A stretch of DNA of 64,000 bases from Photobacterium pectinilyticum (GTDB taxonomy: Bacteria; Pseudomonadota; Gammaproteobacteria; Enterobacterales; Vibrionaceae): positions 1 through 64,000 of the forward strand of contig NZ_JANEYT010000014.1 of assembly GCF_024357955.1 (NCBI RefSeq), in the 5' to 3' direction. Each line of letters begins with the position of its first letter. Position 1 is the stretch's first letter. Under the pieces are notes generated by a model. That model saw only the letters and a list, made by a program, of their open reading frames with translations. It searched no databases and had not been told where the DNA came from. Positions 1-64,000 of this stretch are shown piece by piece. Both the position numbers and the translations under genes were made by a program.

Positions 1-63
1 GTGAGCTTGGAGCATAAAAATTCCCTCCAGTTGCTGCCTACTTTAAGTGTAGCAACAACTTAA
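1..63 (+). CDS. possible C-terminal end of an upstream gene (partial)
   Basis: Reading from base 1 in frame 1 gives 20 open codons ending in TAA at 61-63, followed 25 bases later by a terminator-like hairpin. This fits the tail of a gene that begins outside the window, but 20 codons are too few to prove coding or to name a family. Confidence 0.25.
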   Translation: MSLEHKNSLQLLPTLSVATT

Positions 64-87
64 GGGAACATAGCGTTGACGATTGAG

Positions 88-118
88 AAAGCCAGCGAAC
101 ATTATTGTTGGCTTTTTT
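88..118 (+). terminator. intrinsic terminator upstream of gltS
   Basis: AAAGCCAGC pairs with GTTGGCTTT (one G-T type mismatch) around a 10-base loop and runs straight into six T residues. It would end whatever transcript enters from the left edge and isolates gltS. Confidence 0.6.
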
Positions 119-244
119 AATGTCTCAATGCCCATAACACTGATTCTTGCGAGCAAATCCACTTTTGTTGAGCTTTATAGCGCTATTTTTAACAATCTTT
201 TGCTACGGTTAATGCAGCATTTGGAACGTTAAGGATATAACTAG

Positions 245-1477
245 ATGGAAATGGATTGGGTAAACGGTATTTTGAGGTTTGATTCCTTTTTTGCCGTCAC
301 CATTGGGATCTTGGTGCTGTTTGTAGGCCGTCAGCTTAATAATGTATTCAAGCCACTAAAAGAGTTCAGTATTCCTGAACCAGTGACGGGTGGCATTCTA
401 TTTTCTGTACTGATTGCAATTGTTTACAGTGTGTCTGACATTGCTATTGAGTTTGATCTCGTCGCACGAGATGTGCTGCTGGTGTATTTCTTTACCACCA
501 TTGGTATTAACGCCAGTTTGAAAGATCTTCTCAAGGGGGGCTTGCCTCTCGTTATCCTGCTCGCTATCACCGTCGGTTATATGGTTGTCCAGAACCTAAC
601 AGGTATCGGCGTGGCCAGTGCCTTCGGCCTTGATAGCCCTGTAGGTATGCTCGGCGGTAGTGTTTCCCTTATTGGTGGACATGGTACAGCTATAGCTTGG
701 GCGCCACGTATTGCAGAAGGTTATGGTATCAGTAACGCGATGGAAATCGGGGTGGCATGCGCCACCTTTGGCTTGATTTTGGCCAGCTTGATGGGTGGCC
801 CTATCGCCAAGTTTTTGATCACCAGACACGATTTGAAGCCAGAGAAAAAAGAAGCGCTCGATGTAGGGGTAGCGGATGATAAGTCCAATGGCCATATTTC
901 CGGTTTTGATTTCCTTGATGCCGTTTTCTCTATTCATGTTTGTGTCATTTTGGGTTATATACTCAATGAGTCAATCGCGGAGATGGGCTTGCAATTACCG
1001 CTGTTCGTGACCTGTTTGTTCGCCGGTATTGTCATGACCAACTTGGTGTATCGGATCAATATTCGCCGTATCACAGGAACTGATTGGCCAGCAAGGAAGC
1101 CTGCAGTCGCCCTGATTGCTGATATCGCGTTAGGTACTTTCTTGGCGATGTCGCTGATGAGCATGCAGTTATGGACGCTAATTGATCTGGCTGGGCCTAT
1201 TTTTGCCATTCTTACCGCGCAGTTCATCGTCGCAGTGTTGATCAATATTTTTGTGGTGTTCCCGGCAATGGGAAAAAACTACGATGCAGCGGTGATTTGC
1301 TCTGGTTTCGGTGGGATTTCGCTAGGCTCTACACCAACGGCCATGGCCAATATGTCTGCAGTCTCCCAGCGCTACGGTAATTCCCACCTTGCCTTTATTA
1401 TTGTGCCTTTAGTGTGTGCGTTCTTTATCGACTTGGTTAATGCTCTGATGATCCCGTACTTCTTAGCGAATTTTTAA
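245..1477 (+). CDS. gltS: sodium/glutamate symporter GltS
   Basis: A 410-residue polytopic inner-membrane protein of the GltS family, which takes up glutamate with sodium. The two family signature regions are visible: GGHGTAIAW near residues 144-152 and its inverted-repeat counterpart GFGGISLGSTPTAMANM near 354-370, each expected to form a re-entrant loop. The length matches the usual ~400 residues. The start is supported by AAGGA at 231-235, nine bases before the ATG; a second ATG two codons in is possible. The gene stands alone, convergent with the mscS-like gene and separated from it by a hairpin. Confidence 0.95.
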   Translation: MEMDWVNGILRFDSFFAVTIGILVLFVGRQLNNVFKPLKEFSIPEPVTGGILFSVLIAIVYSVSDIAIEFDLVARDVLLVYFFTTIGINASLKDLLKGGLPLVILLAITVGYMVVQNLTGIGVASAFGLDSPVGMLGGSVSLIGGHGTAIAWAPRIAEGYGISNAMEIGVACATFGLILASLMGGPIAKFLITRHDLKPEKKEALDVGVADDKSNGHISGFDFLDAVFSIHVCVILGYILNESIAEMGLQLPLFVTCLFAGIVMTNLVYRINIRRITGTDWPARKPAVALIADIALGTFLAMSLMSMQLWTLIDLAGPIFAILTAQFIVAVLINIFVVFPAMGKNYDAAVICSGFGGISLGSTPTAMANMSAVSQRYGNSHLAFIIVPLVCAFFIDLVNALMIPYFLANF

Positions 1478-1511
1478 CAATTCCTTTCAAGAAGAATAGC
1501 TGAACAAGTAA

Positions 1512-1533
1512 GCCGGAGTCATACTCTCCGGCC
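1512..1533. terminator. hairpin between convergent gltS and mscS-like genes
   Basis: GCCGGAG and CTCCGGC form a 7-bp stem with a 7-base loop. The T tract is weak (CTATTTG), so it is only a moderate terminator for gltS. It touches the stop codon of the opposing gene. Confidence 0.45.
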
Positions 1534-2075
1534 TATTTGTCGTCTGCTGGATTGAGTTCATGTTTTACTATCAACTTTGTTACTCCCTTTTGCAGGATCA
1601 AATTGTTGGGGTAGGTGATAATGTTGCCATTTTCATGGCGGAGTATGACGTGAAACATAGTGATATCGATAATAATGCCACTGATATCTTCGTCCTTGTC
1701 TGCCACTTTGATATTATCGCCAATTCGATAAGGGAATACGAAAAATATCAGCACACTGGCCGTGAGGTTGCTTAATATTGACCATTGGGCAAACAGCGCG
1801 ACACCCAGTACAGCAAAGATCGAGGACAAAAATAACGATATATCGCCAAAGCCGAGATCGAGAGTAATGACAAATATAGCTCCAAAGAGCAAGAAAGAAA
1901 TGGCAGTAAATGTTTTCACTACAAACTGGGTTCTTTTTAGAGATACCCGCTTGTTTATTGCCAGTGTCTCAATCCATTTTCGACCAATATGCTTAAAAGT
2001 GATATAGCCAATGATTAGTAGAATACCCAGCACAAATTGTTTAAGTAACAAGTTAGACAGTAAAAAATCAAACAT
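1533..2075 (-). CDS. small MscS-family mechanosensitive channel-like protein
   Basis: 180 residues. Three hydrophobic segments occupy roughly residues 8-25, 50-72 and 80-115, followed by a short beta-type domain (about 115-170). The segment around AVLGVALFAQWSILSNLTAS and the following PYRIGDNIKV are typical of the pore helix and beta domain of MscS proteins, which open under membrane tension to release solutes. It is much shorter than E. coli MscS (286 residues) and lacks most of the C-terminal vestibule. Its ATG overlaps the TAA of the upstream zntB-like gene (TAATG), so the two genes are translationally coupled. Confidence 0.8.
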   Translation of the reverse strand: MFDFLLSNLLLKQFVLGILLIIGYITFKHIGRKWIETLAINKRVSLKRTQFVVKTFTAISFLLFGAIFVITLDLGFGDISLFLSSIFAVLGVALFAQWSILSNLTASVLIFFVFPYRIGDNIKVADKDEDISGIIIDITMFHVILRHENGNIITYPNNLILQKGVTKLIVKHELNPADDK

Positions 2076-3010
2076 TAAATGTACCTTAATTTTTTGAGGA
2101 CAATGACTTCAACAGCCACGATAACGATCAATCCAAGACAGAACAAAGTGAATGCTAGCGGGTTTTCAACGCCGGGTATTCCACCTATGTTGACACCAAG
2201 TAAGCCCGTAAAAAAACCAGCAGGTAGGAATATGCCAGCAATGACAGAAAATAAATAGGTATTTCGGTTCATCGTTTCGGCTTGTTGTTGATTAATCGTG
2301 GCAAAGTAGAGATTGATTTGATCGATATAGAAATCGATAGATTCGTTCATTCTCATTATGGTATCTAAACAGTTTTTAAAATGGTTTTTGTACCCTTTTA
2401 ATACTGGGATGTCGGCTTCGATCAGATCTTCTAGCACATAGCGCTGAGGCTTAAGGTATCGGCGCAAGCGCAGTAAACGAGAGTTTATTGAACTCAATAC
2501 AGCTCTATCAGTATGGACATTCTCGTCCATTTCATTGAGCCTATCTTCAACGGGTGAGAGAAAGTCTGAAATAATGCTGTTGACACTATTTGCGATTGCC
2601 TGCAATAAGTCCGTTAGAGTATTCGGCCCTTCTCCTTGCTCTAGCTTACGTACAATATTGGCAACTGCTCGCGAAGGGACTTTTCTTGTTGAGATTAAAG
2701 AGCCCTTATACCAGAGTATGCGCAGGCTTAACATATCATCGGGCTCTGAACCTTCGTTAAGATTGATACCGCGTAAGATAATGAGGAAACAATCGTCACT
2801 GTATTTTTCAAACCGGGGACGAGTGTCATCAGTGAGCAGTGAGTCGACAATTGCTTCGGGGATAAGGTTGTCTAACAGCCAACTCCTTAACCCTTCTGCA
2901 TCTCGTTGGCAGTGGTACCAGTTTGCAGGGAGCAGCTTATTAGCTTCAAGCGAACTTTCTATAGCAACGCCTGATGTAAAATCCCAACAGGAAATTATAA
3001 ATCCGTTCAT
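2075..3010 (-). CDS. zntB: ZntB-like CorA-family metal transporter
   Basis: About 311 residues. A long cytoplasmic N-terminal domain with acidic and helical segments is followed by two C-terminal membrane helices joined by GVNIGGIPG; this GVN loop replaces the GMN of CorA and is what E. coli ZntB carries. ZntB proteins move Zn2+ across the inner membrane. The RBS decides the start: AAAGGG abuts a first ATG at 3014-3016 but lies six bases before the second ATG at 3008-3010, giving MNGFIISCWDF. It is followed at once by the mscS-like gene. Zn selectivity is inferred from the family, not proven. Confidence 0.78.
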   Translation of the reverse strand: MNGFIISCWDFTSGVAIESSLEANKLLPANWYHCQRDAEGLRSWLLDNLIPEAIVDSLLTDDTRPRFEKYSDDCFLIILRGINLNEGSEPDDMLSLRILWYKGSLISTRKVPSRAVANIVRKLEQGEGPNTLTDLLQAIANSVNSIISDFLSPVEDRLNEMDENVHTDRAVLSSINSRLLRLRRYLKPQRYVLEDLIEADIPVLKGYKNHFKNCLDTIMRMNESIDFYIDQINLYFATINQQQAETMNRNTYLFSVIAGIFLPAGFFTGLLGVNIGGIPGVENPLAFTLFCLGLIVIVAVEVIVLKKLRYI

Positions 3011-3146
3011 ATACATCCCTTTTCGTTCTTTATAGTTTTGGTTCCTTGGTGAAGCTTACACGACTTTCGTTGTTGTAATTAATTAGCCTCGTTTTATCTG
3101 ATACTCATCTATATTTCAATCTATTGGGAAGAGATGGACATATATT

Positions 3147-4124
3147 ATGTACGTTAAAGCGACGGTTCGAGAGTCTCTGACAGATGGCCTTTTTCTGGTA
3201 ACTATGATGCTGGGTGTATTTGTTACTGCACATACATTCGCAGAAGAAGGAGTGAGCGGTCACTATCAGATTGGTAGCGGATCATCAAGGATGAATAAAA
3301 TCCCACCTAGTCACTCAATCAATGCATATGTGGATCTGAGTGAGTACGATGGCAATACTCAGGGCGGACTCTCTGTACCGCTGGCCGGTTTGTTGGTCAC
3401 TGATTTGGATGTCAAAAGTCAGGTGTCATCTTTGAACTTTGCCTGGAATCCAGGTATAGAACTGGCTGGCGGTTGGCAGTATGCAATGGCTATTTCTTTA
3501 CCTTATCGCTCAGTAGAGGTTTCTGTTCGCAGCTCCAATGATGCTGGTGGTCGTAAGCGAGACAAAAACAGTGGTCTTGGCGATATTATGATTACACCGC
3601 TGATGCTGGCTTACTCTATATCTGAGTATTGGCAATCTGAGTTTCATTTCAATATTTACGCTCCGACGGGAGATTTTGAGGTTGATAAACTGGCCAATGT
3701 CGGTAAGAACTACTGGAGCTTTTCGCCTGTAGCTTGGCTGCAATATATTGAGCCGACAACCGGGCAGGAGTTTACGGTGTCTGCTGGGGTTGATTGGAAT
3801 AGTAAGAATGATGATACCGATTATCAGACAGGGGCTCAGGTGCACATTGGCTCTACGGTGATTCAATATATTCCTCTACTGTGGGGGTTTACGGGAATTG
3901 GCTTATCTGGCTACTGGTATCAACAGATCAGCGCTGACTCTGGAGGTGGGGCGGTACTTGGCGACTTTAAGGCAAAAGCTGTCGGACTAGGGCCTGTACT
4001 TAGCTACCAGTCAAAGTGGTCAGGTCGACCTGTTCGTGCAGAGTTAGAGTGGATCAATGAGCTGGAAGTACGAAACCGCCCAGAAGGTGATCTGATTTCA
4101 TTGAAGCTTTCAGTTCAGTTTTAG
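3147..4124 (+). CDS. outer-membrane beta-barrel protein (phenol MetA-pathway/SphA-like family)
   Basis: 325 residues. A hydrophobic stretch at residues 14-32 ends in HTFA followed by EEGVSG, a plausible signal peptidase I site. The mature part shows alternating amphipathic strands and ends in a phenylalanine (LSVQF), as usual for outer-membrane barrels. The opening of the mature region and the strand pattern resemble the transporter family labelled MetA-pathway of phenol degradation, whose function is mostly unproven. No partner gene stands next to it, so the substrate cannot be inferred. Confidence 0.62.
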   Translation: MYVKATVRESLTDGLFLVTMMLGVFVTAHTFAEEGVSGHYQIGSGSSRMNKIPPSHSINAYVDLSEYDGNTQGGLSVPLAGLLVTDLDVKSQVSSLNFAWNPGIELAGGWQYAMAISLPYRSVEVSVRSSNDAGGRKRDKNSGLGDIMITPLMLAYSISEYWQSEFHFNIYAPTGDFEVDKLANVGKNYWSFSPVAWLQYIEPTTGQEFTVSAGVDWNSKNDDTDYQTGAQVHIGSTVIQYIPLLWGFTGIGLSGYWYQQISADSGGGAVLGDFKAKAVGLGPVLSYQSKWSGRPVRAELEWINELEVRNRPEGDLISLKLSVQF

Positions 4125-4253
4125 GGCTCTATTTACCCCCCTTACGGACATTTCTATGCCGTATATTGTATTCCATCGAAATTGTGTATCAGATCTAAGA
4201 CACATTATGTATTAGCGTCCCAAAATCATTGGCAATCACTAAGCTGTGAGTAA

Positions 4254-4518
4254 TATACCCAAGTTACCTCTAGGTGCAGGATTCAGAGGGTTGTCAGCGT
4301 CTTCAATCCAAGGCGAAGGTTTGCAGGAATGGCATTCCCTTTCAAAAAGCTTCAACGAAGGAGTGAATGGGCTGACACCCTACCGAAGGGCGAGTTTTCT
4401 AAGCTTCTTTACTGCGTTATTGTTTCTTGATTTAGAGCCGCTAGATCTTCAAAACAATGCCTTGTCTATAAGCTTATAAATTCTCGCTGAACCTGCATCT
4501 TGAAGTCGCTTGGGTATA
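4254..4518. repeat. 265-bp MITE-like element with imperfect terminal inverted repeats
   Basis: The left end reads TATACCCAAGTTACCTCTAG and continues GTGCAGGATTCAG; the reverse complement of the right end reads TATACCCAAGCGACTTCAAG followed by ATGCAGGTTCAG. These ~32-base ends match at most positions. The interior has no convincing gene: short frames run through it on both strands but have no ribosome site and no recognisable product. Size, terminal inverted repeats and lack of a transposase suggest a non-autonomous element. Ends of this kind recur in Vibrionaceae intergenic DNA as far as I recall. A truncated right end is seen at 20391-20416. Confidence 0.6.
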
Positions 4519-4693
4519 AAACCCATCCCACCGGACGGGATAAGCTTTCTTGTTACATCCCGCTGTAAAGTTACACCAGTAGGCTGTAGCAAAATGATAT
4601 TATTGCCTATGGCCGTTATGTATGCTTTTTCCACGACTACGCTGCAATACTGACTTAGGTGCTTTCAATTATTTTTATTAAGTTGATGTGGTT

Positions 4694-5410
4694 ATGGCAG
4701 CAATGATGTATCAGCCGACGTTCGATCCTATCGAGTCGCTGAGTGATGAGCAATTGCAGCAAGCAATTGCCGACAGGCTTAACAAACAGTTGAATAATAT
4801 GGCTGTTGCCACACAAACGGCGCAGTTCTTCATGGATTCTTTACTCAACTGGCACGCTGAATCAGTACCTGTCACACAGGTAGAGAGTATTCTTGCCTTT
4901 GCGTTTGGCAATCGTATTTCCCTTAATGGCAACCAGCATCCAGGGCCGATGAATGAAGCGATTGCTGACTCAGTGGTGTTGCTGTATCGCCAGAATGCTG
5001 TGCCGGTTTATGCCCAATGGGAAGTCGCTGAGGCAATTGGTAGCCGGATTCCTGTTCATGATCTCAATGCTATTTACCCGCGGCTTTCTGGGAAGGGCAA
5101 TACAAAGTACCTCTGTACCCAGGGAGTCGCTGAGAAGGCGGTATTAATGGCTGGAAGTGTCTCTAATTTGGGTAAAACTGCGGTGGTTGCTTTTTTTGAA
5201 CACAGCTTGCGTACAGTTGATACCGCGCGTGAGGCTGGCATTGATGCCTTTTTGCCTCAGGGCCTAGAGATGCCGCGCCAGTTTGATCCTGACTCCGGCC
5301 AGGCGTGGACGCGTGATCAGCAAACCTATGTGATGCATGAAATTCGTACCCGTGCCACCAATGAGCGAGACCGACTAATCCAAAACGCTGTTGATGACAA
5401 CTCGAAGTGA
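4694..5410 (+). CDS. conserved-looking protein of unknown function
   Basis: About 238 residues from ATG 4694 (GTG 4688 and ATG 4703 or 4706 are alternatives; no strong ribosome site decides). I do not recognise the family. No signal peptide or membrane segment is visible, so it is probably cytoplasmic. The middle (LLYRQNAVPVYAQWEVAEAI, about residues 97-116) and the following alternation of strands and helices suggest an alpha/beta fold. The C-terminus is charged and helical (RTRATNERDRLIQNAVDD). Codon use matches its neighbours. A perfect 11-bp hairpin follows the stop. Confidence 0.55.
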   Translation: MAAMMYQPTFDPIESLSDEQLQQAIADRLNKQLNNMAVATQTAQFFMDSLLNWHAESVPVTQVESILAFAFGNRISLNGNQHPGPMNEAIADSVVLLYRQNAVPVYAQWEVAEAIGSRIPVHDLNAIYPRLSGKGNTKYLCTQGVAEKAVLMAGSVSNLGKTAVVAFFEHSLRTVDTAREAGIDAFLPQGLEMPRQFDPDSGQAWTRDQQTYVMHEIRTRATNERDRLIQNAVDDNSK

Positions 5411-5432
5411 GTTGTGTAGACACATAACCCCC

Positions 5433-5465
5433 CTATGCCTTTCTTACCGTTGATGAAAGGCATAG
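5433..5465 (+). terminator. hairpin ending the 4694-5410 gene
   Basis: CTATGCCTTTC and GAAAGGCATAG form a perfect 11-bp stem with an 11-base loop 22 bases after the stop codon. No T tract follows, so it may protect the mRNA end rather than terminate alone. Confidence 0.5.
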
Positions 5466-5527
5466 CACGTTCCCATCATCATGAGCAATTATTTGCACAT
5501 AACATTTTCCTGTCTTACTAAATAACA

Positions 5528-5798
5528 GAACCGCATCGAATAATTGTGCTTGCAAGTCCAGCTTGCGTTTTTACAAATGTTACCTTCCCGATTTCGGTAC
5601 AAAAGGTGTTGCCTTGAAAGAGCACACTGAAAGTTCGCTTGCCTGCAGATTACCTGGATAAGGCTGAGTCACCGCTATCGGTGAAGCTCTCCTATCACTG
5701 CGCAGGACTGGAATGCCAGTGCCTATCTTATGGGATGAATAGCCCTTGCCGATAAGTAGTGGTGTGTAAAAAGAAAGGCCGAGTCATCGGCCTTTCTT
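5528..5798 (+). ncRNA. candidate non-coding transcript
   Basis: A gene-free stretch of about 300 bases ends in a very strong terminator, so something is transcribed across it. A weak promoter-like pair, TTGCAC (5493-5498) and TACTAA (5516-5521) with 17-base spacing, would start an RNA near 5528. It contains local hairpins such as CACCG-CTAT-CGGTG and CACTG...CAGTG. I compared it by eye with TPP, lysine, glycine, cobalamin and c-di-GMP riboswitches and with 6S, SRP and GcvB RNAs and found no match. It could also be the untranslated leader of the small gene at 5833. Confidence 0.25.
5771..5798 (+). terminator. strong intrinsic terminator
   Basis: AAGAAAGGCCGA and TCGGCCTTTCTT form a perfect 12-bp stem with a 4-base loop. 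No annotated gene ends directly before it, which is the main reason to suspect a non-coding transcript upstream. Confidence 0.75.
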
Positions 5799-5832
5799 GT
5801 TTGCCTTAGCGAGGCGTCATATAGGAAAAACG

Positions 5833-6108
5833 ATGGTAATTAAGAAGAAACATGCCTTTTTCTGGGGGACAATACTGTTTTCTTCCCAGCTGATTCTATG
5901 GCTGATTGACTTTACTGTTGAATCGACAAGCTCGATTAATAGAAAAGCGTATACTGAACTGTGGTATGTCCGGTCAGTGATTTTAGTGTCAGGACTCTTT
6001 CTTATGGCATATAGCCAATATCCCCGTAGCTGGTTGGGGAAGGTAGGGCGGTGGGTTTACCGCTTAATTCTGTGGCTGATAAAAACCAAGCGCTCCCAGA
6101 AAAGGTAA
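5833..6108 (+). CDS. small two-helix membrane protein of unknown function
   Basis: 91 residues from ATG 5833; AGGA lies six bases upstream of this ATG, whereas the longer frame would begin inside the terminator. Two hydrophobic segments (about residues 9-25 and 43-60) are followed by a basic, tryptophan-rich tail ending KTKRSQKR, so a helical hairpin with cytoplasmic ends is likely. I do not recognise a family. The gene sits alone between a terminator and a convergent phosphatase gene. Confidence 0.55.
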   Translation: MVIKKKHAFFWGTILFSSQLILWLIDFTVESTSSINRKAYTELWYVRSVILVSGLFLMAYSQYPRSWLGKVGRWVYRLILWLIKTKRSQKR

Positions 6109-6185
6109 TTCGTTTTCTAAGGCATGTACAAGGTGGTCGCTGAAGTTAAAGGCAGTTGGCTACCTTTAACTTCACACTGAGACAG

Positions 6186-6998
6186 TTAGGCGTTATTTAG
6201 TACAAACTCTTCAATTACTTTTGCCACACCGTCGTTGTCGTTGGTGTCGGTAACGTGGTTGGCAATTGCTTTGATATCGTCGGTGGCATTGCCCATTGCA
6301 ACACCAAGGCCTGCATATTTGATCATGTGGTGATCGTTACCGGCATCACCCATGCAAATCACTTCGCTAGCGTCTAGGCTCAAATGCTCGGCAAGCATGG
6401 CAACGCCAGTACCTTTATTGCTATTTGGGTTCATCAGCTCAAGGAAGAATGGGGCACTTTGCACCACCGTGTACTGAGTGTATAGGCTCTCAGGCAGTTG
6501 GTTGATGGCCGCAGTCAGTACGTCAGGATCGGCAACCATCATCACTTTGATCACTTCTTCATCATCAGTAAGCTCAGAAAAGTCCATCACCGTGGTCGGT
6601 ACACCATTGATCTCAGATTCATGCTCGGTGTATTTGTTGTTCTCTGGAGTGATCAGGCCACGCTCTGGAGTAAAAGCGTGAACAAAGGAGCCCAAATCAT
6701 TGGCTAGGCTAGCAATATTTTTCGCATCACGGCCAGTCATGATTTGCTTGCGGATCACTGTTTTGCTTTCTACACGTTGTACTAAAGAGGCGTTGTAGCT
6801 AAGGACATAATCACTTTCGCCGGTCATACCCAGCTCATCGAGGTATTTGGTCATGCCTTCTAGCGGACGGCCTGAGGCCAGTACCACTTGCACACCGTTG
6901 TCGCGTGCTGCCTGAATAGCTTGTTTGGTTCGAGGAGAAATGGCTTTCTGCGAGTTAAGCAATGTGCCATCCATATCAAGGGCAACCAATTTATACAT
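6186..6998 (-). CDS. yidA: Cof-type HAD-IIB sugar phosphatase, YidA-like
   Basis: 270 residues. The HAD nucleophile motif is at the N-terminus (LVALDMDGTLL), motif II is VVLASGRP, and the late GDAGNDHHMIKYA supplies the Mg-binding acidic residues. The long cap between them and the overall sequence align well from memory with E. coli YidA, a phosphatase acting on sugar phosphates and similar small substrates. The ATG at 6996-6998 is chosen over an upstream TTG because it has GGA nine bases before it and gives the family's usual N-terminus MYKLVALD. It is monocistronic. Confidence 0.9.
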   Translation of the reverse strand: MYKLVALDMDGTLLNSQKAISPRTKQAIQAARDNGVQVVLASGRPLEGMTKYLDELGMTGESDYVLSYNASLVQRVESKTVIRKQIMTGRDAKNIASLANDLGSFVHAFTPERGLITPENNKYTEHESEINGVPTTVMDFSELTDDEEVIKVMMVADPDVLTAAINQLPESLYTQYTVVQSAPFFLELMNPNSNKGTGVAMLAEHLSLDASEVICMGDAGNDHHMIKYAGLGVAMGNATDDIKAIANHVTDTNDNDGVAKVIEEFVLNNA

Positions 6999-7045
6999 GG
7001 ATTCGTCCAATCAGGGAGAAATTTTAGAACCTGCATAGTAATCAA

Positions 7046-7374
7046 TTTTTGTGATTAACTCGACATTCTTTGGTGATCTTGTTGTGACATTTCGAGCTGA
7101 GGTTGATGTGAGTCAATCGCAATGGCGAGGTTAAAACACTCGACTTCAGCACTACGTATTTTGGCGATAGCATTGGAGTCAGTGAAGAAATAATCCGGCG
7201 ATATGTAAGCTATCAAGCGCAGGAGACCCCCGCACCTTGTTAGTTCGGTCGATTCAATTAATTCGCTTGGGTATACAGCTTTCGTTTTAGCTCAAACATG
7301 AAGCGTTACCCAACCATTACGCCACCAAATCATTACATCATAGGAAGATCGGGTGGCGTTTTTTATGGCTGTCG
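7046..7374. other. gene-free interval between yidA and the efflux operon
   Basis: About 330 bases without a convincing gene. It includes CGCTTGGGTATA at 7264-7275, which resembles the terminal end of the 4254-4518 element but is too short to prove it, and a plus-strand hairpin with a T tail at 7319-7364. Confidence 0.4.
7319..7364 (+). terminator. orphan plus-strand terminator-like hairpin
   Basis: ACGCCACC pairs with GGTGGCGT across a 25-base loop and is followed by a T tract. No plus-strand gene ends upstream of it. On the minus strand the same stem follows the efflux operon but lacks a T tract, so it may serve as a 3-prime structure there. Confidence 0.35.
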
Positions 7375-9567
7375 CTATATAGCAAATGGCTGTAGGCGAA
7401 GATGGTGAATTTCGCTGTTATGCACATTAAGGCTCAGGGAGTTTAACGACACGATGAGTAGCTTCAATGACGTTAGCAGTCGGTAGCTGGCATCAATATC
7501 ATCCTTGCTGTGAGAAAATTGCAAAACGGATTCATTATCCAGACCGATCAGGTAGTGTTGCAGTTCGCCTAGTACATTATCGAGCTGTTGTTGATGAGCG
7601 GTAAGCGCCTCGCTGGTAGTCGGTTCCTCCAGAATAGTCGCCAGTGATTTCAAGATTTTTGAAATATACATTTCCAGCGCTTGTTGATGCGATGACTGAA
7701 GCCAGTTTTGATAACTATCCTCGAAAGCCCTCAGAAGCAGGCAGGCTTTGTATGCACTGGTGATTAGTGCATTGACCTTCGCAGATTCGAGATCCGGATA
7801 TTTGGCCCAGTTAATTCTTCCCATGGCTCGTTCGGCCATTGCCACCGAGCGCAACGGATCTTGCAGGAATTGGAAGCGCTTGTATGGTTTATGGCTCAAT
7901 GGTTGCAAGTTGGACCTTAGCCCCATACGCAGCCGTTGCATCTCTCGTAAAAACGTTGACTCGGGGGTGCCAGAGAAAACAGTATGGTTTACCCAAAATA
8001 CGACTAGCATGACGATGGCAAGCAGCAGCAACTGAAGCAAGGCTTGCTGAATATCGTAGACTGGTGTCAGTTGCATCGCACCGCTGGTCATCATTATCAA
8101 TAACTGGGTACCTATCAAGCGTTGAAGCACTTGTTGAGGTTGGTTGAGCACATACCAAATGCCAAATGCATTGATGAAATAAAACGCCGCAAGCTGCCAC
8201 ACTTCGGTCATCATCGGCATCAGCAATACATATTGGGCCAGGACAAACAATGACCAGGCGAACATGGAAAAAAGCAGGTTCTTGACGTTTGCAAACGGCA
8301 GCGACAATACAATGCTGCTGAGTAGGGCACCGAGCATTACAATCATTGCGCCGCCAGGCATCGGGACATAAATCCACAAGGCAATGCAGATCCAGTTCAC
8401 CAGGAAGACCTTCAATGCCGCGATGGCGCTGTCTGGGCGAAATGCCCAGACAGTCTGATATGGCGCCTTGGCAGGTTTTGCTTGTTTTGACTTAGTTTGT
8501 CCTGCTTCCTCTGCATTGGCGTAGCCCGTGCCCGTTACTGCGCCAAGTGTTGCCACAATGTCATAGTGCAGCTGGTCAATTTGTGTAAGAAGTGAGCCCA
8601 GCATCAGAGTTGTGCCATGAAGATCATGAGTACCTTTTACAGTCATACCTGACTGCCTCGGGGTAATCAATGACACCTTCTTTGGGGTAACTAGAACGCT
8701 TTCTTGTTCAGTTGGCGACGATGCTTCCAGCATGCCCAAGGCGTTATTTACCCTGAGGCTTAGCCTCTCCAGTAAAGATGCTATTTCTGCACATTGTTCC
8801 GGTTCCAACTCGCCTTTACTCTGCTCGCTGAGTTCGGCCAAGTGGCCACATAACAGCGCCCACTGGTTTAGCTGGTCAAGCAAGGTTTGCCATTGTGGGT
8901 AATCCTGGGCGACATGGTAGCTGTCAGCGCTGGCGGCATAGATAAGATCTTCTAAGCGTGTTAATTGCCTCAGGCTATCACCCAGGTTGAGCTCTTTGGT
9001 GAAGGTGCCATGCTCGAAAAGCTCACCGTTGGCGACTTGCAGTTGTTTGTCTTGATTTTCAAAGTACAACCGCAGGGTTGAGATAACGACTGAGCGGCTG
9101 GAGCTTGGCCAAAGCAGGCTGAAGACAAGGGTAAAGCTGAGGATCCCCAGCACGGTTTCCTGTACCCGTAGCACCGCCATGGAGAAGGTAAGCTCTGGTA
9201 ATAGCTGTCCCATGACTATAACCAATGAGCAGACAGCCAAGCAAATAGTCCAGATATAGCCATTTTTGGGATTACCTTGCAGATAGACACAAAGTGCAGC
9301 AAAAAGGCTGTAGCAAAGCAGGAGTGGCAAAGGTTGCTGGGTAAAGACCCCAACTAGCATCAAAGCGGCCACTACCCCAAGTAACGTACCGACAAGGCGG
9401 TGGCGCCCTTTTTTCAGAGAATGCCCAGAGGTTTCGGTTGCAGCCATGACAACAACGGCAAATCCAGCCCAATAAGGTCGATCCCAACCCAGCCAAAGCG
9501 CGCTGACAATGGCCAAGGTTAGGGCAATAGCCACTTTAAGAGGCAAGATACAGCGCTGATTGAGCAT
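7375..9567 (-). CDS. aaeB: FUSC-family efflux protein, AaeB-like
   Basis: 730 residues with two groups of membrane helices: about residues 10-150 and 380-510, each followed by a soluble helical domain. This duplicated layout is that of the aromatic acid exporter AaeB. It would act with the periplasmic adaptor AaeA to pump aromatic carboxylic acids or similar compounds out of the cell. The start ATG has GGAT six to nine bases upstream. It is the last gene of a three-gene operon and begins 9 bases after the adaptor gene. Substrate is inferred from the family and gene order. Confidence 0.85.
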   Translation of the reverse strand: MLNQRCILPLKVAIALTLAIVSALWLGWDRPYWAGFAVVVMAATETSGHSLKKGRHRLVGTLLGVVAALMLVGVFTQQPLPLLLCYSLFAALCVYLQGNPKNGYIWTICLAVCSLVIVMGQLLPELTFSMAVLRVQETVLGILSFTLVFSLLWPSSSRSVVISTLRLYFENQDKQLQVANGELFEHGTFTKELNLGDSLRQLTRLEDLIYAASADSYHVAQDYPQWQTLLDQLNQWALLCGHLAELSEQSKGELEPEQCAEIASLLERLSLRVNNALGMLEASSPTEQESVLVTPKKVSLITPRQSGMTVKGTHDLHGTTLMLGSLLTQIDQLHYDIVATLGAVTGTGYANAEEAGQTKSKQAKPAKAPYQTVWAFRPDSAIAALKVFLVNWICIALWIYVPMPGGAMIVMLGALLSSIVLSLPFANVKNLLFSMFAWSLFVLAQYVLLMPMMTEVWQLAAFYFINAFGIWYVLNQPQQVLQRLIGTQLLIMMTSGAMQLTPVYDIQQALLQLLLLAIVMLVVFWVNHTVFSGTPESTFLREMQRLRMGLRSNLQPLSHKPYKRFQFLQDPLRSVAMAERAMGRINWAKYPDLESAKVNALITSAYKACLLLRAFEDSYQNWLQSSHQQALEMYISKILKSLATILEEPTTSEALTAHQQQLDNVLGELQHYLIGLDNESVLQFSHSKDDIDASYRLLTSLKLLIVSLNSLSLNVHNSEIHHLRLQPFAI

Positions 9568-9576
9568 AGCGGATCC

Positions 9577-10458
9577 TTACTGGGTATCTTGTGGTTGAGA
9601 TTTGTTGATCATGACGGATGCGGTCGCCCCGACGCGAAGCTGGATAGTTTCAGGCAAATCGTCGAGCGTAATTCTGACGGGAATACGCTGGGCAAGACGG
9701 ATCCATTGAAAGTTAGGGTTCACATTAGGAAGCAAGGAGACGCCAGTACTGCCATCTTGGTGGGCGATTCCGTAACCAATGCTATCGACGCGCCCCTGTA
9801 ACGGCTGGTTACGGTATGCCATCAAGGTGACAACCGCTTGTTCTCCGGGGGTGACATCCTGGATGTCTGTTTCCTTGAAGAAGCCTTCGATCCAGAAGCT
9901 GTTTTTATCCACCAGGGCGACGACCGGTTGATTCGCAACGACTTGGCTGCCCACTCGTAGTGTGAGGTTGGTAATAAAGCCGTCCACCGGTGCGGTTACC
10001 TTGGTAAACCCGAGATTGAGTTCGGCTTCTTCACGGGCAGCTTTGGCTACCATCACACCTGCTTGGGCGGATTCAACGGCATTGTTGAGCTGGCTAAGCG
10101 TTAGCTGTGAGATGGAACCGGGCTGGCGGCGAGAGAGTGAATGGCCTCGCTTGGCTTCATCCTGAGCTTTATTTAGTTGGGCTTGTGCTTGTACCAAACT
10201 AGCCTTTGATTTTGCCAGCGCTGCTTTGTATGTACGGGGATCGATTTCGAACAACACATCACCCGCTTTCACTTCGCTGTTGTCACTAATAGGCAGATTA
10301 ATGATCGGGCCGGTGACACGAGGGGTCACCTGAATGATCTGGGCGCGGATTTGACCATCTCGAGTCCATGGGTTGTGTAAATATTGTTGGTATTTCCAGC
10401 CTATAGCGGTAACAGCTAAAAGGAGTAAGCAGGTTGTGATGCTGAAACGTTTAATCAA
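9577..10458 (-). CDS. aaeA: periplasmic adaptor (membrane fusion) protein, AaeA-like
   Basis: About 293 residues. An N-terminal membrane anchor (ITTCLLLLAVTAIGW) is followed by a lipoyl-like half motif (SDNSEVKAGDVLFEIDP), a helical hairpin and a beta-barrel domain (VDGFITNLTLRVGSQV), the order of HlyD/EmrA/AaeA adaptors. The stretch FQWIRLAQRIPVRITLD closely matches E. coli AaeA as remembered. Start: a TTG at 10456-10458 has GGAG six bases upstream; a TTG six codons earlier abuts the aaeX stop but has no ribosome site. It couples the inner-membrane pump to an outer-membrane channel. Confidence 0.86.
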   Translation of the reverse strand: MIKRFSITTCLLLLAVTAIGWKYQQYLHNPWTRDGQIRAQIIQVTPRVTGPIINLPISDNSEVKAGDVLFEIDPRTYKAALAKSKASLVQAQAQLNKAQDEAKRGHSLSRRQPGSISQLTLSQLNNAVESAQAGVMVAKAAREEAELNLGFTKVTAPVDGFITNLTLRVGSQVVANQPVVALVDKNSFWIEGFFKETDIQDVTPGEQAVVTLMAYRNQPLQGRVDSIGYGIAHQDGSTGVSLLPNVNPNFQWIRLAQRIPVRITLDDLPETIQLRVGATASVMINKSQPQDTQ

Positions 10459-10476
10459 AGTAGGCTCCGGGTTCAA

Positions 10477-10692
10477 TTAAGAAGGAAAAACATAGGTACC
10501 GACAATAACGGTGTAGATGATCGTCAATGAGAGCTCTACCAACGGTGGGCTAGCGACATGGCGAAACCAGCGCAGCCGATTAAGCAAATGCACAGTAAGG
10601 GAGGCACAAACCAACCCCAGTAATGCAGCGACCAGCAGCGGGGGAAGGTAAAGATCGCCAAAAGCGACCTCTTTGGGAGCGGCAAAAGGCAC
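10477..10692 (-). CDS. aaeX: DUF1656 small membrane protein, AaeX-like
   Basis: 71 residues with two hydrophobic segments (about 17-36 and 50-67). FGDLYLPPLL at the start is characteristic of DUF1656 proteins, which sit at the head of aaeXAB-type operons; their exact role is unknown. The start is GTG with GAGAG upstream. It is the first gene of the operon and lies next to the divergent LysR regulator gene. Confidence 0.82.
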   Translation of the reverse strand: MPFAAPKEVAFGDLYLPPLLVAALLGLVCASLTVHLLNRLRWFRHVASPPLVELSLTIIYTVIVGTYVFPS

Positions 10693-10776
10693 AGTGTTTC
10701 TCTCGATGTTAGTAGCGAATAACAGATTCTATGAATAAAGTTGCTTCCGATAAACTCACCGAGAAGGAATTTACTA

Positions 10777-10791
10777 GAAACCCTTGGTTTC
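10777..10791. promoter_or_regulatory. dyad in the aaeX/lysR divergent promoter region
   Basis: GAAACC-CTT-GGTTTC is a perfect inverted repeat in the 149-base space between the two start codons. LysR regulators bind dyads in such divergent regions, so this is a candidate operator. The T-N11-A pattern typical of LysR sites is not clear-cut. Confidence 0.3.
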
Positions 10792-10841
10792 GAATGTTGG
10801 TTAAAATAGAATCATATAATTGGTAATAATGGAGCAAGCTG

Positions 10842-11738
10842 TTGGATCGCTTAACCAGTATCGAAATTTTTGTCCGAGCAGTAGAGCTAGGTTCATTTGC
10901 TGCAGTTGCAGAGGAGCGCGGGATCAGTGCTCAAATGGTGGGTAAGCATGTCAGGGGGTTAGAGTCAGCAATTGGTGCAAAGCTATTGACAAAATCTACT
11001 CGATTTCAGAGTTTGACGGCTGCGGGTGAACAGTATTATCAGCGGTGCCTGATCGTGCTGGCGGAGTTGAAAGCGGCTCAGGAAGATATCTACCGCAACA
11101 TGAGTGAGCCGACTGGAAGCCTGAAAATCGCAGCGGGGGTGAATTTCGGGATTAAGGCTTTGGCACCAATACTTGCCCAGTTTCAGCAACAATACCCAAA
11201 GCTCGAAATTGATCTTACCCTGGAAAATAGCCCGCCGGATATGAAGAAGGAGGGTTACGATGTTATCTTTCGTGAGCAGTTAGAAGGTTATGATTATTTG
11301 GTCGCAACCAAGTTATGCAGTTATCCAATTATCGCCTGTGCTTCACCGGCCTATTTGCAGCAGTATGGCACTCCGCAACACCCGGATGAGCTTGATCGTC
11401 ACCAATGCTTGCAGAGTAACCTCTCACAAGACCCTCTTAAGTGGCGCTTCTTTGATGGCCAGAAAATCAGTGCACCTAAAGTGACTTCTCGCATTACCAT
11501 GAACAGTGGGCAGGCAAGGCTGGCAGCTGCGTTGGAAGGGGCGGGTATTACCTTGCAACCAATCTTTCAGGTCAGTGACGCGCTGGCAGAAGGATCTATC
11601 CTGCCGATACTGCAAGACTACTCATTACCAGCCATTGATTTGTATATGCTGTATCAGCCCTCGCTGCGTAATACGGCGCGGCTAACGGCATTACAGGCTT
11701 TTGTATGTCAGGCTTTGGCGCCCCATACTGATGACTAA
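10842..11738 (+). CDS. LysR-family regulator, AaeR-like
   Basis: 298 residues. The N-terminal winged helix-turn-helix covers about residues 1-60 (SIEIFVRAVELGSFAAVAEE, then SAQMVGKHVRGLE), followed by the two-lobed effector domain. The start is TTG at 10842 with GGAG seven bases upstream; the nearby ATG is out of frame. Position and direction relative to aaeXAB match E. coli aaeR, so it probably activates the efflux operon when it binds an aromatic acid; that role is inferred from context. Confidence 0.9.
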   Translation: MDRLTSIEIFVRAVELGSFAAVAEERGISAQMVGKHVRGLESAIGAKLLTKSTRFQSLTAAGEQYYQRCLIVLAELKAAQEDIYRNMSEPTGSLKIAAGVNFGIKALAPILAQFQQQYPKLEIDLTLENSPPDMKKEGYDVIFREQLEGYDYLVATKLCSYPIIACASPAYLQQYGTPQHPDELDRHQCLQSNLSQDPLKWRFFDGQKISAPKVTSRITMNSGQARLAAALEGAGITLQPIFQVSDALAEGSILPILQDYSLPAIDLYMLYQPSLRNTARLTALQAFVCQALAPHTDD

Positions 11739-11759
11739 ATCGAACGTAATGTTGTCGCT

Positions 11760-11787
11760 AAGCCAGCAGAGGTCAGCTGCTGGCTTT
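11760..11787 (+). terminator. terminator of the lysR gene
   Basis: AAGCCAGCAG and CTGCTGGCTT form a 10-bp stem with a 7-base loop, then TTTAATTT. It ends the regulator transcript. Confidence 0.72.
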
Positions 11788-11812
11788 TAATTTCCGAATT
11801 GCCAATGCAACA

Positions 11813-12508
11813 TTAAACAATGATCGATGCCGGTGTTTTGAATAGTTGTTCAGGGATGACAGAAAGCCAACCGTTACAACGGGCATACTCTATCAATGAT
11901 GCACGGTTAGTCACACCTATGTCAGAAAAACGCGCGATCAAGTTGGCGATTTGTTTTTCCACTGCTTTTGGGGTTCGGTGAATCAAATGGGCAATCTGCT
12001 TGGTTTGTCGTCCACGCAGCAGCCAAAACAGCACAATTTCCTGGGAAGGTGTTAACTGCATGCGCTCGGGCTTTATGGTGCTGAAAGAAGTTTGGGTACT
12101 GTTTAGTGCCATAATTTCAGCAAAAGAAGCCAAGTTTACCAATTTCCTTAAGTTGGTCGCGCTGAACTGGATTCCCCAAGGTTCGTCATTAATGATGACT
12201 GGTCGCTTTTCAAAAGTGTAAGCATCAAACCCATGTGCGTACTTGTGCACATCAATAGTTGTCACTATCTTTTTTTCTGTTAATGCATGTATGTCTTGCC
12301 GTACAAATTCAGATGCAAATTGGGCTGTATCACATGGTAGATCACGATCAGTGAGGCCCGCTATATCTGAAGGTGCATTGACTAAGTCACGGTAAGCTTT
12401 GTTGGCAAAGGCAAAAATGCCATCCTTAGACTTCAATCCTGCCGGATAAGGGCTGTTCTCTAGCATGTGAATCAGAACGGATAAGTATGTATTATGATCT
12501 ATATTCAC
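11813..12508 (-). CDS. PAS-domain LuxR-type transcriptional regulator
   Basis: 231 residues. Residues ~10-110 look like a PAS sensor domain (DGIFAFANKAYRDLV is the typical beginning). Residues ~155-215 carry a LuxR/FixJ-type helix-turn-helix: LTPSQEIVLFWLLRGRQTKQIAHLIHR, then TPKAVEKQI. No receiver or membrane domain is seen, so it probably senses a small molecule in the cytoplasm. The start is GTG at 12506-12508 with a weak ribosome site. Target genes are not obvious; it could act on the neighbouring cell-wall genes, but nothing in the sequence proves that. Confidence 0.72.
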   Translation of the reverse strand: MNIDHNTYLSVLIHMLENSPYPAGLKSKDGIFAFANKAYRDLVNAPSDIAGLTDRDLPCDTAQFASEFVRQDIHALTEKKIVTTIDVHKYAHGFDAYTFEKRPVIINDEPWGIQFSATNLRKLVNLASFAEIMALNSTQTSFSTIKPERMQLTPSQEIVLFWLLRGRQTKQIAHLIHRTPKAVEKQIANLIARFSDIGVTNRASLIEYARCNGWLSVIPEQLFKTPASIIV

Positions 12509-12595
12509 CCACGCATTTTATCACTCCGATCAAGGAAAGAAAGTAGGATAAATCCCCCTTTTTGATTCGTTTATCAAAAGCCATGTTTATACAAG

Positions 12596-13228
12596 CTACC
12601 ACTGTCGGTAGCCACAGGTGTCGATATGAAAGCGCACACCACTGTAGAGGCCAAGACCCATCTTATTTTTCTTACCAACCGAGTTGTATACACTTTTGAG
12701 GATTTTATGTAGTTCAGCCCGAGAGATATTCCGTATGGGGACGAGATCAAGTGCACAAAAGTCGAGGTGAGAGCTGCGAGGGGCTCCTCCTGCATGTTGG
12801 TTGTACTCTTTACTTCGGTCGCCAGAGACAGGAATAAGCAAGCCTGTTTTGGGCATTACATGCTCTTGAATGAAAAGAAGAGTGCGTGCCATGTTCTTCC
12901 AGACCTTCTCGTCAGGAAGATTGAAAACATTAGTATTGCTCAGCCGCCAATCCGTCCCCTGTAAAAGCACGAGGTGGAGAGGTATGCCTTCTTTTACCCC
13001 TTTATCGAGGAAATATTCGTGTCCTTTCTGAATATCGGCCTGTTTACCGTTCATTAATACCCAGCCTCGGAATGCAGCAAGGGTTGGTACCTTGAACCCC
13101 TGCACTTCGATGACTAAGTCGCTGTAGTCAAATTCGGTATGAACTTCATAAAGTTTCGATAGATCAACAGCTTCTGCTTTTATGGTGTTCGAAAAAGCTA
13201 AGAATAACGACAATATAATCCACTTCAT
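12596..13228 (-). CDS. exported M15-family peptidoglycan peptidase
   Basis: 210 residues with a signal peptide (MKWIILSLFLAFSNTIKA). The zinc-site pattern of M15 D,D-/L,D-carboxypeptidases is present near the C-terminus: SSHLDFCALDL supplies His and Asp, and VRFHIDTCGYRQW supplies the second His. These enzymes cut stem peptides of peptidoglycan in the periplasm. The start ATG has GGAG six bases upstream. It diverges from the L,D-transpeptidase gene at 13446, so the 217 bases between them hold both promoters and the two may be co-regulated. Confidence 0.77.
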   Translation of the reverse strand: MKWIILSLFLAFSNTIKAEAVDLSKLYEVHTEFDYSDLVIEVQGFKVPTLAAFRGWVLMNGKQADIQKGHEYFLDKGVKEGIPLHLVLLQGTDWRLSNTNVFNLPDEKVWKNMARTLLFIQEHVMPKTGLLIPVSGDRSKEYNQHAGGAPRSSHLDFCALDLVPIRNISRAELHKILKSVYNSVGKKNKMGLGLYSGVRFHIDTCGYRQW

Positions 13229-13445
13229 CTTTTACTCCATACCACTATCCATAGGATATACATCGACAAGATCGTTTAAGTGTAGAATATCTACCTGATA
13301 GGGGTTGAGTCGTTTCTTAAGCCTTTATTTGTAATTATTTATGAAAATCTGTCTGAATTGGTGAGATAAAAAAAACATTAGCATTTAATCTGTTAAAATT
13401 ATGAAGGTAACCTTATCGTAAAAAAATCGCTTTATATTAATAGCC

Positions 13446-14156
13446 ATGATCAAAAAAATACTTCTATTTTTGCTTTTTTCTTCCTTTGCACAGGCTGGTA
13501 CTGTAGAGGAGCATATCGAGAAACTTGCCAGCGAGGTGTATTCAATGGCCTCTTTGGATGGAGTCATTGACTATGCATTGCTTAAACAAGGTGTCGAAGC
13601 TTATATGACCAAAGGCACTGGTGCGAATCCCAATTTGGTGATTATTGACTTTCGTCGCCCTTCAAATGAGAAAAGGTTTTATGTTGTTGATTTGGCTGAT
13701 AAGACGCTGAAGTATCATACCTACACTACCCATGGTATTGAAAGCGGAGGAGCGTATGCTGAACGCTTTTCCAATACGGTAAATTCGAAGCAGACCTCAT
13801 TGGGGGTGTTTAAAACTGCTGAGACGTACTATGGGAAATACGGCTATTCACTCCGTCTTGATGGTTTGTCTGAGGGGATAAATGATAATGCCCGCCGGCG
13901 TTATATCGTGATCCACGGTGCAAACTATGCATCTCCTGATTTTCTGGCGTCGAATAATTTCATTGGCTGGAGTTGGGGCTGCCCAGCACTGCCACCTGAA
14001 AAAAACCGAGAAATTATCGATTTAATCAAAGGTGGTAGCATCATCCTCGCTGCCAATGAAGAGATGATTAGACAGGACTCGTCACCATCCCTGTTGGCAT
14101 CCAATACTTATCATGAGCCTGTGGAAAGCGATAATCGTATTGTGATAAGTCGATAG
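13446..14156 (+). CDS. exported L,D-transpeptidase (YkuD_2-type) domain protein
   Basis: 236 residues with a clear signal peptide (MIKKILLFLLFSSFAQA). The catalytic region RYIVIHGANY ... FIGWSWGCPALP has the His and the nucleophilic Cys expected of L,D-transpeptidases; the surrounding pattern fits the murein L,D-transpeptidase catalytic family of Gram-negatives rather than classical YkuD with SHGC. Such enzymes form or cut cross-links, or attach proteins, in peptidoglycan. It stands opposite an M15 peptidase gene. A stem-loop follows the stop at 14177-14201. Confidence 0.8.
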   Translation: MIKKILLFLLFSSFAQAGTVEEHIEKLASEVYSMASLDGVIDYALLKQGVEAYMTKGTGANPNLVIIDFRRPSNEKRFYVVDLADKTLKYHTYTTHGIESGGAYAERFSNTVNSKQTSLGVFKTAETYYGKYGYSLRLDGLSEGINDNARRRYIVIHGANYASPDFLASNNFIGWSWGCPALPPEKNREIIDLIKGGSIILAANEEMIRQDSSPSLLASNTYHEPVESDNRIVISR

Positions 14157-14176
14157 ACTGTTTCCGCATGGAAGAA

Positions 14177-14201
14177 AAGCCGATGATTAGTTCATCGGCT
14201 T
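14177..14201 (+). terminator. stem-loop after the L,D-transpeptidase gene
   Basis: AAGCCGATGA and TCATCGGCTT form a perfect 10-bp stem with a 5-base loop. The T tail is short, so termination strength is uncertain. Confidence 0.55.
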
Positions 14202-14254
14202 AACGACAGCAAGACAGACTATTTTCTTTCTTTTATTTCCGTTCTGGCACTCTC

Positions 14255-15406
14255 TTACAGAGCGGCTTCTAAAATGGCACGGCTGTCACTGATGGTGATA
14301 TTGCCACGCTCGCCGAGCGCTTTCATACCGTGTCTCTCTAGGCTTGTTACCAGAGTATCGATATCTGCTGTACCTAGTTCTATGTCGCTCAAGCTGGTCG
14401 GTACTTCCATTTGTTTGAAGAAAGCAATGGTGTGGCTAATCGCTTGTTCGATACGCTCATCAGTTGACCCCTCAGTAATGCCAAATACGCGTTCTGCGTA
14501 CTGTAGCAATTTGCCTTCTTTGTCTTCACGGCGTTCTCGCATGACGGCTGGGAGCACAATGCTTAGCGTGCGTGCATGGTCGATACCGTAGTTACCCGTT
14601 AGCTCGTGACCGATCATATGAGTGGTCCAGTCTTGTGGGACACCGACACCAATCAAACCGTTCAATGCTTGTGTTGCGGTCCACATAATGTTGGCACGCA
14701 CATCGATATCGTCAGGCGTAGCAAGCGCTTTAGGTCCTTCTTCGATAAGATTAAGTAGTAGGCCTTCGGCAAAGCGGTCTTGTACTTTAGCATTCGCTGG
14801 GAAAGTGAGATATTGCTCCATCACATGGACATACGCATCAACGACCCCGTTGGCGACCTGGCGTGGAGACAGGCTAAGTGTCGTCGTCGGATCCAGCACG
14901 GCAAACAAAGGCTGAACTTTTGGTGTCATGAAAGCCAATTTGTCTTTTCCGCGGGAAACCACGGCGCCCATGTTACTTTCTGAGCCTGTTGCAGGGAGCG
15001 TCAATACGCAACCTAGTGGCAGCGCGCTTTCGACAGGGTGTTGTTGGGCCAAAATATTCCATGGGTCTTCGCCCTGGTAAGCTGCGGCGGCTGCGATAAA
15101 TTTCGTGCCATCGACCACCGAGCCACCACCAACAGCAAGCAGGTAGTCAAAACCTTCGTCTTTGATTTTTTTTACTGCTTTCATCAGGGTGTCATATTGT
15201 GGGTTAGGCTCAACACCGGCAAATTCCCCCCAGTTATGTTCGCTCAAGGCTGCTTCTACTTGCTCATATACACCGTTTTTCTTAATCGACCCGCCGCCGT
15301 AAATCACCAGGACTTTTTTATCTTGAGGGATATCGTTGGTAATGGCCGCAATTTGGCCTTCACCAAAGTGAATACGGGTAGGGTTCTGGTAAGTAAACTT
15401 GTCCAT
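14255..15406 (-). CDS. yqhD: iron-dependent alcohol dehydrogenase/aldehyde reductase YqhD
   Basis: 383 residues, close to E. coli YqhD (387). Seen: GGGS motif for NADPH binding (VGGGSVVDGTKFIAAAAAY), LTLPATGSESN, and the metal-binding segment with His residues in TTHMIGHELTGNYGIDHA. YqhD reduces many short aldehydes with NADPH and protects against aldehyde stress. GGAG lies seven bases upstream of the ATG. It is divergent from an AraC gene that resembles yqhC, the known activator of yqhD in E. coli. Confidence 0.93.
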   Translation of the reverse strand: MDKFTYQNPTRIHFGEGQIAAITNDIPQDKKVLVIYGGGSIKKNGVYEQVEAALSEHNWGEFAGVEPNPQYDTLMKAVKKIKDEGFDYLLAVGGGSVVDGTKFIAAAAAYQGEDPWNILAQQHPVESALPLGCVLTLPATGSESNMGAVVSRGKDKLAFMTPKVQPLFAVLDPTTTLSLSPRQVANGVVDAYVHVMEQYLTFPANAKVQDRFAEGLLLNLIEEGPKALATPDDIDVRANIMWTATQALNGLIGVGVPQDWTTHMIGHELTGNYGIDHARTLSIVLPAVMRERREDKEGKLLQYAERVFGITEGSTDERIEQAISHTIAFFKQMEVPTSLSDIELGTADIDTLVTSLERHGMKALGERGNITISDSRAILEAAL

Positions 15407-15594
15407 GAGGTATCTCCAGTGTGTGCTGTGATTGTTTATAGCAATATAATGAAACTAGTCTATGCCAATGCTTTGAAAATTGTCATGCTCAAAACTGTTT
15501 AATACTTGCCTAAACCTACTTTTTTGTTCGAAGGGTGACAGCTATTATCTTATGGTGTGTTTTATTGAGCTGAATCGTTAAGCGCTAGTATTTC

Positions 15595-16581
15595 ATGGGT
15601 ACTTGTGCTTTGATTTGTGGTTATAGGCAACGATTAAGTATAAAAGGCGGGGTAAGTGTCGTGGGGTCTTCAGCAGGATTAGTTTCCAGAAAGTGTGTCG
15701 AAAAAGGCGAAGAACTCTGTCATCTCTATGGCTTAGTAACGGAATCTGGAATTGTTGAGTTGGATGTGCCGGGGATCCGGCTATTTCGGATAAATCAGTA
15801 CCATAAGATGACGCCCCAAATGTACCAGCAAGGCGTGGTGGTGATTTTACAGGGTAATAAAGTGGGTCATCTTAATGATTACCGATTTGATTATGACTCA
15901 AACCATTGCCTGATTGTAGCAACACCTTATCCCATTGCCTGTGAGACGTTTGCCTCGCCGGAGGCACCGTTAATTGGATTGGATATAGATTTTGATCTGA
16001 CCATTATCCAAGAACTTGTCGATACTCTTGAGCATCACCAACATAGCGAGATACCAAAATCACAAGATAACGGTCGTGGGGTGGCGGTGACTCAAATTAC
16101 ACCTGATATTAGAGGTTGTATTTGCCGTCTTCTGGGGTGCCTGAAAGATCCGTTGGATGCTCGCGTGTTAGGCAAGCAGTTACTGCGTGAGTTTTATTTC
16201 CACTTGCTCAAAAGTGATCAAGGGCATTTGTTGGCGCAATACTGTAAACAAGATAGTGCACTATCACGGGTGACAAAGGTGATATCTCACGTACAGTCAC
16301 ATTACGATGAAAAGTTGGCAATCAATGATCTGGCAGACATGGCAGGTATGAGCGTGTCTGCCTTTCATCGAGCCTTCAAACAAGTTGTTACGGATCCGCC
16401 TTTGCAGTACATCAAAAAAATCCGTCTGAATAAGGCCAAAACCATGATGTCGCAAGATGGCATGCCGGCAAATGTCGCTGCCTTGAAGGTGGGTTACGAG
16501 AGTCCAACCCAGTTCAGCCGAGAATTCAAGCGTTACTTTGGCGTGCCACCAAGCCGGGTTTCTCATATAGGGTCATTCTAA
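15595..16581 (+). CDS. AraC-family regulator, YqhC-like
   Basis: 328 residues as drawn from ATG 15595; a GTG at 15661 is an alternative start and neither has a convincing ribosome site. The N-terminal sensing domain (AraC_N type, about 40-210) is followed by two helix-turn-helix motifs in the last 100 residues (LAINDLADMAGMSVSAFHRA, then VAALKVGYESPTQFSREF). The domain order and the divergent yqhD gene match YqhC, which activates yqhD in response to aldehydes. Regulation of yqhD is inferred from this arrangement. Confidence 0.86.
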   Translation: MGTCALICGYRQRLSIKGGVSVVGSSAGLVSRKCVEKGEELCHLYGLVTESGIVELDVPGIRLFRINQYHKMTPQMYQQGVVVILQGNKVGHLNDYRFDYDSNHCLIVATPYPIACETFASPEAPLIGLDIDFDLTIIQELVDTLEHHQHSEIPKSQDNGRGVAVTQITPDIRGCICRLLGCLKDPLDARVLGKQLLREFYFHLLKSDQGHLLAQYCKQDSALSRVTKVISHVQSHYDEKLAINDLADMAGMSVSAFHRAFKQVVTDPPLQYIKKIRLNKAKTMMSQDGMPANVAALKVGYESPTQFSREFKRYFGVPPSRVSHIGSF

Positions 16582-16738
16582 CCGCGTTAAGTATTTTCAT
16601 GTGTTTTGAAATTTAAAATCACCAAATAAAACGTTGTTTTTTATTTTAAGGTTGCGTTCAGCTTTATTGTGTACAGTGTGCATTATCAAAACGGCAGCAA
16701 GCACAGCTGCCAATAATATTGAATAAAGGAAATCACAC

Positions 16739-17308
16739 ATGAAAAAGTATGCTGTAGCGTCGGCTCTTATTCTCGCCACTCTTGCTGCTACACCTGCGCT
16801 TGCAAATACCACCGAGTGGTTTGTTGGTGGTGGTATTGGTTACCAGAATGATAAAGTTGAGCAAGACTTTATTCTTGCTCACCCAAGTAAAAATGCTGAA
16901 GATGTAACTTACCAATTCCGTGGTGGTGCTATCGTTAATGACCAGCATCGCTTTACCGCAACTTACAGCTACTTTGAGGATAAGTATAATGGTGCTTTAG
17001 GCTTTGAAAATAAGCTTACGCAGAATATGTACTTAGCCTCATATGACTACTTGATTCCCGTTCAAGAGAAGGTGAACTTATTTGCCGGTGTGACTATGGG
17101 TTATGCTGATAACAAGATTAAAACTGATTTTGGGAGTAATAGCTCGACAGACTTTGTCTGGGGCGGACAGGTAGGTGCGCAATATAAGTTGAGCAATAAT
17201 CTTTCAACTGATTTGACTTACCGCTATTTAGATCAAGACTACAAAGAAGGCTTAAATCAGATTGATTATACCCAGCAAGTTGTTTGGTCAGTTGACTACC
17301 GCTTCTAG
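16739..17308 (+). CDS. small outer-membrane beta-barrel protein
   Basis: 189 residues. The signal peptide MKKYAVASALILATLAATPALA is textbook. The mature protein alternates aromatic and polar residues as in an eight-stranded OmpA/OmpW-like barrel and ends in VDYRF, with terminal Phe. AAAGGA lies upstream of the ATG at the right distance. It is a single-gene unit closed by a strong terminator. Function is unknown; small barrels of this type may be structural, adhesive or gated pores. Confidence 0.77.
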   Translation: MKKYAVASALILATLAATPALANTTEWFVGGGIGYQNDKVEQDFILAHPSKNAEDVTYQFRGGAIVNDQHRFTATYSYFEDKYNGALGFENKLTQNMYLASYDYLIPVQEKVNLFAGVTMGYADNKIKTDFGSNSSTDFVWGGQVGAQYKLSNNLSTDLTYRYLDQDYKEGLNQIDYTQQVVWSVDYRF

Positions 17309-17342
17309 TTGATGACTTGATAAAACGATAGAACGAATACCC

Positions 17343-17370
17343 AAAGGGAAAGCGATTGCTTTCCCTTTTT
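17343..17370 (+). terminator. terminator of the outer-membrane barrel gene
   Basis: AAAGGGAAAGC and GCTTTCCCTTT form a perfect 11-bp stem with a 4-base loop and a T tract. Confidence 0.87.
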
Positions 17371-17484
17371 CATATTCAAATCGCCGTTGTGCAGCTAAAT
17401 AGGTTAAACATAAATTCACTGTCTTGTTGTTATAGATACTGCTATAACTAATTGTATTAGAATTATATAAGTTAGGATTCAAGG

Positions 17485-17949
17485 ATGAAGCTACAGATCA
17501 TAGGGTTAATGCTAAGTAGTATGTTGGCAGCGCCGACTTTTGCAACTCAACTGGAAGGAGGCACTTGGTTATGCAAACGGCCAGACACTCCGGAAAACAT
17601 GTTGGAGACCACCTCGTATAAATTTATGCCTGATGGCACGATTCATTCAGAAGAGTGGCTAAGGCGTTCAGAAAACAATCAAGTACAATTGGAGTTCAAG
17701 CTGGCAGTAAACTACAGCTTCTTCCATAACGGTTTAGACTATGTATTGAGGCCTATTAATCTCACCAGAGATATCGTGGTAGATAAAAACAATGTTAACC
17801 CGTTTGATAGTGATGCAAGACGTGATCTGCTTGGCTATCGAATATTCTTTCAACCTCAATTCGAAAGTGATACTCGAGCAGAGTTTGTTATGCGCCATCA
17901 TATTACCCCCGATCAGCGCTTCACTTTGAATTGTTCCCGTCAAACCTAG
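17485..17949 (+). CDS. exported protein of unknown function
   Basis: 154 residues with a signal peptide ending TFA (MKLQIIGLMLSSMLAAPTFA). The mature part begins QLEGGTWLCKRPD and has strands rich in aromatic residues; the two cysteines (WLCKRP near residue 30 and LNCSRQ near the end) could form a disulfide. The shape is reminiscent of a small beta-barrel or lipocalin-like periplasmic protein, but I do not recognise a family. AAGGATG overlaps the start region as a ribosome site. Confidence 0.55.
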   Translation: MKLQIIGLMLSSMLAAPTFATQLEGGTWLCKRPDTPENMLETTSYKFMPDGTIHSEEWLRRSENNQVQLEFKLAVNYSFFHNGLDYVLRPINLTRDIVVDKNNVNPFDSDARRDLLGYRIFFQPQFESDTRAEFVMRHHITPDQRFTLNCSRQT

Positions 17950-18038
17950 TGTTATATTTTGTTCACGAATCTACCCAAACGCCGCTTAACTAAGTGCTTA
18001 TGCCTGAGTAAAGGTGCTCTAAATATTGCGACATGAAG

Positions 18039-18344
18039 TCACTCCGCAATTTCTTTAACACTCAGATCAGCCTGCATATGTTTTATGGCTTGGTTACACA
18101 GAACATAATTGGTAATCGAACTGAAGCTCCAACCAAATTTATGGAGACGGCGTTGCAGTTGCTGTCTTGAAATCGCCATCTTGCTGAGGTATGCCTGATC
18201 ACCAATCACATGTTCGAGATCTTCCAGCCATTGGTTGAGATCAGAAAAAGGTACCAAGGTCATCGGCTCTTCGATCAATTTTAGCGGCGCGCCTAAATCA
18301 CCCAGCGTAATCTCATAATGTTTTTGCTTATCATCCCAGTGTTT
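18039..18344 (-). pseudogene. AraC-family regulator fragment
   Basis: An open frame of about 100 codons between stops at 18345-18347 and 18039. It begins without a proper start codon and reads through ...MTLVPFSDLNQWLEDLEHVIG, then SRQQLQRRLHKFGWSFSSIT and LSVKEIAE, where it stops. This is the last part of the sensing domain plus the first helix-turn-helix and the beginning of the second, as in AraC proteins with an arabinose-binding-type N-terminus. Both the N-terminal part and the final ~35 residues are missing, so the gene is broken at both ends. Confidence 0.62.
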
Positions 18345-18448
18345 CTAACTAATCAAGATTTTTAGGGTCTCTTGGGTATATCGACAAAGTCCTGCCTTCT
18401 AAATCCTACAGGTTGATATATAATCGTGGCTTACATGGAGTGTTGATC

Positions 18449-19186
18449 ATGCCTTTTGCTTTCTCGAGTACCCACACCTATTTTCAATTGCTTTCCTGCT
18501 CCAAATTACCATCTTATTTGTTTGTCTTCAGTGTGATATCAACGTTGCTTTCACCAGTTACCCATGCGACGGCTCTGCTGCAAGAGTTCGAGTTTGGTGA
18601 CTCTGTGGACTATGTCCGCTCACTCCCTGACAGTTTTGATTGTTCAGCCCTTTATCAAACTGGTATAGCAGAAGACAGTGAACAAGAGAATGCCGCATTT
18701 TGTTTTGATGAAGCGAACTTGTTTCATACCGAAGGGGGAATGCTGACCGCATTTATGGCTGACGGTGTTGTTGATAAAGTGGAGTATAGCCTTGAGATGT
18801 CACTGGCTAACTACAACGCCGTGCTGTCCGGTTTGCGTCGCCAGAATTACGTCTTCACCCAAGTTACCGTTGGTGATGAAACCTTGGATGTATTGTCAGG
18901 ACTTAAGCTATTAGACAGGCAAACACTTGATGACCAGTTATTTACCTTAATCAATCAAGCTGATTTTTCAACCCAGCGAGAGTTTATCTTACTTGATCAT
19001 CGTAATTTTAAGCGAGCACTCAAGGCAAAGATTAAGAGTGTGGATAGTTGGTTGAACAACAAAGCGGCTCAGAGAGGGTTTGAGCGCTTAACGATGGTAC
19101 GTATTAGTGTCAGCAATGATGAAATCCTGCTGCAGGCCAGCCAACCATTTACGGGGTGGCGGGTTGTGGCAAGTGGAGCAACGTAG
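18449..19186 (+). CDS. exported protein of unknown function
   Basis: About 245 residues from ATG 18449, which has GGAG eight bases upstream. A hydrophobic stretch (LPSYLFVFSVISTLLSPVTHA) looks like a late-positioned signal peptide cleaved near THA-TA. The mature part is acidic and mixed alpha/beta; two cysteines (FDCSAL and AAFCFD) may pair. The C-terminal half, with several Arg/Lys-rich helices, gives no recognisable motif. The gene ends seven bases before the convergent antiporter gene. Confidence 0.5.
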   Translation: MPFAFSSTHTYFQLLSCSKLPSYLFVFSVISTLLSPVTHATALLQEFEFGDSVDYVRSLPDSFDCSALYQTGIAEDSEQENAAFCFDEANLFHTEGGMLTAFMADGVVDKVEYSLEMSLANYNAVLSGLRRQNYVFTQVTVGDETLDVLSGLKLLDRQTLDDQLFTLINQADFSTQREFILLDHRNFKRALKAKIKSVDSWLNNKAAQRGFERLTMVRISVSNDEILLQASQPFTGWRVVASGAT

Positions 19187-19192
19187 GGGGCA

Positions 19193-20365
19193 TTAATCCT
19201 TGCGGAGTTTTTTGATCGTCGATATAGGTGTCGGGAAGCGGTTTACCACCCAATAGGTTGAGATGATAAAAGTTGTAATTGTTGCCATTTGAATAAATAG
19301 GGTCGCTTCCATCGATAACACCCCACTTATCATTGCCGCATAGGCAACCAGGAAGGAAAACTCACTGGCTTGGCTGAGTCTTGCACTTAGCTCATATTGC
19401 ATCGTGGGCTTTTCTTTAGCGAGCTTTAAGGCAATAGAAAATCCCCAATACTTGATCACAACCAGCAAACCGCCAAACGCCAGTCCAAAGAAGGTATAGA
19501 TATTCCACTCACTGAAGTTCATCCTTGCGCCAATGGCGAAAAAGAACAAGATCAAAAAGAACTCACGCAGTGGCTTTAAGTGTACAGAAATCGCTTGTGA
19601 GACTCGGCTGGTGGCAATCGAGATCCCCGCGATAAACGCACCACTTTCATAAGATAACCCAACCTGATGGCTTAATTCAGCACAGAAGAAACACCACGCC
19701 AAGGTTGTTAGGAAACTGTATTCCTGAATGACGTCAAATCGCTGAAAAAGAGGCAATATAATGTAGCGTACACCGATAAACGCGAGAGTGCATATTGCGA
19801 CGAACTTACCCAGCATCAGCAGGAAACCGACCAACATGGCATTGCCACCGTCCATATTGAGAAAGATGATTACACTGATTGCTATGACGTCTTGTACTAG
19901 CAAAATACTGGTGATCACTTCCCCCATTCGTTGATGGTGAAGCGTTGTCGTCGGGATTAATTTCAAGCCAATGACAGTACTGGAAAACATCAATGCTGCC
20001 GCACTGATCACCGCATCCAGTATCGATAATTGAATAGCTAAGCAAAACAGAAGCGTAACGGTAAAAAAGAAAGCGCAGGTGCCAAGGGTGATAATGGCAC
20101 TTTCTTTAAATAGGCTAAGTAGCTTGTTGGGCTGTAAGTTCAAACCGATAAGGAACAGCAACAAAATCACACCAATATTGCCGAACTGGGTGATGTGTTC
20201 GGTATTAGGGATCAGGTTGAAGCCGTAGGGGCCAATAACTACCCCAGCGGCGATATAAGCCAGAATTATCGGTTGGCAGGCATACAAAAAGAGCGTACCG
20301 AGGATCGCTGCGCTGATAATAATCACACATAGCTCGAAGATGATCGGTGCTAAATCAATCGGCAT
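19193..20365 (-). CDS. CPA2-family cation/proton antiporter without regulatory domain
   Basis: About 390 residues with 11-13 membrane helices across the whole length, matching the Na+/H+ exchanger core of KefB/KefC/GerN-type CPA2 antiporters. Typical stretches are AAGVVIGPYGFNLIP, NIGVILLLFLIGLNL and GAFIAGISIA. There is no C-terminal RCK/TrkA domain, unlike KefC at 45198. ATG 20365 (MPIDLAPIIFEL) is preferred because the longer frame begins with TTG and its first 21 residues are translated from a repeat remnant. It probably exchanges K+ or Na+ for H+. Confidence 0.85.
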   Translation of the reverse strand: MPIDLAPIIFELCVIIISAAILGTLFLYACQPIILAYIAAGVVIGPYGFNLIPNTEHITQFGNIGVILLLFLIGLNLQPNKLLSLFKESAIITLGTCAFFFTVTLLFCLAIQLSILDAVISAAALMFSSTVIGLKLIPTTTLHHQRMGEVITSILLVQDVIAISVIIFLNMDGGNAMLVGFLLMLGKFVAICTLAFIGVRYIILPLFQRFDVIQEYSFLTTLAWCFFCAELSHQVGLSYESGAFIAGISIATSRVSQAISVHLKPLREFFLILFFFAIGARMNFSEWNIYTFFGLAFGGLLVVIKYWGFSIALKLAKEKPTMQYELSARLSQASEFSFLVAYAAMISGVLSMEATLFIQMATITTFIISTYWVVNRFPTPISTIKKLRKD

Positions 20366-20390
20366 ACCGGTACAGCCATATGAGGTAAAC

Positions 20391-20416
20391 CCTGAACGTG
20401 AAGTGACTTGGGTATA
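20391..20416. repeat. truncated end of the MITE-like element
   Basis: CCTGAACGTGAAGTGACTTG followed by GGTATA matches the right end of the 4254-4518 element (CTGAAC...GAAGTCGCTTGGGTATA) apart from an internal 9-base gap and single changes. It lies just upstream of the antiporter start. Confidence 0.4.
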
Positions 20417-20463
20417 AGTTTGGCCCAAGTTGCTTTGTTGCGCCTAAGCGTCTGGTTGCATTA

Positions 20464-20511
20464 ATACCAACCTACATAAATATTTGATCAACGACTTATC
20501 CAGATTGGTAT
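20464..20511. repeat. 48-bp palindromic repeat, copy 1
   Basis: ATACCAACCTACATAAATA, centre TTGATCA, then ACTTATCCAGATTGGTAT: an imperfect 48-bp palindrome around TGATCA. It lies between the divergent antiporter and AraC genes. Confidence 0.8.
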
Positions 20512-20684
20512 AAGTCTGTGTAGTGAGAAGGGGACCTGGTCACACCGGCTGTAATGATGAGTTTTTTGCGTTTAAATAGTTCTAATCTTCCTCAGAGTTA
20601 GCGTGTTCACGTTAGTTCGAATTTGCCATATCGAGGCTACGCTCTACCCTTAATGTTTATGGTAAAGATGTTGAGTTCAAGCGT

Positions 20685-21698
20685 ATGATCAGTGGCAAAG
20701 ATCCCATTGTCCCTTTGATTAAGTCTGGCTATGCTCGTTTAATCGTAGAGATTTTCTATGAATATAATCATGACCCCCATAAAGTAATCAAAGATTCCGG
20801 GCTGCCTCCGGATCTGTTTGATTTAGACCAAGAGTTTCTGCCTCAAGAGCCGATGAAAAAGCTGATATATCTATTGGCTAACCAGTTGGGGCTTACTCAG
20901 TTCGGGGAAATATTACGAACCGCGATCCGCCGAAAAGCCATCCCCCGCCTGATCGGTGAGTTTGCCGACTGTAAAACAGTGAAAGATGCCTTGGAGCTGA
21001 CGCAAACTGTGTTTCAACATGATTCGACTGTGGTTAATGTTGGTCTGGAGTCAAGCCATGGCAGAACCTGGTATTGGTGCAAGCGCCGTGCTGATGAAAG
21101 CGCGCACTTCTTATGGTCTGAAGTGTGGGCTGTATTATATGCGGTCGAATTTATTCGTGTGCTTACCCATAGTGACTGGTTGCCGAGTCAAATTAAGATT
21201 CAATCCAATGACTCGGATATATACAGCTCCATTTTGGGTAATTCAATCCAGTATTTCGTTGGTAATGAAAGGATTGAATGGTTAATTGACGACGATGTAT
21301 TGGCACAACAACTGCGTATCACAGCTAAAGACTCAGAGGCCAAAGCGCCTTTAATTCGCTGGCATGCAAATTTTACCGATCGGGTTTTTACCTCTTTACT
21401 GCCTTACGTTAGGGAACGTAACCTGACGCTAGAAGAAGCGGCTGAGTTACTCAGTATGAGTCCGCGAACCTTACAGCGGAGATTAACCGAGGAGCGAACC
21501 AGCTTCCGACGGCTCAAAGATAACCTCCTTTACACCGTTGCGGTAGATATGATGGCCGAAGATTTATCACTGACGCATATTGCAAGCCAACTGGGCTATT
21601 CAAACATCGCGCATTTTTCCCGCTCTTTTAAGCGTATTAGTGGTCTCACCCCAAAGGTGTACCAGAAAGTTATTCTGAGTTTGGATAGGGACCCTTAG
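20685..21698 (+). CDS. AraC-family regulator with arabinose-binding-type N-terminal domain
   Basis: 337 residues. The N-terminal ~200 residues (PLIKSGYARLIVEIFYE ... LGLTQFGEILRTA) belong to the domain seen in OruR/ArgR-like AraC proteins. Two helix-turn-helix motifs follow near residues 245-320: LTLEEAAELLSMSPRTLQRR and LSLTHIASQLGYSNIAHFSR. It lies 176 bases upstream of, and in the same direction as, the tolC-hlyD-permease operon and may regulate it; that is inference from position. Confidence 0.87.
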   Translation: MISGKDPIVPLIKSGYARLIVEIFYEYNHDPHKVIKDSGLPPDLFDLDQEFLPQEPMKKLIYLLANQLGLTQFGEILRTAIRRKAIPRLIGEFADCKTVKDALELTQTVFQHDSTVVNVGLESSHGRTWYWCKRRADESAHFLWSEVWAVLYAVEFIRVLTHSDWLPSQIKIQSNDSDIYSSILGNSIQYFVGNERIEWLIDDDVLAQQLRITAKDSEAKAPLIRWHANFTDRVFTSLLPYVRERNLTLEEAAELLSMSPRTLQRRLTEERTSFRRLKDNLLYTVAVDMMAEDLSLTHIASQLGYSNIAHFSRSFKRISGLTPKVYQKVILSLDRDP

Positions 21699-21874
21699 CC
21701 ATTATCAGCAGCTGTAGAACGTATAAACTTGCTCTTACGTCAATTCATATAGGTTCTTTTTTATATATGAGTACCTAACCTTGCGTGACTTGCACCACAT
21801 TTATTGATTTTTAGAGCTATTGCTCTAAAATTGGCAAATCAAGCCAAATAAACAGGCATATAGGTATTTTCACA

Positions 21875-23323
21875 ATGAGATTAACGCCAGCGCTCACCTG
21901 TTGGGCGATGATGGTTGTACCGGCATCTGCGAATGCCAATGACATTATTGTTAATGACCCACATAACGCTTCCATCCCTGTTGCGACTGCCTCTCCGGCT
22001 CAACATCCGGTTAGCTTCCTTGATGCTTGGCAGGCCGTGGTCAGCCAAAATGATGGCCTTGCTGCTGAGCGAGCCAATATTGCGCGTAGCCAAAACATGC
22101 AGGATGCCGCGAAGGACCTGTATTTGCCATCAATCAGCGCCACGGCGAAATATACTCGGCTTGATAAGCCGGTAGAAATTAAGCCTTCAGACTTGATTGA
22201 GAGCATGCCTATTGGTGATGTTGTTTCTGGCCTTCCGATTTTTGACCAACTTTTCACATCACAGTTGACTAATCGAGAGGTATTCACCAGCTCTATTCGT
22301 GCAGTGTGGCCGATTTTCACGGGGGGACGTATCACCGCGGCACAGGATATCGCGAAAGGCCAAACTGAAGAAGCGACCCAACTGCTTGCCATGAAGCAGC
22401 AAGCGACCTTTGAAGACCTTTCTAAATTCTATTTTGGCGTTGCTTTGGCTCAGCAGGTTCTGGAAACGCGTATCGAGGTCGAAAATGGCCTGAAAAAGCA
22501 TTTCGTGCGTGCAAATAAATTAGAGCAACAAGGCCAAATAGCCGAAGTTGAGCGCCTGCAGGCGCAGGCATCTTATGATAAAGCCCGGGTTGAGCGTCAG
22601 AAAGCTCAGCGGGACATGGAAATTGCCCAAGTTGCCCTGACCAAACTGTTGAAAGTCGATACGCCTGCAGTACCGATCTCTTCACTGTTTGTGAACGAAT
22701 CTCTTCCACCTATGTCTGCGTTTATCGATAAGACACTAGCAGGCTACCCCGGCCTGCAACTTCTTGATGCCAAAAAGAAACAGGCCCAGGGTTTGATGGC
22801 GGCGGAAAAGGGTAAGTATTACCCGGAAGTGTACCTTTACGGTAACTACAACCTCTATGAAGACGATACGCTAGCAGCCAAAACAGAACCGGATTGGGCC
22901 GTTGGTGTGGGGGTGAATATTCCGCTGCTCGATAGCTCTGGCCGCTCAGGCAAAGTGAAAGCGGCACACAGTGCTGTAACCCAAGTAAACTACCTTCGTG
23001 CACAGGCAGAGCAAGATCTCACGGTGCTGGTAGAGAAAACCTACCGGGAGGCGCTGCAGTCTTTAGAGGAATACAACGGTTTAGCGTCGAGCTTGGAATT
23101 GGCCAAAGAGAATGTCAGCTTGCGTGAAAAAGCTTTTAGCCAAGGCTTGTCAACCTCATTGGGTGTTGTTGACGCCGAGTTGTATCTGGCTGGAGTGAAA
23201 ACTCAGCGTGCAGCTGCCGCTTATCAATATGTCATTTCTCTGGCCCGGTTGTTAGCGGTCAGCAGTGAAATCAACAGCTTTAAACAATATCAGCAATATC
23301 AAGGGTTAGAGGTTCAGTCATGA
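21875..23323 (+). CDS. TolC-family outer-membrane efflux protein
   Basis: 482 residues. A signal peptide (LTPALTCWAMMVVPASANA) precedes two repeats of the long-helix and strand pattern of the outer-membrane efflux family, about residues 45-260 and 265-470. LGVVDAELYLAGVKTQRAAA near the end is typical of the last helix. It would form the trimeric exit duct for the pump encoded by the next three genes. The stop codon overlaps the next start (ATGA), so the operon is tightly coupled. Confidence 0.9.
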   Translation: MRLTPALTCWAMMVVPASANANDIIVNDPHNASIPVATASPAQHPVSFLDAWQAVVSQNDGLAAERANIARSQNMQDAAKDLYLPSISATAKYTRLDKPVEIKPSDLIESMPIGDVVSGLPIFDQLFTSQLTNREVFTSSIRAVWPIFTGGRITAAQDIAKGQTEEATQLLAMKQQATFEDLSKFYFGVALAQQVLETRIEVENGLKKHFVRANKLEQQGQIAEVERLQAQASYDKARVERQKAQRDMEIAQVALTKLLKVDTPAVPISSLFVNESLPPMSAFIDKTLAGYPGLQLLDAKKKQAQGLMAAEKGKYYPEVYLYGNYNLYEDDTLAAKTEPDWAVGVGVNIPLLDSSGRSGKVKAAHSAVTQVNYLRAQAEQDLTVLVEKTYREALQSLEEYNGLASSLELAKENVSLREKAFSQGLSTSLGVVDAELYLAGVKTQRAAAAYQYVISLARLLAVSSEINSFKQYQQYQGLEVQS

Positions 23324-24309
23324 AAAACGGCAAATCAAGTACGAAAGTGATCGCCGCTGCAGTGTCAGCCATCGCGGTGGTGGGCTGGCTGGGTTATCAG
23401 TTTTGGCTGGCTTATCAACCTGCGCCTGTTCGTATGCAGGGCCAAATTGAGGCCCAGTATTATAATATCTCTTCCAAAGTGCCGGGTCGTATTGATCAAG
23501 TCCTTGTACGTAAAGGCGATAGGGTTGCTAAAGGAGATTTAGTGTTTACCCTATTGAGTCCGGAAATTGATGCCAAGCTTGAGCAGGCCCGTGCTGGTGA
23601 GCAAGCTGCAGATGCGATGTCACAACAGGCAGAAAAAGGGGCTCGAGAGCAGGAAGTTGCGGCTGCACGAGATCAATGGCAAAAAGCGAAAGCGGCTGCA
23701 ACATTGATGCAAAAGACCTATCGCCGTGTGGATAACCTCTATAGAGAAGGGGTAATGGCAGAGCAAAAACGTGATGAAGCGTACACCCAGTGGCAAGCGG
23801 CGCGCTATACCGAGCAAGCGGCCTACCAAATGTTCGCCATGGCCAAAGAAGGGGCGCGGGAAGAGACCAAGCGTGCTGCAGCAGAAAAGGTTCGTATGGC
23901 AGCAGGGGCGGTGGCTGAAGTCGAAGCCTACGCGGCAGATACCCAGATTTCCAGTTGGTTTGATGGTGAAGTCAGCCAAGTGCTTTTGCACGAAGGTGAG
24001 CTTGCTCCTCAAGGTTTTCCGGTAGTCAGTGTCGTAGATATGGACGATGCCTGGGCACTGTTCAATGTTCGCGAAGACAATCTAAGACACTACCAGCAAG
24101 GAACCGAATTTAAAGCGAGAGTACCGGCGTTGGGCGATCAGGCATACACCTTTAAGGTGACTCACGTTGCCGTGATGGGCGACTTTGCTACATGGCGTAC
24201 AACGGATGCTGCTCAGGGTTTTGATATGCGTACGTTTGAAGTAGAAGCACGCCCTATAGAACCAGTGGCTGGGCTTCGTGTTGGTATGAGTGTGATTGTA
24301 AGCGAATGA
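23320..24309 (+). CDS. HlyD-family periplasmic adaptor protein
   Basis: 329 residues. One N-terminal membrane anchor (VIAAAVSAIAVVGWLGYQFW), then a lipoyl half (SSKVPGRIDQVLVRKGDRV), a long coiled-coil hairpin rich in Ala, Gln and Lys (about 95-205), the second lipoyl half (SWFDGEVSQVLLHEGELAP) and a beta domain. It bridges the inner-membrane permeases and the TolC-type channel. It overlaps the preceding and following genes by 4 bases each. Confidence 0.9.
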   Translation: MKNGKSSTKVIAAAVSAIAVVGWLGYQFWLAYQPAPVRMQGQIEAQYYNISSKVPGRIDQVLVRKGDRVAKGDLVFTLLSPEIDAKLEQARAGEQAADAMSQQAEKGAREQEVAAARDQWQKAKAAATLMQKTYRRVDNLYREGVMAEQKRDEAYTQWQAARYTEQAAYQMFAMAKEGAREETKRAAAEKVRMAAGAVAEVEAYAADTQISSWFDGEVSQVLLHEGELAPQGFPVVSVVDMDDAWALFNVREDNLRHYQQGTEFKARVPALGDQAYTFKVTHVAVMGDFATWRTTDAAQGFDMRTFEVEARPIEPVAGLRVGMSVIVSE

Positions 24310-25451
24310 TGATGCAATTCACTCGTGAATGGCGACTGATCCGCAATGAGCGCTGGCTGTTGTCAATGGCAACATGGCTGCCCCTGATGCTGTTCGCAAT
24401 AATTTGGGGCATCTTCTCGGCGGGTATCGCAAGAGACTTATCCGTTGGTGTGGTTGATTTAGACCACAGTCAAATTTCGCGGCAGCTGGTACGTTATTAC
24501 GATGCTAACCCAACTCTGGCGGTTTCTAATACCTATGCTTCGGTTGCAGAGGGAAGCCATGCTCTTCGAGGTGGAGATATTTATGCGCTGGTGGTGATCC
24601 CAACCCATTTGGAGCAAGACACTAAGTTAGGGAAATCACCGACGGCAACTGTGTTTTATAACAGCCAGTTTGTGCTGATTGCTAAATTGGTGAACTCCGC
24701 TGTGATGCAGGCCCAGGGAACCCTTAACGCGCAAATCGATACCATGAGAAATATGGTCTCTGGTAGCCGTGTTCCTCAGCAAGCGCTAGGACAGGCCGTT
24801 CCGGTTAGAAACCAGATCACCCCGCTGTACAACGTAAATAGTCATTATGGTCAATTCCTGGTGTCGGCGACTATTCCGGCTATTTGGCAAATCGCGATAG
24901 TGATCACCACGATTATGGCTTTGTCGGCGGAACAGCGGCGTGGAGGGATTAACGCTTGGTTAGGTGTAACGCCTAAAAGTCACTTAATGAGCAAACTCAT
25001 CCCCTACACACTGCTGTTCTTTATCCAAGGGCTTATTTTCCTTGTTGCCTTGTATGGAGTGTTGGATTGGCCAATGCATGGGCAATGGTGGATTTTGATA
25101 CTTGCCCAGTTGTTGATGGTTCTGGCGTGCCAAGGTGTGGCCAGCATGTTCTACTTGTTCACCCTTGATGCAACCAAAGCGATGAGTTTGGCGGCAGGTT
25201 TTACCGCTCCGGCTTTTGCCTTTGTCGGGGTGACCTTCCCCGCAACAGACATGCCTACTTTTGCGCTTGTATGGCGGGCAATGCTGCCCGCGAGTCATTA
25301 TTTGGATGTTCAACTACATCAGGTAAACCATGGTATGACAGCTCTACAGGCGATGCCGCAGCTGCTGTGCTTGCTAGCCTTTCTGATCACTTGGATAGGG
25401 GCCGCTTGGCGAGTAAATATATTAAGTGCAAAGCATGAGGGGGGAGTATGA
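24306..25451 (+). CDS. ABC-2 type permease subunit (first of two)
   Basis: 381 residues. One helix near residues 18-38, a large periplasmic domain (about 40-175, with VGVVDLDHSQISRQLVRYYD) and a C-terminal block of five helices (about 190-370) define the ABC-2 permease fold of YhhJ/YbhS/YbhR type. Such subunits normally pair with a cytoplasmic ATPase, but none is encoded here. It overlaps both neighbours by 4 bases. Export of a drug, lipid or other hydrophobic molecule is plausible; the substrate is unknown. Confidence 0.88.
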   Translation: MMMQFTREWRLIRNERWLLSMATWLPLMLFAIIWGIFSAGIARDLSVGVVDLDHSQISRQLVRYYDANPTLAVSNTYASVAEGSHALRGGDIYALVVIPTHLEQDTKLGKSPTATVFYNSQFVLIAKLVNSAVMQAQGTLNAQIDTMRNMVSGSRVPQQALGQAVPVRNQITPLYNVNSHYGQFLVSATIPAIWQIAIVITTIMALSAEQRRGGINAWLGVTPKSHLMSKLIPYTLLFFIQGLIFLVALYGVLDWPMHGQWWILILAQLLMVLACQGVASMFYLFTLDATKAMSLAAGFTAPAFAFVGVTFPATDMPTFALVWRAMLPASHYLDVQLHQVNHGMTALQAMPQLLCLLAFLITWIGAAWRVNILSAKHEGGV

Positions 25452-26614
25452 GCTGGCGTTCATTGTTTAAGTTTGAACTAAAGGCTATTTTTACCAACCC
25501 ATCGATTCTATTTACTGTGTTTGGCGGGGTACTGATTTACTCGTTTCTTTATCCGTTACCCTATACCAACCAATTGCCACGAGAGCAGCAGATAGTTGTC
25601 GTCAACTTAGATCAGTCGGAATTAGGGCGCAAACTTGAGCGTATGGTCGATGCGACACCACAGGTGATGATTTCCGCTCGGGCAGAGTCGATTGATGTCG
25701 CCAAAGCGCTGGTGGATCAAGGTTCGGTGCAAGGGCTGTTGGTGATCCCTAAAAATTTCCAGCGTGATGTTTTGCTTGGCAAAAGTCCAACCTTGGCCTA
25801 CGGTGGTGATGCCGCTTACTTTTTGGTCTATGGCACAATAGCTGAAGGGATCGCAACGGCTGCAGGTACATTGGGCGCAACGGTAAAAGTGGCCCGGATG
25901 GTCATGGCGGGTAGCGATATGGCATTGGCCGCTGAGCATTACACGGCGATTAAGCTCAATGCCCAGCCAGTATTTAATCCGACAATGGGTTATGTGAACT
26001 ATGTGGTACCGGCGGTATTTGTATTGATCCTTCACCAGACACTACTGATTGCAGTTGGTCTTTTGGGGGGCGGGCAAAATGAATACCTGCGAGCAGGCCA
26101 AAGTGGCTACTGGGTACATTTTCCAGCAAGGCGAGTAGTACTTGTTCGTGGTATCGTCTTCACCCTTATCTATCTGCCTTTAGTTATGTATTACTTTGGG
26201 TTCAGTTTTAGCTATTACCACATCAGTCGATTAGCTTCGATCACGGATTTGGCTTTGATTACGATGCCATTTTTGTTAAGCGTGATTTTTCTGGGGATGA
26301 TTCTAGGGCAGCTGATCCCAAGGCGAGAGTTGGCGACTGTTGTGGTTTTGCTAAGCTCACTCCCATTGGTTTTTTCGGCCGGATTTATTTGGCCTGTTGA
26401 AATTATCCCTGAACCTATATTACTGCTGGCGCAATTAGCACCATCAACCCCAGCTATTAATGCTTTTCTGCGAATAAACCAAATGGGTGCCGACTTTGAC
26501 CAAGTGTTGTCCCTATGGGGGCAATTATGGTTACAGGCTGTTGTTTATGGGGTAATTGCAGCAAGGTTGATGTTAAAAGTTAAGCGGAATAATAAGCTAA
26601 CCATTAAACGGTAG
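25448..26614 (+). CDS. ABC-2 type permease subunit (second of two)
   Basis: 388 residues with the same layout as the preceding subunit: N-terminal helix (SILFTVFGGVLIYSFLY), periplasmic domain containing VVVNLDQSELGRKLERMVDA, and a five-helix C-terminal block. The shared order and the matching N-D-x-D/Q-S motif suggest the two arose by duplication and work as a heterodimer. It is the last gene of the operon and is followed directly by a strong terminator, so no ATPase gene follows. Confidence 0.88.
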   Translation: MSWRSLFKFELKAIFTNPSILFTVFGGVLIYSFLYPLPYTNQLPREQQIVVVNLDQSELGRKLERMVDATPQVMISARAESIDVAKALVDQGSVQGLLVIPKNFQRDVLLGKSPTLAYGGDAAYFLVYGTIAEGIATAAGTLGATVKVARMVMAGSDMALAAEHYTAIKLNAQPVFNPTMGYVNYVVPAVFVLILHQTLLIAVGLLGGGQNEYLRAGQSGYWVHFPARRVVLVRGIVFTLIYLPLVMYYFGFSFSYYHISRLASITDLALITMPFLLSVIFLGMILGQLIPRRELATVVVLLSSLPLVFSAGFIWPVEIIPEPILLLAQLAPSTPAINAFLRINQMGADFDQVLSLWGQLWLQAVVYGVIAARLMLKVKRNNKLTIKR

Positions 26615-26617
26615 GAC

Positions 26618-26650
26618 AAAAAAGTGCGACTTTGAAGAGTCGCACTTTTT
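26618..26650 (+). terminator. terminator of the efflux operon
   Basis: AAAAAGTGCGACT and AGTCGCACTTTTT form a 13-bp stem with a 6-base loop. Confidence 0.92.
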
Positions 26651-26671
26651 GTTTTGTAGAGAGTAATGTTG

Positions 26672-26863
26672 TCATGGCAGAACCTGAGCCATAATCAGTG
26701 AGGTGTAAATAAAGTCATCATGGCGATAGATGGTATTGCCATCATTATTAATTTTAACCGTGTCTTGCGTGCGTTTAGTTGCTTGGTTTCTCAAAATAAT
26801 ATGTTGAATGGTGAAGAGTAGTATTGAGGGGGAACAGGCACTATCTTCACCTTTAACGCGATA
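26672..26863 (-). pseudogene. possible coding remnant downstream of creA
   Basis: An open frame of about 63 codons bounded by stops, with no ATG, GTG or ribosome site near its beginning. The translation has protein-like composition (for example VKINNDGNTIYRHDDFIYTS) and ends in TGA at 26672-26674. It could be the tail of a decayed gene on the minus strand, or chance. Confidence 0.22.
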
Positions 26864-26868
26864 CTAAT

Positions 26869-27345
26869 TTATTCAGCGACAGCGGGAGCCTGGTAAGCTT
26901 TTGTTCCATAGAGTGGAACGGTCGATAGGCTATGCTTGAAGCTACCTTCTGTCTCTTTGGTGGTATATGACAGATACAGTAGCGTCTGGCTATCAGCATC
27001 ATAGATGCGTCTTACCTTCATCGTTTTGAAGAAGATGCTTTTGGACTTCTTAAAGACCACTTCACCTGACTTAGACTTGTCAATTTGTGCGATCATCTCT
27101 GGGGTAATGTCACCCGTTTGACGGCAGGATATGGAACTGTCACTTGGATCGGCAAGGCTTAAATTGGCTTCGACAGAGGCGATATGGCATGTGACACCTG
27201 TTACTACATCATCTTTTAAATGGCCGATTTTTATATCCTTTAAGGTGAACATACCCAGCGAGACATCTCCGACTTCGTCCCCAGAGCAACCGCTTAACAC
27301 CGTAGAGGCAGCAAGCAGTCCAGCAAGCAGTAATTTGGATTTCAT
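26869..27345 (-). CDS. creA: CreA-family lipoprotein
   Basis: 158 residues from the ATG at 27345, which has GGAG six bases upstream. The signal ends in a lipobox (STVLSGC), so this copy is a lipoprotein. TCHIASVEANLSLADPSDSS, ISCRQTG, GEVVFKKSKSIFFKTMKVRR and YDADSQTLLYLSYTTKETEG match the conserved blocks of E. coli CreA as remembered. CreA is a small periplasmic protein of unknown function. It is monocistronic here and not next to creBCD. Confidence 0.87.
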   Translation of the reverse strand: MKSKLLLAGLLAASTVLSGCSGDEVGDVSLGMFTLKDIKIGHLKDDVVTGVTCHIASVEANLSLADPSDSSISCRQTGDITPEMIAQIDKSKSGEVVFKKSKSIFFKTMKVRRIYDADSQTLLYLSYTTKETEGSFKHSLSTVPLYGTKAYQAPAVAE

Positions 27346-27414
27346 TATTATTTCTCCATCATTTTTTACCATGATAGCAGCAACTTGGCGCTAATTTATA
27401 ATTACTATCCACTA

Positions 27415-27564
27415 ATACCAACCTGGATAAGCAGTTGCATTGGAAAAATCGTTGTTATCAAGGCAGATATTGCAGTAACTAGTGGCTCTAATTACATAAT
27501 ATCTAACGCAGAGAACAGCGGTTTTAACCAGCAAGACTGATCAAATATTTATGTAGGTTGGTAT
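27415..27564. repeat. long form (150 bp) of the palindromic repeat, copy 2
   Basis: The ends are those of the 48-bp palindrome (ATACCAACCTGGATAAG and TTTATGTAGGTTGGTAT), but about 100 bases are present between the arms. The insert is itself an imperfect inverted repeat (AAAATCGTTGTT against AACAGCGGTTTT; AGATATT against AATATCT), so the whole can fold as one long hairpin. It lies in the creA/olsF divergent promoter region. Confidence 0.82.
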
Positions 27565-27721
27565 AAAGTACCGATTCCTGTTTCAACAGTATGCGACTTA
27601 GTGCTTCATCATATCGTCGCATTTCACTCATTATTTTGCCGTAAAAGTGCCACGAATCGGTCATCTGGCTGTTTCATAATTTTCATTCATTGGTTGAATG
27701 ATTAAACAGGTAAAAACATAC

Positions 27722-29491
27722 ATGGAAGTGACAAGTCCTTTTCGACTCCCTCGTAAAACGCCATTCGGTGTGGGGGAGCACGTCACTGAGTGGGCGACGG
27801 GGTTAAAAAAACTGGATCAGTTTTACGCTGCTCGTCCTGTTGGTGGCGGTGTGGGTGCTTTTCTCCGCTACGCTTTGGATACACTAGGTATCCAATACTC
27901 GGTTAAGCAAGGCTCGCTTGCCCAAGTTCCAGCACTTGGGGCGACCGTTGTTGTGGCTAATCACCCATTAGGTTGTGTAGAAGGTGTCATACTGGCCGAG
28001 TTGCTAAGGTCGGTGCGCAAAGACATTAAGATTTTGGCAAACCATTACCTGAAAACGGTTTCTGAGTTAGATGAGCTGTTTATCGGGGTCGATGTCTTCG
28101 AAGGCCCACAAGCGGTAAAAGCCAACGTTAAAGCCTTGCGTGAAGCGAACCGGCATCTAGCCAATGGTGGGTTGCTGCTAATGTTTCCGGCTGGTGAAGT
28201 TTCAGCGTACGACCATAAAACCCGCAGTATTACCGATAAAGATTGGAGCCATTCTGTTAGCCGTTTGATCAGCAAAAGTAAGGCGACGACGGTCCCTGTC
28301 TATATTGATGGCAAGAACAGCCGAAAGTTTTATATGGCTGGCAGAATTCACCCGTTGCTGAGAACATTGATGCTTGGCCGTGAACTGCTCAATAAGCGTG
28401 ACAGGCAAATTAATCTCGCTATTGGTGAAGCAATCAGTTTCAAAGAGATCAAAGGGTTCGAGGACAGCAAGAAGCTGGTTAATTATTTAAGGCTCAATAC
28501 ATATTTGTTGGGTAGTCAGCTGAAAAACGCAAAAAAGCCGAAGATCCCAGTATTTGATTCTGATGCTGAGCCTATCGTCGCACCTGTTGCTCCAGATATA
28601 CTGACCCATGAAATTAGCCAACTTGATAGGGGAGAACACCTGCTTTCCTCTGGACAGTTTGATGTTTATTGTACGTTGGCTGCGCGTATCCCTGCGGTTA
28701 TGGCCGAGCTCGGCAGATTGCGGGAAGTAAACTTTCGTGCAGTAGGGGAAGGGACAGGAAAAGCGACGGATGTTGATGAGTTTGACCATTACTACCATCA
28801 TCTGTTTGTCTGGGATCGTGACCGACAATGCTTAGTTGGTGCCTACCGTTTAGGCTTGGTGGATAGGATATTGGACTCTGAAGGGATCGATGGATTGTAT
28901 TCCCGAACTTTGTTCAATTATGATGAACGGTTTATTCGCCAGCAGGGGAGTGCCATAGAGTTGGGGCGTTCGGTCATTGCGGCAGACTATCAAAAAAGCC
29001 TGAGTGCTTTGATGTTGCTTTGGAAAGGCATCGCGACATTTGTTTATCGACATCCTCGTTACACCCATTTATTTGGGCCTGTGAGTATTAGCAATGATTA
29101 CAGCTCAGAAGCTCGGCATTTATTGGTCGAGAGTATGGCTGTACATCACTATGATATAGAAAGTGCTGAATTGGTCTCTGCGAGTAACCCTTTAGTACAG
29201 AAAGCCCCATTATTTTGGAAAACCGAGATGTTGTCATCGTTGGCAGATATTCAACTGCTATCCAAGGTGATCTCTCGTCTTGAGGGAGGTAAAGGCGTTC
29301 CGGTGCTGTTGAGGCAGTACCTTGGTCTAAACGGCAAGTTGGTGTGCTTTAACGTCGATGCCGATTTCAATGATGCGCTTGATGGTTTGATTGTGGTGGA
29401 TTTACGCGCAGTCCCTGCTAAAACACTCGGTAAGTATATGGGTAAGTCTGAAGTACAGACATATTTAGCGCAATCTGAAGTAGAGCGGTAG
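27722..29491 (+). CDS. olsF: bifunctional ornithine lipid synthase OlsF-like acyltransferase
   Basis: About 589 residues from ATG 27722 (an ATG at 27698 is also possible; the ribosome site is weak for both). The N-terminal half is a PlsC-type acyltransferase: NHPLGCVEG (about residue 80) and LLMFPAGEVS are its active motifs. The C-terminal half (from about 310) is an OlsB-like GNAT-fold N-acyltransferase with FNYDERFIRQQGSAIELGRS. In OlsF proteins the C-terminal domain makes lyso-ornithine lipid and the N-terminal domain adds the second acyl chain, giving a phosphorus-free membrane lipid often used under phosphate shortage. CTGTTTCATAATTTTCAT upstream is a weak Pho-box-like pattern. Confidence 0.86.
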   Translation: MEVTSPFRLPRKTPFGVGEHVTEWATGLKKLDQFYAARPVGGGVGAFLRYALDTLGIQYSVKQGSLAQVPALGATVVVANHPLGCVEGVILAELLRSVRKDIKILANHYLKTVSELDELFIGVDVFEGPQAVKANVKALREANRHLANGGLLLMFPAGEVSAYDHKTRSITDKDWSHSVSRLISKSKATTVPVYIDGKNSRKFYMAGRIHPLLRTLMLGRELLNKRDRQINLAIGEAISFKEIKGFEDSKKLVNYLRLNTYLLGSQLKNAKKPKIPVFDSDAEPIVAPVAPDILTHEISQLDRGEHLLSSGQFDVYCTLAARIPAVMAELGRLREVNFRAVGEGTGKATDVDEFDHYYHHLFVWDRDRQCLVGAYRLGLVDRILDSEGIDGLYSRTLFNYDERFIRQQGSAIELGRSVIAADYQKSLSALMLLWKGIATFVYRHPRYTHLFGPVSISNDYSSEARHLLVESMAVHHYDIESAELVSASNPLVQKAPLFWKTEMLSSLADIQLLSKVISRLEGGKGVPVLLRQYLGLNGKLVCFNVDADFNDALDGLIVVDLRAVPAKTLGKYMGKSEVQTYLAQSEVER

Positions 29492-29543
29492 GATTTAGGC
29501 AGGGGGACGTTGCGAATGTTTCCTCCTGCCAAGTCACTGAAGA

Positions 29544-30647
29544 TTATGTGTCTTCGTTTTCCTTTATATGGCTTAGTTGCCATAACTTTTCAGCTTTGGT
29601 GCCTATCAGCCAGAAACTCAGCGCCAGTATGGCGAAAAAAACAGTTTTATGCATAGCATCCCAGAAATACTCAAAGTAACGGGTGTAGAGATTGATTAGC
29701 AAGAAGGTGATACCGAAACTTCGTGTGAGCTTATCGGCATGTTTGATACCGTGGTAAAGCAACCCTATGCATACCAACCCAGATAGCACTGCCCATGGAA
29801 AGAAGGTGACTTGAGATACCTTCGACCAAGTCGATGCACTGGTGTGATTACCAATAAATGAAACTAGCCATAACGCGAACATCAGATAAAACAATCCAAT
29901 GAATCGTGTAGGATCTTGCAGATAAGCAAATTTGTTAACTGGCGATATTGTTTTTACCTGGACGCCAGCGGCTTCTGTTGCTGCGGACTGTTTACGCCCG
30001 AACCACCAAGCGGTAGCCAGCACCAGCAAGCCGATAACGACAAGGCGCCATGCCATATTTAGGCCCAAGAAGTAACCCGATGGCTCGGCAAAATAACTCG
30101 ACTGCTCCAGTCCCCATCCGGCAAAACTCAGCAGGGCGAAAATCCAAACCAGCATGCTGGATAAGCGGAACCCGATCCCACCGTATACCAGAGTCAAAAT
30201 CAGTAAATAGATTGCGTCATGGACTTCGCTGAACCATGCGGTTTCTCTCAAGAACCCAACCGATACCGCAGTCCAAAGCACGCCAAAGAAATACATGGCT
30301 TCATTGCTGAAGTACTTCTCTGGATAGCGACGCCGACGTTTAATGCCGAAGGAAAATGATGCAGCGGCTAAAATTGCACTGATGACAGACAGAACACTGG
30401 CTGGCGTATCAATCAGGGTGGCCAATAAAGCCATTAGGTAGTCATCTGCCAGCAATATGCCAATAGAGATAATAAAGCAGGTAATGGCAATCCAAAATGA
30501 GTAGACAGCCAGTAATTTCCAGTCAAAGCCAGCTACTTCGTAGCTATTACGTAGTGACTTGGCGGTATCAGCATTGATCTGCTCATTTTTCTCCCACTGA
30601 GTTATCGCCTCATTGAGGGTTTTTGCTTGTCGCTTATTAATTTTCAT
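29544..30647 (-). CDS. DUF2157-like multi-helix membrane protein
   Basis: 367 residues. A short cytoplasmic helical region (LNEAITQWEKNEQINADTAKSLRNSY) precedes about ten membrane helices. This N-terminal helical domain followed by a compact membrane block is the DUF2157 arrangement; the function of that family is unknown. The stop of olsF lies 53 bases away on the other strand, so the genes converge. Confidence 0.62.
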   Translation of the reverse strand: MKINKRQAKTLNEAITQWEKNEQINADTAKSLRNSYEVAGFDWKLLAVYSFWIAITCFIISIGILLADDYLMALLATLIDTPASVLSVISAILAAASFSFGIKRRRRYPEKYFSNEAMYFFGVLWTAVSVGFLRETAWFSEVHDAIYLLILTLVYGGIGFRLSSMLVWIFALLSFAGWGLEQSSYFAEPSGYFLGLNMAWRLVVIGLLVLATAWWFGRKQSAATEAAGVQVKTISPVNKFAYLQDPTRFIGLFYLMFALWLVSFIGNHTSASTWSKVSQVTFFPWAVLSGLVCIGLLYHGIKHADKLTRSFGITFLLINLYTRYFEYFWDAMHKTVFFAILALSFWLIGTKAEKLWQLSHIKENEDT

Positions 30648-30727
30648 AACTAGACATAATACAGTTTATGCAAAACCACGCGCAGCCAAGAAACAGCTGC
30701 GCGATAAGGGAGGTAATGAACAAAGGT

Positions 30728-31174
30728 TTATTGGCTATCTTCGTCGGCCACTTCTTCAGGTGTGAACGTCAAAATATGCTGTTCTGACGTTAGGGTCAGA
30801 ATATCATTTTCCAACGCTACATTATTCCACTCTTGAAGAGACTGGGTCATTACCGCTTCAACCGTCGCCTGATCATCTTGAATGCAGGCCATTTTAGTTG
30901 AGCCCATACCTGCAAGGCGAATTCGGTTTTGATCCGCTAATTCAATTTGACCAAAGAACCGGTTACACCCACCAAATCCTGAGACTTTCAGGTCAGCGTC
31001 GATAGCCATACCCGGTACGGTGCGGGGTTCTGTAATGGTAATGTCTTTACCGTCAACCTTGGTCAGTACCCAGCTCTGTTGTAGGTTCTTAGCTGAAAAA
31101 CCTTGCTTTGAATTCGTATCACAACCCGTTAGAGCAAATAACAAGGGTACCAAGATAAATAGCCACTTTTTCAT
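30728..31174 (-). CDS. META-domain lipoprotein, HslJ-like
   Basis: 148 residues. The signal peptide ends in a lipobox (LFALTGC). The META domain is recognised by WVLTKVDGK, then SGFGGCNRFFGQ, and MGSTKMAC, as in E. coli HslJ. Such lipoproteins are linked to resistance to novobiocin and heat in E. coli, but the mechanism is unclear. Start: the second ATG (31172-31174) lies seven bases after GAGGT; the first ATG is too close. Confidence 0.82.
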   Translation of the reverse strand: MKKWLFILVPLLFALTGCDTNSKQGFSAKNLQQSWVLTKVDGKDITITEPRTVPGMAIDADLKVSGFGGCNRFFGQIELADQNRIRLAGMGSTKMACIQDDQATVEAVMTQSLQEWNNVALENDILTLTSEQHILTFTPEEVADEDSQ

Positions 31175-31278
31175 ATACATTACCTCAAAGGTTTGCCGTA
31201 TTAAGGACTTTAATCAACGATATCGTTAAAGAGTTGTTTTGAATTATAGTAGCACTACCAATCAGTTATCTTGAAATA

Positions 31279-31617
31279 TCAATAGTGACCCCGACCAAAA
31301 AAGTTGACTTCGCCTTGCTGGTCATGGAATCCACTCTCTTTATCCTCATCAAAATGTTGTAGTGCTCGCTGTGCGTCACAGTAACTGCCGTGCTGGGCAA
31401 AGGCCTCACGGCTCGTGTCTATGGCTCTTTCTGCCATTCTGCGTACATCAGGAGTTGCTTGGCTATCACTGAATAGTATCTGCTGCTTTCCGAGTAAGGT
31501 TTCCATTTCTCTCATGCATATTTGTTCATTGTCGGGCTGCACATTTATGTTGCTTGCGAATGCGAGCGGTGGCAATGAAACAAAAAATAAAACGAATAAT
31601 ATTCTTAAAGCAGTCAT
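31279..31617 (-). CDS. small exported protein of unknown function
   Basis: 112 residues with a signal peptide (MTALRILFVLFFVSLPPLAFA). The mature part has two cysteines (EQICMREM and GSYCDAQRA) that may pair, and an acidic, helix-forming middle. It ends in GRGHY. I do not recognise a family. Confidence 0.52.
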   Translation of the reverse strand: MTALRILFVLFFVSLPPLAFASNINVQPDNEQICMREMETLLGKQQILFSDSQATPDVRRMAERAIDTSREAFAQHGSYCDAQRALQHFDEDKESGFHDQQGEVNFFGRGHY

Positions 31618-31748
31618 CTCTGTGAGCCTGATTTTGATGGGGTGAATTATAATACGCTGTTCAATAAAAGCAAGTTAACAGCTATGTTATTGTTTTAAAG
31701 GTTATTGATAGTTTGGTGCATGCCTGCGAAAGGGAGTAGCTGAAAGCG

Positions 31749-32099
31749 TTAGAGAAGCGGAAGCTTTTCTAAGCAGTGGCGGCATAAGCAAGAGCCTGGC
31801 GGCAACCCTGACGTATCACGCTTGGTAAGCTCGAAGCACCAGCAAGTCGTTTTTCCCGCGCTGATCTCACAGTATGCCGGCTGGCCGCACTGGTTGCAGG
31901 TATGCGTGGATTGCTGCCCTTGGATCTCTGCTATCTTCTGTTCTTGTTCTGGATCACTCATGGTATGCCACGCTGTTAACTCAGTCATCGTTCGGTGGCA
32001 TCCGCTACAGATACCTTCATTATTCTTACATTTTGCCACGCAAGGGGTTTTCACTGCTGATACTACTTCGTTGTTTGCTGGGTGCGCACAACATAACAT
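31749..32099 (-). CDS. DUF1289 and Cys-rich CWC-domain protein
   Basis: About 116 residues. The first half has the DUF1289 pattern TPCVAKC...CSGCHRTMTELTAWH, thought to bind a metal or Fe-S cluster. The second half has CNQCGQPAYC ... CWCFEL ... CLCRHCLEKLP, the Cys-rich CWC family. In total 15 or so cysteines. Start: ATG 32099 is favoured because the longer frame would translate through a hairpin at 32121-32153 and into ovoA, but the SD spacing is short. It lies directly downstream of ovoA on the same strand and may be co-transcribed with it. Confidence 0.67.
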   Translation of the reverse strand: MLCCAHPANNEVVSAVKTPCVAKCKNNEGICSGCHRTMTELTAWHTMSDPEQEQKIAEIQGQQSTHTCNQCGQPAYCEISAGKTTCWCFELTKRDTSGLPPGSCLCRHCLEKLPLL

Positions 32100-32120
32100 A
32101 TCCCCCCGTGATTTGGGTAT

Positions 32121-32153
32121 ATACCCCAACGCCCTCTGAAGCTGCTGGGGTAT
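32121..32153. other. hairpin between ovoA and the Cys-rich gene
   Basis: ATACCCCA and TGGGGTAT form an 8-bp stem with a 17-base loop just after the ovoA stop. There is no T tract, so it may tune the downstream gene or protect the ovoA mRNA end. Confidence 0.35.
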
Positions 32154-32164
32154 GAAAGGGGCGC

Positions 32165-34291
32165 TTAATGGTTCCCCTCTCGTTTTCGCCAAATGGTCAT
32201 CTCCGAGAGTGAGTGTTGGAACTTACGTTTGGTCTCTCTGATCACAAACGGGATTTCCTTCACTGCGATGAGTTCAAAATGGGGAAAAAGGGTTTCCGTT
32301 AAGCCATCAAGGGTGGTGAAGTTTTCCCCGTTGACTTTGACCCCGCCAAGCCAGTGGGCTTTGTCAGTATATTCTTCCAACCAGGTGTAGGGGGACGTTA
32401 TGACAAGGTATCCACCGGGATTTAACCTTTGGTGGATGGTACCGAGAAATTGCTGAGGGTTTGCTAATCGGTCAATCAGGTTTGACGCGTAGATCAAGTC
32501 ATACTGAGTGAATTGTGGCTTGAGGTTACATGCATCCCCTTGAACAAAGTGGATTTTGTTGGCGATATTTTGATAACCCATATCACTTAAGGTGACACAT
32601 TTGAACTCGACTAAGTCACCTTCTGTTTTGATGGTATAACGTTTTTCCCCTTGCTCGGTGAGCGAGTAGGCTTGCTGAATAAAGCGCGCCGAGAAATCGA
32701 TGCCATCGACATGGTCAAATGTTTTTGCGAGCTCAAAAGAAGCACGACCCACCGAGCAGCCAATGTCGAGTGCCCTTTGGTGCTGAGAGAGCTGGATTTC
32801 TTGCAAGCAAGTTTGAACACCATGGATACAGAAGTTCGGTACGGCAAAATATTCTGCTCCGTAATGAAACTCAAGATATTGTGAAATCAACTCGTCGGTT
32901 TCATAAATATTTAAACTCGCCATTGTTTCGGGTGCCTGCTGGGACTCAACGTACCTGAAGCCCGCATGCTGGTAAAAATGGCGACGAAAGGCATATCGCG
33001 AAGCTTTGATCGATTCATTTCCTGTGGAAATCCACGAACCGCCTTTTATTAGGTTATGTTTGCCATCAAATGTGGGGGTAGAAAAATCATCGTACAAAGG
33101 ATGGACCTTGAAGCCCTGGAAACCATCGATACTCGTTTCTGTCCATTGCCAGACGTTGCCAATGATGTCGCAAAACCCCTCGTGTTCAAAACGATCGACA
33201 GGACAGGAAGAGGCATAATAACCCAGCTCAATATTGCCAGGAGCCTCACCCCAATGTGGGGAGTCACTTTCAATGTTCTGTCGTAGCAAGTACCACTCCG
33301 CTTCGGTGAGCAGGCGGATAGGGCTTTGAGCCAGTTCTGCTTTCCAGTTACAAAAAGCTTTGGCCTCAAGCTGGTTAACTTCGACAGGCCAGTTCAACGG
33401 GAGTGGCACTTCATCTGTTAAATTTCGTTGGTACCATTGTCCGTCTCTTTCTCGCCAAAAACGGGGCATCTTCGCTTGGGTATAGGCTAGCCATGCTTTA
33501 CCTTCATCATCCCAGTAGCGCGAGTGACGATAACCGTCTGCTTTGACGAAGGCGAGAAACTCTTGGTTCGAGACAAGATATTTGGATGCCTTGAAGTCTG
33601 CAACTTGGTAGGTTTGGGTGCCGTACTCGTTATCCCAACCATAGGTGGTTTCATCATCATTCTTACCAAGCGTCACGTGGCTACCTGCCACACTGAGCAA
33701 ACAGTTTTCCGGCGCATTGCTGGTATCAGTGCAGGCTGGCCAGAGGGGAGAAGGGGTAACATCGACAAGGGGTAATTGTCGAATGATGACAGATGAGGTT
33801 TCAAGGTGGATTCGCTCGTGTTCAATTCCCATCAAGATGATCCAAGCGGGGTCTTCTTCGTTGATTGGCAGAGTCAGTTGGAGTTCATCTATTACTTGAT
33901 TAACAAGAGCTTTTACACTGTCTCGGTATTGTTTGACCTCAGTGACACTAGGCCATTGATAATGGGTGTCATCAAGATCATCCCATGACATCTCATCGAC
34001 GCCAATAGCGAACATGGATTCGAAATTAGGATTGATTCGATGTTCAATGTATTTACCTAACTTGAGCTTGTTGATGTAAAAGGTGGCTGTGTGACCGAAG
34101 TAGAAAACCAATGGGTGGCGCAAAGGTTCGGCTTTGACAAAATAAGCCTTGTCATTATTGATCACACTAAAAAGAGATTCATAAAGCTCCCAAGTGTGAT
34201 TAAAAGCGAGTTTGAGTGCTTGGCGTTTTTGTTCGGGGTCGTGACCAGTCAGAGGGACTGTACGGGTAGCATACATTGGAACCTTATCCAT
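32165..34291 (-). CDS. ovoA: 5-histidylcysteine sulfoxide synthase / methyltransferase OvoA
   Basis: 708 residues, the usual size for OvoA. Three domains are visible: an N-terminal DinB-like iron-binding helical domain (HPLVFYFGHTATFY and GIEHERIHLETSS, the HxxxHxE iron ligands); a formylglycine-generating-enzyme-like sulfoxide synthase domain (about 195-440, with NVWQWTE and KGGSWISTG); and a C-terminal SAM methyltransferase (ALDIGCSVGRASFELA). OvoA joins cysteine to C5 of histidine with O2 and later methylates the product, giving the antioxidant ovothiol A. AAGGAA precedes the ATG. The lyase OvoB is not encoded in the window. Confidence 0.94.
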   Translation of the reverse strand: MDKVPMYATRTVPLTGHDPEQKRQALKLAFNHTWELYESLFSVINNDKAYFVKAEPLRHPLVFYFGHTATFYINKLKLGKYIEHRINPNFESMFAIGVDEMSWDDLDDTHYQWPSVTEVKQYRDSVKALVNQVIDELQLTLPINEEDPAWIILMGIEHERIHLETSSVIIRQLPLVDVTPSPLWPACTDTSNAPENCLLSVAGSHVTLGKNDDETTYGWDNEYGTQTYQVADFKASKYLVSNQEFLAFVKADGYRHSRYWDDEGKAWLAYTQAKMPRFWRERDGQWYQRNLTDEVPLPLNWPVEVNQLEAKAFCNWKAELAQSPIRLLTEAEWYLLRQNIESDSPHWGEAPGNIELGYYASSCPVDRFEHEGFCDIIGNVWQWTETSIDGFQGFKVHPLYDDFSTPTFDGKHNLIKGGSWISTGNESIKASRYAFRRHFYQHAGFRYVESQQAPETMASLNIYETDELISQYLEFHYGAEYFAVPNFCIHGVQTCLQEIQLSQHQRALDIGCSVGRASFELAKTFDHVDGIDFSARFIQQAYSLTEQGEKRYTIKTEGDLVEFKCVTLSDMGYQNIANKIHFVQGDACNLKPQFTQYDLIYASNLIDRLANPQQFLGTIHQRLNPGGYLVITSPYTWLEEYTDKAHWLGGVKVNGENFTTLDGLTETLFPHFELIAVKEIPFVIRETKRKFQHSLSEMTIWRKREGNH

Positions 34292-34444
34292 TGAATCGCA
34301 TTCCTTTTCAGTTATTTTTAGACCGCTTAAAATTAAAGATAGTCAAAGAAACCGCCAGCCATGAAGTTAATATAAATGACTGTCTTAGTGAGAATACTTG
34401 GTGTTACTTTATCGACATAAAAGTGAAAATTTTTTGCCATAATT

Positions 34445-35029
34445 ATGAGTATATTTGTCGGTAGCATGGATGGTTTGATGAAACAGGCTTCTTCTAAAAA
34501 ATGGCATGTACCGACTTGGACACTGGTCGCAATTGGTTTGATTCTCAATATTGTTTCGGCTTTGCTGACGAATTTTTATATTGATGATTTAGCAAGGCTG
34601 TCGAATGATATCGTCCAGCGCCAGCAAGGTAATGAAAAACTGATCCAATTGATTTGGCAGCAAGTTGAAACTGTCGAGCGTAAGCGAGAGCATGTGTTGG
34701 TGATCTTGAATGCGGCCGAAATGATGCAGTCTTCGTTGCCTGGTGAGGTAGCGGCGCAAATTGAACATGATATTGGTTATTGGCTTCCAGATATACCTGT
34801 TGAACTGTCCATTGAGAGTATCCCAACTCTGATGGAAGCACTCAATGAGGTGCAAACAGGGCAGCGTGAGAAAATTAATGACTTATATCTGGTTAACCAA
34901 GAGTTGATTAATGATAATGCTGGCAAGATGAAAGCCATATCCCGGCTGAGGAACTTGGCATTATTCCTTCAAGTTCTAGGTTTAGCACTTGTCTTAGCAA
35001 GGGATCTTAACCGGAAGGATTACCGATAG
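34445..35029 (+). CDS. two-helix membrane protein with coiled-coil periplasmic region
   Basis: 194 residues. A hydrophobic helix at about 25-43 and a second at about 172-187 flank a helical, Gln/Glu-rich region (RQQGNEKLIQLIWQQVETVERKRE). The layout recalls the sensor part of a chemoreceptor or histidine kinase without any output domain. Start may be ATG 34445, 34466 or 34478; none has a good ribosome site. Function unknown. It diverges from ovoA, so the two share a 153-base promoter region. Confidence 0.5.
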   Translation: MSIFVGSMDGLMKQASSKKWHVPTWTLVAIGLILNIVSALLTNFYIDDLARLSNDIVQRQQGNEKLIQLIWQQVETVERKREHVLVILNAAEMMQSSLPGEVAAQIEHDIGYWLPDIPVELSIESIPTLMEALNEVQTGQREKINDLYLVNQELINDNAGKMKAISRLRNLALFLQVLGLALVLARDLNRKDYR

Positions 35030-35054
35030 TTTTGTGTGGATGGTCACAAAAGTA

Positions 35055-35076
35055 AAAGCCCTCCGAAGAGGGCCTT
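35055..35076. terminator. bidirectional terminator-like hairpin
   Basis: GCCCTC-CGAA-GAGGGC lies between convergent genes, flanked by AAAA on one side and a short CTTT on the other, so it can serve either strand. Confidence 0.6.
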
Positions 35077-35097
35077 TGCATATTAGGGTCTCTTCAA

Positions 35098-35406
35098 CTA
35101 TTTATTAGTAGAGTGGAAAGCGAAACGAGAAGATTGTTTACCACCCTCAGTAGTTGCTTTGTATTTGATAGAACGAGAGTTTTCTAATGTTAATGGAATG
35201 AAAACTCGTCCGTTTGCATCAGTTTTGTAGCTCTGACGTTGTTGAGGGACATTGGCAACAGAGACAGACGCGTTTGCCGCTGGCTGACCATTCTCAGTTA
35301 CGGTTACCCATGCACCGTTGTGGGTATCTGCCACACGGATATCAGCAAAGGCTGAAGAAGACATTACAATCACAGCGGTTGCAGTTAGTACTTTTAAGCT
35401 AGACAT
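35098..35406 (-). CDS. small exported protein with Ig-like/carboxypeptidase-regulatory-like fold
   Basis: 102 residues from ATG 35406, with GAGGTG six bases upstream. The signal peptide ends SSAFA. The mature part (GAWVTVTENGQPAANASVSV, then KTDANGRVFIPLTLENSRS) has the beta-sandwich pattern of domains that resemble carboxypeptidase regulatory or nickel-transport-like repeats, in which a variable is followed by DxxGR. Function unknown. Confidence 0.55.
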   Translation of the reverse strand: MSSLKVLTATAVIVMSSSAFADIRVADTHNGAWVTVTENGQPAANASVSVANVPQQRQSYKTDANGRVFIPLTLENSRSIKYKATTEGGKQSSRFAFHSTNK

Positions 35407-35439
35407 AATCTTCACCTCGTTATCTATGGCTTCGGCCAT

Positions 35440-35977
35440 ATTGTTGTTTGTGTACTTATGAGTGTTACTAAGTTCACGTTCAACCTATAAGACCTGCCTT
35501 TAAATCGTATCTTTCATCAGATTATTATTTTTTTTCTTATCGACTAAAAATCAGTGTGTTAACAGTTAAACTTTTTTTCCCATGAGCATTAAATGTAGCT
35601 TGTCGCATAAGTTAATTTGGGTTGCTAGTGCGAATTAGCCCATCTACCTCAATTTCAGTATAGCTATTGGATCCCATTAAATGGCACAAATTTCATGCTG
35701 CTTTGGTCTATGTTTATGATATTTATATTAAAATAGAATATAAGTTCATAATTTTTGGAAAATCAATACGCTAACCACTCTCTTTATACTTATAGAGAAA
35801 TGAAAAGGATCAGATAAATAATTTGATTATAAAATAAACTCGAAATAACTGAAATTTATAAATAAACTGAAGTGTAAGTACATCATAAAAGCTATAAGTC
35901 AGATATTTAGCAATAGGTTACGGTAAGTATTTTGTTTGTATCTTTGATAAGTTGTTGTTTTTCATTTTATTACATGA
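35440..35977. other. AT-rich non-coding region
   Basis: About 540 bases with AT content well above the surroundings and no open frame with a ribosome site. It must hold promoters for the exported protein gene on one side and the acetyltransferase gene on the other. I see no clear repeat or RNA structure. Confidence 0.5.
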
Positions 35978-36010
35978 TTGATTAAGGGGGGAGAAACAAG
36001 GAGGAAGCCA

Positions 36011-36532
36011 ATGTCGATCAAAATCAGGCATGTTGAGAAGGAAGATATTCCTGCGATTCGAGATATTTACGCTGGGCGAAATGCTTATAGCGGTACATTA
36101 CAGTTACCTCATCCGTCACTGGAAATGTGGCAGCAACGGCTGGAAAACTTACCTGCAAATGTATACAGCCTCCTTGCTGAAATCGATGGCAAAGTTGTTG
36201 GGCAGGCCGGTTTTGCTGTTGAGCAAAACCCCCGACGCCGACATGTTGCAGGGTTTGGTATGGCAGTACATGATGATTACCAAGGTAGAGGGGTGGGAAC
36301 TCAACTGCTTACAGCGTTGATCGACCTTGCTGAGAACTGGATCGGGGTGACTCGTATCGAGCTAACAGTGTATACAGATAATTTATCCGCCATTGCGCTC
36401 TATGAGAAACTTGGCTTTGTAATTGAGGGGACATCGAGAAACTATGCCTTGCGTAATGGTGAATATGTTGATGTGTACCAAATGGCAAGGCTGAGGGAGT
36501 CGTTGGGCAGAGAGGCGCCAACGGTTAACTGA
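36011..36532 (+). CDS. GNAT N-acetyltransferase, YhhY-like
   Basis: 173 residues from ATG 36011, with GGAGG six bases upstream. IRHVEKEDIPAIRDIY begins the fold; the acetyl-CoA loop is MAVHDDYQGRGVGTQLL (Q-x-R-G-x-G); and TDNLSAIALYEKLGFVIEGT is the usual final segment. The pattern is closest to YhhY, which acetylates amino acids and peptidyl-like compounds. Its stop overlaps the stop of a second acetyltransferase gene on the other strand by 8 bases. Confidence 0.83.
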   Translation: MSIKIRHVEKEDIPAIRDIYAGRNAYSGTLQLPHPSLEMWQQRLENLPANVYSLLAEIDGKVVGQAGFAVEQNPRRRHVAGFGMAVHDDYQGRGVGTQLLTALIDLAENWIGVTRIELTVYTDNLSAIALYEKLGFVIEGTSRNYALRNGEYVDVYQMARLRESLGREAPTVN

Positions 36533-37073
36533 CAGAAAGTGCTTGAGGGCACTTCATCTCATAGTACTCCATGTTTTCTGTGATCATGTTTACCCTGATC
36601 CCGTGGTTCCTGGTCATCACATGTTTCATGCCAATCTTCTGCATTACCTTTCCGGAGTTATTCTCGCGGCTGAAATGCTGGCCATAAATAGTTTCAAGAT
36701 TCAAGCGCTTAAAACCGAATTCAACGATGCGATCAGCCGCTTCGGTACAATATCCTAACCCCCAGTAAGGCACACCAATCCAATAGCCAAGCTGTGCTTT
36801 ACCATCTTGTATGTTGTGTAGGCCAACGCAACCGATGAGTTGTTGGGTTGGTTTGAGAGTAATGGCATAGATGGCTGATTGTCCTTGGTGCCAACCGGCT
36901 AAGTGCCTGCCAATCCATTGTCCAGCAACACCGTCAGTGTAAGGGTGGGGTATATTGATTGTACCATTGGCTATCTGCTCGTCACCCGCAAGTTCTTGCA
37001 CCCTTTTAGCATCAGAAAGTTGCAACGGTCGGAGTAGTAATCGCTGAGTCGTTAATAGTGGCTGGTGTTGCAT
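36525..37073 (-). CDS. GNAT N-acetyltransferase, RimJ/RimL-like
   Basis: 182 residues. TTQRLLLRPLQLSDA is the typical opening of the RimJ/RimL subgroup, with LGYWIGVPYWGLGYCTEAA as the acetyl-CoA loop and SRENNSGKVMQKIGMKH near the end. Members acetylate protein N-termini, spermidine or small amines; the substrate here is unknown. It converges with the preceding acetyltransferase gene. Confidence 0.83.
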   Translation of the reverse strand: MQHQPLLTTQRLLLRPLQLSDAKRVQELAGDEQIANGTINIPHPYTDGVAGQWIGRHLAGWHQGQSAIYAITLKPTQQLIGCVGLHNIQDGKAQLGYWIGVPYWGLGYCTEAADRIVEFGFKRLNLETIYGQHFSRENNSGKVMQKIGMKHVMTRNHGIRVNMITENMEYYEMKCPQALSVS

Positions 37074-37197
37074 AGTGATCCTCTTAGCTTGGTACTTAGA
37101 TAGTCTTAGTTAAACCTTAAAAGGCTATCTTGGATAGCGACCAGATCAAATTAGAGGAAATATATTAAACAATTAGCACATTCATGTGATAAATCGG

Positions 37198-37662
37198 TTA
37201 CTTGGAGGAAATACTGTTTTCTGGCTGCCAGTTGTTCTCACCATAGCTCGCTATACTGTCGAGAGCCCGCTTTATTCGCTTTTCAAAAAGGTACTTCATT
37301 ATCCAGCCAGTCCCTTTGACTTTGGGTGTGAACATGATGCGGTAATGGATCATACTATTGTGAGCATTTAAGCTATTGAATTTTATCCACCCTCCGTGCT
37401 CATTGATTGGTACACCTTGTATGATTTTGTAGTGTAAATGCTCATTTTCTTTGTAATCAATCACTTGCTCTTGAAAAGTAAATAAACCAGTCGACACCTC
37501 TCTGATAGCACCGATCCCATTACATTCAGGCTTGCCTGGTTTGATCAAGCTATATTGGCTATCAAAAAAACGGCCGAGGTTATCGTGGTCGGTAAGTAAT
37601 CTAAATAGAATTTTCTTTGGAACTTTTACTTTTTTATCAAGAGTTATAGTGTGTATACCCAT
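37198..37662 (-). CDS. SRPBCC/START-like protein
   Basis: 154 residues from ATG 37662, which has GGGG eight bases upstream; the longer frame has a basic, unlikely leader. The pattern of an N-terminal strand, two short helices, a long antiparallel sheet (FTFQEQVIDYKENEHLHYKI) and a final long helix (WIMKYLFEKRIKRALDSIASY) is that of polyketide-cyclase/SRPBCC proteins, which bind hydrophobic ligands. Specific role unknown. Confidence 0.65.
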   Translation of the reverse strand: MGIHTITLDKKVKVPKKILFRLLTDHDNLGRFFDSQYSLIKPGKPECNGIGAIREVSTGLFTFQEQVIDYKENEHLHYKIIQGVPINEHGGWIKFNSLNAHNSMIHYRIMFTPKVKGTGWIMKYLFEKRIKRALDSIASYGENNWQPENSISSK

Positions 37663-37812
37663 GGTTATTACCCCGCATGGACTATTGTGCCATTTTATTC
37701 CATGTTGCGAACTTGTCAATATGAGGTTTTTGTTTTGTTGTTGGCGGTTTCTTGTTATTGATAGGTATATAGATTTCTTGTTTCTGCTAAATTTACGATT
37801 GGGGAATTTCAT

Positions 37813-38271
37813 TGAGATTTTAGATTTAACTTAGATAAATCAATGTGCTGGATTAGAATATCTAAAGAGAAGGTATATGAGGGTGAAAAATAATGATGTT
37901 TATCACAAAAAAAATGCCAAAGACTATTGCAAAAGGTTTGGTACCCTCTTATATTGAACGCTGTTGATTGCAAAACAGAGGTAGAATTCCATTCAAGGCT
38001 CCTTAAACCATTATTTAAGGTCAAGTCACTCTCCTCTAGCTATATCACAGTTCTTTAAATTCTCTGTTACTCCAATGTTGATATCAAATTAGCCTTAAAG
38101 AATAGGCAATTCAGATATTGGAACATATAGAGAATTGACGTTTTTCTTTTACTAAATTGTCATAAGGATGTCACAGGATTTAGTTTAAAGTAAAACGATT
38201 GGGATGAGTAAGAACGGTATTATTAAAGAGAAATATCAACCTTACTCGTTTAGGAAAATGAGAGGTGTATT
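37813..38271. other. non-coding region ahead of the 24-codon ORF
   Basis: About 460 bases, AT-rich, with no supported gene. It contains the promoter side of the SRPBCC gene and the upstream region of the small ORF at 38272. No clear repeat. Confidence 0.45.
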
Positions 38272-38346
38272 ATGTCAAATAGAAATCGCCGTCAGTGGTT
38301 TTACCACCAGGCACAAACAAATAACCTGAAAGCAAAGTCTAAGTAA
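38272..38346 (+). CDS. possible 24-residue small protein
   Basis: ATG at 38272 is preceded by AGAGGTG four bases away, an excellent ribosome site in an otherwise gene-free 1-kb region. The peptide begins MSNRNRRQWFYHQAQ and ends AKSK; it is very basic with an aromatic centre. Right after the stop an inverted repeat (AAGTAATT ... AATTACTT) encloses a GC-rich hairpin. It could be a real small protein or a leader peptide. No family is recognised. Confidence 0.38.
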   Translation: MSNRNRRQWFYHQAQTNNLKAKSK

Positions 38347-38823
38347 TTCCGTTGCTGCGCAATCGCGCTAATTACTTGATTGTAATAGGTTAAAGTAGAA
38401 GTACAGCCAGAGGCACAAGTGATCCAGTGTTTCTGGCATATATCCCCTTCCTTACTAAATCTTCTTTTCGTCAATTATTCATTTAAACCTTTACGCAAAC
38501 GATTACTTTTTTAGAGCGCTACTTCTAAATCAAATATTTCCTCATTGATCTTTATATCTCATTATTTTTGAACGAAAGAGTATTTGTTGTACTCGTTAGC
38601 GAGTATATCAATATTGCTTGAGTAGTTTTGGTGCAAATCCCTCCCCAAATTGGGGGGCTGTTTTGAAGCGATTGCGCCCTAATACTGAGCGTGCCTTCCG
38701 TGGTTTGTTGATTGTTGGTATCTAATCCTTTGTTTCCTGATTTTATAGCTATATCTGTCATAAAAATTTTATTGTTAGTGATATTTTCTATTTAGGTGCC
38801 GATTTAATCCTTTAGGGTTATGT
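38347..38823. other. upstream region of the aap operon
   Basis: About 475 bases between the small ORF and the sigma-54 promoter. It carries a CCCCAA-A-TTGGGG hairpin with a short T run at 38643-38664, and GGTGC half sites at 38629-38635 and 38795-38799 that could belong to an NtrC-type activator. A minus-strand frame here has no ribosome site or recognisable product. Confidence 0.35.
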
Positions 38824-38839
38824 TGGCATACCTGTTGCA
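38824..38839 (+). promoter_or_regulatory. sigma-54 (RpoN) promoter of aapJQMP
   Basis: TGGCATACCTGTTGCA matches the -24/-12 consensus TGGCACG-N4-TTGCW with GG and GC exactly 10 bases apart. Transcription would begin near 38850, about 50 bases ahead of aapJ. Nitrogen-controlled amino-acid uptake is a classic sigma-54 target. Confidence 0.72.
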
Positions 38840-38898
38840 ATAATGAGATTGGAAAGTAAAACAAAAGCTTATCTCTAATGGTAGACAGGATGTCCAAT

Positions 38899-39939
38899 AT
38901 GAAGAAAGTTATAAATGGTGTGTCGATTTCTTTATTAGCTTCAGCGCTAATGGTTTCGGGTAGTGTTACAGCGGCGTCAGATTCTTCTGGGGCAACGTTG
39001 AAAAAGGTGAAAGAAGCAGGAGTTTTAAAGTGTGGAGTGAGTACAGGTCTACCAGGCTTTTCTAGTACCGATGCGAAAGGTAACTGGGAAGGTATCGATG
39101 TTGAGTATTGTCGTGCGGTGGCTGCGGCAGTGTTAAAAGATGCCAGTAAGGTACAGTTTGTGCCACTGACGGCGAAAGAGCGTTTTACCGCACTTCAGTC
39201 TGGTGAAATCGATATTCTGTCTCGAAATACAACATGGACGATGCAGCGTGACAGTGCTCTTGGGATCAATTTCGTTGGTGTTAATTATTATGATGGCCAA
39301 GGATTTATGGTCAGCAAAGAGCTAGGTATCGGTTCGGCTAAAGAACTTGATGGTGCCTCGGTGTGTATCCAGTCAGGCACAACAACTGAATTGAACTTGG
39401 CGGACTATTTCCGAGTGCATGGCATGGAGTTCAAGCCAGTTGTGTTTGATACATCCGATCAAACAGTTAAGGGCTTTGAAGCAGGCCGTTGTGATGTGCT
39501 GACTTCCGATCAGTCTCAACTCTACTCACTACGTATCAAGCTTGCAGACCCAACGTCAGCCGTCGTACTACCTGAAGTGATTTCTAAAGAGCCATTAGGG
39601 CCTGTTGTCGCTCAAGGTGACGACCAGTGGTTCAATATCGCAAAGTGGACATTGAATGTAATGGTGAATGCTGAAGAGTATGGCATTGAACAAGCCAATG
39701 TCGATAGCATGAAAACGTCGACCGATCCTAATGTTTTGCGCTTATTGGGTGTTGATGGGCCGAAAGGCCAAGGTTTGGGGCTAACAGATGATTGGTCGTA
39801 TCAAGTTCTAAAGCAAGTCGGGAATTACAGTGATAGCTTTGAGCGAACAGTGGGTACAGGGTCACCATTGAAAATTGCTCGAGGTTTGAATGCATTATGG
39901 AATGATGGCGGCATCATGTATGCACCTCCAGTTCGATAG
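38899..39939 (+). CDS. aapJ: general L-amino acid ABC transporter, substrate-binding protein AapJ
   Basis: About 346 residues from ATG 38899, chosen because AGGA sits eight bases upstream; two earlier ATGs have no usable site. Signal peptide: MKKVINGVSISLLASALMVS ending VTA-AS. The mature part (LKKVKEAGVLKCGVSTGLPG, FTALQSGEIDILSRNTTWT) is a family 3 periplasmic binding protein of AapJ/BztA type, with broad specificity for L-amino acids. It is followed by a long palindrome and a terminator before the permease genes, so the binding protein is probably made in excess. Confidence 0.93.
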   Translation: MKKVINGVSISLLASALMVSGSVTAASDSSGATLKKVKEAGVLKCGVSTGLPGFSSTDAKGNWEGIDVEYCRAVAAAVLKDASKVQFVPLTAKERFTALQSGEIDILSRNTTWTMQRDSALGINFVGVNYYDGQGFMVSKELGIGSAKELDGASVCIQSGTTTELNLADYFRVHGMEFKPVVFDTSDQTVKGFEAGRCDVLTSDQSQLYSLRIKLADPTSAVVLPEVISKEPLGPVVAQGDDQWFNIAKWTLNVMVNAEEYGIEQANVDSMKTSTDPNVLRLLGVDGPKGQGLGLTDDWSYQVLKQVGNYSDSFERTVGTGSPLKIARGLNALWNDGGIMYAPPVR

Positions 39940-39945
39940 TTATTA

Positions 39946-40107
39946 ATACCAACCTGGATAAGTAATTGATCTATGTATTACGCAGGAAAAATGGTTGTTA
40001 TCAAGGCAGAGATTGCAGTAACTAGTTGCTCTAATTACAAAATCTCTAACATAGATAGCAGCGATTTTAACCAGTAAAACTGATCAAATACTTATTTAGG
40101 TTGGTAT
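39946..40107. repeat. long form (162 bp) of the palindromic repeat, copy 3
   Basis: The same ends and internal inverted repeat as the 27415-27564 copy (ATACCAACCTGGATAAG ... TTTAGGTTGGTAT), with the core GTTATCAAGGCAGAGATTGC. It sits 7 bases after the aapJ stop inside the operon. Confidence 0.85.
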
Positions 40108-40121
40108 AAGTTGGCAGGAGA

Positions 40122-40158
40122 GAGGGGGCCAGGTCAGGCTGGGTATCTGGCCTCTTTT
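40122..40158 (+). terminator. partial terminator between aapJ and aapQ
   Basis: GAGGGGGCCAG pairs with CTGGCCTC (three unpaired G) and runs into TTTT. Together with the repeat just upstream it would reduce transcription of aapQMP relative to aapJ. Confidence 0.5.
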
Positions 40159-40204
40159 CATTTGTTATTGCACATGGATTTAACTGAGTGGTAAAGGTGC
40201 ATTG

Positions 40205-41479
40205 ATGTCTATTAGTGATTTAGAGTTGGATTCGCGGCTTGGTCCTGAGCCAAAGACCGCCCGTCATAGAGGTGCTGCTGCTCCATCTGCTGATGAACCC
40301 TCGCAAGTTCCATTAACCTCTGGATTAAAGCGGCTGCTGTATAACCCGACAGCGAGAGCCATTTTCTTTCAGATACTGTTATTAGCTGGGATGGGCTTTT
40401 TGGGGTATGGCGCTATCAATAACGCGCTAGTGAATCTGGAGCAACGAGGGATTGCTACCGGGTTTGACTTTTTGGGGCAAACGGCGGGCTTTGGAATTGG
40501 GATGTCGTTGATCTCATATGATGAGACTCATACATATGGTGCGACTTTCATAGTTGGTTTACTCAATACCGCTTTGGTTGCTGCGCTGGGAGTTGCCTTG
40601 GCTACGGTACTGGGCTTTATAATTGGGATAGCGCGCCTGTCGAAAAATTGGCTACTGAGTCGGGTTGCCGCTGTTTACATTGAAGTTTTTCGTAACATTC
40701 CATTGTTATTGCAGATCTTGTTTTGGTACACCGTCGTTTTGCAAGCATTGCCTTCACCGCGCAATAGTTTATCTTTCGCCGATTCTGTCTTTTTAAATGT
40801 TCGCGGTTTGTTCTTTCCTGCACTGGAGTTCCATTCTGGTGCAGTGTGGGTTGGTATATCAGTGATCGCGGGCTTGTTGGGTGTGGTGGCGATACACATC
40901 GCGAGCCATCGAAGGCAGTACAATACGGGGCACCCTCTTCCTGCATGGCGATTAAGTGCATTAGTCATGGTAGTACTGCCAGTGCTGGCTTTTTTCTTTG
41001 CCGGCAAGCCAATCGGCATTGAATATCCTGAGTTGAAAGGTTTCAACTTCCGAGGCGGCATTGATGTCATGCCTGAATTGTTTGCTTTGCTTATTGCGCT
41101 GTCTATTTATACTGCAGCTTTTATCGCAGAAATTGTTCGCTCTGGGATCATGGCGGTTAATAAGGGGCAAACTGAAGCTGCAAGTGCATTGGGTTTACCA
41201 TCAACGAAAGTGCTCAAGTTGGTGGTGATCCCACAGGCAATGAGAGTCATCATTCCTCCCCTTACCAGCCAGTATTTGAACTTGGTGAAGAACTCTTCAT
41301 TAGCAATGGCGATTGGTTATCCCGATCTCGTTTCGGTATTTGCCGGGACAACGCTGAACCAAACCGGGCAGGCGATTGAGATCATCACGATGACCATGGC
41401 GGTTTACCTGACGTTTAGCTTGTTAACTTCACTGTTGATGAATATCTATAACCGTAAAATGGCCTTGGTGGAGAGATAA
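40205..41479 (+). CDS. aapQ: amino acid ABC transporter permease AapQ
   Basis: 424 residues from ATG 40205 (AAAGGTG upstream); a TTG just before is less likely. Polytopic, with a large insert between the first helices and the transport core. The coupling motif is EAASALGLPSTKVLKLVVIP near residues 320-340. It pairs with AapM to form the channel through which amino acids from AapJ enter. The stop is one base before aapM. Confidence 0.92.
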   Translation: MSISDLELDSRLGPEPKTARHRGAAAPSADEPSQVPLTSGLKRLLYNPTARAIFFQILLLAGMGFLGYGAINNALVNLEQRGIATGFDFLGQTAGFGIGMSLISYDETHTYGATFIVGLLNTALVAALGVALATVLGFIIGIARLSKNWLLSRVAAVYIEVFRNIPLLLQILFWYTVVLQALPSPRNSLSFADSVFLNVRGLFFPALEFHSGAVWVGISVIAGLLGVVAIHIASHRRQYNTGHPLPAWRLSALVMVVLPVLAFFFAGKPIGIEYPELKGFNFRGGIDVMPELFALLIALSIYTAAFIAEIVRSGIMAVNKGQTEAASALGLPSTKVLKLVVIPQAMRVIIPPLTSQYLNLVKNSSLAMAIGYPDLVSVFAGTTLNQTGQAIEIITMTMAVYLTFSLLTSLLMNIYNRKMALVER

Positions 41480-41480
41480 T

Positions 41481-42578
41481 ATGAAAGTTTTTCATTTTTC
41501 GCCGTCTGAAGCACCGCCATCGAAGATGATCGGCATTTCGGCATGGCTTAGGGAGAATTTGTTCTCTTCAGCATTAAATACCCTTATCACAGGTGTTATT
41601 GCCGGTGGTACATTTATCGCATTGGCGAGCATTATCCAATGGGCACTTCTTGATGCCGACTGGGTTGGGGTTAGCCGTGAAGATTGTAGTCGCGATGGCG
41701 CATGCTGGGTATTTGTTCAGGCTCGATTCCAACAGTTTATGTTTGGGTTTTATCCGAGCGAAGAGATATGGCGACCAGTGACATTTATGCTGGGACTGCT
41801 AGGTATCATTGCTGGGATGTTGTTGGGCAAGGGCTCAGTCAAAAAATGGCTACTGGTGGTCTCTGTATCCGTGCTTCCCGTTTTGTCTGTGGCTTTGTTG
41901 TACGGAGGTGTGGTTGGTATACCTGTGGTTGAAACACACTTATGGGGCGGCTTGCTCATTACTTTAGTCATTGCCCTAACTGGTATTGTGGTCTCATTAC
42001 CGCTTGGCGTTGTGTTAGCACTTGGTCGCCGATCACAGATGCCAATTGTGCGCAGCTTTAGTACGGTTTATATCGAGTTTTGGCGTGGTGTTCCTTTGAT
42101 CACCGTATTGTTCATGGCATCGGTCATGTTGCCGCTGTTCTTATCTGGCGGGACAGAAATAGACAAACTAGTAAGGGCATTGATTGGTGTGGTGTTGTTT
42201 AATGCCGCATATATGGCTGAAGCGATTCGCGGGGGCTTGCAATCGATACCAAAAGGGCAGTTCGAGGCGGCTGAAGCGCTTGGCCTGAGTTATTGGAAAT
42301 CGATGAGGCTGATCATTTTGCCGCAGGCACTGAAGATCAGTATTCCTTCTATCGTGAATACCTTTATTGCCCTGTTGAAAGATACCAGTCTGGTTTTGAT
42401 TATCGGTATGTTTGATGTCCTTGGCATTGCCCAGTCGGCAAACAGTGATCCGGCATGGCTTGGCTTTTCTACCGAGAGTTTCGTTTTTGCAGCTTTGGTG
42501 TTTTGGATTATGTGTTTCGGTATGTCTCGATACAGTATTTACCTGGAAGGTAAGCTAAACACGGAACACCGACATTAA
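41481..42578 (+). CDS. aapM: amino acid ABC transporter permease AapM
   Basis: 365 residues. N-terminal helices and a periplasmic loop with paired cysteines ([11 protein letters not shown]) precede the transport core. The EAA coupling loop is [20 protein letters not shown] near residues 270-290. It forms the heterodimeric channel with AapQ and follows it with no gap; the aapP gene begins 19 bases after its stop. Confidence 0.92.
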
Positions 42579-42597
42579 CTTGTACAAGGAAGTTTAT

Positions 42598-43365
42598 ATG
42601 TTTACAAAAACCGTTTATCAGTCAGTGCCGGAAGACTCTGTGATCCGCCTGCAGAAAGTTAATAAGTGGTACGGTGAATTTCATGTTCTAAAAGATATTG
42701 ATTTAAATGTGAAAAAAGGTGAAAAAATTGTCATTTGTGGGCCATCCGGTTCGGGTAAGTCAACGATGATTCGGTGTATTAACCATCTAGAAGATCACCA
42801 GCGTGGCCAAATTATGGTGGCGGGGACAGAGCTTACCGACGATCTGAAGAACATAGAACTGGTGCGTCGGGAAGTCGGGATGTGTTTTCAGCATTTTAAT
42901 CTGTTTCCACATTTGACTGTGCTGGAAAACTGCACGCTATCACCGATTTGGGTGAAGAAAATGCCTCAGCAAGAGGCGGAAGCTCTCGCGATGGAATACC
43001 TAAAGCGTGTAAGAATCGCAGACCAAGCACACAAGTTTCCTGGACAGTTATCGGGTGGACAGCAACAGCGTGTTGCGATAGCCCGATCTTTGACTATGCA
43101 ACCACAGGTGATGTTATTCGATGAACCCACGTCGGCGTTGGACCCTGAGATGGTAAGGGAAGTGCTCGATGTCATGGTGGAGTTGGCCTCAGAGGGTATG
43201 ACAATGATCTGCGTTACCCATGAGATGGGTTTTGCCCGAGAGGTGGCAGATAGGGTGATATTTATGGATGCAGGTGAAATCATTGAGCAGAACGAGCCAG
43301 AAGCCTTTTTTAGTGCTCCGCAGTTTGATCGAACTCAAGCGTTCTTGCAGCAAATTATTCATTAA
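42598..43365 (+). CDS. aapP: amino acid ABC transporter ATP-binding protein AapP
   Basis: 255 residues from ATG 42598, which follows AAGGAAG at a normal distance. Walker [10 protein letters not shown], signature [15 protein letters not shown], Walker [15 protein letters not shown] and the switch His in [12 protein letters not shown] are all intact. It energises uptake by AapQM. It ends the operon before a strong terminator. Confidence 0.95.
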
Positions 43366-43426
43366 TCAAACTATTCATTACAAGCAATACATGTGATAAC
43401 CGGTAACTTCTGTTTCAACCTCCTTT

Positions 43427-43452
43427 GGCGTCCGACTGGGCGCCTTTTTTTT
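43427..43452 (+). terminator. terminator of the aap operon
   Basis: GGCGTCC-GACT-GGGCGCC (one G-T pair) followed by eight T residues. Confidence 0.88.
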
Positions 43453-43463
43453 AGTTTGTGGCG

Positions 43464-44081
43464 CTACTGGAATATGAACCCTTCAATTTGAGCATGCTCT
43501 GGGGTACGGTTAATCGCTATACCACCAAGGTGAACATTTCCTTTCACAACAAGGAATTCAGGCAGTTCGGTTATGCTTGAGTTGGCGAGGTAAAGATCGC
43601 CGCCAACATAAAGGTGTGCAGGGAGCTTAGTCAGTGTTGTGCCCATCAGGCTGAGATCGCCATGTACCTGTAATCCTTCATTGATCGCGGCAATATTCGA
43701 GTGGGCAAGGTTAAGGTAGCCACCAATGCGGATTTGAGCGGGTAAATATTCGATGTGGCTATACGCAAGGTTCAAGTTTCCCTTTACCGCTAGAGTATTG
43801 GGAAGCTGGCGTATCTGGCTGTTTTCGAGATTAAGGTCTCCCTTAACAACCAAGGGATCCGGTAACGCGATCTCGGCAGAGTTGCGTAGTGAGATGTTGC
43901 CGTAAGTATCTGTATGGTTGAGGAGTTGCTGGGGAATTAGGGGTGAATTAGCGGTGCTTTGGCTAAGTGGAAGCAAGGCCAATAGAAGCCATATTGCTGT
44001 GCTCCTAAAGGTAGATGATTTTTCATTAATGACTTTTCGGGATAACGCTTTCCATGAGGTACTTGATGAACGTCCTTTCAT
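43464..44081 (-). CDS. exported protein with six 20-residue repeats
   Basis: 205 residues. A basic leader and a hydrophobic segment (STAIWLLLALLPLSQSTA, about 27-44) look like a long signal peptide or anchor. Residues ~73-192 are six consecutive 20-residue units of pattern LPxxLxVxGDLxLxxSxIxx, as in LPNTLAVKGNLNLAYSHIEY and LPAHLYVGGDLYLANSSITE. This periodicity predicts a right-handed parallel beta structure or LRR-like solenoid. The start ATG has a weak ribosome site. Function unknown; such repeats may serve for binding a surface or partner protein. Confidence 0.58.
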   Translation of the reverse strand: MKGRSSSTSWKALSRKVINEKSSTFRSTAIWLLLALLPLSQSTANSPLIPQQLLNHTDTYGNISLRNSAEIALPDPLVVKGDLNLENSQIRQLPNTLAVKGNLNLAYSHIEYLPAQIRIGGYLNLAHSNIAAINEGLQVHGDLSLMGTTLTKLPAHLYVGGDLYLANSSITELPEFLVVKGNVHLGGIAINRTPEHAQIEGFIFQ

Positions 44082-44157
44082 AACCAGGGCCTTGGGCTTC
44101 CTTCTGCTCTAATATGGTGCGCCGTGCACGCTTAGCAATCACTTAACGGCTAAAAAT

Positions 44158-44167
44158 CAATGCATTG
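44158..44167. promoter_or_regulatory. palindrome that may be an enhancer site
   Basis: CAATGCATTG is a perfect 10-bp palindrome 114 bases upstream of the sigma-54 -24 element, within the usual range for an enhancer-binding activator. It does not match the LuxO site (TTGCA-N3-TGCAA). Confidence 0.25.
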
Positions 44168-44280
44168 TAGTGGAAATGTACTCCAATAAAAATGGTGATT
44201 ACTAGCCCAAACCGCCATATTTCAAGCCCAAGAGGTCGAAATTCCTTACATTTAAATAAAACAGTCTTAATTTGAAAAGT

Positions 44281-44296
44281 TGGCATATCCATTGCT
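44281..44296 (+). promoter_or_regulatory. sigma-54 (RpoN) promoter
   Basis: TGGCATATCCATTGCT has GG and GC separated by exactly 10 bases and matches TGGCACG-N4-TTGCW apart from CG to TA. Transcription would begin near 44307. No CDS begins until 44575, and a strong terminator intervenes. Confidence 0.62.
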
Positions 44297-44306
44297 TTAT
44301 TAATTA

Positions 44307-44443
44307 TACGTTTCGGGCAACAAGCAAGGTATCTATACCTCCCCTAGGGCATCGCGCCCTTTCCTTGGATACCGAGCTTGGAAACGATGTAAGCAATTAG
44401 CACACAACTTCCTTTTGGGCGCTCTTCCAGGCGCCCTTTTTTT
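44307..44443 (+). ncRNA. candidate sigma-54-dependent small RNA or attenuated leader
   Basis: About 135 bases from the predicted start to the terminator hold no gene. AGGTAT-CT-ATACCT and the alternative GGTATC...GATACC pairing, the perfect AGGGC-ATCGC-GCCCT hairpin and the terminal hairpin give the profile of a bacterial small RNA. The best-known sigma-54-dependent RNAs of Vibrionaceae are the Qrr RNAs, but the conserved Qrr core (GCCAACTGACGTTG) is absent. It could instead be a leader of kefF with an attenuator. Confidence 0.45.
44417..44443 (+). terminator. strong terminator of the candidate small RNA
   Basis: GGGCGC-TCTTCCAG-GCGCCC followed by seven T residues. Confidence 0.88.
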
Positions 44444-44574
44444 ATTTGTCAGTCTACACTTAATGCCAAAGAGGTATCGCGGCTAGGCTATTGTCTTATC
44501 GCGACTTTGTGACATTTTTGTGGGACACGGCTTATCCGTCGCTTGTCGTTATGATTCCCGGAGTGTGGAGCTTT

Positions 44575-45195
44575 ATGTCAGGGACCAAGAACAAAGTACT
44601 TATTCTTTTCGCCCATCCATCTATTAATCGTTCTGAGATAAATTGGCCTTTATTCCGATCCTCCCAGGGTATCGGTGGCGTGACAGCGGTTGATCTCTAC
44701 CAAGAATACCCAACCTTCCATATCAATATCGATCGGGAGCAGCAGCGACTCCGAGAGCATGACATTGTGGTGTTCATGTTTCCTATGTATTGGTATTCAA
44801 CTCCCGCAATTTTAAAAGAGTGGCAGGATTTGGTATTGGAATATGGTTTTGCCTACGGTGAGGACGGAACCGCACTGCAGGGTAAGAAATTTTTGTGTGC
44901 GCTCACCGCTGGTGGGCCAGCAAATGCTTACTGCGAAGATGGCTTCAACCACTACACCCTCCGCGAGTTACTGCATCCTCTGGAACAAACCGCAGTGTTA
45001 ACAGGCATGCACTATATTGCACCCTATGCATTGTTCGGTGCTCGGACGGCTGCAGAGGAAAAGCGGGTAGGGAAGCATATTGAAGGCTGGCAGCGATTGC
45101 TGCTGGCATTGCGGGATGACCGGATTGACTTTGAGCAGGCAGGTGCGGTAACCAAGCTCAACGACCACCTCGATGTGCTGATTAGGGAGGGGTAG
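44575..45195 (+). CDS. kefF: KefF-like NAD(P)H oxidoreductase
   Basis: 206 residues from ATG 44575, which follows GGAG by four bases. KVLILFAHPSINRS begins a flavodoxin-type fold, FMFPMYWYSTPAILKEWQD is the flavin-binding segment, and TAGGPANAYCEDGFNHYTLREL the following loop, as in KefF/MdaB/YheR enzymes. KefF is the ancillary subunit that activates KefC on quinone or electrophile stress. Its stop lies two bases before the kefC start, as in E. coli. Confidence 0.83.
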   Translation: MSGTKNKVLILFAHPSINRSEINWPLFRSSQGIGGVTAVDLYQEYPTFHINIDREQQRLREHDIVVFMFPMYWYSTPAILKEWQDLVLEYGFAYGEDGTALQGKKFLCALTAGGPANAYCEDGFNHYTLRELLHPLEQTAVLTGMHYIAPYALFGARTAAEEKRVGKHIEGWQRLLLALRDDRIDFEQAGAVTKLNDHLDVLIREG

Positions 45196-45197
45196 GC

Positions 45198-47132
45198 ATG
45201 ACCATCTATTTTATTCAGGCATTTATTTACCTGTGTGCGGCCGTGGTTGCCGTTCCTATTGCTAAACGTCTTGGCCTGGGCTCGGTATTAGGTTACCTGA
45301 TTGCTGGTGTCGTCATCGGTCCTGTGGTGGGCTTGGTGGGTGAAGAAACCTTGGCCATTCAGCATTTTGCCGAGTTTGGTGTAGTTATGATGCTGTTTCT
45401 GGTCGGGTTGGAATTAGAACCCAGAATGTTATGGGACATGCGCCATCGATTAATGGGTTTGGGGGGGCTACAAGTCGGATTAACGACCTTGATTGTGATG
45501 GCGATAGCGATGTTCTTTGGGCTAGGCTGGACTATGGCGTTGGCGATAGGTTTGATCTTCTCTCTGTCATCAACCGCGATTGTCTTGCAGACCTTCAACG
45601 AAAAAGGGTTAGCCAAAACCGAAGGAGGTAGGAATGCTTTCTCTGTCTTGTTGTTCCAAGATATTGCGGTTATTCCTATGCTGGCTTTGATCCCCTTGTT
45701 GGCACTGCCTGAACTGGTGGAAAAAGCTCAGCAATTGGTGCATAAAGCGGCTGAACATCATGAGGAGCTAAGTCTCGTTGAAGGGCTGCCTGGTTGGGGT
45801 TATGCGTTGGTTGTTGTCGGTGCTATTTGTGCTGTGGTAGTGGGAGGGCACTTCCTTAGCCGGCCATTATTCCGTTTTGTTGCTAGTGCGGGTCTCAGAG
45901 AGATCTTCACAGCTTCCGCGCTGATGCTTGTTATTGGTATCGCAGCTTTGATGAGTTTGGTCGGGTTGTCTCCTGCATTGGGCACCTTCTTGGCTGGCGT
46001 TGTGTTGGCAAACAGTGAATTTCGCCATGAACTTGAGTCGAACATAGAACCGTTCAAGGGGCTGTTGCTCGGTTTGTTTTTTATTACCGTCGGTGCTGGC
46101 ATAGACTTTTCGGTGTTGATGAGCAATGTGGGTTTGGTGCTGGGTATTACCTTGGGGGTTATGCTGATTAAAGCAGCGGTGCTATTTTCCCTCGCGTTGA
46201 TTTTTAAAGTAAAGGGAAGTGATCGCTATTTGCTGACATTGAGCTTGGCTCAGGCGGGTGAATTTGGATTTGTGTTACTGAGTTATTCAATGCAAAACCA
46301 TGTACTGCCTGCAGGCATTGCACAGATATTGTCCCTGGTCGTCGCCATTTCCATGCTCCTGACTCCAGGCTTGTTCATTTTCTTCGATAAAGTGGTAGTG
46401 CCGAAATTTGTAGAGCAGAGCAATGAGCGAGAAGCGGATAAAATTGATGAAACCGGGACGGTGATCATCGCAGGGATTGGTCGTTTTGGGCAAATTATTA
46501 ACCGTTTGTTGGTCGCTAACGGGATCAAAACCGTTGTTCTCGATCATGAAGCTGGCCAGATAGATAATATGCGGGCCATCAAAATCAAAAGCTATTATGG
46601 GGATGCGACGCGCCCTGATTTACTGCATACCGCTGGTATTGAAGAGGCAAAACTGTTGGTGATTGCCATTGATGATCAAGAGCGTGCGGTAGAGCTTACA
46701 GAGTATGTGAAGCATAGCTACCCCCATGTTCGTATTTTAGCGAGGGCTTATGATCGGGGCCATCACTACGCACTTCGCTTTGCCGGTGCTGACTTTATTA
46801 TCAGTGAAACCTACCACTCCGCATTGACGATGGGGACTCAAGCTCTGAAAGATTTGGGAGTTCACCCATTTAGAGCCGAGAAGTTGCGGCAAACCTTTGT
46901 TGAGACGGAAGCCAGAAGTAAAGAAGTGCTGTACCAAGCTTGGAAGGACAATACTGAGGAAAGCAAATTCAATGCAACGTATCGTGATCTGTTTATACAA
47001 CTAGAGGAAGTACTCAGCAACGAAATGAAAACAGACCGGCATCATAAGCATGCTTCATCCGAGCGGGGGTGGACACCGCCACCAAAAGACTACATCAATA
47101 TCATCGCGAAAATGCAAAAAGAGCAAGATTAA
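45198..47132 (+). CDS. kefC: glutathione-gated K+/H+ antiporter KefC
   Basis: 644 residues. About 12 helices form the antiporter core (GYLIAGVVIGPVVG, EFGVVMMLFLVGLELEP, GTFLAGVVLANSEFRHELES). Residues ~400-520 are an RCK/KTN nucleotide-binding domain beginning GTVIIAGIGRFGQIINRLL. The regulatory HALESDIEPFKG-like loop appears as HELESNIEPFKG. KefC releases K+ and acidifies the cytoplasm when electrophile-glutathione adducts appear. The gene is coupled to kefF. Confidence 0.94.
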   Translation: MTIYFIQAFIYLCAAVVAVPIAKRLGLGSVLGYLIAGVVIGPVVGLVGEETLAIQHFAEFGVVMMLFLVGLELEPRMLWDMRHRLMGLGGLQVGLTTLIVMAIAMFFGLGWTMALAIGLIFSLSSTAIVLQTFNEKGLAKTEGGRNAFSVLLFQDIAVIPMLALIPLLALPELVEKAQQLVHKAAEHHEELSLVEGLPGWGYALVVVGAICAVVVGGHFLSRPLFRFVASAGLREIFTASALMLVIGIAALMSLVGLSPALGTFLAGVVLANSEFRHELESNIEPFKGLLLGLFFITVGAGIDFSVLMSNVGLVLGITLGVMLIKAAVLFSLALIFKVKGSDRYLLTLSLAQAGEFGFVLLSYSMQNHVLPAGIAQILSLVVAISMLLTPGLFIFFDKVVVPKFVEQSNEREADKIDETGTVIIAGIGRFGQIINRLLVANGIKTVVLDHEAGQIDNMRAIKIKSYYGDATRPDLLHTAGIEEAKLLVIAIDDQERAVELTEYVKHSYPHVRILARAYDRGHHYALRFAGADFIISETYHSALTMGTQALKDLGVHPFRAEKLRQTFVETEARSKEVLYQAWKDNTEESKFNATYRDLFIQLEEVLSNEMKTDRHHKHASSERGWTPPPKDYINIIAKMQKEQD

Positions 47133-47473
47133 TCTCTATTGAGATGACAAGTTTGAACCTAGGCGTAGCTGAGTAAACCTATTTCTTGGCTGCGCTTTTA
47201 AGCAATTACCAGAATAAAAAGCAGAAATACAGCGTCAAAAAATTAGTAATCGTTTGCTTTTCTATATACGAAATTGACAGTTGGAAATCTTTTCTTACGT
47301 TTGACGAGTTTTTGCTCAATCAAGCCGAGTTCACAAAAAAAACACCCTTTCGGGTTTTTAATGTGATTTATATCTCTATATACTCCGCTTCCGGCCAGAA
47401 CCATAGCGTTCAGCCACCTATACCTAACAAAGTCATAACTCGAATTATCAGCGAGACTATTACTTAGTTTGGT
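47133..47473. other. gene-poor region between kefC and the nupC leader
   Basis: About 340 bases. A weak hairpin (ACCC-TTTC-GGGT followed by TTTT, 47340-47359) may end the kefC transcript. A 93-codon frame runs through part of it, but it lacks a ribosome site and would be translated across the hairpin, so I do not call it. Confidence 0.4.
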
Positions 47474-47543
47474 ATTAACAAGCTGTCACCATGGACATGT
47501 GAATGACCCACGGAGTTGGACCGGCATTACTTAGCTTGTTAAT
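47474..47543 (+). promoter_or_regulatory. 70-nt structured leader candidate ahead of nupC
   Basis: ATTAACAAGCT (47474-47484) and AGCTTGTTAAT (47533-47543) are a perfect 11-bp outer stem. The enclosed 48 bases can form two inner hairpins (TCAC...GTGA and CC...GG with CCGG following), so a three-way junction of about purine-aptamer size is possible. The sequence does not match the purine, preQ1, SAM or guanidine consensus patterns I know. It stands just before the ribosome site of an upstream ORF. Confidence 0.35.
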
Positions 47544-47555
47544 TAGGTGATTTGT

Positions 47556-47699
47556 ATGTTTTACAAATGGACGGGCAATTCCACATTTTTTGAGCAATCT
47601 TGTTCAGGACCTTCCATGTTTAGCTTTCTCTCCGAAGGCGATGTCCCCATTGGTATTGCAGACAGTAACACCTTCATTTTTCGACTTTCCAACACATAG
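47556..47699 (+). CDS. 47-codon ORF immediately upstream of nupC
   Basis: ATG 47556 follows AGGTGA at five bases, a good site. The frame ends in TAG at 47697-47699, 21 bases before the nupC ATG. The peptide begins MFYKWTGNSTFFEQSCSGPS and is rich in Phe and Ser. It could be a leader peptide coupled to nupC or a small protein; the opposite strand has no better gene. No family is recognised. Confidence 0.35.
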   Translation: MFYKWTGNSTFFEQSCSGPSMFSFLSEGDVPIGIADSNTFIFRLSNT

Positions 47700-47720
47700 T
47701 CAAAGCAACAGGACGAAATA

Positions 47721-48929
47721 ATGCAGTTGTTAATTAGTTTGGCCGGTATTTTGGTACTGGTATTGTGCGCGTACGCGCTTTCTGAAAACCGTAGTGCAAT
47801 CAATTGGCGCACGGTTGGTGGGGCATTGTTGTTACAGGCCTGCTTTGCCGCTTTGGTCTTGTATATTCCTATTGGGCAAAAGCTGCTGGGAGCAATGAGT
47901 AATGGTGTTGCTAGCGTATTGGGTTTTGCCGATGAAGGGATCAAGTTCCTGTTTGGTGATCTAGCGACTTCCGGTTTTATCTTTGCTGTTCGCGTCCTTC
48001 CGCTTGTTATTTTTATTAGTGCTCTTATTTCCCTTCTCTATTACCTTGGCGTGATGCAATGGATCATCAAAGTGATCGGTGGTGGTATTCAGCGTGCGTT
48101 GGGTACAAGCCGTGCTGAATCTTTGGTTGCTACAGGTAATATTTTCCTATCACAAGGTGAATCCCCACTGTTGGTGAAACCATTCCTGCCTCAAATGACA
48201 CGCTCAGAACTGTTCGCAGTAATGACAGGTGGTATGGCATCGGTTGCCGGCAGTGTTCTCGGCGGTTACGCAGGTTTGGGTGTGGATCTGAAGTACCTAA
48301 TTGCTGCAAGCTTTATGGCTGCGCCAGGTAGCTTGATGATGGCTAAATTGCTGGTACCAGAGCAGAGTGTCGCGGTTGAGCAAACTGATATTGAAATGGC
48401 GAAAAGTGATCACAGTAATGCGATTGATGCTCTAGCTGCAGGGGCCATGAACGGTATGAAAGTGGCTGTGGCTATCGGTACTATGTTGATTGCTTTTGTT
48501 AGCGTGATTGCAATGGCTAACGCGGGTCTAGAAACCGTAGGTTCTTGGGTAGGCTTCGAGCACCTAACCTTGCAAGGTATGCTTGGATACCTATTCGCAC
48601 CGCTAGCGTTCGTCATTGGTGTGCCTGCGTCTGAAATGCTTCAGGCTGGTGCGTTCATTGGCCAGAAAATGATTCTGAATGAGTTTGTTGCTTTCCTCGA
48701 TTTCGTCAGCATCAAAGAAACATTATCTCAGAACAGCCAGGTGATTATTACTTTTGCCCTGTGTGGTTTTGCCAACATAGGTTCAATCGCTATTCAGATT
48801 GGCTCTATTGGTGTAATGGCCCCAGAGCGTCGTGGTGATGTTGCGAACCTGGGTATTAAAGCAGTATTAGCTGCAACACTAGCCAACTTGATGAGTGCTG
48901 CTTTGGCGGGGATTTTCATTAGCCTTTAA
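47721..48929 (+). CDS. nupC: concentrative nucleoside transporter NupC
   Basis: 402 residues, the standard length for CNT nucleoside/cation symporters. LGTSRAESLVATGNIFLSQGESPLL is the conserved substrate loop (seen around residues 133-157), and GVPASEMLQAGAFIGQK lies near residues 300-316. It imports nucleosides with H+ or Na+. AGGA precedes the ATG by eight bases. A copy of the 48-bp palindrome and a terminator follow the stop. Confidence 0.93.
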   Translation: MQLLISLAGILVLVLCAYALSENRSAINWRTVGGALLLQACFAALVLYIPIGQKLLGAMSNGVASVLGFADEGIKFLFGDLATSGFIFAVRVLPLVIFISALISLLYYLGVMQWIIKVIGGGIQRALGTSRAESLVATGNIFLSQGESPLLVKPFLPQMTRSELFAVMTGGMASVAGSVLGGYAGLGVDLKYLIAASFMAAPGSLMMAKLLVPEQSVAVEQTDIEMAKSDHSNAIDALAAGAMNGMKVAVAIGTMLIAFVSVIAMANAGLETVGSWVGFEHLTLQGMLGYLFAPLAFVIGVPASEMLQAGAFIGQKMILNEFVAFLDFVSIKETLSQNSQVIITFALCGFANIGSIAIQIGSIGVMAPERRGDVANLGIKAVLAATLANLMSAALAGIFISL

Positions 48930-48935
48930 AGACTA

Positions 48936-48983
48936 ATACCAACCTGGATAAGTAGTTGATCAAATATTTATGTAGGTTGGTAT
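48936..48983. repeat. 48-bp palindromic repeat, copy 4
   Basis: ATACCAACCTGGATAAGTAG, centre TTGATCA, then AATATTTATGTAGGTTGGTAT. It lies 6 bases after the nupC stop, before the terminator. Confidence 0.85.
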
Positions 48984-49004
48984 AAATGACGAGTTATCGT
49001 TATA

Positions 49005-49034
49005 AAAACCTCTTTCATTGAAAGAGGTTTTTTT
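49005..49034 (+). terminator. terminator of nupC
   Basis: AAAACCTCTTTC and GAAAGAGGTTTT form a 12-bp stem, followed by further T residues. Confidence 0.92.
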
Positions 49035-49075
49035 GGGTCATATACCAAAACTACCTTAGGTGATTGAGTCTTAGT

Positions 49076-49288
49076 TTAGTCACGGCTTAAGTACTTCTGG
49101 CGATAAGAAGAAGCTTGGCTGAACAAGGTGACCATGATGCCAACGAAAATTAACCCTAACCCAAAAGTCATCCTTTCATTAGCGAGCAATTGGTAACAAC
49201 AAAAAGCAAAAAGAAGAAATGTTGATGTTACGCTGAATATGTGGATATGTGGTCTTTTCATAGACAAGTAAGCATAAGCTTTAATCAT
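49076..49288 (-). CDS. possible small two-helix membrane protein
   Basis: About 70 residues from ATG 49288 (or 61 from ATG 49261). Two hydrophobic segments (HIFSVTSTFLLFAFCCYQLL and FGLGLIFVGIMVTLFS) are joined by ANERMT; the tail is basic. Neither start has a ribosome site, so the call is tentative. Confidence 0.35.
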   Translation of the reverse strand: MIKAYAYLSMKRPHIHIFSVTSTFLLFAFCCYQLLANERMTFGLGLIFVGIMVTLFSQASSYRQKYLSRD

Positions 49289-49665
49289 GTGGTTAGAGTT
49301 GATGTATATTGTTGATGTTAATATTAACAGCGGAATTTCAATTAACAATAAATATGCGTATTAAGTATTATTTATTGTTAATTGGTAACTTTAAATTTTT
49401 TTCGCTATAGTTGGATAATATATTTATATCGATGAGTTGATGAAATCTATTTCCATTTTCCCAAGTTAAAACTGGTTGTATTTGCCCTTAATCATATCCC
49501 CTGTCGTCTTGTATCTGTTGCCATGCTAGGGACCCAATCAGCCTGCACATCTGAGTCCCTAAGCAGAGGCTGGTTAGTAGCCTATGCTTTTGTTGGTATT
49601 TATGCCCTAGAAACTGGGGAATAAATCACTTGAAAACGTTCATCAAGAAAAGTATTTGCTGTGTA

Positions 49666-50547
49666 TTAGCGCTTATCGTTATCGAACTGTTTGATAAGCA
49701 CGGAGGTATCGGCACGCTGGTAGCCACGGGCTTGTAGTTCAGCATATTTTTGGTCAACTTGTTTGGCGATAGGAAGTTCAACCCCAAGTTTCTCCGCGGT
49801 TTCAAAGCAGATACTCAGGTCTTTACGCATCCAGTCAATGGCAAAGCCGAAGTCGAATGTATCTTCTGCCATGGTTTGAGCGCGATTTTCCAATTGCCAA
49901 GATCCTGCTGCACCGTGCTTGAGTACTTCTGTCATCTGCTCGATATCAAGCCCTGCAGATTTCGCTAATGTAATCGCTTCTGATAACCCTTGCAGAATAC
50001 CGGTAATACAAAGCTGGTTAGCCATTTTGGTCACTTGGCCGTAGCCGATCCCACCCATCAAGGTGGTGGCTTTAGCAAAACTACCCATAATAGGTTTTGC
50101 TTGTTCAAATACCTTGCTATCTCCGCCAACCATGACGGTAAGACAACCATTTACAGCGCCAGCCTCACCACCGGAAACTGGCGCATCAAGGAAGTTAAGC
50201 TGGCAATCCACGGCTTTTTCAGCAATTTCTTTAGCAACCTCTGCAGAGGCGGTGGTGTTATCAATGAGCACCGCTCCCGGTTTTGCTGATGCAAGGATGC
50301 CATCATCACCACAGTATACTTGGCGTAAATCATCATCATTACCAACGCAGGTAAAGACAAAGTCAGCCCCTTCAGCCGCCTCAGCAGGCGTTAGGGCGTA
50401 GCTGCCAGCATAAGTCTCGACCCATTTTTCTGCTTTGGCTGTGGTACGGTTGTATACGGTCACATGGTGGCCAGCATTGGCGAGGTGGCCAGCCATCGGG
50501 AAGCCCATGGTGCCCAGTCCGATAAATGCAATTTTATGTGATGTCAT
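49666..50547 (-). CDS. beta-hydroxyacid dehydrogenase (3-hydroxyisobutyrate dehydrogenase family)
   Basis: 293 residues. The NAD(P) motif IGLGTMGFPMAGHLANAG is at the N-terminus, the substrate motif DAPVSGGEAGA near 120, and the catalytic Lys in YGQVTKMANQL near 170. Members oxidise 3-hydroxyisobutyrate, tartronate semialdehyde, succinic semialdehyde or related compounds; the sequence alone does not decide between them. AGGGA precedes the ATG. It is monocistronic, and no valine catabolic genes are adjacent. Confidence 0.88.
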   Translation of the reverse strand: MTSHKIAFIGLGTMGFPMAGHLANAGHHVTVYNRTTAKAEKWVETYAGSYALTPAEAAEGADFVFTCVGNDDDLRQVYCGDDGILASAKPGAVLIDNTTASAEVAKEIAEKAVDCQLNFLDAPVSGGEAGAVNGCLTVMVGGDSKVFEQAKPIMGSFAKATTLMGGIGYGQVTKMANQLCITGILQGLSEAITLAKSAGLDIEQMTEVLKHGAAGSWQLENRAQTMAEDTFDFGFAIDWMRKDLSICFETAEKLGVELPIAKQVDQKYAELQARGYQRADTSVLIKQFDNDKR

Positions 50548-50780
50548 GATTTGCTTCCCTTAACATAAGCGCTACTGAGTAACGGTAAAAATGGATAGTG
50601 AATATGTGGTTTTTAACTATCTTGGCAATAGGTTAACACGGCCTAATGATTTGCTTCGATATATAGCACAGATGAGCTTGTCAAAAAATAACTAAAAAAA
50701 TGTAGGCAAACGCATTCTTTTCTTGTGAATCACTGGCTCGGACCCTATGATGCGGAAAGTTATTCTGTAATGGCTGTTTT

Positions 50781-51392
50781 ATGCTAGTTTCTGTGCTGAG
50801 AGTTTTGATGTTGATAGTGTGTTTGGGATTTGTATGGCCTAGCCATGCAGGCTCAGTCATGCCTGTATCAAGTGTGACAGCAGGACTACAGCATAATGTT
50901 TATAGCGGTGTCGACAGTGCTTTCACTCGTTATATGCCGATGCTCTTTTCACAACAATTGGCTCAGTCCGCTTCTTTTGATCGCTTTTTTGCTACAGCAA
51001 GCCAGAACTTACATCTTCAGGCTTCTCAAACAGAGCTCAATGCGCTGTTTAAATTGGATCAGACTGACTTCGTTGATGCGATAGACGTTCACAGCAGCTC
51101 CCAATCGAATAACAATCAACACTCCAAGCATGACCGCAGTCTTGACCTCGCTATTGTTAGTTCTAATCGTTTTGCCAGCTTGTTGCGCCATGATCCAGAA
51201 GAGGTTGAACCTGCTTATCAATTGGCGATTGAGTTGCCTATCGAACCTGTCCCGAGTTTTGCCAAGGACTACCGCGTCGATATGCAGCCAGCGCTAGATT
51301 GGGCCCTGAACACTTCCCCCCCTTCAGGCCGGATTTCCGGTTGGAAGGAATCTAACTTGCTCTATACGGTTTACCACCACCGCCTCTCATAG
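50781..51392 (+). CDS. vemP: VemP-like export-monitoring arrest peptide
   Basis: 203 residues. MLVSVLRVLMLIVCLGFVWPSHA is a signal peptide with cleavage near SHA-GS. The middle is hydrophilic and Ser/Gln/His-rich, without domains. The C-terminus reads RISGWKESNLLYTVY (about residues 184-198), resembling the arrest region of Vibrio VemP (RIxGWKETNAMY). VemP is a secreted nascent chain that stalls the ribosome until it is pulled by the Sec machinery, and so controls secDF2. Directly downstream here are secD and secF paralogs. The glutamine critical for stalling in V. alginolyticus is not obvious, and the protein is longer (159 there). Confidence 0.75.
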   Translation: MLVSVLRVLMLIVCLGFVWPSHAGSVMPVSSVTAGLQHNVYSGVDSAFTRYMPMLFSQQLAQSASFDRFFATASQNLHLQASQTELNALFKLDQTDFVDAIDVHSSSQSNNNQHSKHDRSLDLAIVSSNRFASLLRHDPEEVEPAYQLAIELPIEPVPSFAKDYRVDMQPALDWALNTSPPSGRISGWKESNLLYTVYHHRLS

Positions 51393-51642
51393 ACATAGCC
51401 TGTCATCGATCTATTCCTGCCTTGTAAAAGTAGGACTATAAAACCTTGCTTGTTATTACTTTGCTCTGAGTATTGCTTCGCTTTAGGTATTGCTACTTGT
51501 GTATTGATACTGCGCGTCTTTAGCTCATGGCTACAAAGTGTTTAACGAGTAGGGCGATTCAGACTGTTTTCAATTTGATTGAAACAGCAGTGAGTTGTGC
51601 CTCTGTCGACATGGGGGTGCAACAAAAACAGTGGTAAAAAAT
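51393..51642 (+). promoter_or_regulatory. vemP-secD2 intercistronic control region
   Basis: 250 bases with a hairpin at 51564-51587 (CTGTTTTCAA against TTGAAACAG, one bulge) and a short ORF ATGGGGGTGCAACAAAAACA at 51611-51637 that ends five bases before the secD2 ATG. The secD2 ribosome site is poor (AGTGG), which fits regulated or coupled translation. No independent promoter is clear. Confidence 0.35.
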
Positions 51643-53463
51643 ATGAGAAAGAAAGCCCCTCAACGTTTGTTGAACCATTACCCCGCTTGGAAATATGTTG
51701 TCCTTCTCGTCACCTTGGTGGTGATGATGCTCAGTGCAATCCCGACGTGGTACGGTGAAGATGCTGCCGTGCAAGTTTCTGCCAAAGGCGTGCCCGTGCC
51801 TGATGTTGTTCAACTGCAAAACACATTGAAGCAGTATGATATTGCAGTTAAGCGTATTGATCAGCAGCCAGATAGTACGTTGGTTGTGCTTGCCGACGAT
51901 TCACAGCAAACCCAAGCCCGTAAAGTTCTGTCGGAGAAAATGGGACCTAAAAGTGATTCGCAATTAACATTGGCCATGACACCTGCAGCACCTGCATGGT
52001 TGCAGGATATGGGCTTTGCGCCTATCAAGCTTGGTTTGGACCTTCGTGGCGGTGTTCAATTCTTGTTAGATGTAGATATGAATCAGGTGTATCAAGCACA
52101 GGGCGAATTGCTTCAAGATGAATTGCGTCAGGAGTTTCGCACGCAAGGCATTCGAAATACCCGAATTGAAGCAGTGGCTTCAGATACCTTGGCCGTGCGT
52201 CTACCTAATGGCGAAGCCAATGGTAAAGTTCGCCAGTTTATCCGTAATAACTACCCTCAATGGCAAGTAACCAATGATGCTGGCCATGGCGTTAAGTTGG
52301 CTCTGAGAGCGGATGAGCAAACACAGCTTCGTAACCTAACGGTTCAACAAAACTTGCAAACCATGCGTAGCCGAATTGAAGAGCTGGGGATCACCGAAGC
52401 CTTGGTGCAGCGCCAAGGTGAAAACCGGATTCGAATCGAACTGCCTGGTGTTCAAGACCCCGCGGCAGCCAAAAGTGTTATCGGTGCAACAGCCAGCTTG
52501 GCTTTCTATCCGGTTCGAGAACTGGGTAGTGGTAGCACAATGATCATCAATGATGAGGATGGACAGCCTGTACGCGTAGCGCGTAAGCCTATTTTGAGTG
52601 GTGACCATATCGTTGATGCTCGTGCCAGTTTTGGTGAGATGGGTATGGCCGAAGTGAACATCAACCTTGATAGTGCTGGCGGCAAGATTATGTCTGACTT
52701 TTCACGCCAGAACATCGGCAAGCCAATGGCCACCGCTTTTAGCGAGTACAGCCGGAACAGCGAAGGCAATGCGGTACAAGAGAACAAGATCATCAGTGTG
52801 GCGACGATCCAAAGCCAATTGGGTAATCGCTTTAGAATTACCGGCGCTGGCTCAATGCAAGATGCGCAAGAGTTGGCGCTGTTACTGCGTGCAGGTTCAC
52901 TAACAGCACCTGTGACAATTGTTGAAGAGCGCACGATTGGTCCAACACTGGGGGCAGAGAATATTCAAAATGGTTTTGCGGCATTGGCATTGGGTTTGGG
53001 TCTGACATTGATCTTTATGGCTTTGTGGTACCGACGCCTTGGCTGGGTAGCGAATGTCGCACTGGTCTCCAATATGGTGATGCTGTTTGGTCTGCTTGCT
53101 ATGATCCCTGGGGCGGTACTGACACTGCCGGGGATTGCTGGCTTGGTGTTGACTGTCGGTATGGCGGTAGATACTAACGTACTTATTTTCGAACGTATTC
53201 GCGACAAGCTAAGAGAAGGCCGTAGTTTAGCTCAAGCAATCGACCGGGGCTTTAGCAGTGCCTTCAGTACGATTTTCGATGCTAACTTTACCACCATGAT
53301 CACAGCGGTTGTTCTCTATGCAATTGGTAATGGTCCTATTCAAGGGTTCGCCTTGACATTGGGGCTGGGACTGATGACCAGTATGTTTACCGGTATTTTT
53401 GCTTCTCGCGCCATTATTAATGTGGTGTGGGGTCGTGATGCTCGTCGTGAGGTGCGAATTTAA
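51643..53463 (+). CDS. secD2: Sec translocase accessory subunit SecD (second paralog)
   Basis: 606 residues from ATG 51643. One N-terminal helix, a large periplasmic region with LGLDLRGGVQFLLDVD (about 142-157) and a C-terminal block of five helices including LPGIAGLVLTVGMAVDTNVL. SecD with SecF uses the ion gradient to pull exported proteins. There is no yajC or tgt gene nearby, so this is not the housekeeping copy. In V. alginolyticus, SecDF2 is H+-driven and induced when Na+-driven SecDF1 is limiting; here that is inferred from the VemP-like gene. Confidence 0.93.
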   Translation: MRKKAPQRLLNHYPAWKYVVLLVTLVVMMLSAIPTWYGEDAAVQVSAKGVPVPDVVQLQNTLKQYDIAVKRIDQQPDSTLVVLADDSQQTQARKVLSEKMGPKSDSQLTLAMTPAAPAWLQDMGFAPIKLGLDLRGGVQFLLDVDMNQVYQAQGELLQDELRQEFRTQGIRNTRIEAVASDTLAVRLPNGEANGKVRQFIRNNYPQWQVTNDAGHGVKLALRADEQTQLRNLTVQQNLQTMRSRIEELGITEALVQRQGENRIRIELPGVQDPAAAKSVIGATASLAFYPVRELGSGSTMIINDEDGQPVRVARKPILSGDHIVDARASFGEMGMAEVNINLDSAGGKIMSDFSRQNIGKPMATAFSEYSRNSEGNAVQENKIISVATIQSQLGNRFRITGAGSMQDAQELALLLRAGSLTAPVTIVEERTIGPTLGAENIQNGFAALALGLGLTLIFMALWYRRLGWVANVALVSNMVMLFGLLAMIPGAVLTLPGIAGLVLTVGMAVDTNVLIFERIRDKLREGRSLAQAIDRGFSSAFSTIFDANFTTMITAVVLYAIGNGPIQGFALTLGLGLMTSMFTGIFASRAIINVVWGRDARREVRI

Positions 53464-53464
53464 T

Positions 53465-54361
53465 ATGTTTATCACTATGACAAATGCAACAAAATGGCGT
53501 CACGTTACGAGTGTCATTTCTATTATTTTACTGATTGGTTCCATAGTGGCTATTTCGGTCAAAGGTTTGAACTGGGGATTAGATTTTACCGGTGGTATTG
53601 TCACTGAAGTTCAAACCAACAGTGCGTTAACTAGCCATGAAATCGATCAACTGCTGGACGATAAACTGGGTCAGGATGTCAGCGTGATTGCGGCCGGTGA
53701 GCCGGGACGCTGGGTATTACGCTATGCGATTCCACAGCACGGTGAAGCGCCGGATATTGCCGCTGCACTGCATACTATTGATTCACAAGTACAGGTGCTA
53801 AATACCAGCATTGTAGGTCCACAAGTGGGGCAGGAATTGGCAGAGCAGGGTGGATTGGCACTGTTGGTCGCTGTGCTGTGTATTCTCGGTTACCTGAGTT
53901 ACCGTTTTGAATGGCGTTTGGCGTCGGGTTCAGTCTTTGCTCTGGCGCACGACGTAATTTTTGTTCTGGGTTTCTTTGCACTGACTCAGATGGAATTCAA
54001 TTTGACGGTGCTGGCAGCTGTGATGGCTATTTTGGGTTACTCGCTGAATGACTCAATCATCATTGCAGACCGTATTCGCGAGTTGTTGATTTCGAAACCG
54101 AATCAAGTGATTGAAGATATCAACAATGAAGCGATAGCGGCGACGATTTCCCGTACGATGATCACATCCGGTACGACTTTGCTGACAGTTGGCTCTTTAT
54201 GGTTATTGGGTGGCGGTCCTCTTGAAGGGTTTGCCATCGCGATGTTTATCGGCATTCTGACGGGGACTTGGTCTTCAGTCTCTGTGGGCACAGCGCTACC
54301 TGAGTTATTTAAGCTGGATTCTTCACACTATAAGTTGCAGCCTGTTTCACAAGAGCCATAA
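53465..54361 (+). CDS. secF2: Sec translocase accessory subunit SecF (second paralog)
   Basis: 298 residues from ATG 53465, one base after the secD2 stop (TAATATG). The D1-like motif GLDFTGGIVTEV is at about residues 38-49, and the helix LAAVMAILGYSLNDSIIIAD near 190 matches SecF TM4. It forms the SecDF complex with SecD2. The operon ends with a strong terminator. Confidence 0.93.
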   Translation: MFITMTNATKWRHVTSVISIILLIGSIVAISVKGLNWGLDFTGGIVTEVQTNSALTSHEIDQLLDDKLGQDVSVIAAGEPGRWVLRYAIPQHGEAPDIAAALHTIDSQVQVLNTSIVGPQVGQELAEQGGLALLVAVLCILGYLSYRFEWRLASGSVFALAHDVIFVLGFFALTQMEFNLTVLAAVMAILGYSLNDSIIIADRIRELLISKPNQVIEDINNEAIAATISRTMITSGTTLLTVGSLWLLGGGPLEGFAIAMFIGILTGTWSSVSVGTALPELFKLDSSHYKLQPVSQEP

Positions 54362-54398
54362 GGCGGCAGCTGTATATACGGCTGCTTTATAGAGTTAA

Positions 54399-54420
54399 AA
54401 GGGCCTTCGTGCCCTTTTTT
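54399..54420 (+). terminator. terminator of secD2F2
   Basis: GGGC-CTTCGT-GCCC followed by six T, preceded by AAAA. Confidence 0.85.
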
Positions 54421-54516
54421 GTTGTCTTTTTTTCATGGCTACCCATTTAGCGTCCAACTGTGATAACGTCAAATGAATGGAGACTAGCGCCGAGAATGAA
54501 AGGAAAGAGACACAAC

Positions 54517-55704
54517 ATGGGAAAGAAATCATTAGAGACCAAGATCGTTACTGCTGGGCGTTCTGCAAAGTGGACACAGTCGCTGGTTAATCCACCTGTT
54601 AGCCGAGCTTCGACCATAGTGTTTGAGTCGGTGAAAGAGATGAAGCAGGCAACGGCTAACAGAAAGAACCAAGCCCTGTTTTATGGCCGCCGCGGTACCA
54701 ACACTCACTTTGCTTTTCAAGATGCCATGGTTGAGTTAGAAGGCGGTGTAGGCTGTGCCGTGTACCCTTGTGGGACGGCAGCGATTACCAGCGCTATTCT
54801 GTCGTTCGTTAAAGCAGGAGATCACATCTTGATGGTCGACGGTGTTTACGAACCGACCCGTGATTTCTGTGATAAAATCCTCGATAAGATGGGCGTGGAA
54901 ACCACGTATTACGATCCAATGATTGGTGAGGGGATCCGTGACCTTATCAAGCCGAATACAACAGTATTGTTCCTTGAGTCACCTTGTTCAATCACCATGG
55001 AAGTTCAAGATGTTCCGACTTTGTCTCGTATTGCCCATGAATATGATTTGGTTGTGATGCTAGATAATACGTGGGCGTCACCAATTAACTTCCAGCCTTT
55101 TGATCATGGTGTTGATATCTCGATTCAGGCTGCAACCAAATATATTGTGGGGCATTCTGATGTCATGCTGGGGACTGCAGTCGCTAATGAACGCTGTTGG
55201 GCACAGTTACAAGAAAACAGTTACCTGCTTGGTCAATGTACCTCTGCGGATGATATCTACCTTGCCATGCGAGGACTTCGTACTCTAGGCGTACGTTTGA
55301 AGCAGCATGAGCAGAATAGCCTTAAAGTTGCACAGTGGTTGGCAGAGCGCGAAGAAGTTGATCATGTGCGCCATCCGGCTTTTGAAAGCTGTGAAGGGCA
55401 CGAATTTTTTAAGCGTGACTTTAAAGGGTGTAACGGTCTGTTTTCTGTTGTGTTGAACCGCGGTAATTCCGAGGCGCTGACGGCATTGCTCGATGGTATG
55501 GAGCATTTCAGCATGGGCTACTCTTGGGGTGGCTTTGAGAGCTTGATCCTCGCGAACGAAAATATTAATTCGCTACGCACGGTTGCCAAGAAAGATTTTG
55601 CAGGCCCGTTATTGCGATTGCATATTGGCTTGGAGTCGGCAGACGATCTGATCGCTGATCTAGAACGCGGATTTGAGCGTTTGAATGCGGTATTGAACAA
55701 GTAA
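54517..55704 (+). CDS. metC: cystathionine beta-lyase MetC
   Basis: 395 residues from ATG 54517, exactly the E. coli MetC length. The PLP lysine is in AATKYIVGHSDVMLG (about 209); YGRRGTNTHFAFQDAM and SWGGFESLI are family signatures. It cleaves cystathionine to homocysteine, pyruvate and ammonia in methionine synthesis. An ATG at 54496 is an alternative start. It is a single gene ended by a terminator. Confidence 0.94.
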   Translation: MGKKSLETKIVTAGRSAKWTQSLVNPPVSRASTIVFESVKEMKQATANRKNQALFYGRRGTNTHFAFQDAMVELEGGVGCAVYPCGTAAITSAILSFVKAGDHILMVDGVYEPTRDFCDKILDKMGVETTYYDPMIGEGIRDLIKPNTTVLFLESPCSITMEVQDVPTLSRIAHEYDLVVMLDNTWASPINFQPFDHGVDISIQAATKYIVGHSDVMLGTAVANERCWAQLQENSYLLGQCTSADDIYLAMRGLRTLGVRLKQHEQNSLKVAQWLAEREEVDHVRHPAFESCEGHEFFKRDFKGCNGLFSVVLNRGNSEALTALLDGMEHFSMGYSWGGFESLILANENINSLRTVAKKDFAGPLLRLHIGLESADDLIADLERGFERLNAVLNK

Positions 55705-55737
55705 TCAGCTAATCCGCACTTAACCTGTTCTAATGAT

Positions 55738-55760
55738 AAGGCCAGCAATGCTGGCTTTTA
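55738..55760 (+). terminator. terminator of metC
   Basis: GCCAGC-AAT-GCTGGC with AAG before and TTTTA after. Confidence 0.8.
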
Positions 55761-55841
55761 TCTGAATTAATTATCTTTCTGAGCATCAGTGTGTGTAGGT
55801 TTTAGCTACTATTTACTAAACGCCATACTAGAGGGGTCGTT

Positions 55842-56189
55842 ATGAAAAAGACAGGGTATTGGGCTGCTATTGTCATATTTCCAATGACAATGCTGGGTTG
55901 TTCAAGCTCAGATCTGGAAAACTATCAGCTTTTTCCAGATGATTATGTTTACGATGTGCCTTACGACAGTCTCTACCATTATGGCTATAACCAAGGTTGT
56001 GACAGTGCGCTGGGCATTACCGGCAATTATGGGAAAGTTTTTGGTAAGGATGAAACCCTGGATGGTAGTGACACAAAATTTAACCAAGGCTGGGATGAAG
56101 GTAACAAAGCCTGTCAGTCTGGTAGACGAGTGCTAATGCAGACATCCTTTATCAATCCTTATCAGAGTTTTAGATACAGTTATGAGTGA
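55842..56189 (+). CDS. small lipoprotein of unknown function
   Basis: 115 residues. The signal ends in a lipobox (TMLGC). The mature part has two related segments, YGYNQGCDSALG and FNQGWDEGNKACQSG, each with an aromatic residue, Gly and Cys, which could pair as a disulfide. GAGGGG precedes the ATG. The last codon overlaps a copy of the 48-bp palindrome. Confidence 0.57.
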   Translation: MKKTGYWAAIVIFPMTMLGCSSSDLENYQLFPDDYVYDVPYDSLYHYGYNQGCDSALGITGNYGKVFGKDETLDGSDTKFNQGWDEGNKACQSGRRVLMQTSFINPYQSFRYSYE

Positions 56190-56236
56190 TACCAACCTAC
56201 ATAAATACTCGATCAACTACTTATCCAGATTGGTAT
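56189..56236. repeat. 48-bp palindromic repeat, copy 5
   Basis: ATACCAACCTACATAAATAC, centre TCGATCA (one change), then ACTTATCCAGATTGGTAT. Its first base is the last base of the lipoprotein gene's stop codon. Confidence 0.85.
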
Positions 56237-56270
56237 GACAGAAAGCGGATGTGGCTGCTGTAAAGCCATA

Positions 56271-56298
56271 AAAAAACAGACCGTAAAGGTCTGTTTTT
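56271..56298 (+). terminator. terminator of the lipoprotein gene
   Basis: AAAAACAGACC and GGTCTGTTTTT form a perfect 11-bp stem with a 5-base loop. Confidence 0.9.
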
Positions 56299-56382
56299 GG
56301 TTAAGTCACTATCACTTTGTGTTGAAGATTGACCTAGCCAGGTATCGTTCTTAATCGTTAGTCACAAAATGCTATGGCTTAT

Positions 56383-56664
56383 TTAGTTTTGTCTTGTCAG
56401 TAATTGTACTTGGCCGTCTCGGAACGAAACAGGCACGGCGGCATGCACCTCGGGCAGTAATAAAAATGCATCGTCATCCGATTCATTATTCATTTCTACC
56501 ACAATTTGTAGGTACTTGTTCAACGCACGCTGAAGAGCCGGGGTTGAAATCTTATTACCTTGCTTGCCAAACTGACTATATTGACCTTTACTGGAGTAAA
56601 CCCAAACATTAAATGGGTTATCTCCTTTTTCTAGTTGCTCGATAAAATCGGCGATATTTCTCAT
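56383..56664 (-). CDS. small cytoplasmic protein of unknown function
   Basis: 93 residues with AAGGA seven bases before the ATG. No signal peptide or membrane segment. MRNIADFIEQLEKGDNPFNV and the following YSSKGQYSQFGKQG suggest a small alpha/beta protein; the C-terminal half is acidic (ESDDDAFLLLPEVH). I do not recognise a family. Confidence 0.55.
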   Translation of the reverse strand: MRNIADFIEQLEKGDNPFNVWVYSSKGQYSQFGKQGNKISTPALQRALNKYLQIVVEMNNESDDDAFLLLPEVHAAVPVSFRDGQVQLLTRQN

Positions 56665-57036
56665 AAAAGTCCTTTTCCCTAATCAATAGCTGTGTATTGA
56701 CTTCCCCATTATGGAACTAAGTTGTTAGTTTTCAATTTGAATTACACAGCTCATCTAGGTTTATGTGATGCTGGTTTCATAAAATTGAAAATTACATGTA
56801 TGTATGAGAATTAAATTCACTTTTCCGGTCACATCAACCCTTAATAGTCGATAAACTCATCAGTAAGTGTTGTCAGAATAATTCCCCAGGAGAATATTAG
56901 CAAGGGGGTTAACGACCAAAACTACCCCTTTTGGGGTGCTCGTGACAAATTGCTTTCATGTTCAGATAGTTGGCGAAATATCATTGTTGTAACTAAATTT
57001 TACTATTAAAAATTTAACAAAATGTAAGGAATGGCT
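56665..57036. other. promoter region upstream of tag
   Basis: About 370 bases with no supported gene. ACCCC-TTTT-GGGGT at 56925-56938 is a short hairpin without a T tract. The region is AT-rich near the tag start. Confidence 0.4.
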
Positions 57037-57624
57037 GTGGAAAAGAGTGTATGTGCATGGGCTATGAAGCAGCCTATTGAACGGGAATATCATGACCAAG
57101 AGTGGGGGCGGGTAAATAAATCAGATACATATTTATTCGAGTTCCTGACACTTGAAGGTGCACAAGCTGGGCTGAGCTGGTACACCATTTTAAAACGCCG
57201 AGAAGCATACAGGGCTGCTTTCGACAATTATGATATCGAAAAGTTAGCTTCATATGAGGATGATCACATAGAGGCGATTATTGCCAGCTACGATATCATC
57301 AAGCACCGAGGGAAAATTAGCTCGGTATTTAATAACGCCCGGGCTGCCCAGCGGCTAATTTATGAGTATGGCAGTTTAGCAAATGCATTGTGGCAATTTG
57401 TCGATCACCAGCCAGTTATTAATCACTGGCAAACCATGGCCGATATTCCGGCTTTCACTGAAACCTCCAAAGAAATGAGTCGCTTTCTCAAAAAGAAAGG
57501 TTTTAAGTTTGTGGGTGAGACGACTTGTTATGCTTTCATGCAAGCCGTTGGAATGGTCAATGATCATTTAGTGACTTGTTATTACCATTCAGAGGTAATG
57601 AATAAGTCAGACCTATCGAAGTAA
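57037..57624 (+). CDS. tag: DNA-3-methyladenine glycosylase I, Tag
   Basis: 195 residues. The start is GTG 57037, six bases after AGGA, which gives MEKSVCAWAM and aligns with MERCGW of E. coli Tag; the ATG two codons earlier touches the ribosome site. EYHDQEWGR, LTLEGAQAGLSWYTILKRRE and KKKGFKFVGETTCYAFMQAVG are family blocks, with zinc ligands Cys6, His near 18 and the late His and Cys in NDHLVTCYYH. It removes 3-methyladenine from alkylated DNA. Confidence 0.92.
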   Translation: MEKSVCAWAMKQPIEREYHDQEWGRVNKSDTYLFEFLTLEGAQAGLSWYTILKRREAYRAAFDNYDIEKLASYEDDHIEAIIASYDIIKHRGKISSVFNNARAAQRLIYEYGSLANALWQFVDHQPVINHWQTMADIPAFTETSKEMSRFLKKKGFKFVGETTCYAFMQAVGMVNDHLVTCYYHSEVMNKSDLSK

Positions 57625-57736
57625 TAGGGCTAATGAACTGGTTTGTCAGTGGGATGACTCGTAGTATATTCTATTCACGTTACCCCTTGCACTTTGAAGT
57701 GGTGAGGGTGCTTTAACCTTATTAGAAGTTGGAACA

Positions 57737-58660
57737 ATGGCTGAAAACCCGGTAAAAGTAATCCATCGAGCAACCTGGATAGGCTCCATCGCTAACGTTA
57801 GTTTGGCGGTATTAAAGATAACGGTAGGCAAAATTACGGGCAGTCAGGCGTTGGTTGCCGATGGTGTCCACAGTTTTTCGGATCTTATCACCGATACGGC
57901 TATCTTGATTGGATCACGTTACTGGACAGCTCCAGCCGATAAAGGCCACCCTTATGGCCATGGTCGTTTCGAAACCTTTACCAATATATTTATTGGTATT
58001 CTACTGCTGATTGTCGGTATAGGTATTGGTTGGGACTCCCTCTCGGCATTAGGGCATGAAACAACCGCTATTCCTGGAATGCTGGCCTTTTGGGCCGCAT
58101 TGGCCTCGATTGTGGTAAAAGAAGTGCTTTACCGTTGGACCGTTATCCAAGCCAAGAAGATCAAGAGTCGTTCTCTGCATGCTAATGCTTGGCACCACCG
58201 TAGTGATGCCTTGAGTTCTTTACCTGTTGCTATCGCGGTCGTGGCGAATTTTGTGTTCCCTGATCTGCATTACCTCGATCAAGTTGCAGCGCTGATCGTA
58301 ACGGCGATGATCTTCAAAGCGGCGATTGAAATTTTATGGCCGGCTATTATGGAGTTGACCGAGGCACAGGTTGATGAAGATATAGAAGTAAAAGTACAAG
58401 GTTATGCTGGCGAGGTACCTCAGATAAAAGAAGTGCATGCTATCCGTAGTCGACGTACGGGCAGTACTATTTTGTTGGACTTTCATATGCTAGTCGATCC
58501 AGACATGCGCGTTGAAGATGCTCACACCATCAGCGAAAAATTCAAAGCGCATATCTTGGCGCAAATCGATGAACTGGTTGATGTTGTTATTCACATTGAA
58601 CCTTATACCTGTGCTGAGCGGGTGATAAACCCGTGCTGTGAAGATAAGCGCTGTGATTAA
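57737..58660 (+). CDS. cation diffusion facilitator family metal exporter
   Basis: 307 residues with six helices. The metal-site helices carry DGVHSFSDLITD (about 42-53) and HANAWHHRSDALSS (about 150-163), with HPYGHGRFE between. The cytoplasmic C-terminal domain follows (about 210-290) and ends in an unusual Cys-rich tail CAERVINPCCEDKRCD. CDF proteins export Zn2+, Fe2+, Mn2+ or Co2+; residues in the sites resemble the Fe/Mn/Zn group but do not decide the metal. Confidence 0.9.
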   Translation: MAENPVKVIHRATWIGSIANVSLAVLKITVGKITGSQALVADGVHSFSDLITDTAILIGSRYWTAPADKGHPYGHGRFETFTNIFIGILLLIVGIGIGWDSLSALGHETTAIPGMLAFWAALASIVVKEVLYRWTVIQAKKIKSRSLHANAWHHRSDALSSLPVAIAVVANFVFPDLHYLDQVAALIVTAMIFKAAIEILWPAIMELTEAQVDEDIEVKVQGYAGEVPQIKEVHAIRSRRTGSTILLDFHMLVDPDMRVEDAHTISEKFKAHILAQIDELVDVVIHIEPYTCAERVINPCCEDKRCD

Positions 58661-58762
58661 CGGCCTTGTTGAAGATTGTGACAAAAAAGTTAAAATTCTC
58701 AATATTGAGAAGGCGTGACAGTAACGCGTTTAGCTATCTTCTAAAAGTGATCCAGAAAAATT

Positions 58763-58788
58763 ACCTAGCAGCAATGATGTTGCTAGGT
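58763..58788 (+). other. hairpin between the CDF gene and the next gene
   Basis: ACCTAGCA and TGCTAGGT form an 8-bp stem with a 10-base loop. No T tract follows; it lies 24 bases before the next start codon and could affect its translation. Confidence 0.4.
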
Positions 58789-58811
58789 ATGGTCATAAAA
58801 GGAGAAGCGAC

Positions 58812-59198
58812 ATGCCGTTAATTAGAATTAAGTCTTTGCCTTTTGCTCAAGAAGTCAATATTCCGGCCACCTTGGGTGTGCTCTCAAAAGCCGTTTCAGA
58901 AACTAGCGATATCGATTTAAAGCATGTCATGGCAACATGGGATTACCTTTCTCCTCATCATTATGCCCATAACGGCAAAGTGGTTGACTGCCAGCCAGAT
59001 AAAACACACCCACTGCTCGTTCATCTCATCGCCCCTAACTTCAATACCGAAACGCAAATTGCCACTATGTTGGAAGTCATTGCCAATACCTTGGCTGACG
59101 TCTTGCCAGTATCTAAGGAAAACATCTTTATTAACTTTTCCCCGGCTTACAGTGATGGAATTTATGATGCTGGACATGTCGTTGAGTGGGATGATTAA
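58812..59198 (+). CDS. tautomerase-superfamily-like protein (DUF1904-type)
   Basis: 128 residues. It begins MPLIRIKSLPF, so Pro would become the N-terminal catalytic residue after Met removal, as in 4-oxalocrotonate tautomerases and MIF-like proteins. The beta-alpha-beta pattern with LLVHLIAPNF and ENIFINFSPAYSDGIYD resembles DUF1904 proteins. AGGAG is at the right distance. Substrate unknown. Confidence 0.62.
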   Translation: MPLIRIKSLPFAQEVNIPATLGVLSKAVSETSDIDLKHVMATWDYLSPHHYAHNGKVVDCQPDKTHPLLVHLIAPNFNTETQIATMLEVIANTLADVLPVSKENIFINFSPAYSDGIYDAGHVVEWDD

Positions 59199-59488
59199 AC
59201 GTACTTCATGATGATCTAACGCACAGTTTAATAAGATGCCTGCTTGTTTTGAGCTGGCTTTTGTTGAGCATAAAATGCGTAAATATGTGTTGTCCCCAGT
59301 AATCTTCGGCTCAATCCCCCCTTGCTACACGTAATAGAGACGGCAGTAAACGTTTACAGGTGCATAGTCATGCCTAAAAAAATCATTTCTATCTTATCAG
59401 CGATTAAAGGTAGCTGGTTGTGCCAAGCTTGTTGTAAATGTAGCGACTTTGTTATTGTGTAACTGTGGTAATCAAACATGGAATATCT
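59199..59488. other. region upstream of astB
   Basis: About 290 bases without a supported gene. No terminator or sigma-54 element is evident; the astB promoter must lie here. Confidence 0.4.
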
Positions 59489-60823
59489 ATGAGCGCAGTT
59501 GAAGCAAATTTCGATGGCCTAGTTGGTCCAACTCACAACTACAGTGGGTTGTCTTTTGGTAATGTCGCCTCGGCGAGGAGCCAAGCTACTCCCTCTAGCC
59601 CTAAACAAGCAGCCTTGCAGGGATTAGCTAAGATGAAGGCACTGTCTGATATAGGAATGGTGCAAGGTGTGCTCGCCCCACAGGAAAGACCTGATATAGC
59701 GACGTTACGTCGACTGGGCTTTACTGGTAGTGATCAGTCGGTGCTGGCCGCAGCTGCGAAGCAGGCGCCGAAAGTATTGGCGGCTTGTTGTTCAGCATCA
59801 AGCATGTGGACGGCTAACGCAGCAACCGTCTCGCCTTCGGCAGATACCAAAGATGGCAAGGTCCACTTTACACCAGCGAATTTAATCAATAAATTCCATC
59901 GCTCTATCGAGCATGAGGTGACTGGGCGGATATTAAAAGCCACTTTCGCTGACGATAACCATTTTGTTCACCACCCAGCCTTACCGAGTATTGAGCACTT
60001 TGGTGATGAAGGTGCCGCTAACCACACCCGTTTCTGTCTCACCTATGATCAGCAAGGGGTAGAATTCTTCGTCTTTGGTCGTTATGCCTTTGACAGCCGT
60101 TATCCTGAGCCAAAGAAATTCCCTGCCCGGCATACTTTTGAAGCGTGCGAAGCGGTGGCAAGGTTGCACCAGCTGGAGAATGACAAGGTCGTGATTGCCC
60201 AGCAGAACCCGGATGTGATTGATCAAGGTGTGTTTCATAACGATGTTATCGCTGTCGGTAACCGCAATGTCCTTTTTTGTCATGAGCAGGCCTTTTTGAA
60301 TCAGCAGGCGGTTTATGACGAGCTTGATCTAAAACTATCGGGTGAAATGCGCATTATCGAAGTACCAACAAAGAGTGTATCAATAGAAGATGCAGTGACC
60401 AGTTACCTGTTTAACTCGCAGTTGATCACTATGCCTAACGGTGACAATGTGTTGATTTTGCCTGAAGAATGCCGAAACAATCCGAGGGTGTGGGCATACC
60501 TAGACCAGTTATTAGCCAACAAGCAGGGTATCGATGATATTAAAATCTTCGACCTGAAACAAAGTATGGCGAACGGTGGGGGACCTGCATGCTTGAGATT
60601 GCGCGTCGCGCTAAAACAGGATGAATTGGCCGCTGTTAACCCCAATACAATGATGTCCGATGTTTTATATAAGCAGTTATGCCAATGGGTAGAACACCAT
60701 TACCGCGATCAATTGGCTGAAGCGGATTTGGCGGATCCGTCCTTGTTGGTGGAATCACGCACTGCGCTTGATGAGCTCACACAGATTCTTCATATAGGCT
60801 CTGTTTATCCTTTTCAGCGTTAA
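59489..60823 (+). CDS. astB: N-succinylarginine dihydrolase AstB
   Basis: 444 residues from ATG 59489 with GGA six bases upstream; a GTG at 59465 would add eight residues. The opening [20 protein letters not shown] is diagnostic. The catalytic Cys is in [14 protein letters not shown] near residue 365, with His at [12 protein letters not shown]. It hydrolyses N2-succinylarginine to succinylornithine, the second step of the arginine succinyltransferase (AST) pathway. The gene stands alone; the other ast genes are not in the window. Confidence 0.95.
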
Positions 60824-60948
60824 TATTCTGACTTGTGGCGCGATTGTGCCGCTTATCTTGCTTATAGTGGACAACACAAGGTTGACGAGATTCAGGCGAC
60901 AAAGGGATAATAGGGAGATTAAAATTTTATGCCCGTGACGGAGTCGAA

Positions 60949-61470
60949 ATGGCGAAACTATCCCTTCAAGAGCAGATGCTAAAAGCTGGACTCATTGATA
61001 AGAAAAAACTAAAGAAAGCGGGCAAACAGTCCAAAAAATCACGTACTCTTCGCAATGAAGCTAAAGCCGCTGTGGAAGCTAACAAGGCTGCACAGCTGGA
61101 GCAGGATCAAGAGCTGAATCGTCAAAAGCAGGCAGAGGCTGACAAGAAAGCGATCACATCTCAAGTCAAACAGTTGATTGAAATGAACAAAATCGATATC
61201 GCAGACGGTGACATCGGTTATAACTTTACTGATGGCACGTTAGTGAAGAAGATTTACGTTAATAAGCAGACGCAAGATCAGCTTGTTAGCGGCCGTTTGG
61301 CGATTGCTCGTTACCTGGAGAGTTACGCAGTGATCCCTGGTGTCGTCGCTGATAAGATCAGCCAGCGGGATGAAGAAAGCATCATCGTGAATAATACGTC
61401 GTCTGAGCAAGAGATTGATGAAGATGACCCGTATGCTGATTTCCAGATCCCTGATGATCTTATGTGGTAA
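60949..61470 (+). CDS. DUF2058 (YaiL-like) protein
   Basis: 173 residues. MAKLSLQEQMLKAGLIDKKK and the Lys/Ala-rich helix that follows (about 15-70) are characteristic, followed by IEMNKIDIADGDIGYNFTDG and an acidic tail ending DDPYADFQIPDDLMW. E. coli YaiL has been described as polynucleotide-associated; the function is poorly known. A terminator follows directly. Confidence 0.87.
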   Translation: MAKLSLQEQMLKAGLIDKKKLKKAGKQSKKSRTLRNEAKAAVEANKAAQLEQDQELNRQKQAEADKKAITSQVKQLIEMNKIDIADGDIGYNFTDGTLVKKIYVNKQTQDQLVSGRLAIARYLESYAVIPGVVADKISQRDEESIIVNNTSSEQEIDEDDPYADFQIPDDLMW

Positions 61471-61491
61471 TCCGCTACCCGTAACATTGTT

Positions 61492-61517
61492 AAAGCCCAG
61501 CAAATGCTGGGCTTTAT
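61492..61517 (+). terminator. terminator of the DUF2058 gene
   Basis: AAAGCCCAGC and GCTGGGCTTT form a perfect 10-bp stem with a 4-base loop. Confidence 0.87.
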
Positions 61518-61533
61518 GTTATCTGAACGTTTT

Positions 61534-61581
61534 ATACCAACCGACATAAATACTTGATCAACTACTTATCCAGATTGGTAT
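61534..61581. repeat. 48-bp palindromic repeat, copy 6
   Basis: ATACCAACCGACATAAATAC, centre TTGATCA, then ACTTATCCAGATTGGTAT. It lies between convergent genes, 3 bases from the stop of the esterase gene. Confidence 0.85.
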
Positions 61582-61584
61582 TAC

Positions 61585-62502
61585 TTAACGATTGAGGAAC
61601 TCGTCAATATAGTGGTAGGTCGTGTCGCAAGCCTTCGAAACGAGGTCTTCCAAATTCAGAAAAGCGTGTGTCATATTATCGAGGTGATGGTGCAGGTTAT
61701 CGATCCCTAACATTGTTAATCGCTTGAGATACCGCTTTCCTTCATCTTGTATTGGATCAAAGCCCGCTGTTATAAGCAGGGTTGCAGGGTGGTTGCTGGG
61801 TAACGCCCCGAATAGTGGTGACGCTGTCTGGCGGTTATTTTCTTGCTGGAAGTATTGGTCAAAATACCATTGAATCTTTTCCGTCTCTAAGATGTACCCT
61901 TCGCGGTAATCAATTAAAGATCCACTAGATAATGTGTAATCGAGGCTTGGGTATATCAAGACTAATTGATTGATGGTATCTGGTTGACGTTGGGCAAGCG
62001 TTGCCGCCAATGCACCACCTGCAGAATCACCTGCAATAGATATCGTCGGCCGAAAGGATATATTCTGTGTCACCAGCGTATTTACTATCTCTTCAAGGCT
62101 CATAATGCAGTCAACGAGGCCTTTCGGGTAAGGATGCTCGGGAGAAAGCCGATAATCAATCGTGACAACGACGTGCTGGCTGTGATGTGCGAGGCGACGA
62201 CTGATTGGATCGTAGACCTCAATACTGCCACACATGTGGCCGCCACCATGGAAGAATAATAATACCGGTAATTCATTACCCGGAGATGGGTGGTAAATTC
62301 GGCATGGAATTGCAGTTCCATGGATAAATGTATCAATAACTTGTTTTATGGTTATGGGGGCTGTGACAAACTGCTGTGTGATAGTCGACAGCCCTAGTCT
62401 TGCCATCTCAGGCGTGGGTGAAATCCCCAAGACTCTTGCTTGCGCTAGGGCATCATTGAATGATTTTAGCCATATCTGCAGGCTTGTTGGCATGTCGGCC
62501 AT
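61585..62502 (-). CDS. alpha/beta hydrolase (acetyl esterase, HSL family)
   Basis: 305 residues. The oxyanion-hole motif FFHGGGHMCG lies near residue 80 and the nucleophile elbow GDSAGG near 156; a catalytic Asp is likely in GFDPIQDEG and His in MTHAFLN. These are the features of the hormone-sensitive-lipase family that hydrolyses short acyl esters. AAGGAAA precedes the ATG by five bases. Its first 50 bases overlap the 3-prime end of the lysR gene, so the two are transcribed together. Confidence 0.88.
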   Translation of the reverse strand: MADMPTSLQIWLKSFNDALAQARVLGISPTPEMARLGLSTITQQFVTAPITIKQVIDTFIHGTAIPCRIYHPSPGNELPVLLFFHGGGHMCGSIEVYDPISRRLAHHSQHVVVTIDYRLSPEHPYPKGLVDCIMSLEEIVNTLVTQNISFRPTISIAGDSAGGALAATLAQRQPDTINQLVLIYPSLDYTLSSGSLIDYREGYILETEKIQWYFDQYFQQENNRQTASPLFGALPSNHPATLLITAGFDPIQDEGKRYLKRLTMLGIDNLHHHLDNMTHAFLNLEDLVSKACDTTYHYIDEFLNR

Positions 62503-63424
62503 GCGAGTTTCCTTGTCGCTTTAGTCGTTCAATTTCGGGAACGCGTTCGATAAGATAATCTTTGAAATTGGCACAACGCGCGGGCATGTATTTTCGTGGC
62601 TTGAAGTAGAGGTTGAGCTCAAATTGGCTACTGACGTAATTTTCCAAAATTGGCTGTAAGGTTTTCCTGTCGAGTTCATTGGCAATTAAACTAAAGGGCA
62701 AATACGCAATTCCTCCACCATGTATGGCGATATTCTTGAGAATTTCACTGTCATCGGCCTCCACTGTCTGAGCTATCTCAACGGTGGAGTATTCGCCATT
62801 CGATTCGAAAATCCAACGATTACCACCAACCAATGTACTGGCATACAAGCAGCGATGGTGTTTGAGGTCATCGGGGACAATAGGTTTGCCGTTTTTTTTG
62901 ATATATGCCGGCGAGCAGCATGCCATTAATGGCTCTCTCAGCAGTGAACGCTTAACCAACAGGCTATCTTTGTCCTGAAAACCACGATAGGTGGCGTTGG
63001 CTCGTATCGCAAAATCAACATCATGGACATGATCGACTTCGAAGGCTGTTTCTAGCACGATAAAGTTAATTGATGGGTGAAGCAGCAGGTACTCACCGAT
63101 GATCTGACTCAGATAGTGCTTGGCAAAGAGCGGGGTACTGGCAATTTTGATGGTCCCTTTGTCCTCACTGCTCATGTTCTGGACTTCGTTGAACACATCG
63201 TCAATTTGGGTATACAACAAGCTGAATCGGTCGAACAGTCGTTGCCCGGCTTGAGTCGGGGTGATTTTGCGTGTTGTGCGCTTGAGTAAGCTAACCCCCA
63301 TCTTTTCTTCCAACTCATTAAGCCACCGGCTGGCAGCGGAAGGGGAGATATTATTGTGCTTTGCCGCTTCGCTGATCGAACCTGTTCTCACTACGTGAAG
63401 AAAGAAGACAACCTTGTCCAACAT
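62453..63424 (-). CDS. LysR-family transcriptional regulator
   Basis: 323 residues. Helix-turn-helix about residues 3-60 (VVRTGSISEAAKHNNISPSA, then SRWLNELEEKMGVSLLKRTT), then the effector domain (FAIRANATYRGFQDKDSLLV). GGAT precedes the ATG. It overlaps the esterase gene by 50 bases and diverges from an SDR gene starting at 63710, so it may control either. Confidence 0.9.
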   Translation of the reverse strand: MLDKVVFFLHVVRTGSISEAAKHNNISPSAASRWLNELEEKMGVSLLKRTTRKITPTQAGQRLFDRFSLLYTQIDDVFNEVQNMSSEDKGTIKIASTPLFAKHYLSQIIGEYLLLHPSINFIVLETAFEVDHVHDVDFAIRANATYRGFQDKDSLLVKRSLLREPLMACCSPAYIKKNGKPIVPDDLKHHRCLYASTLVGGNRWIFESNGEYSTVEIAQTVEADDSEILKNIAIHGGGIAYLPFSLIANELDRKTLQPILENYVSSQFELNLYFKPRKYMPARCANFKDYLIERVPEIERLKRQGNSHGRHANKPADMAKIIQ

Positions 63425-63709
63425 AGTACATCCTAAAATTCATTTACCCTCATACAGTTATAGCAATAAAATGCAACAAAATGATGAATAAATACTCAGG
63501 GCGGCAATGATCACTGCATGTAGAAGAGGAAGACATAGCGTCATATTAGCAAAGCTGATTTGCATTAATGTGAGTAATATTTTTGGGTGAATCCTCTAAA
63601 ATACCAGAATACAGTGAGTTGTGTTGCCCGTCACAACTGCAGGCACTCGCTAATACCAGTTACAACCGTTTTGATGTCAACAGTTTGGTATTCATATAGG
63701 GGAATTAAA
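63425..63709. other. divergent promoter region of lysR and the SDR gene
   Basis: 285 bases. ATACCA (63653-63658) and TGGTAT (63686-63691) bracket a 39-base segment, but the interior does not match the 48-bp palindrome family. No clear LysR dyad stands out. Confidence 0.35.
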
Positions 63710-64000
63710 ATGCTAAATAACAAAGTGTGTATAGTGACAGGTGGTGCCCAAGGGATTGGTCGCTGCATTGTCGAAACCTTTGCTAAGAATGATGCAACTC
63801 AGGTGTATGCGTGTGATATGAACGCAGCTGCCATGACGGACTTAGAAGCCAAGTATCCTAACGTTACTGCCATTGAGCTGAATGTTTGTGATCGAGATAA
63901 TATTGCGAATTTCGTTAATAAAGTGAAATCAGAGTACGGAAAGATTGATGTACTGGTCAACAATGCTGGTGTAACACGGGACAACCTGATTGAAAAAATG
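63710..64000 (+). CDS. short-chain dehydrogenase/reductase, FabG-like (partial, runs off the window)
   Basis: 97 codons are inside the window. ATG 63710 has GGGG seven bases upstream. VCIVTGGAQGIGRCIVETFA is the Rossmann TGxxxGIG motif and DVLVNNAGVTRDNL the NNAG motif of classical SDR enzymes. The N-terminus is close to FabG and acetoacetyl-CoA reductases, which reduce beta-ketoacyl thioesters. The catalytic Ser-Tyr-Lys lies beyond the window edge. It diverges from the LysR gene. Confidence 0.88.
   Translation, partial: MLNNKVCIVTGGAQGIGRCIVETFAKNDATQVYACDMNAAAMTDLEAKYPNVTAIELNVCDRDNIANFVNKVKSEYGKIDVLVNNAGVTRDNLIEKM

What the first reader, a model, noticed from the sequence alone, without database searches (positions are those of the whole stretch)
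50781..54361. VemP-like arrest peptide in front of a second secDF pair
The exported, domain-free 203-residue protein ends in RISGWKESNLLYTVY, resembling the arrest motif of Vibrio VemP, and lies directly before secD2-secF2, the operon VemP controls in V. alginolyticus. The C-terminal segment diverges (TNAMYVAL to SNLLYTVY, no obvious stalling Gln) and the protein is ~45 residues longer, so it may be a diverged export sensor with a different arrest point.
Basis: partly seen in the sequence, partly recalled or inferred. Interest (0 to 1): 0.85.

Follow-up and report, generated by a model that had tools for sequence, protein, structure and literature searches.

The report
Diverged VemP-family export-sensing leader peptide
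A marine Photobacterium carries a short exported protein that probably jams its own ribosome when protein export slows, switching on a spare export motor; its ribosome-gripping core matches the known Vibrio sensor VemP but its last residues have been replaced, and a second leader with the same core sits before a cell-wall gene in the same genome.

Summary
ORF 50781-51392 (203 aa) has a signal-peptide-like start, ends RISGWKESNLLYTVYHHRLS, and lies 250 nt before secD2 and secF2; a yajC-secDF set is elsewhere in the genome. All 52 genomes of the genus searched carry a VemP-family leader: 45 with non-VALN ends like the window's, 7 with the Vibrio VALN end. Among 44 distinct non-VALN proteins, R-x3-W-K-x2-N is invariant, a Trp 10 residues upstream and an Arg 54 residues upstream (the R85-R139 spacing of VemP) are each kept in 43. 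VemP residues L153, N154 and Q156 are Y, H and R here. The substitute end is held as peptide (Y153 in 40 of 44). The tail codons are predicted to pair with the secD2 start region. I read it as a VemP-family monitor with an exchanged stall end, probably stalling near the same codon (R201). Stalling is untested and the RNA evidence is mixed across relatives. Unexpectedly, leaders with the same core precede other envelope genes: rodA2 in the window's own genome; dedA, chaA-dedA, yqjA or an S41 peptidase elsewhere. New variant of a known kind.

The parts
50781..51392 (+). vemP-family leader ORF, 203 aa, ATG to TAG
   Evidence: relatives
50781..50849 (+). signal-peptide-like N-terminus MLVSVLRVLMLIVCLGFVWPSHA, cleavage expected after SHA
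   Evidence: by inspection, no predictor run; start and hydrophobic core conserved; the database entry starts later (177 aa)
51147..51170 (+). LAIV-SSN-R130: counterpart of the VemP short hydrophobic segment plus Arg-85, Arg 54 residues before the core Arg
   Evidence: Arg at -54 in 43 of 44 distinct Photobacterium proteins; element known from PMC11470409 (passages)
51300..51302 (+). Trp174, 10 residues before the core Arg
   Evidence: 43 of 44 distinct Photobacterium proteins
51330..51365 (+). core R184-I-S-G-W-K-E-S-N-L-L-Y195 (VemP 139-150)
   Evidence: the last position is Y in 35 of 44, H in 7, F in 2
51366..51386 (+). substitute tail T-V-Y-H-H-R-L (VemP 151-157); codon 51381-51383 (R201) is the counterpart of the VemP P-site residue Q156
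   Evidence: stall position inferred from spacing
51359..51378 (+). stretch of tail codons predicted to pair with the secD2 start region
   Evidence: duplex -12.6 kcal/mol against synonymous-codon mean -8.2, z -2.89, p 0.01; present in the centroid fold, not in the minimum-energy fold
51630..51647 (+). secD2 ribosome-binding and start region AGTGGTAAAAAATATGAG
51643..53463 (+). secD2, 606 aa
   Evidence: NF009545, ends read
53465..54361 (+). secF2, 298 aa
   Evidence: TIGR00966, ends read

Best explanation
The 203-residue protein is a VemP-family secretion monitor. During synthesis its N-terminus enters the Sec channel while the core RISGWKESNLLY and the tail TVYHHRL sit in the ribosome tunnel and halt elongation near codon R201. 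If export by the housekeeping SecDF pair is brisk, pulling releases the stall, the ribosome leaves, and the tail codons pair with the secD2 start region, keeping secD2F2 low. If export is slow, the parked ribosome covers the tail codons, the start region is freed and the spare SecD2F2 motor is made. Shown here: gene order, conservation of core, spacing and tail, and a predicted pairing in the window that synonymous recoding rarely matches. Inferred: stalling, its exact codon, release by export, and induction. The end next to the catalytic centre is a lineage-specific replacement of the Vibrio VALNSQ end.
For: Leader before secD on the same strand in 45 of 45 genomes of the genus with non-VALN leaders, and a VALN-type leader in the other 7 of 52. 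In 44 distinct proteins R-x3-W-K-x2-N is invariant (the script's own search pattern, but every one of the 45 loci met it), Trp at -10 and Arg at -54 are in 43 each, Y153 in 40. In 24 hand-picked T-x-Y tails, T151 is in 21 and Y153 in 23; about half of same-residue pairs at Y153 differ in codon, which points to the peptide. Window pairing of codons 148.7-155 with the secD2 start: z -2.89, p 0.01; start region 73% paired, 66% with the vemP end; whole stretch z -2.35, 1 of 100 shuffles as low. Over 86 clusters a modelled parked ribosome raises start accessibility by more than 0.2 in 13 at codon 156 and in 0 at the six positions tested from 120 to 148; 156 against upstream, Wilcoxon p 6e-4 in 26 VALN clusters and 0.026 in 60 others.
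Against: No stalling was measured. L153, N154 and Q156 of VemP are not kept, nor is the Pro of the (hydrophilic)xP element. Position 156 varies in the genus (R 13, Q 11, S 10, P 5, H 3, L 2 of 44), and 150 is not always Y. The hydrophobic segment is poor in one clade (NIINTSNR-type), and a strict segment-plus-Arg pattern is absent from 29 of 29 and 8 of 8 proteins of two mostly Shewanella/Enterovibrio classes. The synonymous-codon test is weak family-wide: median z -0.24, 10 of 86 below p 0.05, z up to +2.05. Modelled opening in the window is modest (0.35 to 0.51) and flat from codon 144 to 158; close relatives L003 (-0.06) and L004 (+0.06) do not show it. The minimum-energy fold differs from the centroid, though both engage the secD2 start codon.
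Confidence: 0.78

Rival explanations
1. It stalls, but at another place: at termination (stop codon in the A site) or over a spread of positions, so the tail acts differently from VemP.
For: The window ends at residue 158, and 176 of 180 family proteins end at 156-162 (motifs further than 25 residues from a stop were not taken). Other known leaders stall at stop codons (PMC10987492, passages). The modelled gain for the window is flat from codon 144 to 158.
Against: The tail is partly conserved up to 157 and variable at 158-159, as expected if 156/157 were the last codons that matter; many relatives have 2-4 more variable residues.
Confidence: 0.25
2. A decayed or re-purposed exported protein that no longer stalls; occlusion of the secD2 start is ordinary coupling between neighbouring genes.
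For: Key stall residues of VemP are lost; the family-wide RNA signal is weak.
Against: The tail is held as peptide with varying codons; coupling alone does not explain an invariant core and a fixed 54-residue spacing while the rest diverges.
Confidence: 0.13
3. Chance resemblance to VemP.
For: The PDB search alone is weak (E 0.2).
Against: Core, Trp and Arg spacing kept across the genus before secD; two of the three pattern hits in the own genome are leader ends.
Confidence: 0.01

Closest known systems
VemP of Vibrio alginolyticus (PDB 5nwy; PMC5449182, PMC11470409, PMC7793623, passages read)
   Same: Upstream of secD2F2; core R-x3-W-K-x2-N-x2-Y; hydrophobic segment, three residues, Arg, 54 residues before the core Arg; end a few residues after the core; secD2 start region predicted to be occluded.
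   Different: YVALNSQ replaced by YTVYHHR; no Pro-67 counterpart; Trp at -10 rather than -15; 44 residues longer (VemP length 159 recalled); a poorer Shine-Dalgarno by inspection; the predicted partner of the start region lies in the tail codons.
VemP-like cluster of PMC10987492 (339 sequences, consensus RxxxWKxxNxxY; one section and passages read)
   Same: Meets the printed motif and position criteria; localisation signal by inspection.
   Different: Whether Photobacterium or this end is among the 339 could not be read (supplements not available); that study searched only upstream of secA, secDF and yidC.
SecM, MifM and RAPP-type arrest leaders
   Same: Would work alike: exported or inserted leader, stall, release by export, unmasking of a downstream start.
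   Different: No RAPP/RAGP-type motif here; no sequence relation seen.

Membership tests
VemP-like leaders as defined in PMC10987492 | RxxxWKxxNxxY-like motif near the C-terminus | tested here: met
   R184-x3-W-K-x2-N-x2-Y195
VemP-like leaders as defined in PMC10987492 | N-terminal localisation signal | tested here: inconclusive
   Hydrophobic core and SHA-G by inspection, conserved in relatives; no predictor run
VemP-like leaders as defined in PMC10987492 | uORF of secDF | tested here: met
   secD2 250 nt downstream
VemP in the strict sense (V. alginolyticus arrest window 138-156) | PTC-proximal residues L153, N154 and P-site Q156 | tested here: not met
   Y198, H199, R201 in the window
VemP in the strict sense (V. 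alginolyticus arrest window 138-156) | Short hydrophobic segment, then three residues, then Arg-85 | tested here: met
   LAIV-SSN-R130, 54 residues before R184
VemP in the strict sense (V. alginolyticus arrest window 138-156) | (hydrophilic)xP element (Q65, P67) | tested here: not met
   No Pro in the aligned stretch of the window
VemP in the strict sense (V. alginolyticus arrest window 138-156) | mRNA structure hiding the secD2 start that a stalled ribosome opens | tested here: inconclusive
   Predicted in the window, gain only 0.16; mixed in relatives
VemP in the strict sense (V. alginolyticus arrest window 138-156) | Translation arrest, released by export | not testable with these tools
   needs PURE translation, toeprint and reporter

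The most novel reading that the evidence does not exclude
The W-x9-R-x3-W-K-x2-N-x2-Y core is a portable ribosome-tunnel anchor of one bacterial order: its ribosome-proximal end is exchanged from lineage to lineage, and the leader has been moved in front of at least five kinds of envelope genes (secD2F2, rodA2, dedA or chaA-dedA, yqjA, an S41 peptidase). The window's organism would then run two such sensors, one for protein export and one for a second RodA-type cell-wall polymerase.
Probability: 0.5. Interest if true: 0.86.

Novelty: new variant of a known kind. Interest (0 to 1): 0.64.

Why it matters
VemP stalls by folding inside the tunnel, with the catalytic centre silenced by its last helix (PMC5449182, passages). 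A family in which the mid-tunnel anchor is fixed and the catalytic-centre end is exchanged is a natural set of variants for asking which part decides stalling and which part decides release by force. If the leaders before rodA2, dedA, yqjA and the S41 peptidase also stall, export-coupled translational control reaches beyond the Sec machinery, and screens limited to genes next to secA, secDF and yidC would have missed it. A 2024 paper (PMC11470409, passage) calls the vemP-secD2/F2 operon specifically conserved among Vibrio species; searches show such leaders before a secD in Photobacterium, Aliivibrio, Enterovibrio, Shewanella, Moritella, Psychromonas and Motilimonas (whether each of those genomes has a second secD was not checked).

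Tried and rejected
Chance likeness: rejected. Reading the tail as decay: not favoured, on conservation. A frameshift hiding a VALN end was not tested, but 24 distinct tails agree in frame. Rfam: no match in 50000-54500 at gathering score. Universal pairing of tail codons with the start region: not supported family-wide (10 of 86), so claimed for the window only. The parked-ribosome model on 22 non-Sec leaders was mixed: gain at codon 156 of at least 0.14 in 3 of 3 S41, 3 of 10 rodA2, 0 of 5 yqjA and 0 of 4 dedA; the rodA2 leader of the window's own genome gave -0.13; the two chaA cases gave no gain. A promoter and terminator scan found no + strand terminator between vemP and secD2, and 4 promoter-like sites against 1.9 (sd 1.4) in shuffles.

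Literature: 'YqjA' + 'arrest peptide', 'DedA' + 'translation arrest' and 'DedA' + 'arrest peptide' gave 0 papers; 'RodA' + 'arrest peptide' one review; 'VemP' + 'Photobacterium' 2 papers and 'VemP' + 'Shewanella' 9; six words, at least three needed, 207 papers of which the 20 listed do not contain VemP. All of these were seen as listings with abstract starts only; none was opened. The library lacks most subscription papers, and the VemP mutational paper was not held, so 'not in print' is not claimed.

Rows dropped: I left out loci without a secD match on the same strand, with a gap under 20 or over 420 nt, or without a usable start codon, then exact duplicates (128 left), then near-duplicates by a greedy 85% rule (86 left). 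The 25 loci (24 distinct) were picked by hand as the T-x-Y type and include one from outside the 52 genomes (L065); other Photobacterium ends were left out there but are counted. Classes come from loose regular expressions (its 'TxY' class of 45 also holds L054, L126, L194 and L248; L049 fell into 'TYH').
Full report
WHAT IS THERE. The window lies in a 5.7 Mb genome whose leader is nearest to that of Photobacterium lutimaris (84%). At 50781-51392 an ORF of 203 codons starts with a signal-peptide-like segment and ends RISGWKESNLLYTVYHHRLS. It matches no Pfam or NCBIfam model. Of its 25 database relatives, those with a source name are mostly 'hypothetical protein'; the window's own entry is 177 aa, a later start that would lose the signal peptide. 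secD2 (51643-53463) and secF2 (53465-54361) follow. Another secDF set with a yajC-like ORF in front is on contig C145, SecD 47% identical.

IS IT VEMP. phmmer against PDB chains gives the VemP nascent chain as the only match, E 0.2, aligned through the hydrophobic segment, the Arg and the core. The window protein finds relatives in 54 of 99 genomes, 46 of 52 in its genus counting its own; a Photobacterium VALN-type leader finds 109 of 296 in the family. Taking both, 52 of 52 genomes of the genus carry a family member: 45 with non-VALN ends and 7 with the VALN end. In 45 of the 45 secD follows on the same strand, 159-316 nt away. A profile of ten diverse members (A2) hits 87 of 394 genomes of the order, 20 of 115 genera, in 11 families, and 2 of 274 in a class sample, both inside the order. 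In one of the 11 families (f16) the three genomes read lack the core motif. Named holders are Photobacterium, Aliivibrio, Enterovibrio, Vibrio, Shewanella, Moritella, Psychromonas, Motilimonas and Serratia sp. Ag1 (79 loci).

WHAT IS KEPT AND WHAT IS EXCHANGED. Facts on VemP come from passages of PMC5449182, PMC7793623 and PMC11470409: arrest window 138-156, P site Q156, contacts of R139, W143, K144, Y150 and N154, loss of stalling with L153A, and cis elements Q65-x-P67, L78ALF and R85. In 44 distinct non-VALN proteins of the genus, R139, W143, K144 and N147 are invariant; Trp at -10 and Arg at -54 are in 43 each (the exception is a 74% complete genome, G013); position 150 is Y in 35, H in 7, F in 2; 151 is T in 21 and S in 18; 153 is Y in 40; 156 is R 13, Q 11, S 10, P 5, H 3, L 2. 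R85 to R139 in VemP is also 54; in the VALN class as a whole a pattern-based estimate gives 48-54, mostly 52-53. The strict hydrophobic-segment pattern is absent in 19 of 45 of the loose TxY class and in all 37 proteins of two other classes, so only the Arg spacing, not the segment, is claimed genus-wide. Of 35 VALN-class proteins 21 have no Trp within 18 residues of the core. L153, N154 and Q156 are Y, H and R in the window, and Pro-67 has no counterpart. In 24 hand-picked T-x-Y tails T151 (21) and Y153 (23) are nearly fixed, 154 is Q or H in 23, 155 H in 16, 157 L in 16, and 158-159 are variable; same-residue pairs at Y153 differ in codon in 51%. So the new end is held as peptide, though less tightly at 155-157. 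Other lineages have other ends: Y-S-Q-R-L-Y-P (Aliivibrio), Y-R-F-S-Q and F-V-H-A-H (Shewanella), Y-S-H-R-Q-Y-P (Moritella), Y-R-F-I-S-Q (Enterovibrio, some Vibrio), and ...T-Y-H (Psychromonas, Serratia).

HOW IT PROBABLY WORKS. The start region of secD2 in the window is predicted 73% paired, 66% with the vemP end. The strongest duplex joins codons 148.7-155 with AGTGGTAAAAAATATGAG: -12.6 kcal/mol against -8.2 for synonymous recodings, z -2.89, p 0.01; relatives L003 and L004 have p 0.066 and 0.037. The pairing is in the centroid fold; the minimum-energy fold pairs the last vemP codons with the start codon instead. Over 86 clusters the duplex is not generally better than recodings (median z -0.24; 10 below p 0.05; Stouffer z -2.99, Wilcoxon p 0.016). 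A model that masks a ribosome footprint (-15 to +17 nt of the P codon) opens the start by more than 0.2 in 0 of 86 clusters at each tested codon from 120 to 148, 4 at 150, 5 at 152, 6 at 154, 13 at 156, 11 of 80 at 158, 6 of 56 at 160, and 1 of 86 for a mid-intergenic mask. The 156 against upstream comparison has p 6e-4 in 26 VALN clusters, where the mean gain is a 156-160 plateau, and 0.026 in 60 others, where it is highest at 156. For the window the gain is 0.16, flat from 144 to 158; L003 and L004 show -0.06 and +0.06. So for this clade the RNA evidence rests more on the pairing than on the model. Together with the fixed spacing this favours a stall close to R201. Every step that involves a live ribosome is inference.

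A WIDER FAMILY, SEEN ON THE WAY. Leaders with the same core end before other genes. (a) In the window's own genome a leader ending RLGGWKEANIQYRTIVEHQRFKP stops 82 nt before a RodA gene (TIGR02210, 385.2 bits, cut-off 336.7); two paralogs, 49% and 33% identical, are elsewhere. Of 52 genomes 34 have this rodA2 at E 1e-120; of the 30 loci read, 10 have the motif leader, all among the 12 with rodA2 at least 86% identical to the window organism's; the other 2 of the 12 have a degenerate ORF there, and in the 18 more distant ones the motif was not found. Four were not read. (b) Eight of 52 genomes hold another paralog (E 3.3e-21 or better), 8 of 8 with a DedA-type gene (VTT domain) downstream, in two of them after a ChaA-like gene; one other genome of the family has leader-chaA-dedA (L248). 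The ChaA-like and DedA-like proteins pass Pfam but fall below NCBIfam equivalog cut-offs. (d) Three genomes of two families have it before an S41 peptidase gene. These are sequence observations; the RNA model supports some and not others.

COMPARISON AND VERDICT. It meets the printed motif and position criteria for VemP-like leaders (PMC10987492, one section and passages read) and fails the strict V. alginolyticus arrest window at its ribosome-proximal end. I file it as a VemP-family leader with a new end, not as VemP in the strict sense. Interest comes from the conserved exchange of the catalytic-centre end and from the same core before non-Sec envelope genes, one of them in the same genome.

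Noticed in passing
L286, frame ending at 1418 (G000:C118, before rodA2 at 15813), the window's own genome: A second leader with the VemP core, ending RLGGWKEANIQYRTIVEHQRFKP, 82 nt before a second rodA gene; 10 of 30 Photobacterium rodA2 loci read have such a leader.
   Followed up: partly
L049, L052, L053, L260-L264; L248: VemP-core leaders before a DedA-type gene, some with a ChaA-like gene between, in 8 of 52 Photobacterium genomes and one other genome of the family.
   Followed up: partly
L138 (Serratia sp. Ag1), L177, L178, L181, L182: VemP-core leaders ending ...TYHL or similar before yqjA; in L138, L177 and L178 a stretch just after the leader's stop codon looks complementary to the yqjA start region (by eye, no test; sequences).
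   Followed up: partly
L238, L239, L240: VemP-core leaders 71-83 nt before an S41 peptidase gene in two families (in L239 the peptidase frame is in two pieces); modelled start opening at codon 156 of 0.15-0.28 in 3 of 3.
   Followed up: partly
G011 (L055), G019, G032, G036, G039, G040, G044: Seven genomes of the genus have a Vibrio-type VALN leader with a secD about 52-59% like the window's over the part held, suggesting two operon lineages in the genus.
   Followed up: no
L050, L056: secD-preceding ORFs of another family match the leader's middle part but end in GRLTHNL- or ARLTHNL-containing stretches with no core motif.
   Followed up: no
window 50781: The database entry for this protein is 177 aa, a later start that would remove the signal peptide.
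   Followed up: no
L127 (Vibrio sp. D404a) 4498-4982: Leader followed by a chaA-like gene that appears to lack its middle part.
   Followed up: no
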